DNA of 24,885 nucleotides from a virus. Every line of letters begins with the position of its first letter. The stretch's first letter is position 1. Where the stretch lies: IMG/VR virus record IMGVR_UViG_3300042317_000074, positions 1 to 24,885 of that record; one strand, written 5' to 3'. Made by a program: the position numbers and the translations under genes. Under the pieces are notes generated by a model that ran no database searches, was not told the DNA's origin, and worked only from the letters and a program-made list of their open reading frames with translations. Below are positions 1 through 24,885 of the stretch, piece by piece.

Positions 1-1
1 A

Positions 2-1552
2 GTCCGTTTTGCTATTCCGTTGAATAAGGTAACCGCATTATCAGAGTTTACTGATGCCGTATCTAAGCATGGTATCGCAGCACCAAACTACAAAGAGTTG
101 ATGGAGTATGTGAAGGCTTTCGTTACTAAACTGCAGCGCACCACGGACAAGATCAAATGCCCTGCCAGTTTCGGTTGGGATGCAGACTACAGCTCGTTTG
201 TTTTAGGTACTCGTAGATATATGTCTACGGGTGAGATCGAGTTTTGTTTACCGTCAGAAGCAACAGAGTTTGCATCGCAGCATTATGGTATGAAGAACCT
301 GAGTAAAGTAGAAGGTTCGACTGATGATGACAAGATTAACCGTATGATGAACACATGGCAGTCTATATTTAAGCTTCACGATAGACCACGTCAGGAACCT
401 AGGCTATTCGCTGTGTTCGTTAGTATGGGCAGTCCGATGTTTGCCTTCTTTACCAACATTGATGGCGTTATGCTGCACCTTGTTAGTAAAGAGTCTGGTG
501 TAGGTAAATCATCTGTGCAGCATGTGGCCAACAGTGTGTGGGGTGTACCTGATAAAAACACATTGATGAACCTGAACGATACTAAACTATCTGTACTGCA
601 ACACCTTGGTGTTCTACGTAATATCGCTATGTGTATTGATGAGATCACTACTATTGAGCCTGAGAAGCTATGCCAGTTCTGTTTCGACGTGTCGTCTGGT
701 CGGGGTAGACATCGTATGGAGTCTCACTCCAACCGTATGCGGTCTAATGTTACTGAGTGGCGCACACCGGTAATCACATCAGGCAACAACGGTCTACATC
801 AGCTTATGACCCAATACAAACTCGTAGCTGATGGTGAGGCTATGCGTGTGATGGAGATGGAAGTATACCCAGACAGAGAGCTGCAAGATCCGGTAAACAA
901 AGCCATGACTGACCGCATGTTCTCTGAGGATTTGATGGCGTCATACGGTGTTGTTGGTGACAAGTTGTTGAAGTATTACGTCACCCATACGGAAGAGTGC
1001 AAAGCTGAACTTATGGAGATTAGACGTCGTATAGACGTACGAGCTGGATTAACTCAGAGAGAACGGTATTACTCTGCGCTATGTAGTGTCGCTATGCTTG
1101 GCGCTACGGTCAGCAAACGCTTAGGCATCCATGACGTAGACTTAGATAAGTTCGAGAGTTGGGTAGTGTCATTGTGTCGCACTAGCTCTGAGGAAGCTGA
1201 ACTTAACCGCATTCCATTGATTGACCAGATGAAAGAGTTCTTACATGAGATGGTGCCGTTTACCGTTGCTGTAACTTCTGCACATGGTAAGGTCAGTATT
1301 ATGCGGGACTCTGCTAGTGGCATAGTCCATGTGAAGCAGCTAAGAGATGAAAACCATGTGTATGTCTGTTTGAGTAGATTAAAGTCTTGGTGTACCGATC
1401 ATGGTGTACCTATTAACAATTTAATAGAAGCAATGGAAAACGAAGCCGGCGGGATAATAACCCCTTACCGGCTTGATCTAACTTCTACAGTTAACATCCG
1501 GTGTTTACGTATGGACATTGATAAGCTCGGAGATATAGAATCGCTCCTGTGA
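2..1552 (+). CDS. DUF927-type phage replication ATPase/helicase (5' partial)
   Basis: Probable replicative helicase or primase-helicase ATPase acting on phage DNA. The reading frame is open to the window edge, so the start lies upstream. A TTG at 20 is possible but has no visible ribosome site, and I treat the gene as truncated. A P-loop is visible at bases 488-514 (KESGVGKSS; the usual first Gly is Lys). The Walker B motif CIDE lies around 632-643, and a sensor-like SGN follows WRTPVIT. The order P-loop, VANSVWG, DE, SGRGRHRM, WRTPVITSGN matches my knowledge of the DUF927 family, whose members sit in phage and plasmid replication genes. The C-terminal third could be a winged-helix DNA-binding part, which is inference. 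It is the only plus-strand gene here, faces the late genes and ends in a strong hairpin terminator. ATPase assignment is firm; exact role is less so. Confidence 0.78.
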   Translation, partial: VRFAIPLNKVTALSEFTDAVSKHGIAAPNYKELMEYVKAFVTKLQRTTDKIKCPASFGWDADYSSFVLGTRRYMSTGEIEFCLPSEATEFASQHYGMKNLSKVEGSTDDDKINRMMNTWQSIFKLHDRPRQEPRLFAVFVSMGSPMFAFFTNIDGVMLHLVSKESGVGKSSVQHVANSVWGVPDKNTLMNLNDTKLSVLQHLGVLRNIAMCIDEITTIEPEKLCQFCFDVSSGRGRHRMESHSNRMRSNVTEWRTPVITSGNNGLHQLMTQYKLVADGEAMRVMEMEVYPDRELQDPVNKAMTDRMFSEDLMASYGVVGDKLLKYYVTHTEECKAELMEIRRRIDVRAGLTQRERYYSALCSVAMLGATVSKRLGIHDVDLDKFESWVVSLCRTSSEEAELNRIPLIDQMKEFLHEMVPFTVAVTSAHGKVSIMRDSASGIVHVKQLRDENHVYVCLSRLKSWCTDHGVPINNLIEAMENEAGGIITPYRLDLTSTVNIRCLRMDIDKLGDIESLL

Positions 1553-1563
1553 TGCGACAACTC

Positions 1564-1590
1564 AACCCCGCCTAGGCGGGGTCTTTTTTG
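1564..1590 (+). terminator. Rho-independent terminator between convergent units
   Basis: A perfect 16-base palindrome (1566-1581, CCCCGCCTAGGCGGGG) is followed on the plus strand by TCTTTTTTG. It lies 11 bases after the stop of the replication ATPase and just before the end of the minus-strand giant gene. Read on the minus strand, the same hairpin is followed by TTGAGTTG. It may therefore slow late transcription from the other side but is a weaker terminator in that direction. Confidence 0.9.
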
Positions 1591-1592
1591 TT

Positions 1593-4500
1593 CTACATCT
1601 TGTCGCGGTATATCTTCTCAGCTTTAGCCGCAAGGATGTTTATATTCCGTTTGCGCTGGTCAATACGCTCATTTCTAAGGGCTTCATTCATATCAGTATT
1701 AGCTTCAAGCATTTTTATCTCTTTGCCTAACTGCTGCATCTGTCTACCGATCTGGTCGTACACCGTAGCCATACCCAGTTTCTTTTTTGCATCTGGATCT
1801 GCTGCCAGTTTTTCTACCTCTTCCTGACGTCCCTGATCCTGTAACGTCTTCAAACGTGAACGGAAACTATCCAGATCTTCTTTATGTGTATAGAAGTCTG
1901 TCCGTTGCTGGCTCGCATACTTAGTACCAAATATGCCCTTCAAACCTAAACCCGGTAGTTCTACAAAATCCTTACTCGGTTTGATTGGCGCATTGTCAGG
2001 TTTAAGCATCATATCAGCCAACCATACAGCAGCCATACCTAGCTCACCACCATAACCACGGAACAAGTTATCCCATTTAGGCGCCGACATACCTGTTTTA
2101 GACAGCAGATTTGCTGCTGCAGTAGAACGATCAGATTCTAGTTGGTAATGCTCGCCTTTGGTCTCAATGTCTTCTCCTGTATAGGTAGACTTATTCATCC
2201 AGTTTTCAAACACAGGTTTAGCGATCTGAGGAATAGGCAGCAATGTGTAACCCATACCGCCCGGCACCATACCCTGCATCTGATCTACCGCGGCAGACAT
2301 AATTTGCTGCGCTGACTGTGTACCCATACCATACCGCACCATCATTTCAGGCATCCACTTAATAAAAGCGAACTCTGGTGGTAATGCAATAGCCATTGGG
2401 TGATCTTTTATGCCAGTTGGGAATATCCAGTTTGTGTAACGTTTACTGTCTGGAATACTTTCGTACTCCTCACTACCGCTCATGTACATAGTGTATGCCG
2501 CGGACAACATACCGATAGTAGCTACTTTACCTAAGAACTGACGTCTGAATTCTGCTCTGTCTTTCATTGGTATGTTAGATGCAGTAACCGCTTTTCGCAT
2601 TAACTCCAGACCGTTAATACCTGCAGACAAGAACGGAATCAACAGACGGGCCTGCTTCATCGCTTGAGAAGATCCAGTTACCGAGAAGTTGATGTTCTCT
2701 CTAGCCATCATAACCGCATAGTTTTCCGCGTCTTTACCGTGTAGACCTTCTTTAGCCGCTCTGAGCAATGCTTCTTTATAGATAGCCACACGAGTCGCGC
2801 CGTCCACCGCGATATGCATTTTGCTTAGGAAGTTTCCACTTTTATCTGCAACAGAAGCTACTACCCCTTTGGTTCCCGCTCTACGACTCATTGTGTCCAT
2901 AAAATGATGGACATCACTAGCATTTAAGGACGGATCGACATGACCAATAACACCACGACGTGCCAACATGTCATACGTAGGGTTATTGCCCTGCATAATG
3001 CTAGTAAGTTCTTTCATGGTGTGAGCAGGTGTTATCCAACCCAAATCAGTAGCTAAGGTAGCTGCAATTGGATCTCTCGCAATCTGACGTATCCAATAAC
3101 CCGGGTTACTTAATACACCGGTACGTAACACTTGTGTAGCGCCACGAGCCACTTTCATCAAAGGACCAAAATCCATCTGTACTTGCATCAATGACGGAAT
3201 AAGTTCTGGGCTATCGACCTTATAGAACTTCCGCTCACCGTTCACCATAACCGCTAGGTTACCCTGCAGCTCTTTCTTGACGGCACGTTCAACTTCACGT
3301 GCAGCACCTACAGCAACAAACTGCTCACCGATAGCTTTCTTAGTCTCATTCGCCATGATACCGAGTGTCATACCAGCATAGTGCCGTGCCATGTTTTCCC
3401 AGACGTTTACTTGATGCTCAGCTGCTGTACGTTCTCTAAACACTTTAGTCCGAGTGTTGCCCACCTCAGTAGGTTTACCTTCTTGTACACCTAAACGCTG
3501 TAGTACCTCTTCACGTAGCATGTAGCGAGGTGAGTAGCTGGCGTTTTTCATAAACACGTCACGGGTTTTCTTATTGATTAAACCTGAGTCAAATGCAGAT
3601 TTAATCAGAGACTTATTGATCTCACGCCACATCTCAAGCGCATCATTCAGCTCAGGGTACTTAGCCCGTAAGTCAGCTACGTCTTTCTCGTGCTGTCTGA
3701 ACTCAGTCATGTTGCCGGTGATATGTTTACCTACTTTACTTGGATCACGTTTCAATTGGTCAGCTGCATCCAATACGTAGGCTACATGGTTGAACAGGTC
3801 TCGACCCTCTTTACCGATTTTGTCTACTTGGCGCTGCATCTCATAGATAGACGCATTGACCACTTTGCCAGAACTTAACCGTACAGGGATCTTCGTGATG
3901 TCCATCGTGCCGTCTTTCAACAACTCGATACCACCCATCTGTAGTGCATTGGTGATGAAGTTCGGTGCAGTAGACATAAAGCGTCCGACAAGATCTGCAC
4001 GTTGCTTTTCACCGACCATCTTACCTAGATGCGGTGCCAGCGTAGTTTCTACACCGTGCCATTCATTGACGAACTTCTGGAAGAAACTATCCATCCAAGA
4101 GTTCATACCTTTCACACGCTCAGGAATAGTCTTAGGCGCTTCGATGTCTTTCATCGTTGTGTACCCTGAACCTACTGCACGTTTGATGAGCGGGTCGTTT
4201 GCATGATGAGCAGGCAACTCGAAAACTCTACCTTCAGCTTCACGTCTAGTATTGATAGCAGCCAGAGCTTCAGTATTTGATAGTAATTCGCCTAACGCTC
4301 TACCTGATTTAAACCCTAGAATTTTAGCAACCGCATGGGTTAATGCACCCCATGCTGATGTTTCTTTGTACCTAATCTTGGCTAATTTACCTTGGAACTC
4401 AGGATTACTTAACCCTTCGGACACAAACTCATGTATGTCCTGTGTACCATAGTCACCTTTTATAGACTTGTGATCTTTGACTTTCTCATACAGATTGGTC

Positions 4501-7500
4501 AGATTCTCTACATAAGGTTTTTGTTCCTTAGTCGGATTATCAATAGCATGACTCACCACTGCATGAGCAACCTCATGCCCTATTACCCGTGTAGCCACAT
4601 CTTTCGGTGTATTGCTTCCTATAATAATAGTATCAGCAGCTCTGTCGTATCTACCCCCTACACCATCATCGGAAACAAATTTGACTTTATTTCCTAGACT
4701 TTCGAGTTTTTCACCTAACCAGTTATATGTAGGGTTATCGTGAGCCTTGAGAGCGTCAATAACTGTCGCTCGTTTTATAGGTTTAGTTTGGGCTTTAGGT
4801 TGCGCTTTAGCAACAGTCTCTTGTGCATTATCGAGGTTAATTACCGCATCTACAGCATTACCCGCGGTTTCGGCTGTTGGGTTTTCGTTATTGTCCGCAA
4901 TAGCATTTTTCGCACGTTTATGTGCAGCAGTTACAATAGGATCAACGTCACCCGTAACACCCACGTCATCTGAGTCTGCCCAATTTTTAGTTTCTTGGTT
5001 TACCTCTACCGCGGTTCTTACATCTTCATCCAGTGGTTTGGTTAGGGTAGGTTTTTTACCTAACTCAGTTTCTCTTGCACGAATAGCGGCATACCGATCC
5101 CGTTTCTCCCCATACTGTGGGTCAAGCTCACCAATAAGATGTAATCTATCTCGCTCATTAGCCAGTTGCTCCTTACTCATAGATGCATATTCAGGGTATG
5201 AGATAGGCGCAACAGGTTCTTCCACCTTCGCTTCAGGCGCAGCGGTCTTTTCTACAGGTTTGTAGTTACTCGTAGCTGCTTTTGTTTTTGCGTCTAATAT
5301 TTTGAACCAATCGTAGTCCCCATAGGACTTAACAGCGTTGTTATATTCAGCTGTGTAAGGTTTAAGTTCCTCTTGAATAGTCCGTACTTTAACTTTATCT
5401 ACATTGGACAGATCAAAAAAATCTCTACCTTTAGTGATTTCGTCTATTTTTGCGTCAACATTGTGGTTAGCTGCATAAAAGTTTAGTACTACTTCTTTTG
5501 TGTTGCTGGCATTTACACCATCAATCCCTGCGGTTGTTACTTTGTTTTTATTTAAATACTCAGGCAAAGAAAAAATTTTGTCTAATACCTTTCTGATCCC
5601 CGACGCTGTATCTTGTATATCAGTATATGTAATTATAGGCTCTACTGGCTTACTCTTAGGCGCAACAGCTTCAGATTTAACAGGTACAGGCCGCTCTTCG
5701 ACTATAGGCGCAGCAGCTTCAGACTTAGCTTTTTGTGCCTCGCGTTTAGCTATCTGATCATCGGTTAGTATATGTGCAGCAGCTTGTTTATCAGTCACAA
5801 TATGTGATACACCTTCATCATACGTCTTAACTATTTGCCTTGTATCTTCGCTACTGGCAGCAACAACTTCGTTGTAATCCTGTTTTTGTTGCTCTAATTC
5901 AGCCTGTCTAGCAGCTTCTTTCTCCGCGATTTGCTCAGCAGCTACCCTTTGACGTTCTGCATCTCTTTCTGCATTAGCCTTAAGTTCGTGGTATGCCTTA
6001 ACATTCTGGGTGACTCTATCAATGTTTAGAGGTTTACCGGGCGTGTGTAACTTAGATATAGAGTCCCAAATAGTATTACCATTATTATCAGGCGGAGTGT
6101 TTTTAAGTTCCTCTATAGATACAGGTTCAACCTTAAGTTTACCTACAGCTTCCTGATAAGCTTTCTCGGGAGTATTGGTCTCAAAATACTTACGTACTGT
6201 TGTAGGCACAGTAAATGATTCTGGGTTTTTCCATTTACTATTTACTGTACCATTCCAGCTATCCTTCACAGTATCTGGAAGAGACGCAAAATCTTCACCG
6301 GGATAGTGCTGCTCAAATAACTGCGCTGATACATCAGCTATCTGTTTTCTTATATCCGCAGGTTTATTAGGACGCACTGTTGGCGGAGCTACATAGTCAG
6401 GTGTATGTGTAGGTGTAACTAACTCCTCTCCCAATTCAGGTGTAGCTAACTCCGCTCCCGCTTCAGACACTGGTACCTTTTCTGGTTTACCCGCTATACG
6501 TTCAAATGCTGTAAGCGTATTTTTCTTCGGTTCGTACACGCCCGGTTGATCTTTACTTTCGCGTGTTGCAGTGCCTTTGGCTTTTACTGCGTCGTTAAAC
6601 CCTTTTCGTTGTTTATCTGATAGATCAGAGTATGCAGGGACATCGTCTCTGCCGGATTGTGTGCGTAGGGTTTCCCAGAGCTGGTCGGTAGATTGCTCAG
6701 GGTGGAAAGGTGTGTTGTCTATGTCGTACTGATCTTTTACCTCTTTCGCTGCAGCAACGTCTTTTCTAGCATCAATAGCTTCAGGTGATACGCCCTCTGC
6801 TGTCGCTGCGCCTTCTGCTCGTAGCTTAGCTTCTCTGACAGGGTTGTGTAATACAGCATGGCCTGCACCAAAGATCGGGGATAATAAAGCTAACTGTTGC
6901 GATAGTTCACCAGCTTCTTCAGTGGTCATCGGTTTCTCGCCTGTTGCGTGGCGAGTCAAGGCTTCACTAGCTAGTGATAATGGGATATTAACTGCAGCAT
7001 TACCTGCTGCACCTGCCGCTACGTCACCTGCAAAACCACCCCAAGTACGTTGACCCGGAACTTCTGCAGCTGCTCTAGTTGCTGCTTCTTGTGCTGCTTG
7101 AAATGGCGCTGCTTTGGCTTCTTGTACAGCTAAATTCTCTACAGGACTTAGAGGACCTAAATCGCCCTTATTGGCTACGCCTGCTACTTCCGCAGCTTTT
7201 GCTTCTCGTGCTGCTAACGCAGCTTCTCTAACACCCGCTTCAGCGGCTTCAGGTGTTACACGCCCTAAACCTTTTGCGACAGCTTCTGACGCATAGGTAC
7301 CTAATCGACCGGTCGGAATTTTAGCAACGTTCAATGCAGCTAATGGCCCACCGTAAAGCATGGATTCTGTATCATCACCACCACGATGTTTAACTTCACC
7401 AACTGAGGCTAGGTATTCATTTACCCCTGCAGCGGCTAGACCTAAGGGTCCAAACATAGGAGCACTCATAACCATAGTTGGTCCAAAACGACCGCCCATC

Positions 7501-7895
7501 TCACCTAAAGGTTCCGCAATATGCTTTTTACCTTTAGCCAACAGCTCCGCTATAGGACCGTTCTCTGCTCTAGCTCTAGCAATGTCTTCCTCTGTAGTAC
7601 CTTCATACATACCAGCCGCTTCTTTACGTGCAGCTTCAGACGAATTTAACCAGTCTTGCGAGTAGTTTTTCATACCCGCAGCGCCTAATAGCGTGGCTAT
7701 ACCTTGTTCAGCTGATGCTTTATACTCCGTTAACCCATGCTTAAACGCTGCACCGATACCTGTCTTAGCTTCGTGTGCTTGTTGTTGGGTGTAGAGTAGG
7801 TGGGCCTGTTGTATTACCTCAGCTTCAGGTGCATTAGCTGGGCCTTCTACGGTTAATATTCTTCCGTCAGGACCTTGAACTTTGTATATAGCCAT
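1593..7895 (-). CDS. Giant 2100-residue virion protein with zincin motif and LPD38-like region
   Basis: Probably an internal virion protein ejected with the DNA, in the position where short-tailed phages carry large core proteins; this role is inference. Residues 1-32 form a short module (YKVQGPDG...VEGP...AEVIQQA) seen at the start of large phage proteins. Residues about 35-330 are Ala-rich, with a hydrophobic patch near 135-160. About 360-1050 is Lys/Glu/Ala/Pro-rich and looks disordered or coiled. HEVAH at residues 1107-1111 (bases 4563-4577) is an HExxH zinc-protease signature, with IHEFVSEG (Glu1156, Glu1160) offering a third ligand. From about 1735 (NFSVTGSS...LLIPFLSAGINGL) the sequence resembles large polyvalent protein associated domain 38. 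A coiled C-terminal tail ends in basic residues. The start is ATG with AGGA seven bases upstream, after the TAG of the preceding gene. Confidence 0.8.
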   Translation of the reverse strand: MAIYKVQGPDGRILTVEGPANAPEAEVIQQAHLLYTQQQAHEAKTGIGAAFKHGLTEYKASAEQGIATLLGAAGMKNYSQDWLNSSEAARKEAAGMYEGTTEEDIARARAENGPIAELLAKGKKHIAEPLGEMGGRFGPTMVMSAPMFGPLGLAAAGVNEYLASVGEVKHRGGDDTESMLYGGPLAALNVAKIPTGRLGTYASEAVAKGLGRVTPEAAEAGVREAALAAREAKAAEVAGVANKGDLGPLSPVENLAVQEAKAAPFQAAQEAATRAAAEVPGQRTWGGFAGDVAAGAAGNAAVNIPLSLASEALTRHATGEKPMTTEEAGELSQQLALLSPIFGAGHAVLHNPVREAKLRAEGAATAEGVSPEAIDARKDVAAAKEVKDQYDIDNTPFHPEQSTDQLWETLRTQSGRDDVPAYSDLSDKQRKGFNDAVKAKGTATRESKDQPGVYEPKKNTLTAFERIAGKPEKVPVSEAGAELATPELGEELVTPTHTPDYVAPPTVRPNKPADIRKQIADVSAQLFEQHYPGEDFASLPDTVKDSWNGTVNSKWKNPESFTVPTTVRKYFETNTPEKAYQEAVGKLKVEPVSIEELKNTPPDNNGNTIWDSISKLHTPGKPLNIDRVTQNVKAYHELKANAERDAERQRVAAEQIAEKEAARQAELEQQKQDYNEVVAASSEDTRQIVKTYDEGVSHIVTDKQAAAHILTDDQIAKREAQKAKSEAAAPIVEERPVPVKSEAVAPKSKPVEPIITYTDIQDTASGIRKVLDKIFSLPEYLNKNKVTTAGIDGVNASNTKEVVLNFYAANHNVDAKIDEITKGRDFFDLSNVDKVKVRTIQEELKPYTAEYNNAVKSYGDYDWFKILDAKTKAATSNYKPVEKTAAPEAKVEEPVAPISYPEYASMSKEQLANERDRLHLIGELDPQYGEKRDRYAAIRARETELGKKPTLTKPLDEDVRTAVEVNQETKNWADSDDVGVTGDVDPIVTAAHKRAKNAIADNNENPTAETAGNAVDAVINLDNAQETVAKAQPKAQTKPIKRATVIDALKAHDNPTYNWLGEKLESLGNKVKFVSDDGVGGRYDRAADTIIIGSNTPKDVATRVIGHEVAHAVVSHAIDNPTKEQKPYVENLTNLYEKVKDHKSIKGDYGTQDIHEFVSEGLSNPEFQGKLAKIRYKETSAWGALTHAVAKILGFKSGRALGELLSNTEALAAINTRREAEGRVFELPAHHANDPLIKRAVGSGYTTMKDIEAPKTIPERVKGMNSWMDSFFQKFVNEWHGVETTLAPHLGKMVGEKQRADLVGRFMSTAPNFITNALQMGGIELLKDGTMDITKIPVRLSSGKVVNASIYEMQRQVDKIGKEGRDLFNHVAYVLDAADQLKRDPSKVGKHITGNMTEFRQHEKDVADLRAKYPELNDALEMWREINKSLIKSAFDSGLINKKTRDVFMKNASYSPRYMLREEVLQRLGVQEGKPTEVGNTRTKVFRERTAAEHQVNVWENMARHYAGMTLGIMANETKKAIGEQFVAVGAAREVERAVKKELQGNLAVMVNGERKFYKVDSPELIPSLMQVQMDFGPLMKVARGATQVLRTGVLSNPGYWIRQIARDPIAATLATDLGWITPAHTMKELTSIMQGNNPTYDMLARRGVIGHVDPSLNASDVHHFMDTMSRRAGTKGVVASVADKSGNFLSKMHIAVDGATRVAIYKEALLRAAKEGLHGKDAENYAVMMARENINFSVTGSSQAMKQARLLIPFLSAGINGLELMRKAVTASNIPMKDRAEFRRQFLGKVATIGMLSAAYTMYMSGSEEYESIPDSKRYTNWIFPTGIKDHPMAIALPPEFAFIKWMPEMMVRYGMGTQSAQQIMSAAVDQMQGMVPGGMGYTLLPIPQIAKPVFENWMNKSTYTGEDIETKGEHYQLESDRSTAAANLLSKTGMSAPKWDNLFRGYGGELGMAAVWLADMMLKPDNAPIKPSKDFVELPGLGLKGIFGTKYASQQRTDFYTHKEDLDSFRSRLKTLQDQGRQEEVEKLAADPDAKKKLGMATVYDQIGRQMQQLGKEIKMLEANTDMNEALRNERIDQRKRNINILAAKAEKIYRDKM

Positions 7896-7904
7896 ATGTA
7901 TATC

Positions 7905-9998
7905 CTATTGCTGACTTAGTATTCTGTATCTGGGATCAGGTTGTGTCGACATCATACCACTACCCATACTGGTACCCATACTATCGCCCATAAACCCTTC
8001 CATACGTCTATCAGTGCTAGTTTTTTTACGTTCAGCTTCAATAGCAATAGGGTTAGGGCTACCATCAGCATGTCGTAAATCAGGTCTCCATGTAGGGTTA
8101 GCCTCTAACGCTTCAACCACACGATTAAAATAGTTTTGTTGATCGGTCAGCTTAGTTGGTTTACCTGTACCAGCATAAGCTGCGTTACGTGCATCTACAG
8201 CATATTTAGAGGCTCCTACTTGCATCTGCTCTACTTGTAAACGAGCAGCGTTATCTGCATCGTTCATGGCTTTCTGTGCAGCCATTTTTTCTCGTTCCAA
8301 CTGTGCAACCTGTTTAGCTTTCTTATCCGCTTGGACACTTTCTAAACCATACTTAGCCGCCGCTAATTCCTCAGCTCGATGTGCATCTTCGAGTTTAGCT
8401 TGGATGTCAAAGCTCTTATCTTTAGCATCTTCCAGTTTGTTCATTGAGCGGGTGTAGGCTTGTAAACCTGCTACACCACCTTGACCGATGTTTGACATAG
8501 CGAACGGAGATGTTCCCGCCATCGTTGCAAGACCTGCCTGCATTAACGCCAACCAAGGTGCGCGATCTTCTTCCTTAGCTAATCTTGCCTCTCTTTCGCT
8601 CAATCGGTTTTGTAATGCACCGATACCTTTATTCTCACCAGCTGCTTCGCGGTACTCTTTCATACGTTCAGCTAAGGTTAATTCTTTCTCTTCTTGTTGT
8701 TGAGGCTGCGCCTGTTGAGTTGGTGGTGCACCTGCACCTACAGTTGGTGCATTACCACCCATTACTGGCGCAGCACTACCCACTTGAGCTGGTCTTACCT
8801 GCATACGATCTGTCATTGTGCGCTGGTCAGCGCCACCTATTTGTGGTTTTACTAACTCAGCTTTGTCAACGGCAGGTGCTGGTTGCACAACCGGTGCTTT
8901 AGGTGCTGCTCTTTCTGATGCACCGACATAGGCATCGGGAGCTTGTGGTGCCATTTTACTCTTTACATATTCATAGGCTTGTTCAGGAGTAGCCAATAGT
9001 TCTTTAACTGAAGTTTTAGTTCGGGACAATATAGGATCTGCACCGCCTTTATCTAACACGGCTTGGGCTTGCTTATCGCCTTTAGCCGCGCGTAAAGCGA
9101 TGTATTTGTCTATGTTTGATGGTTCTGAAGCCGTCTCTGCTATGCCATATATAGCACCGATTCCGCCCAAACCTCTTAAAGCTTTTGAGCCTACAGCTTT
9201 TGCCACTGACTTAAACTTGTCTAAAGAAATACCTTCACTCGCTACGTCCCACGGATTAGCTGGTAATCCTGACTTATATATGGATGATCCTGTATCTACA
9301 TTAGGTGTAGCTGAAGCCCCCTGTGATATAGTTACAGGTAATCCCGTTTTTTGTTGATATATCGGTGCAAGTCCTTGGGGTTTATATATTGCAGGGTAGT
9401 TAGTTTGTGCGTTAAAACCACCGGGAGGTACGTTAATTGTAGGACCTGAAGGTATAGAGGCTTTAGTCGCAATAGCTCCGGGGCTTTTATACTTGGTAAT
9501 ATCTTCTGGAGTCCATCCCGACTCAGGGTACTTAGTAATTTCTTCTGGAGTCCAGCCAGTGTTACCAAATTCACCATATTGCGCCGCGTCTCGTTCAGCC
9601 AATAGACGTTGTAACTGCTCTGCCATAGTTTCGCCCGGAACAAGACCTCTCGCAGCAAAAGCAATCGGACCACCCTTCGCATAAGTTTCTTCAGCAGGTT
9701 TAGGTAGGAAATCTGAGATACCGCCCGTCTGACCCATCTCATCTTGCATCATACGAGCGCGTTCGCGCATCATATCTTCGACAGAAGCCTGTCTTGCTTC
9801 TTGGCCTACTTGCTCTGCAACTGACGGTCTTTTTGGTTGTTGGGCAGCCATACCCATCTGCATTTGCTTTGCTCGCTTAACCTTCTCTTGAAGTAAAGGG
9901 ACACCAATAAACGCAGGGATAACACCACTCTGAATGGAACGTTGCAGTTCTGGAACGCTAAGCTTTTCAGCACTAGCCATAATACTCATTGGATTCAT
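7905..9998 (-). CDS. Putative internal virion/ejection protein, 697 residues
   Basis: Function not established. The N-terminus (EKLSVPELQRSIQSG, residues 11-25, then IPAFIGVPLLQEKV) resembles the start of a protein family common in uncultivated aquatic phages, placed beside the giant late protein. A Gln/Met/Arg-rich helical stretch (residues about 40-90) leads to ETYAKGGPIAFAARG near 104-118, the YAxGG motif also present in two neighbours. Residues 148-171 hold an imperfect duplication (GWTPEEITKYPES then GWTPEDITKYKS). A Pro/Ala/Gln-rich linker sits around 350-440. A long charged, probably coiled-coil segment (DIQAKLEDAHRAEELAAAK onwards) follows. The C-terminus is Met/Gly/Ser-rich. The start overlaps the stop of the 587-residue gene as ATGA, and the stop TAG runs into AGGA that serves the giant gene. 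Virion location is inferred from context. Confidence 0.72.
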   Translation of the reverse strand: MNPMSIMASAEKLSVPELQRSIQSGVIPAFIGVPLLQEKVKRAKQMQMGMAAQQPKRPSVAEQVGQEARQASVEDMMRERARMMQDEMGQTGGISDFLPKPAEETYAKGGPIAFAARGLVPGETMAEQLQRLLAERDAAQYGEFGNTGWTPEEITKYPESGWTPEDITKYKSPGAIATKASIPSGPTINVPPGGFNAQTNYPAIYKPQGLAPIYQQKTGLPVTISQGASATPNVDTGSSIYKSGLPANPWDVASEGISLDKFKSVAKAVGSKALRGLGGIGAIYGIAETASEPSNIDKYIALRAAKGDKQAQAVLDKGGADPILSRTKTSVKELLATPEQAYEYVKSKMAPQAPDAYVGASERAAPKAPVVQPAPAVDKAELVKPQIGGADQRTMTDRMQVRPAQVGSAAPVMGGNAPTVGAGAPPTQQAQPQQQEEKELTLAERMKEYREAAGENKGIGALQNRLSEREARLAKEEDRAPWLALMQAGLATMAGTSPFAMSNIGQGGVAGLQAYTRSMNKLEDAKDKSFDIQAKLEDAHRAEELAAAKYGLESVQADKKAKQVAQLEREKMAAQKAMNDADNAARLQVEQMQVGASKYAVDARNAAYAGTGKPTKLTDQQNYFNRVVEALEANPTWRPDLRHADGSPNPIAIEAERKKTSTDRRMEGFMGDSMGTSMGSGMMSTQPDPRYRILSQQ

Positions 9999-11758
9999 TC
10001 TGCATCTCCCATCGCGTTTGCAATTGCTAAATCTACTAGACCACCACTGGCATACTTTTTAGGTTCGTCGATCACGCCACCAGTCTTAGCTGACGTAGTC
10101 TTAGCTGACGTAGCCATATATGCACCCAAACCTGTTGCCGCCAAACCACCGAACTGAGATAGAGCGCTTGGTGCAGCTTGGTAGGTAGTTGAACCTGAAG
10201 TTGGTGTGGCATAGCCACGTAGTAACGCATTGTACATAGCCAACTGTTGCATTGGATATTGCTGAGCAGACGCATAGTTCTGAATAGCGTTGTTGATAAT
10301 ATCTTGTTGCTGTTGAGTTTGTTGCTGACCGTACTGATTCTGTAAACCAACGATGCCTTGTTGAGCTGCAAGCTGTTGAGTACCGATATTAGACAATGCT
10401 GTACCCGCTTGAGTACCTAGACCGTAGCCTTGTTGAGCGCCTTGTACACCTGACAAACCGACACCAGCACCCTGCATACCCTGAGCAGTACCCGCTAAAC
10501 CTAACTGCGCGGCATTAGTGCCTTGGGACACACCTTGTAAGCCCAAATTAGCACCAGAGATACCTGTTTGATATGCTTGGTTAGCTGCACCCAAGCCTGA
10601 TAAACCTAAGTTTTGTCCCGCCAGATAATTCTGCACACCTTGTTGAGCGGCTTGAGTAGCTTGTAAACCTTGAGCAGTACCGGCTAAACCCAACTGCCCC
10701 GCGCTTAATGTTGTTCCCAAACCTTGTTGTGCACCTTGTAAACCCTGTAGTCTTTGTTGTGCTTGGTTCTGAATATTCTGCATAGCAGCGTTATAGGCAC
10801 TTTGCTGACCTTGAACATCCAAATTTTGCAACTGAGTGTTTAAGTTACGTTGCGCTTCAGCATTTTCGATTGCTTGACGACCTCCACCATAGGCACCTAC
10901 TCTTGCTGCATTAGCTTGGCGGTATGTCTGACCGATTTGATAATCTCTCAATGCACCTGTTTTAGCGACATCAGTAACTGCTTGCTGATAGGGAGACATA
11001 TAACTTTGAACCGTATTAGGGTTCGTCACCATCTGACCGTAGATGTCACCTTGCTGCGCAGCTTGGGTCCCATAACCCATAGCTTGTCTGGCTACATTAC
11101 CACCCAAACCTTGAGCGCCAGCAGCACCTTGAGCGCCGTAACCTAGACCTTGATTACCATACCCTAACGCAATATCACCGGCAGTATTACCGGCAGCTTG
11201 ATAACCCAAACCTTGACCAGCAAGCCCTGCAGCTGCGCCACCGTAACCAGCACCTTGACCACCATAGTATGTAGCTTGACCACCTAAACCTTGAGCTTGA
11301 TTCAACCCAAACTCAGCACCCATACCACCATAATTAGCGCCTTGTGCACCATAACCAAGAGCTGCACCGGTAGAACCTAAAGCGCCCCTAGCAGTATTAG
11401 CTGCTATATCTGAGGCAGCGTTGTATTGACCCGGTGTTTGTATATTAGCCGCATTAGCGATGGACTGTTGTTGTAGTGGGCTAAATGGCGCAACATAATC
11501 TGACGGATTAGCACTGTAAGGGTTAAACCCTTTAATACCGGTAATTTCCGAACCGTCAGTGTTAAAAATTTGTTGAGTAGCAGCACCCAACATAGCCTCA
11601 GTTTGAGGCTGTAACCAATCGGGTATAGAGCTTTGGGTTACAGTTGACGTTGACTGTTGAGGGCCACCACCACCACCACCGAAAAAAGTAGGCGACAACG
11701 AGCAACGGAGCAAACCGTTCTCAAACCAAAAGAGTCTAAACACATTAAGCAGTTTCAT
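9995..11758 (-). CDS. Gly/Gln/Ala-rich heptad-repeat virion protein, putative ejection protein
   Basis: 587 residues, strikingly low in complexity. A hydrophobic, aromatic N-terminus (residues 1-26) precedes a six-glycine run. Residues 35-110 (STSTVTQSSIPDWLQPQ...PFSPLQQQSI) match the start of a phage family I know only as hypothetical. Residues 133-237 are Gly/Tyr/Ala heptads. Residues 254-297 (MSPYQQAVTDV...GAYGGGRQAIENAE) form the conserved core of the family. Residues 356-460 are further heptads pairing into 14-residue units (LGLAGTAQGLQATQ, LGLSGLGAANQAYQ). The C-terminus has KKYASGGLVDLA (568-579), a motif shared with the genes on both sides. The start is ATG overlapping the upstream stop (ATGA), with AGG seven bases before it. 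A role in DNA ejection, as a conduit or internal core, is inference from order and composition. Confidence 0.72.
   Translation of the reverse strand: MKLLNVFRLFWFENGLLRCSLSPTFFGGGGGGPQQSTSTVTQSSIPDWLQPQTEAMLGAATQQIFNTDGSEITGIKGFNPYSANPSDYVAPFSPLQQQSIANAANIQTPGQYNAASDIAANTARGALGSTGAALGYGAQGANYGGMGAEFGLNQAQGLGGQATYYGGQGAGYGGAAAGLAGQGLGYQAAGNTAGDIALGYGNQGLGYGAQGAAGAQGLGGNVARQAMGYGTQAAQQGDIYGQMVTNPNTVQSYMSPYQQAVTDVAKTGALRDYQIGQTYRQANAARVGAYGGGRQAIENAEAQRNLNTQLQNLDVQGQQSAYNAAMQNIQNQAQQRLQGLQGAQQGLGTTLSAGQLGLAGTAQGLQATQAAQQGVQNYLAGQNLGLSGLGAANQAYQTGISGANLGLQGVSQGTNAAQLGLAGTAQGMQGAGVGLSGVQGAQQGYGLGTQAGTALSNIGTQQLAAQQGIVGLQNQYGQQQTQQQQDIINNAIQNYASAQQYPMQQLAMYNALLRGYATPTSGSTTYQAAPSALSQFGGLAATGLGAYMATSAKTTSAKTGGVIDEPKKYASGGLVDLAIANAMGDAE
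10379..10693 (-). repeat. Heptad/14-residue glycine-zipper-like repeats, second block (coding)
   Basis: Residues 356-460 of the same protein run in register as seven-residue units, mostly pairing into 14-mers: LGLAGTAQGLQATQ, AAQQGVQNYLAGQN, LGLSGLGAANQAYQ, LGLQGVSQGTNAAQ, LGLAGTAQGMQGAG, VGLSGVQGAQQGYG. LGLAGTAQG occurs twice and is nearly identical in DNA (around 10480-10510 and 10665-10697), which suggests internal duplication. Confidence 0.7.
11048..11362 (-). repeat. Glycine/tyrosine heptad repeats, first block (coding)
   Basis: Fifteen consecutive seven-residue units (residues 133-237 of the 587-residue protein), such as ALGYGAQ, GANYGGM, GAEFGLN, QATYYGG and QGLGYGA. Gly, Gln or Ala usually opens the unit and Tyr, Phe or Gly sits near its middle. 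I aligned the units by eye; they are degenerate at the DNA level. Confidence 0.7.
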
Positions 11759-12174
11759 AAAAGGACCTCAACTAAGGTATTCCGTGATTCAAAATTGTAG
11801 CGTCGCCACAATCTAACTATGGATGGCCTTCCGAACGCTTGTAGTATCGTGGCTCCGTTTTGTTTCAATATAACTTTAAGTTGTTCTACTGTATCTCTAT
11901 TAGAGATTAACTTACCACCTATAGCAGTAACAAAGGCCACACGATGTAGAGGATGATTACTAAAAGATACAGTCCCTGCACCATGAATATTGTTGTTCTC
12001 ATCAACCGCCACCAAAAGCAACCAAGCACCGGAAGTTACATAACCCCTAACATGGTTAAGATTATACATCGGTTCCCCAAGATCACCTTCTTCTAATGCA
12101 GCTGCAATATAGTGCTCCACCAAAGGCCATGTCTGGTTTGTGAACTCTAACGGTACAGGTTGTACGTTAATCAT
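11755..12174 (-). CDS. GNAT-like acetyltransferase-fold phage protein
   Basis: 139 residues. The pattern is that of small GNAT-fold proteins often found among phage late genes. It has an N-terminal helix pair (LVEHYIAAALEEGDLG), a strand run (GAWLLLVAVDENNNIHGAGTVS), a central VAFVTAIGG, a helix around VEQLKVILKQNGATIL, then FGRPSIVRLWRRYNFE, where GNAT proteins carry the A-helix and the typical GF ending. I do not see a clean Q/RxxGxG/A acetyl-CoA loop, so catalytic activity is doubtful and a structural or chaperone role is possible. It overlaps both neighbours by four bases (ATGA) and lies between two putative ejection proteins. Fold assignment is moderate; substrate is unknown. Confidence 0.6.
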   Translation of the reverse strand: MINVQPVPLEFTNQTWPLVEHYIAAALEEGDLGEPMYNLNHVRGYVTSGAWLLLVAVDENNNIHGAGTVSFSNHPLHRVAFVTAIGGKLISNRDTVEQLKVILKQNGATILQAFGRPSIVRLWRRYNFESRNTLVEVLL

Positions 12175-13544
12175 GCTGGTAAGTGTTTGTATGCTTTTGA
12201 GTCATTAGCAAACTGCTTTTTGTTACCCATTGTTTTCTTACGACCCGCTTGAATCTTACGTACCATCTCATCTAGCCTTTGGGCACCGGCATCTGTCGAA
12301 CCATTACCTAATTCAGATACAATGCGGCTTGGCACCACGTATTCACCAGCTGCGAGTCGTGCAGGTTGCTTACCAGCAATAGAAGCTGGGATATCATCGG
12401 AAACACCGTCACCAGCACCGTTAAGCAAGTTAGGTCTACCACCGGTAGCGTAACCACCAAGATCAGCAATGCCACCACCCGCCATCATTTGCACAGACTC
12501 TTGACCGTAGCCTTCTGGGTCAGCTACTTCTGCTGGGTTAGGTATCTGTGTGATACCACCTGTTGCTATGTTTTGCGCTTGCGAAGCATAAGTGTCTAAA
12601 TCTGTGATACCACCCGCTGCATAGTAGGTTGGTTTGTATACGTTCCATTCAGGTACGCTAGGTGTGTAATTTGCAGGTGAGTAGTTGTATTTAGGTCCGT
12701 TATACGTGAACTGAGATTTTCGTTGTTCCTGTGTTGGTAGCGGTGTTGCCTCTGGTGCAGTCATGGAATCTAAGGCCATTGACGTTGGAACACTAATTAG
12801 CCCTGAAGTAATATTGGGGTTTTCTGCGGCAAATTTAGCTGCTGTACCCAGTGCACCTGTAGCTGTGCCTGCTTGAGACGCTAAAGCACTTTGACCTGCT
12901 CCACCAACTGCGCCACCTAAGAAGCCCATACCTGCCCCTTTACCGATGTCTTGACCAGTTAAGCCTGAACCTAATGCACCAATACCTGCACCATAAACAC
13001 CTTGTTGTAGTGCGGTACCTCCAATATTAGCAGCAGTTCCTGTTACGGGAACATTAAAAGCATTACCCACCAATGACTGTCCCCAACCGACTTCAGGTAA
13101 CTTAGCTAACGCTGCATTTGTTGTGTTAGTTATAGTTTGAGGCACTACATTCTGTATGGCTTGTGTTCCTACATTGGCTGCGGTTTGAGTTCCTACATTA
13201 GCAGCCGTTTGAGCAGCGGTTTGTGTTCCTACATTAGCAGCCGTTTGAGCAGCGGTTTGTGTTCCTACATTGGCTGCGACTTGAGTTCCAGCTTGCGTAG
13301 CAGGGGCAGCCGCGCCTGCAGCAGGCATTAAAGGAGCCATAAGCGGAGCTGTAATCGCGCCCATCAACGCACCTTCACCCGGATCTCCACCCATAGCAGC
13401 TGACATTCCTGCACCTAACCCAGCTCCACCAGCAGCCAAAGCCCCTGCGCCTGTTAGCGCTGCGGCCCCTGCACTTAATCCTGTTATCCCAGCAAGTCCC
13501 GCTACGGAAGTACCAACAGTAGCTAACGATGCAATAAAACTCAT
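12171..13544 (-). CDS. Gly/Ala-rich virion protein with YAxGG motifs and conserved phage C-terminal domain
   Basis: 457 residues. Residues 1-80 are almost entirely Gly, Ala, Leu and Ser with GxxxG spacing and could insert in or line membranes. Residues about 88-128 are short tandem repeats (TAANVGTQTAAQ), matching a 36-base DNA repeat. Residues 308-369 hold four YAxGG-like motifs (YAAGGITDL, IATGGITQI, MAGGGIADL, YATGGRP). Residues 379-434 (DGVSDDIPASIAGKQP, GEYVVPSRIVSELGNG, AGAQRLDEM) match a small C-terminal domain I know from many phage tail-region and internal proteins, usually DxIPA, GEyVvP and alGnG. The tail is basic. The start is ATG with GGGAGA upstream, overlapping the cupin-like gene by four bases. 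The role is unproven; the gene opens the presumed ejection module. Confidence 0.72.
   Translation of the reverse strand: MSFIASLATVGTSVAGLAGITGLSAGAAALTGAGALAAGGAGLGAGMSAAMGGDPGEGALMGAITAPLMAPLMPAAGAAAPATQAGTQVAANVGTQTAAQTAANVGTQTAAQTAANVGTQTAANVGTQAIQNVVPQTITNTTNAALAKLPEVGWGQSLVGNAFNVPVTGTAANIGGTALQQGVYGAGIGALGSGLTGQDIGKGAGMGFLGGAVGGAGQSALASQAGTATGALGTAAKFAAENPNITSGLISVPTSMALDSMTAPEATPLPTQEQRKSQFTYNGPKYNYSPANYTPSVPEWNVYKPTYYAAGGITDLDTYASQAQNIATGGITQIPNPAEVADPEGYGQESVQMMAGGGIADLGGYATGGRPNLLNGAGDGVSDDIPASIAGKQPARLAAGEYVVPSRIVSELGNGSTDAGAQRLDEMVRKIQAGRKKTMGNKKQFANDSKAYKHLPA
13165..13284. repeat. 36-base tandem repeat inside the 457-residue gene
   Basis: Two exact adjacent 36-base copies (13189-13224 and 13225-13260), each starting GTTCCTACATTAGCAGCCGT as written on the plus strand. 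They are flanked by partial copies that start at 13165 and 13261 and differ at a few bases. The repeat keeps frame and encodes the 12-residue unit TAANVGTQTAAQ on the minus strand. It has the form of replication slippage within a coding region. Confidence 0.9.
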
Positions 13545-13975
13545 ATAGGTCTCCCTAATCTCTTAGTCTCAAATTCTTCAAAAGTATCGGAGACCAATTC
13601 GTCTTCGATGTCGGTAATCTCTTCTGCGTCTGTGCGATGCACAGATATAAACGTACAATCTGTTTCTGCGTAACCTAAACGTTTAATGCCGGGTTTATCC
13701 ACCGATATATAAGGCGCTGACACTAATACGCTTGTTTCACCGTTGGTGATCCGCATAGTCCCTTGGGCAAGGATGCCTATACTCTCAAAGTTGTGAATCT
13801 TGCCCGTCACCAGCATACCCGCAGGGATAAACATCGTCCGTGCGTAAACCCCTTTAATCTGATAATGCTGAGTATCAGTTTGTGCTTTGAGTGCCTCTTG
13901 ATCGAACGAAGCTAACATAGCTTGTTCGAGAGCCAAGATTGCAGAGGTGTTACCTTGTTCAGCTAAATTATTCAT
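13541..13975 (-). CDS. Cupin-like (RmlC-fold) phage protein
   Basis: 144 residues. A helical N-terminus (residues 1-35) is followed by a compact beta-rich part: GVYARTMFIPAGMLVTGKIHNFESIGILAQGTMRI, then SAPYISVDKPGIKRLGYAETDCTFISVHRT. That succession (PAG, a histidine strand, GxM/I, P-G, histidine strand) is typical of single-domain cupins, and His residues sit where metal ligands would be. An acidic C-terminal segment (DIEDELVSDTFEEFE) follows. Similar small proteins occur next to tail or internal protein genes in aquatic phages, usually without known activity. The gene starts 15 bases after the collar protein and overlaps the next gene by four. No enzyme function should be assumed. Confidence 0.62.
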   Translation of the reverse strand: MNNLAEQGNTSAILALEQAMLASFDQEALKAQTDTQHYQIKGVYARTMFIPAGMLVTGKIHNFESIGILAQGTMRITNGETSVLVSAPYISVDKPGIKRLGYAETDCTFISVHRTDAEEITDIEDELVSDTFEEFETKRLGRPI

Positions 13976-13990
13976 AACCCAATAATATCA

Positions 13991-14854
13991 CTAATAGAGT
14001 GCTGAGACGAATGTAGCCGTTAGGATTATCGAGGGTGATGCCGGATGCACAGGTGCTGTCCCGGGAGGATAGGTAGCCGCTACGGTGTTTCCTGATTCTG
14101 AGGCCATAATCAATTGGAAGTAATCCCCTGCATTTAACGCCATGACTAGGTTCCAAGATACAATTGCAGCGCCGGGTTTGCCACCATGAATGGCTGGGAT
14201 AGAAACAATACCTGCGCTATAAGGCACATCAACACCATTCTGCCTAAACCACAAAGTTACATCATCTATAGAAGAGTCAAAGGTTAGCAACTGCGCACTA
14301 AATTGAATGTTGTAATACCCTGCAACAGCGGCAACTACTTTTGTAATGTCTGTAGGGTCAAGATCTATACCATTTGCCGTATCTGTGGCAGTTAAACTCA
14401 CGACAAGTTCTGTCGTTGATGAAGGTACAGGTTGCGCCTCAGCAACATAAACCCCTGCCGTATGTGAAGCCTTTGTTGATCCATAAGCGCCACGGGTAAT
14501 GCCTGTAAATGTGGTGGCCGTTTTTCCCGTATACATAATTAACTCGGAATCAATAATAAGCGCGCCAGCAGATAAAAAGCCCGCAGTAGATGCTACTTGA
14601 ATGGGGGTAGTTGACGTGTTTGTTAAACTAACTGCCAACGTAGTATAGCCGTCCTGATGCCAAGCTCCGTTAGGGAACTGCAAGAACGCACCACCCGTAG
14701 ATCCAATAAGCACAGAGTTCAAGTTGTTTAGCTGGTTAAAGTACAACCGCAAAGCGTTGTTCAACTGATCTTGATACTGACGCTCATACCCAACCGGTGC
14801 TAAAGGTAAGTTAGGTACCGCAGGATTTCTGATGATATTAGTGGTGGTAGCCAT
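13991..14854 (-). CDS. Collar/fibre virion protein with C1q-like C-terminal region
   Basis: 287 residues. The N-terminal helix (GYERQYQDQLNNALRLYFNQLNN) looks like a trimer-forming or attachment stem. Residues about 60-140 (FPNGAWHQDG, then IDSELIMYTGKT and GITRGAYGSTKASH) form a module that recurs in phage tail-region proteins. Residues about 165-287 have the strand order of a C1q/TNF-like jelly roll: GYYNIQFSAQLL, VTLWFRQNGVDV, IVSWNLVMALNAGDYFQLIM, then a final hydrophobic strand. Such ends often form receptor-binding trimers, so a fibre or collar role is likely. It overlaps the gp10-like gene by one base (TAATG). The C1q-like call is by pattern only. Confidence 0.62.
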   Translation of the reverse strand: MATTTNIIRNPAVPNLPLAPVGYERQYQDQLNNALRLYFNQLNNLNSVLIGSTGGAFLQFPNGAWHQDGYTTLAVSLTNTSTTPIQVASTAGFLSAGALIIDSELIMYTGKTATTFTGITRGAYGSTKASHTAGVYVAEAQPVPSSTTELVVSLTATDTANGIDLDPTDITKVVAAVAGYYNIQFSAQLLTFDSSIDDVTLWFRQNGVDVPYSAGIVSIPAIHGGKPGAAIVSWNLVMALNAGDYFQLIMASESGNTVAATYPPGTAPVHPASPSIILTATFVSALY

Positions 14855-16959
14855 TATGTACTTCTCCGGCCATCAGCCTGAACTTCCCAACGCATTGCAC
14901 CCATCTGCCACGCCACGCCTAACTGGTTAGACTCCATCTTAAAGGCAAACTGACGCCCACGCACTCTGATATACAGATACTCCGTATAGGCTTCAATAGG
15001 CAGTACAGCCGACCGCGTAACTAACCCATTATCAACACCGCCAACCGAAGGTGGATCCGTATACCCAGAGCCTGAGTTATTAAGCGGGATAACAGTCAAT
15101 GTTGCTGATGGACTTTCAGCAGTAGACCCTCTAAAGGTTAAGTCAGGAATAATACGGCGAACAAAGCCAAACTGATGTCCTTCTTGCATCAACTCAAATT
15201 CAGAGGTAGTGATATAGGCATGTATTGGTGCCGCAGTACCCGTCTCGTTATCATCTAAGCCGTACTCTTGAAACACTAAGTTATTAGTGTAGGTTGCTGC
15301 TAACGGGTCAGTTAAAACCCCCGTGTCTATCCATGCAGTTCTACCCATAGTGCCGTAGTACCAGATGTCCTCTAGGTAATTATAGACCGCATACTTATCA
15401 ACTACAGTACTATCTGCTGAAGGATAAAACCACCATATCTCATTGAATCTTTCTACTGTACCGCTGAAGATTTGGTCAGACTGCTCAAGATTAATATCAC
15501 TAAAGATGTACTCTTTAATGTCACAACGTAAGGTTTGCGTTCTACCGTCATATTTATAGAACTTGTCATAACCCATCCAATACACAACATCCGCTGCTTG
15601 AGACACGCAGTTTTGGCTAATAATTGAGATATTGGCACCCATGATCTGAGAACCCCAAACATACGGAGGGCCTAAATACTGCAGTGCATACACGCTTGTG
15701 TCAGTGAATACGAGAATCTCTTGGCGAGTCTGGGTAGCCGTAACAATCTTAGAACCACGAGATAACAGCAAACTACCTGCTTGATTGGTCGCAGAAGGCG
15801 TCCAGTTAACGACATCTTCTTGGTCTGACCATCTAATTAGCAATGGGTTTTGGTCAGTGCTACCGTAATCATTACAACCAAAAGCAAACACAAACCGATA
15901 AATGTCGGAGACCATGAGGTAATTCTGAATAACCGGTACATCTGAAGCTCCGTAAAGTGAAGTTAGTGCTACACCTCTAATAGATAGGGCCTGACTGCCT
16001 GATTGTGTGCCTGATGTATTAATCAAAGCGCCTGTTGGTGTAGCTGATACGTTAAATTGAGTAACTGTTACGTTATGTGCATAGTAAGTCACACCTGCAG
16101 TAAGTCCTGTAGGTAAAGCACCAGTCGTTGTAAAGCACACAGGATCATAGTCAACCAAGGTATTAATGGTACTAACGACAGCAGGTGACGCGATAGAAAT
16201 CGTCGCAGAAATCGGGTTAATGCCTTGACTTGCATTATAGTAATACATCGCCCCACCACGAGGACCGAAAACTAAGTCTTCACCAAAGTTGCCTTGTGAC
16301 CACAACCGCATAGGATTATTAGAGGTTAAGCTGTAACCCCAAGTACCTGAACCCCAAGCGCCAGCGCCCCATCCTGACATAGACACAACGGTTTCAGCAC
16401 CTGTATGTATTTCGTAAACAGCATTGACCGCTGTGCCACCGTGTCCTGTGTCTGCAGCACTAGCAGGCGTACTTACTGTGATCGTGTAGCTATTGGCATC
16501 AACATAGGTAATCTGGAAACCTATACCATTAAGCACAGCCGCTGAGATGTTACCCCCCAAACCCGTTACGCCATTGAAAGTCACAAAGTCACCATCTATA
16601 GCACCATGTGCTACAGCGTTAACCGTAATAGTGGTTGAGCCGTTTGATGCAGTGAATGGGTTTGATAAAGCTTGCTGTGAACGGATAGGTGTGATGTCGT
16701 AGTACCCACCACCCTGCATGATATAAAACTTTAAGTTAGTGCCAACACCAGTAAAGTTAATGAAGCTAAGTGTTTCCCAGTTCCATAACGAGCGGCATAC
16801 ACCTAAGTATCTATATGGCGAGATCTGTTCCCAACCACCGATAGTTTGAGGCGTACCTTGACGAAAGCGGATTTTATCGCAGTCATAGTAGCCCCCTTCT
16901 GTGTAAAAGCGGGTGTTTTCACGGTTAACCCCAGCCTTATAGACTAACTTTTTTATCAC
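14854..16959 (-). CDS. Tail hub / DNA stabilisation protein, P22 gp10-like
   Basis: 701 residues. The N-terminus (KLVYKAGVNRENTRFYTEGG, then YDCDKIRFRQG, IGGWE, VCRSLWNW, GTNLKFYI, GGGYYDITPIR) follows the pattern of the phage stabilisation family typified by P22 gp10, which forms the short tail hub below the adaptor. A 75-residue insert (residues about 95-170, SNGSTTITVNAVAHGAIDGDF to NSYTITVS) is a small beta domain common in aquatic phage tail proteins. MSGWGAGAWGSGTWG near 195-210 is a Trp/Gly repeat shared with the 307-residue gene. The middle (FVFAFGCNDYG, IRWSDQEDVVNW, LLLSRGSKIV, WGSQIMG) is beta-propeller-like. The start is GTG, with GAGGGG six bases upstream, four bases after the endolysin stop. 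Confidence 0.8.
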   Translation of the reverse strand: MIKKLVYKAGVNRENTRFYTEGGYYDCDKIRFRQGTPQTIGGWEQISPYRYLGVCRSLWNWETLSFINFTGVGTNLKFYIMQGGGYYDITPIRSQQALSNPFTASNGSTTITVNAVAHGAIDGDFVTFNGVTGLGGNISAAVLNGIGFQITYVDANSYTITVSTPASAADTGHGGTAVNAVYEIHTGAETVVSMSGWGAGAWGSGTWGYSLTSNNPMRLWSQGNFGEDLVFGPRGGAMYYYNASQGINPISATISIASPAVVSTINTLVDYDPVCFTTTGALPTGLTAGVTYYAHNVTVTQFNVSATPTGALINTSGTQSGSQALSIRGVALTSLYGASDVPVIQNYLMVSDIYRFVFAFGCNDYGSTDQNPLLIRWSDQEDVVNWTPSATNQAGSLLLSRGSKIVTATQTRQEILVFTDTSVYALQYLGPPYVWGSQIMGANISIISQNCVSQAADVVYWMGYDKFYKYDGRTQTLRCDIKEYIFSDINLEQSDQIFSGTVERFNEIWWFYPSADSTVVDKYAVYNYLEDIWYYGTMGRTAWIDTGVLTDPLAATYTNNLVFQEYGLDDNETGTAAPIHAYITTSEFELMQEGHQFGFVRRIIPDLTFRGSTAESPSATLTVIPLNNSGSGYTDPPSVGGVDNGLVTRSAVLPIEAYTEYLYIRVRGRQFAFKMESNQLGVAWQMGAMRWEVQADGRRST

Positions 16960-16962
16960 GGT

Positions 16963-17418
16963 TTACCCCTCGTAAGGACGTTGACCTTTGCTGTCGATTG
17001 TCAGTTTCATTTTGCGTGGGACAGCACCTTTTTCAGCAATGGACAGATGCGTCCAACCGCCCGTTTTTGAGTCTGCAAACTCTTTGATTACTTTATCATA
17101 AGGTAAGTCTGAACCGATAATTGCATGGACTACTTCATCAACAGGGATGTCTTTAACTCGAATGTCAGCGGCTCTACCATCCATATGATCTGACTTCTTA
17201 GCGCCACCAACGGCAGCATTTACTTCAGGACCACGGTATGCAGAGTTAATTGTAATTGGTCTACCAAATAAAGCACGGACATCTTCTAAGAATTCAGCTA
17301 GTCGGATTAAGTTTTCTAGTGCTTCACCTTTAGGGGTGTTGTTAAGCCCTTTTTGTCTAGCTGTATCTGATACAGTTAATTCTTCAAGGGTGAAGTGTTC
17401 ACTCAACTTTTTTGACAT
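16963..17418 (-). CDS. M15-family peptidoglycan endopeptidase (endolysin)
   Basis: 151 residues. A cell-wall hydrolase of the peptidase M15A type (DD- or LD-endopeptidase) that would cleave cross-links in peptidoglycan during lysis. The hallmark SDHMDGRAADI is at residues 76-86, giving zinc ligands His78 and Asp85; the third is His124 in GWTHLS. AYRGPEVNAAVGG (60-72) is the usual preceding loop. The N-terminus (SEHFTLEELTVSDTARQKGL) is typical of the family. No signal peptide or transmembrane segment is visible, so export should depend on a holin. It overlaps the upstream membrane protein gene by 20 bases, which links it to the lysis cassette. Confidence 0.92.
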   Translation of the reverse strand: MSKKLSEHFTLEELTVSDTARQKGLNNTPKGEALENLIRLAEFLEDVRALFGRPITINSAYRGPEVNAAVGGAKKSDHMDGRAADIRVKDIPVDEVVHAIIGSDLPYDKVIKEFADSKTGGWTHLSIAEKGAVPRKMKLTIDSKGQRPYEG

Positions 17419-17782
17419 TACGTTTTACCGGTGTTGGTTTAGGTGGTGCTTTACGCACAGGTTTTACAGGAGGTTCTGGTTGCTTTCGAGAGTCTAACCA
17501 CATAAGAATCCCACGACCCCCATAAGTAAACGCTATTATATCAATACCCAAGTCTTTGAATGGTTGCAATCCTATATGTGCATAAGGGCTTGGACCCTCA
17601 GCAAGTAAAAACTCAAGGTTGATACCGACCTGCGCTAGCAATCCAACTAAACATGCTAGTAGCCCGATGGTATGCCACTTAGGGAAAGTTCTCATGCGCG
17701 GTGATAAAGCACCCGCGAAACAAATCATAGCACCCATAAAATTAAGTGTTGTCATTAGCAACACTATAGAGTGTTCACCCAT
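17399..17782 (-). CDS. Small membrane protein, holin-like, with basic Pro-rich tail
   Basis: 127 residues from ATG at 17782. I chose this start because GGAG lies eight bases upstream and it gives an eight-base overlap with the previous stop; an extended frame to 17860 lacks support. Three hydrophobic segments are visible: about 5-26 (SIVLLMTTLNFMGAMICFAG), 38-60 (TIGLLACLVGLLAQVGINLEF) and 79-97. The tail (VKPVRKAPPKPTPVKRNVKK) is basic and cytoplasmic by the positive-inside rule. Placed directly before the endolysin, it is a good holin or antiholin candidate. I do not recognise a named holin family. Confidence 0.65.
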   Translation of the reverse strand: MGEHSIVLLMTTLNFMGAMICFAGALSPRMRTFPKWHTIGLLACLVGLLAQVGINLEFLLAEGPSPYAHIGLQPFKDLGIDIIAFTYGGRGILMWLDSRKQPEPPVKPVRKAPPKPTPVKRNVKKVE

Positions 17783-18173
17783 TTCGTTTTCTCCGTATTG
17801 GGGCTTTTCTTGTAGTAGGTTTGGGTGATGATTTCTTAACGTCTCGTAGTTCTGTTGCAACTTCTAGGATGTCCTTACCTTCACGATTGCTGAAGAAATT
17901 ACCCACAAAGCCAATCACACCCACGCCAAGTAAACCGATAGAGAATCCAACACCCATTACAGTATCAATATCATTGCCGTCTAGCCCTAAAGATCGGCAT
18001 ACAACTCCGCCTAATGTGAACGACGCTGCAACGCTAATCCCACCAATAATCATCCCAGCAGTTAATTGACCGTGTTTATGCAACGCTGCAGGTTGAAAGA
18101 AGAATGATAGTGACAAACCTCCGAAGAAACCGGCTATCGCACCAAACAGCTTAACTGTTATTCCAGCTTCCAC
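17775..18173 (-). CDS. Small membrane protein, holin-like
   Basis: 132 residues from a GTG at 18173 that overlaps the preceding TAG by one base (TAGTG). Three hydrophobic helices are visible, at about 6-26 (TVKLFGAIAGFFGGLSLSFF), 38-58 (TAGMIIGGISVAASFTLGGV) and 72-95 (VMGVGFSIGLLGVGVIGFVG). An acidic-to-basic tail follows, ending SPKPTTRKAPIRRKRNG. Size, three helices and a charged tail fit a class I holin that would release the endolysin. The neighbour on either side is also a membrane protein, so which one forms the lesion cannot be said. The tail resembles that of the next gene in Lys/Pro content. Confidence 0.65.
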   Translation of the reverse strand: MEAGITVKLFGAIAGFFGGLSLSFFFQPAALHKHGQLTAGMIIGGISVAASFTLGGVVCRSLGLDGNDIDTVMGVGFSIGLLGVGVIGFVGNFFSNREGKDILEVATELRDVKKSSPKPTTRKAPIRRKRNG

Positions 18174-18337
18174 TATTTATCCGAAGTAAACGCGCCTATG
18201 ATGCCGGCTACGCCCATACCTGCAGTGATAACTGCTTGCGACTGCTCAGGATTCAAGTTAATGCCAATAGCAGTTAATATCCAAACAAACCCGCGCCATG
18301 TTGAGGGTTGAACGATGATTTCTATAAATTTAGACAT
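18173..18337 (-). CDS. 54-residue membrane protein, possible holin component
   Basis: Short gene filling an apparent gap. It starts at ATG 18337, overlapping the previous gene by eight bases, and ends with TAG overlapping the next GTG. The protein begins MSKFIEIIVQPSTWRG and has two hydrophobic stretches (about 16-26, GFVWILTAIGI, and 34-50, QAVITAGMGVAGIIGAF). Proteins with this PSTWRG start and two short helices occur in phage lysis regions as I recall them. The overlaps on both sides and the conserved-looking pattern make it real. Function (holin, antiholin or accessory) is inferred from position. Confidence 0.68.
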   Translation of the reverse strand: MSKFIEIIVQPSTWRGFVWILTAIGINLNPEQSQAVITAGMGVAGIIGAFTSDK

Positions 18338-18503
18338 AAACATCCTCTATTGGTTCGGCTTTAGTAGCTTCGCTTTCAGCTTGCACTTGTGGAATCACTT
18401 GTTCTCTAATTTTATCAATCAAAGGTTGCACTTGAGCATAAGGCAAATGGCCTAAACCCACTAAAACGCCGTTTACTTCTTCTAAAGTTAAATCTATTTT
18501 CAT
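18330..18503 (-). CDS. Small conserved phage protein of unknown function
   Basis: 57 residues from ATG 18503, six bases after AGGA; ATG 18506 or a TTG at 18527 are less likely starts. The core (DLTLEEVNGVLVGLGHLPYAQVQPLIDKIREQ) matches a short helical protein I recall beside tail-fibre genes in many phages, with pattern LTxEEVNxxLxxLgxLPyxqvxxLixkI. The C-terminus is acidic. No enzymatic motif is visible. It may help fibre folding or assembly, but that is only a guess from its place after the S74 fibre gene. Confidence 0.65.
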   Translation of the reverse strand: MKIDLTLEEVNGVLVGLGHLPYAQVQPLIDKIREQVIPQVQAESEATKAEPIEDVYV

Positions 18504-18517
18504 CATCTTTCCTGATT

Positions 18518-18850
18518 TTAAGCCCAAGGTAACGCAGGTGTTACGATAGGTGGATTTACTTGGTTTTCAATTTGTTGCAGTACGTTCGCTTCTGTAGCGG
18601 CAACGGTTTCAGCGCCCAATGACGCTTGTACCCATTCTATTACTTGTGCTTCGGTTAAGTCAGCATACGGGATGTAATCAGGTTTGTCAGCATCCACTTC
18701 AAAAGAAGTAGTGTTATACACTCTACCTCTATACTGACCGTTAGTTGCTGTACAGTCCCAATGGGCTGTAACAACATAGTCTACTAAGCCATCAACATCA
18801 GATTTACAGTTTAAAGCTGAAATGCTCCAGATTGGTGTTGCTATTGTCAT
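18518..18850 (-). CDS. Small phage tail-region protein of unknown function
   Basis: 110 residues. The first part is beta-rich (IWSISALNCKSDVDGLVDYVVTAHWDCTA, then GQYRGRVYNTTSFEV), followed by a helix with YADLTEAQVIEWVQASLG. This layout (strand pairs with hydrophobic VHW-like core, then LTExxVixWvxxxLG) is one I associate with small proteins encoded right after tail fibres in many phages. The start overlaps the fibre stop as ATGA, with AAGGA eight bases upstream. A structural or assembly role is inferred from context only. Confidence 0.62.
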   Translation of the reverse strand: MTIATPIWSISALNCKSDVDGLVDYVVTAHWDCTATNGQYRGRVYNTTSFEVDADKPDYIPYADLTEAQVIEWVQASLGAETVAATEANVLQQIENQVNPPIVTPALPWA

Positions 18851-20358
18851 TTTATTTTTCCTTCTAAAGTTTCTAGTCTTGCGGTTAGTTCTTTAATAGC
18901 TGCTACAAGTAATGGGATGGTATCGGTATATTGAACACCTAATGTTCCCATTTCATCAGTCTGTACATTTACCGCTTCTGGTAAAACTGCTTGTATATCT
19001 TGTGCAATTAAGAATGAACGACTTACACCTTCTTCATCTGTTTTAAAACGCCCAGTAACAGCTCTTAAAGTTGATACTTTTTGTGCTGCATTTTCAATCG
19101 GTTTTAAATCAGTTTTTAAACGTTCATCTGAATTTGAAGACCATGCACCAGTACCGCTTGCTAGATAAACACCATCATATGCTGAATTAATAATAAAGAA
19201 ATTAGCACCATTACCATTAGTGGTAGATGGACCTACCATCCAACTAGTTGTTGTTCCTCTAGTTAATGCTAAAGCGGTATCCACAGTAGGTACTGTTGTA
19301 GTTCCAACTAATAGATGTCCATTAGCATCCAGCGTCATAGCCTGCGTAAACGATATCTCGTTACCTGCGGTTCCGAAGGGGGCGGTATACCATTTGTGAC
19401 CAGCATCTTGGTTATACATAAATGCACCAACACCTGTGTATTTATATGTCCATGCTAATGATGAGTTTAAATACGCGTTGTTTGTTTGCCAAACTTGTTG
19501 TGAACCTGTTCCGTTTGAATATGAACCAAAACCACCAGTAGTATTGATGTCTAAATTTTTAACAGGGCTTCCCCAAGCGCTCGGAGTAACCCCCAAGCCT
19601 AGGTTGCCGGAGGAGTCGAGGCGCATCTTAGAAGACCCGCCAGCAATAAAACTTAAATCAGTAGAAGCCGAAGCTGCTACTGGGACACCTTCGATACCTG
19701 CATAATTATAATTGTCAAATAATCGTAGTTTTGAACCATTAGAAGTTGACGGACTATATGCAGCAATTGCCACACCTGTTCCACCATTTGTCTGCACTTC
19801 CAGTTTTCCATAAGTTCCGGGCGAACTCGTGCCGATACCCACATTACCATTAGCATCTTTATACAACTGACCAGAACCAATGTTTATTACACCAGTACCA
19901 CCCGTTAAAGTGCCTGTGTATGCTAGATTACCTGCAGTGTAATTAGTAGCATAGTTAACTCCTTCAACCACATTAGTCCCATCACAATATAGATACGCCG
20001 TAGCACCGTTAGGCACGGAAATACCGGTACCTGCTGAAGTCTTTAATGTAATAGCAAACCCACCTGTTGTACCGTTCTTAACGATATACGTCTTAGCTGC
20101 AGTAGGACAGATCACATTGATTGCCGCAGTTAGTGTGCCTGTTATGTTTAATACAGCATTACGAGCCTCGTCAGAAGCACCATTGGTTACAGTCAGCGTA
20201 TAGTTAGATGAACCTGACACGGTAATAGCACCTACGCCTGTAATCGCTTGTTCGATTAAGGAGGCAATATTCGTGTTGGTATAACCACCCCAAGTACCTT
20301 GGTTGGTCCCGTCTTGCTGGATAATCAGCCGTAAATTTGATGAATAAGTATTAGCCAT
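18847..20358 (-). CDS. Tail fibre with C-terminal S74 intramolecular chaperone
   Basis: 503 residues. A receptor-binding fibre whose C-terminal chaperone folds the trimer and then cuts itself off. The N-terminus (YSSNLRLIIQQDGTNQGTWG, then IASLIEQAITG) is a common phage fibre attachment module, followed by a beta-rich stretch to about 165. The shaft contains the GNVGIGTSSPG and LDSSGNLGLG type segments frequent in S74 fibres. SDERLK at residues 410-415 is the peptidase S74 autocleavage motif (Ser410, Lys415). The remaining 94 residues end in a coiled coil (LVAAIKELTARLETLEGKIK), as usual for this domain. The mature fibre would then end at Asn409. It starts directly after the stop of the 307-residue repeat protein. 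Confidence 0.9.
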   Translation of the reverse strand: MANTYSSNLRLIIQQDGTNQGTWGGYTNTNIASLIEQAITGVGAITVSGSSNYTLTVTNGASDEARNAVLNITGTLTAAINVICPTAAKTYIVKNGTTGGFAITLKTSAGTGISVPNGATAYLYCDGTNVVEGVNYATNYTAGNLAYTGTLTGGTGVINIGSGQLYKDANGNVGIGTSSPGTYGKLEVQTNGGTGVAIAAYSPSTSNGSKLRLFDNYNYAGIEGVPVAASASTDLSFIAGGSSKMRLDSSGNLGLGVTPSAWGSPVKNLDINTTGGFGSYSNGTGSQQVWQTNNAYLNSSLAWTYKYTGVGAFMYNQDAGHKWYTAPFGTAGNEISFTQAMTLDANGHLLVGTTTVPTVDTALALTRGTTTSWMVGPSTTNGNGANFFIINSAYDGVYLASGTGAWSSNSDERLKTDLKPIENAAQKVSTLRAVTGRFKTDEEGVSRSFLIAQDIQAVLPEAVNVQTDEMGTLGVQYTDTIPLLVAAIKELTARLETLEGKIK

Positions 20359-21282
20359 CTATGATGTCCCGAAAGTGTTGATTGGTTTCCAGTTAGGATT
20401 CTGAGTATCGTTAATAGTTGACCAACCGGGTGTTTGACCATCAGCTACATTGGTCCAGTTAGGGTTTTGAGTATTGTTTATAGCTGCCCAAACAGGGTTT
20501 TGAGAGTTTGACACATCGCCCCAATTGACATTCTGTATATCATTTATTAGCTCCCAAAGCAACCTTCCAGCATAGCTGTCTGAGGCTAATACTGCTTCAA
20601 GTAGAGCGACATTATATATACTGCCGGCGGCGCTTATATCGTCATTCGCGAAACCGTACTCAACTAAACTCACATTACCTATTACAGTGCTACCGTAATC
20701 ATCGGTTGTTAAGATACTTTCGTAGAGCTGAACTACCAAGTCGATTGTAGCTATTAGCGTGTCTATAGCAGAAGCTGTTTCTGAAACACCTGTATTGTAT
20801 GCGCCATTAACAGTTTCAACATCTAACGCGGTTCCGCTTTCAGTGATAGCTGTGGATAAAACAAATCCGCCAGTTTGCATATCGGTTGCTGTAGCGTTTT
20901 CCGTTACAGTCAGGTTTAAACTTAACGAGGTAGACTCACTATCATCTGCCGTTACACTTTCTGTAAGCGTTGTTGTTGCTGTTACCGTTTGCGTTTGGGT
21001 ATCTGCGGCTGACGCTGTTTCTGCAATACTAGCACCTAGAAATAACGTGTTTGTCTGAATAGCTGTTACAGTTCCACTTTCGGTAAGCGCTGCAACTAAA
21101 TTATATTGAGCTGATTGTGCATCAGTAGTTGTTACGCTTTCAGTAAGCGCACTGTTTATAGTTTCTGTGACCGTTTGGGAGCCAGAAGATGTGACTGATT
21201 CTGCGAGAGTATCATCATATACCGACATCCCCCACCCAGCTTGACCCCATGTACCCGATCCCCAACCGCCCGTTGCAGACAT
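20359..21282 (-). CDS. Repeat-rich tail/fibre protein (20- and 11-residue repeats)
   Basis: 307 residues, very rich in Thr, Ser, Ala and Glu, with almost no Lys or Arg. A Trp/Gly head (GWGSGTWGQAGWG, residues 6-18) leads into nine exact 20-residue units from residue 28 (ESVTTTDAQSAQYNLVAALT is one) and two looser ones. Five exact 11-residue units follow from residue 246 (INDTQNPNWKP). Nothing looks catalytic. The regular strand-like repeats suggest an elongated beta structure, such as a fibre shaft or adhesin-like spacer; this is inference. It lies immediately before the S74 fibre and after small virion proteins, so a tail-surface location is likely. The start is ATG one base after the preceding stop. 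Confidence 0.72.
   Translation of the reverse strand: MSATGGWGSGTWGQAGWGMSVYDDTLAESVTSSGSQTVTETINSALTESVTTTDAQSAQYNLVAALTESGTVTAIQTNTLFLGASIAETASAADTQTQTVTATTTLTESVTADDSESTSLSLNLTVTENATATDMQTGGFVLSTAITESGTALDVETVNGAYNTGVSETASAIDTLIATIDLVVQLYESILTTDDYGSTVIGNVSLVEYGFANDDISAAGSIYNVALLEAVLASDSYAGRLLWELINDIQNVNWGDVSNSQNPVWAAINNTQNPNWTNVADGQTPGWSTINDTQNPNWKPINTFGTS
20383..20547 (-). repeat. Five 11-residue protein repeats with Gln-x-Pro-x-Trp core (coding)
   Basis: Residues 246-300 of the same protein: INDIQNVNWGD, VSNSQNPVWAA, INNTQNPNWTN, VADGQTPGWST, INDTQNPNWKP. Each is exactly 11 residues, and the first residue alternates Ile/Val, which hints at a 22-residue two-unit period. Confidence 0.92.
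20662..21201 (-). repeat. Nine 20-residue protein repeats (coding)
   Basis: Residues 28-207 of the 307-residue protein divide into nine consecutive units of exactly 20 residues, each opening with Glu: ESVTSSGSQ, ESVTTTDAQ, ESGTVTAIQ, ETASAADTQ, ESVTADDSE, ENATATDMQ, ESGTALDVE, ETASAIDTL, ESILTTDDY. The pattern is ES(V/G)TxxDxQ followed by an alternating hydrophobic strand. A tenth unit of 21 residues and a partial eleventh follow. DNA copies are diverged. Confidence 0.9.
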
Positions 21283-21283
21283 A

Positions 21284-21463
21284 TTACACTGCGACTAATT
21301 CGTCTTCTTTAAACCAGCGACTTTGAAAATCTCCATCGCTATCTTTATAGGCAACTAAATACTCAATGTTACCTTCTTGGTCTACTGTTAATTGCATAAC
21401 AGGACCTTCTGGAATAACAGTAATCAACTGCACTTCTTGTCCAACTTTAAATGATGCTGCCAT
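21284..21463 (-). CDS. 59-residue SH3-like small protein
   Basis: Short gene filling the gap between two virion genes, one base from the stop before it and one base from the start after it. The protein begins MAASFKVGQEVQLITVIPEGP and ends FQSRWFKEDELVAV. A strand-rich layout with FKVGqxVQL, GPVMQLTV, EYLVAYKD and RWFKEDELV looks like a small SH3-like barrel of the YodC/DUF2158 type. No strong ribosome site is visible, so translation may be coupled to the preceding gene. Its function is unknown; the fold call is by pattern. Confidence 0.7.
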   Translation of the reverse strand: MAASFKVGQEVQLITVIPEGPVMQLTVDQEGNIEYLVAYKDSDGDFQSRWFKEDELVAV

Positions 21464-21464
21464 G

Positions 21465-22040
21465 TTATACGCTCGCAGTGTAAGTTACGTTCAAAACGTC
21501 ACCCGATGCTACAGTACGCGCACCGCCGGTGAATGAGCCAGCTGAGTATAAAACACCAGCACCACCATTAGAGGCTGTATTTTTAGTTTGTGTGGTACAC
21601 AGCAACGCACCCAACACTGTCCCAGCACTATTAATGCTGAAAGCGGATGTTGTTGATACTTTAGAACCGGAAGACGCCGCGTTCCAGCCGACAGTAGTAC
21701 GGTTAGCTCCGGAATAATTTAAGAACTCTAACCATCCGCCGTGTGAAGCTAAAGTGTCACCTGCGGCATAGGCAGAAAATGAAGCATTATCAACTAAGCC
21801 CATGTACCAAGCGGCAGTATAAGTAGTGCCGGCAAAGTATTTGTCTAACAAGTCGTTTTTACCTACAGTTACAACCAAGTTCTTAATGGTGTCTGACCAT
21901 TTCAAGTTACCTTCAGCATCATAGCACTCAACACTATATTGACCTGTGGCATTGATAGACTCGTCAATTACGCCTGTTCTTGCAATACTAACTGCGTTTG
22001 CATCTTGTGCATTGGCAGCTTCGCCTAAACCTTTGTTCAT
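21465..22040 (-). CDS. Conserved virion protein of unknown function
   Basis: 191 residues. The segment YSVECYDAEGNLKWSDTIKN, then LVVTVGKNDLLDKYFAG and YMGLVDNASFSAYAAGDTLASH, matches a family found beside tail genes in many phages and annotated only as structural or hypothetical. The rest is beta-rich and Ser/Thr/Gly-rich, ending in GDVLNVTYTASV. The start has AGGAG six bases upstream, and that AGGAG overlaps the TAG of the preceding gene. The position between the adaptor and fibre genes suggests a minor tail or head-decoration protein. Confidence 0.68.
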   Translation of the reverse strand: MNKGLGEAANAQDANAVSIARTGVIDESINATGQYSVECYDAEGNLKWSDTIKNLVVTVGKNDLLDKYFAGTTYTAAWYMGLVDNASFSAYAAGDTLASHGGWLEFLNYSGANRTTVGWNAASSGSKVSTTSAFSINSAGTVLGALLCTTQTKNTASNGGAGVLYSAGSFTGGARTVASGDVLNVTYTASV

Positions 22041-22049
22041 ACCAAACTC

Positions 22050-22466
22050 CTAATTTGATGATCTGATGATCGCGCTGTCTGCCGTATTAACAGGCATTGT
22101 CACGGTAAATAAAGTGGTCGATGTTTTATCTGCCCCAAAGTCTAGCACTGCAATCGACTTATTACCCTTGCTCGCATTATAAATCAATGCCCCACGCGCT
22201 ACGATAGCTGCGTTCCATGAAGGATTAGCAAAATCTACATAGGCAGTATATCCAGATGAGTTAACCGAAGGCGATAAAAGCTTTTGCCCACCCGCTGTAT
22301 AGCCTGAAGCTATAACTTCACCCGTGCTTGTATAGGCAGTAGTCGCTTGGTTTAGATCAGCGTTAGCTGTATAAAGGGCAATGTAAATATCGTCAACCAA
22401 AAGGTTATGAACCCCTTCATACAACTCAACTTTAAAGCTTGTGGTTTGTGTTTGAACTAAACTCAT
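22050..22466 (-). CDS. Conserved small virion protein
   Basis: 138 residues. Contains FKVELYEGVHNL, IYIALYTANADLNQATTAY, SGYTAGGQKL, YVDFANPSWN and ARGALIYNAS followed by VLDFG. I recognise this order from a widespread family encoded next to adaptor and tail genes in aquatic phages. It is beta-rich with no catalytic motif. It starts one base after the adaptor 2 stop and ends in TAGGAG, which supplies the ribosome site of the next gene. Probably a tail or decoration subunit. Confidence 0.7.
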   Translation of the reverse strand: MSLVQTQTTSFKVELYEGVHNLLVDDIYIALYTANADLNQATTAYTSTGEVIASGYTAGGQKLLSPSVNSSGYTAYVDFANPSWNAAIVARGALIYNASKGNKSIAVLDFGADKTSTTLFTVTMPVNTADSAIIRSSN

Positions 22467-22467
22467 C

Positions 22468-23121
22468 TTATCTCACCGGCAGTCTAACTTGACCATTTCG
22501 ATACGCGTCGCCACGATCTTTTCCGTCACCTAAAACTTTAAGCAATGCTAAGGCTTCTTGGTATCTATTTTGGTACGCAGCTATCAAATCAGGTTCGCCT
22601 TTTAAGAAGTGGTACGCTTCCACAATAGCTCCCCAAAGCAGAGCAGAATCAAAGTTATCGCCCAACCATGTCTGACCAGCAGTGACAATAGATTCTGGAT
22701 AAAAGAAGTAATGAAGCTCAACATCGTAGTTTTGGTCAGGTGTAGGCCCTAAAATAAACGACAACTCTTTCTGGTCACTTGATTGTGGACCAAAGATCGC
22801 ATAGTACTTAGGTAACCCTGTAGAAGCTGGCTTAGCATAGGCCTCACGAATGAAGTTGACGTCTTTGTTTAACAGGTAACTGTAATTACCGTCAGCATCA
22901 ATAACCGCTAATGAATACGAAGCTAAAAAATCGTTAGGGCATGACAAATACGCTACATCCGCAGAGGTGATACCCGTTACGTTTTTACGTAAATCTGGAA
23001 GCTGTACCGTGTTGTATATGCGTTGTTCCGCTTGCTGAGTAAAATTCGCAAGTTGGTCTGCAGAAAAACTATTCTCAACGTAGTCTTGAATGTTTGCGCA
23101 AAGCTGAGTGTAGGTCATCAT
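22468..23121 (-). CDS. Head-tail adaptor-like protein 2
   Basis: 217 residues. Begins with a helical TYTQLCANIQDYVENSF and QLANFTQQAEQRIYNTVQLPDLRKN, then CPNDFLASYSLAV, FIREAYAKPASTGLPKYYAIFG, LGPTPDQNYDVELHYFFYP, and a final helix pair (LLWGAIVEAYHFLKGEPDLIAAYQNRYQEAL). This helix, strand insert, helix layout is typical of phage adaptor/head-completion proteins (the gp4 or gp6-like and SU10-type adaptors) that bind below the portal. AGGA lies upstream of the first of two ATGs (23121, 23118). A second adaptor-like gene lies about 1 kb upstream, and the two could stack or serve different rings. Confidence 0.7.
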   Translation of the reverse strand: MMTYTQLCANIQDYVENSFSADQLANFTQQAEQRIYNTVQLPDLRKNVTGITSADVAYLSCPNDFLASYSLAVIDADGNYSYLLNKDVNFIREAYAKPASTGLPKYYAIFGPQSSDQKELSFILGPTPDQNYDVELHYFFYPESIVTAGQTWLGDNFDSALLWGAIVEAYHFLKGEPDLIAAYQNRYQEALALLKVLGDGKDRGDAYRNGQVRLPVR

Positions 23122-23133
23122 AGTGGTAAAGTC

Positions 23134-23355
23134 CTATGCCATAGGCCCTCTAGCCTTCACGCCTTTTGTTGCAGCGCCTGTGCCACGGATTTTAATACCA
23201 TCAGTTTTTTCTGGTGTATAGTTATACTTACCCACGTTACCGGCAGAGATATTCAGCTCTGAGATACCATCACCAGACTTAGTAACAACACCTTTCATAT
23301 CGACTTCTTTGTATCGACCAGCATAAGCTGATGCAGGTTTGTTTTCTTTAGCCAT
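23134..23355 (-). CDS. Small basic phage protein with GTGAATKG motif
   Basis: 73 residues. The C-terminus KIRGTGAATKGVKARGPMA is a motif I recognise from short proteins in many aquatic phages, placed among the head-tail genes. The rest (YAGRYKEVDMKGVVTKSGDG) is hydrophilic and probably flexible. The start overlaps the previous stop by one base (TAATG). A DNA- or capsid-binding role is plausible from the basic, Gly-rich nature but not shown. Confidence 0.72.
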   Translation of the reverse strand: MAKENKPASAYAGRYKEVDMKGVVTKSGDGISELNISAGNVGKYNYTPEKTDGIKIRGTGAATKGVKARGPMA

Positions 23356-23549
23356 TATTTGCCACCTTGGTTTTTAGCTCGGGCCATATTGCGACCGAAT
23401 TTACGGAGGTTTTGGTTAGTGACGGTTTTTGCTTTACCACCTTTAGCAACGTCGCCGTCGATGCCTTTTTTAGCACCGTCGTCACCTAAGTTTTTACCTT
23501 TGGTTTTGCCTGATTTAGTAATGCCGTCTGCTGCTGATTTGTATGCCAT
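23355..23549 (-). CDS. Small Lys/Gly-rich basic protein
   Basis: 64 residues, dominated by Lys, Gly, Asp and Asn (SGKTKGKNLGDDGAKKGIDG, then QNLRKFGRNMARAKNQGGK). No domain is recognised. A strong AGGAGT ribosome site six bases upstream overlaps the TAG of the zinc-ribbon gene, and the stop overlaps the next ATG. The tight junctions support a real gene. The composition suggests a disordered nucleic-acid-binding or scaffold-like protein. Confidence 0.7.
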   Translation of the reverse strand: MAYKSAADGITKSGKTKGKNLGDDGAKKGIDGDVAKGGKAKTVTNQNLRKFGRNMARAKNQGGK

Positions 23550-23558
23550 GTTGTACTC

Positions 23559-23948
23559 CTAAGATACTGTGATTGTAACTGTGCCGACAGAAGTTGTCGC
23601 CACTAAATAATTCGGTGTTAGTCCTGCATCACTTGCTCGTGATCCCCCGGTTGGGTTCCAACCCCACTGAAACACTCGACTACCTTCACCTTGATACCCA
23701 CCAACACCTAATCCTGATGTTTGATAACTGTTGTCTGGGCGAGGTTCTCTTACTGCTTGTGGATCAAAAACTGGGTATAAGCCAAGGCTTAACTGCGGCT
23801 GATCGGGTTCATAACATGAAGGACAAACCTTAATACTAACCAACTTAGTTTTAATAACCAGTTTTCTAAGCTCTTTCAGCTTATACCGCTGACCGCAACG
23901 ATCGCACTCAGCGATTGAATATTTACCAGAAGCGTACTTAGTAGCCAT
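23559..23948 (-). CDS. Zinc-ribbon phage protein
   Basis: 129 residues. Two CxxC pairs (Cys15/Cys18 in CDRCG, Cys42/Cys45 in CPSCYEPDQPQ) separated by 23 residues make a zinc ribbon in the first 50 residues. A Pro/Gly-rich linker and a short Thr/Val strand end follow. Small zinc-ribbon proteins of this layout are common between adaptor genes of uncultivated aquatic phages. The C-terminal part may attach to the virion. It overlaps adaptor 1 by one base (TAATG). DNA or protein binding is possible; its role is unknown. Confidence 0.72.
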   Translation of the reverse strand: MATKYASGKYSIAECDRCGQRYKLKELRKLVIKTKLVSIKVCPSCYEPDQPQLSLGLYPVFDPQAVREPRPDNSYQTSGLGVGGYQGEGSRVFQWGWNPTGGSRASDAGLTPNYLVATTSVGTVTITVS

Positions 23949-24673
23949 TAGTATTGCATAATCCGTGGAACAAAACGATCACTAGCCTTTTCACGGTCCT
24001 CGTCGGCTGCCAATTGGAACTGTTGCTCGTAATCGGCTTTAAGCATAACTATGCGATTTGGGTCTACGTTAGGTAGTTTAACCGATAAATAATATGCCAG
24101 ACCTGCAACCATCGCGTTTAAAAAGCGAAACGGAATATCTTGTGTAACGTCACCATTACCAGCATCCTGAATGCGGCGTAGTCTCCAGTACACAAAGTAA
24201 TAGTATGGAGTAGATACAGAACCCTGATCTGGTGTAGGCCACACATTAATCTGTGGATTTGCAACACCGGTAACCGGATAAGTTGCACCGGACTGTCTAT
24301 TAACCCACACTTGAATCGGTCTACCGGTAGCGTTCTTATTAGGGATAGTCGCATAGGTAGAGGATGAAATTCGGTTAATGTTGATATCAGTTTGCTGTTG
24401 CCCTGAACCTGTACGTACAACTTGGTCTAATAAATCAATGGTGTCTACAGGCAGATCATAAGTAATCTGGTTAGGGTAAAGTGGAATAACACCTTCTTCG
24501 ATTGTCCAAAGATTAATACCCCGATTCGCCCATTCGATTGTCATCAAGTTCAACGAGCGTCTAGCTGTACGTAAATCATAACCCGTGCGGAGTTCTTGCC
24601 CGCAGCGTTCAAAAGCATCTTCGACAATGTCTGTGATTGATAGGTTAAAACTGCTGGTTCCTGATGTTGTCAT
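23948..24673 (-). CDS. Head-tail adaptor-like protein 1
   Basis: 241 residues from ATG 24673. AAGGG lies seven bases upstream, and the ATGA overlap with the previous gene decides this over a TTG at 24679. SITDIVEDAFERCG, then RTARRSLNLMTIEWANRGINLW, YDLPVDTIDLLDQVV, an RPIQVWVNRQ strand, INVWPTPDQG, YYYFVYWRLRRIQDAGN and a C-terminal helical block (FRFLNAMVAGLAYYLSVKLP) give the usual adaptor outline: two helices, strand insert, helices. I associate it with gp4-like or tail-tube-A-like head-completion proteins of short-tailed phages. It is the first complete gene of the late block in this window. Confidence 0.75.
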   Translation of the reverse strand: MTTSGTSSFNLSITDIVEDAFERCGQELRTGYDLRTARRSLNLMTIEWANRGINLWTIEEGVIPLYPNQITYDLPVDTIDLLDQVVRTGSGQQQTDININRISSSTYATIPNKNATGRPIQVWVNRQSGATYPVTGVANPQINVWPTPDQGSVSTPYYYFVYWRLRRIQDAGNGDVTQDIPFRFLNAMVAGLAYYLSVKLPNVDPNRIVMLKADYEQQFQLAADEDREKASDRFVPRIMQY

Positions 24674-24885
24674 GCCCAAACCCTTGAAGGTGTTTTTGGT
24701 TCGATTTTGTAAGTATCTAAAACAGGGATTTCTTCACCTGCTCTGACATTCACATGATAGCCGTCTATTGCTGCAAACGCTGGGTATTCGTTACCATCTT
24801 CATCTCTCAGCATTTTACCTGTTGGTTTATGAATTGTTCCGATCACGTCAACCGATGCATTGATATCCGCTAATACCTTGTCAGC
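24670..24885 (-). CDS. 3' end of an unknown head-region protein (partial)
   Basis: The last 71 residues of a gene whose start lies beyond the window. Readable parts include DVIGTIHKPTGKMLRDEDG, AIDGYHVNVRAGEEIP and a final KTPSRVWA. This ending (dGyHvNvr, then tP.RvWA) is familiar from genes just before the adaptor in aquatic phage contigs, where it is annotated hypothetical. It overlaps adaptor 1 by four bases (ATGA). The role is unknown; a head or head-tail joining protein is likely from position. Confidence 0.68.
   Translation of the reverse strand, partial: ADKVLADINASVDVIGTIHKPTGKMLRDEDGNEYPAFAAIDGYHVNVRAGEEIPVLDTYKIEPKTPSRVWA

Follow-up and report, generated by a model that had tools for sequence, protein, structure and literature searches.

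Gene organization of the locus

The 24,885-nucleotide stretch of viral DNA analyzed here (the window) carries a collinear, podovirus-like module of SU10-type adaptors, a nozzle homologue, an S74 fibre and an endolysin. The gene considered in this study, which we call the rod gene in anticipation of the role proposed below for its product, sits within this tail module, among the adaptors, nozzle and fibre (Table 1). A sequence-only reading of the window had placed the gene next to the fibre, and the fibre gene does adjoin it, both in the window and in most relatives. For the product of the upstream gene, a PDB chain labelled "Structural protein" is a weak match (E = 3e-5).

Table 1. Features of the window, with the subdivisions of the rod protein given as residues in parentheses
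Feature	Coordinates	Strand	Details
2,100-aa ORF	1593..7895	-	Without a match in PHROGs at E <= 0.001; contains HEVAHAVV, which by eye resembles a zinc-peptidase motif; may be an internal virion protein that is ejected
457-aa protein	12171..13544	-	Short tandem repeat (NVGTQTAAQTAANVGTQTAAQ); no PHROGs match
Nozzle-like protein gene, 701 aa	14854..16959	-	PDB nozzle chains 8zkm and 8zkk, E ~1e-5; internal motif GWGAGAWGSGTWG resembling the rod head
Tail fibre gene, adjoining the rod gene downstream	18847..20358	-	N-terminal GTWG anchor; C-terminal S74 chaperone, Pfam Peptidase_S74 E = 3.5e-10; PHROG tail fibre families
Rod protein gene	20359..21282	-	307 aa plus stop; 31.9 kDa, pI ~4.05, charge ~-32
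Trp tail (243-307)	20362..20556	-	Six Trp at 11-residue spacing, i.e., five 11-mers of type QxPxWxxINDT
Unit eleven, truncated (229-242)	20557..20598	-	Merges into the Trp tail
Unit ten, 21 residues (208-228)	20599..20661	-	Uncounted in the sequence-only reading
Nine exact 20-residue units (28-207)	20662..21201	-	
Trp/Gly head (1-27)	21202..21282	-	GGWGSGTWGQAGWGMSVYD; family conservation
Short ORF, ~59 aa	21285..21464	-	MAASFKVGQEVQLITV...; between the 191-aa and rod genes
191-aa gene (phrog_8123), upstream	21465..22040	-	Constant upstream neighbor of the rod gene in relatives
SU10-type adaptor gene	22468..23121	-	Pfam SU10_adaptor E = 1.2e-22

Two exact repeats in the putative rod protein

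The protein had been described as a run of exact 20-residue repeats followed by exact 11-residue repeats, and both residue positions and autocorrelation confirmed this description. Glu recurs at residues 28, 48, 68 and so on to 208, giving nine exact 20-residue intervals, and Trp stands at residues 243, 254, 265, 276, 287 and 298, giving five exact 11-residue intervals, with Gln at 250, 261, 272, 283 and 294. The autocorrelation reached z = 8.7 at lag 20 and 8.7 and 9.3 at lags 11 and 22, whereas the highest value that 5,000 shuffles gave at any lag was 4.75/5.21. The 20-residue units open with Glu and have Asp at position 7 in most copies, as had been claimed. The count of nine such units was correct for the exact copies but incomplete, since it missed the 21-residue tenth unit and the truncated eleventh. 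Similarly, all five 11-mers are exact in length, but the Gln-x-Pro-x-Trp motif ascribed to them fails in one copy, QNVNW, which has no Pro.

The divergence between units is also real, with mean identities of 44% in DNA and 28% in protein, and we detected no DNA tandem repeat in the rod gene. Because the DNA of the units is nonrepetitive, the period is kept at the protein level.

A family of putative rod proteins in uncultured viruses

Scans of IMG/VR (80 loci kept from the first scan; up to 502 stretches per query in wider scans) placed relatives of the rod protein in hundreds of uncultured viral contigs, many of them from uncultured aquatic phages. Neither the head nor the Trp-tail pattern found a relative in two scans covering 84,980 species genomes of bacteria and archaea, and the scans thus gave no prophage or host link. 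A BLAST search of 50,697 phage records yielded the metagenome-assembled phage DSL-LC04 as the only clear Trp-tail relative (PMC10611076).

Family libraries were similarly silent. The window rod protein had no Pfam match at E <= 1, its best PHROGs match (E = 0.036) was nonsignificant, its best NCBIfam score was 12.6 against a cutoff of 650, and its similarity to PHROG tail fibre families did not rise above noise; its relatives likewise lacked a significant match in Pfam, PHROGs or NCBIfam. Among PDB sequences, the window rod protein found no match, and the family profile reached a best E value of 0.3. Two similarities, between the Trp tail and Paenibacillus tape measure proteins (31%, E = 2e-3) and between a rod relative and Natrialba phage PhiCh1 (E = 0.6), were judged to be due to chance or convergence. 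The literature searched contained nothing pertinent to phage repeats of 20 residues or to steps in repeat number. The libraries searched (Pfam, PHROGs, NCBIfam and PDB) contain no description of the rod family; the broader class to which we assign it, the repeat-built phage tail appendage, is already known.

For unit statistics, we used 206 distinct proteins sharing the Trp/Gly head and body, from which 2,190 units were parsed. The window protein has the features that define this family, namely, a GGWxSGTWGQAGWG head, 20-mers that tile the body and have acids at positions 1 and 7, and a C-terminal Trp every 11 residues, so that the arrangement first seen in one protein, two repeat types in series behind a Trp/Gly head, is the architecture of the whole family. 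Head positions G5, G6, S9, G10, W12, G13, Q14, A15, G16, W17, G18 and S20 are invariant or nearly so.

Unit length is conserved across the 206 proteins, so that the refutation foreseen in the sequence-only reading, a varying unit length among homologues, does not apply: spacing was 20 residues in 2,027 cases (93%), 21 in 149 (7%) and 19, 22 or 23 in 14. An earlier parse, which allowed any spacing of at least 18, had given 412 spacings of 20 and 46 of 21, together with spacings of 40 to 42 and 60 to 62 where units had been missed. In the Trp tails of relatives, the Trp spacing after the units was always 11, except for one spacing of 6 in L064 and one in L067. An acidic residue occupied position 1 in 98% of the 2,190 units, position 7 in 95% and both in 94%, and a hydrophobic residue occupied position 19 in 92%, position 15 in 90% and position 9 in 67%, percentages that are biased slightly toward the motif because the parser started from the profile of the family itself. 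Positions 2, 4, 6, 10, 14 and 20 were mostly Ser or Thr, and the consensus reads E-T/S-A-T-G/A-S/T-D-x-V/I-S-A-x-x-T-F-x-x-x-V/I-S. Overall, the family has 12.8 acidic and 1.8 basic residues per 100.

A recurring slot beside the fibre gene

The order seen in the window, an upstream gene of 171 to 195 residues (phrog_8123 type), the rod gene and the fibre gene, recurs in nearly all complete relatives, and both neighbors were detected for 172 of the 206 rod proteins. Most complete loci have the anchor LxLxxxGExxGTWGxxxNxx in the downstream fibre. In nine loci (L068, L070, L071, L072, L077, L079, L085, L086 and L100), a gene of ~262 residues starting MQVYKIANLVNDRVYIGLTT, by eye a GIY-YIG homing endonuclease-like gene, lies between rod and fibre. 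The sequence GWGxGxWGxGxWG, akin to the rod head, is present in 15/15 nozzle homologues of relatives whose loci reach that region; the nozzles of rod-less phages also carry this motif, so it is not rod specific.

Close relatives of the window differ at the fibre. L002 and L003 are identical or nearly so to the window across the rod and otherwise ~96 to 100% identical to it, but their fibre differs in its middle or C-terminal part (19392-19598 and 18847-19966), a recent exchange of the tip. Because the rod is kept in these two contigs while the fibre differs, the fibre, not the rod, looks like the fast-changing specificity element there. In L004, otherwise nearly identical to the window, the C-terminal half of the rod and the N-terminal half of the fibre have been swapped as one block (19398-20813).

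One Trp tail behind exchangeable bodies

Scanning with the Trp tail only, we found it on several bodies. These included E/D 20-mers preceded either by the Trp/Gly head or by an FxxxPFAxxPFAA-like head, TGVQASGAVG repeats, Pro-rich FRPVDAPNP repeats and Gly-rich sequence, and proteins of 1,000 to 1,400 residues with NWS...SGGGSGAAIPTS domains also end in a Trp tail. Its presence on several different bodies makes the Trp tail the more constant module, and the description of the protein as modular is supported in this sense. Eight proteins of ~880 to 1,400 residues (L089, L090, L097, L111, L153, L156, L159 and L160), several of them cut by the locus end, join domains of the NWS/SGGGSGAAIPTS type to E/D 20-mers and a Trp tail.

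Protein length changes in whole units, usually four at once

The number of units per protein peaked at 6 (18 proteins), 10 (73) and 14 (38), followed by 11, 12 and 15; counts of 7 and 8 were absent and 9 occurred once, and the same peaks appeared in both family parses. Among the 11 clusters at 75% identity that varied in unit number, the difference was four units in 8, one in 2 and five in 1, and among the 14 variable clusters at 70% identity it was four in 8, five in 3, one in 2 and three in 1. The notion that unit-number differences are always four was thus weakened by wider sampling, to 8/11 and 8/14. With a chance of one in four per cluster, the binomial probability is 0.001 for at least 8 of 11 and 0.01 for 8 of 14, values that serve as indications only, since the step tests were picked post hoc and the clusters were taken as independent. 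At the DNA level, three of four length-variant pairs (L005/L065, L009/L062 and L114/L110) differ by a single 240-base gap, and the fourth (L056/L030) has three gaps that total 240.

The Trp tail also varies in steps. The 206 proteins have 2, 3, 4 or 6 Trp residues per tail and never 5, and 8 of the 10 clusters at 70% identity that vary in Trp number include 4 versus 6, a difference of two 11-mers. Because 11 is odd, two repeats would be needed to bring Trp back to the same side of a beta-strand.

A DNA super-repeat behind the four-unit steps was considered and rejected, because units four apart have a mean identity of 0.40, which is not above the 0.40 of neighbors, and because junction homology is 0 to 2 bases. 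Pairs of units that are almost the same are overrepresented to some extent at lags 1, 4 and 5, so mutation may contribute to the four-unit steps. The sequence-only reading had argued that length is under structural selection, and this idea gains support, in that change by whole units, usually four at once, fits selection on structure. A tentative suggestion, to which we attach low confidence, is that the shaft has a higher-order period, such that the length steps of four 20-residue units (80 residues, ~8 strands) and of two 11-mers might keep a superhelical turn or strand parity between head and tail; rods would then come in discrete lengths, and their acid ladder may bind calcium. The step rule is the surprising part of these results.

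Predicted structure and comparison with known systems

AlphaFold2 monomer models were made for the window protein with 38 relatives and for the relative L009 as the query. Both were all beta, with regular strands at two per 20 residues (period, ~10), and of low confidence (mean pLDDT of 46 for the window protein and 54 for L009). The models thus point to regular beta strands and not to the disorder that would have spoken against a rod, but at these pLDDT values they are too weak for proof or for assignment of a fold. A Foldseek search of the rod models against BFVD and PDB returned nothing at E <= 0.001. On the basis of the models, the rod units would adopt a beta fold.

Short beta repeats also build the triple beta-spiral shafts of the adenovirus fibre and reovirus sigma1, which have repeats of ~15 residues with a conserved Gly/Pro turn. 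As in those shafts, the rod's repeats stand in series and their number would set its length; unlike them, the rod has a 20-residue unit with acids at positions 1 and 7 and no conserved Gly/Pro turn. S74-chaperoned tail fibres, encoded by the adjoining gene, share the presumed appendage role, but the rod lacks the Peptidase_S74 domain present in its neighbor. Curli repeats (CsgA, Pfam Curlin_rpt), which occur in some related pelagiphages (PMC9599517), resemble the modelled rod units in having ~20 residues and two strands each; the rod differs in having no Curlin_rpt match in Pfam and no Ser/Gln/Gly/Asn/Gln ladder.

Two phage proteins are also comparable. WJZ48131 of DSL-LC04 (Dishui Lake), annotated as a hypothetical protein, is encoded after an adaptor and a phrog_644-like gene and before the fibre, and it has a Trp/Gly head, a repeat body and a Trp tail at 11-residue spacing, but its body repeats are VTGVQGTGQVGTVTV, with no E/D 20-mers. 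In the isolate Pelagibacter phage HTVC027P, gp68 (QGZ17849) occupies the same slot and has Trp/Gly heads, a repeat body and a C-terminal Trp-Ile-Pro-Trp remnant; it differs in having three Trp/Gly modules, other repeats and a degenerate Trp tail, and BLAST in the phage collection did not match it to the window protein.

Proposed role of the rod protein

We think it probable that the rod protein is an undescribed modular acidic beta-repeat accessory appendage (rod) of the phage tail; the sequence-only idea of a modular rod beside the fibre is thus plausible and has partial support. Arguing for this reading are the tail-module context and recurring slot, the conservation of unit length despite divergence, the whole-unit length variants, the strands in both models, the acid pattern, the exchangeable bodies and the HTVC027P protein in the same slot. 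In such a rod, each 20-residue unit would probably form two short strands, with hydrophobic or small residues at every other position, and along the shaft the acids of positions 1 and 7 would form a ladder. The constant end of the shaft would be the Trp/Gly head. The Trp tail, with its 11-residue repeats, would serve for capping or docking and can be placed on other bodies. The number of units would set the length of the shaft, with changes by whole units, preferentially four at a time. We infer that the protein is present in the virion; it may also be oligomeric, dock on the particle by one of its ends and bind cations through its acid ladder.

An obligate linker, with the head docked on the nozzle or adaptor and the Trp tail holding the anchor of the S74 fibre so that the rod extends the reach of the fibre, would account for the fact that in most loci a fibre with a GxWG anchor follows the rod within ~5 to 20 bases, for the single-block swap in L004 and for the resemblance of the nozzle motif to the rod head. 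However, a similar nozzle and fibre anchor occur without a rod in Synechococcus phage MinM2 and Roseobacter phage CRP-901, which implies that the fibre can attach without one, and the Trp tail is also found in loci with other fibre types. Furthermore, when divergence was compared with that of the fibre anchor, with the upstream gene controlled, the partial correlation was 0.108 for the Trp tail and 0.105 for the last units of the rod, the tail thus tracking the anchor no more closely than those units. We therefore regard an obligate linker as unlikely.

The evidence against any folded rod is that Ser/Thr/Ala-rich low complexity can mimic beta repeats and that the models have mean pLDDT values below 60. 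Together with the charge of ~-32, these same properties would suit an acidic spacer or a surface coat (of the head, for instance) that is rich in Ser/Thr and either disordered or glycosylated; the strict unit length, the hydrophobic alternation (position 15 in 90% and position 19 in 92%) and the whole-unit steps would be unexpected in such a protein, which makes it a very improbable reading. No better are the prospects of an assembly chaperone or of a lysis-released protein outside the particle. The rod is encoded by a separate gene, beside a fibre with an S74 chaperone of its own, as such a protein might be, but its sequence gives no hint of an enzyme, a chaperone or secretion, and a varying number of repeats suits a structural length element.

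The rod protein is common in the tail modules of uncultured aquatic phages, and current family libraries leave it unnamed. Should it prove to be a rod, appendage length could be read from the number of its repeats. The step rule of four units and two 11-mers is a structural prediction open to a single cryo-EM or crystal structure. Exchangeable bodies joined to one type of Trp tail would illustrate the way in which phages replace their appendages.
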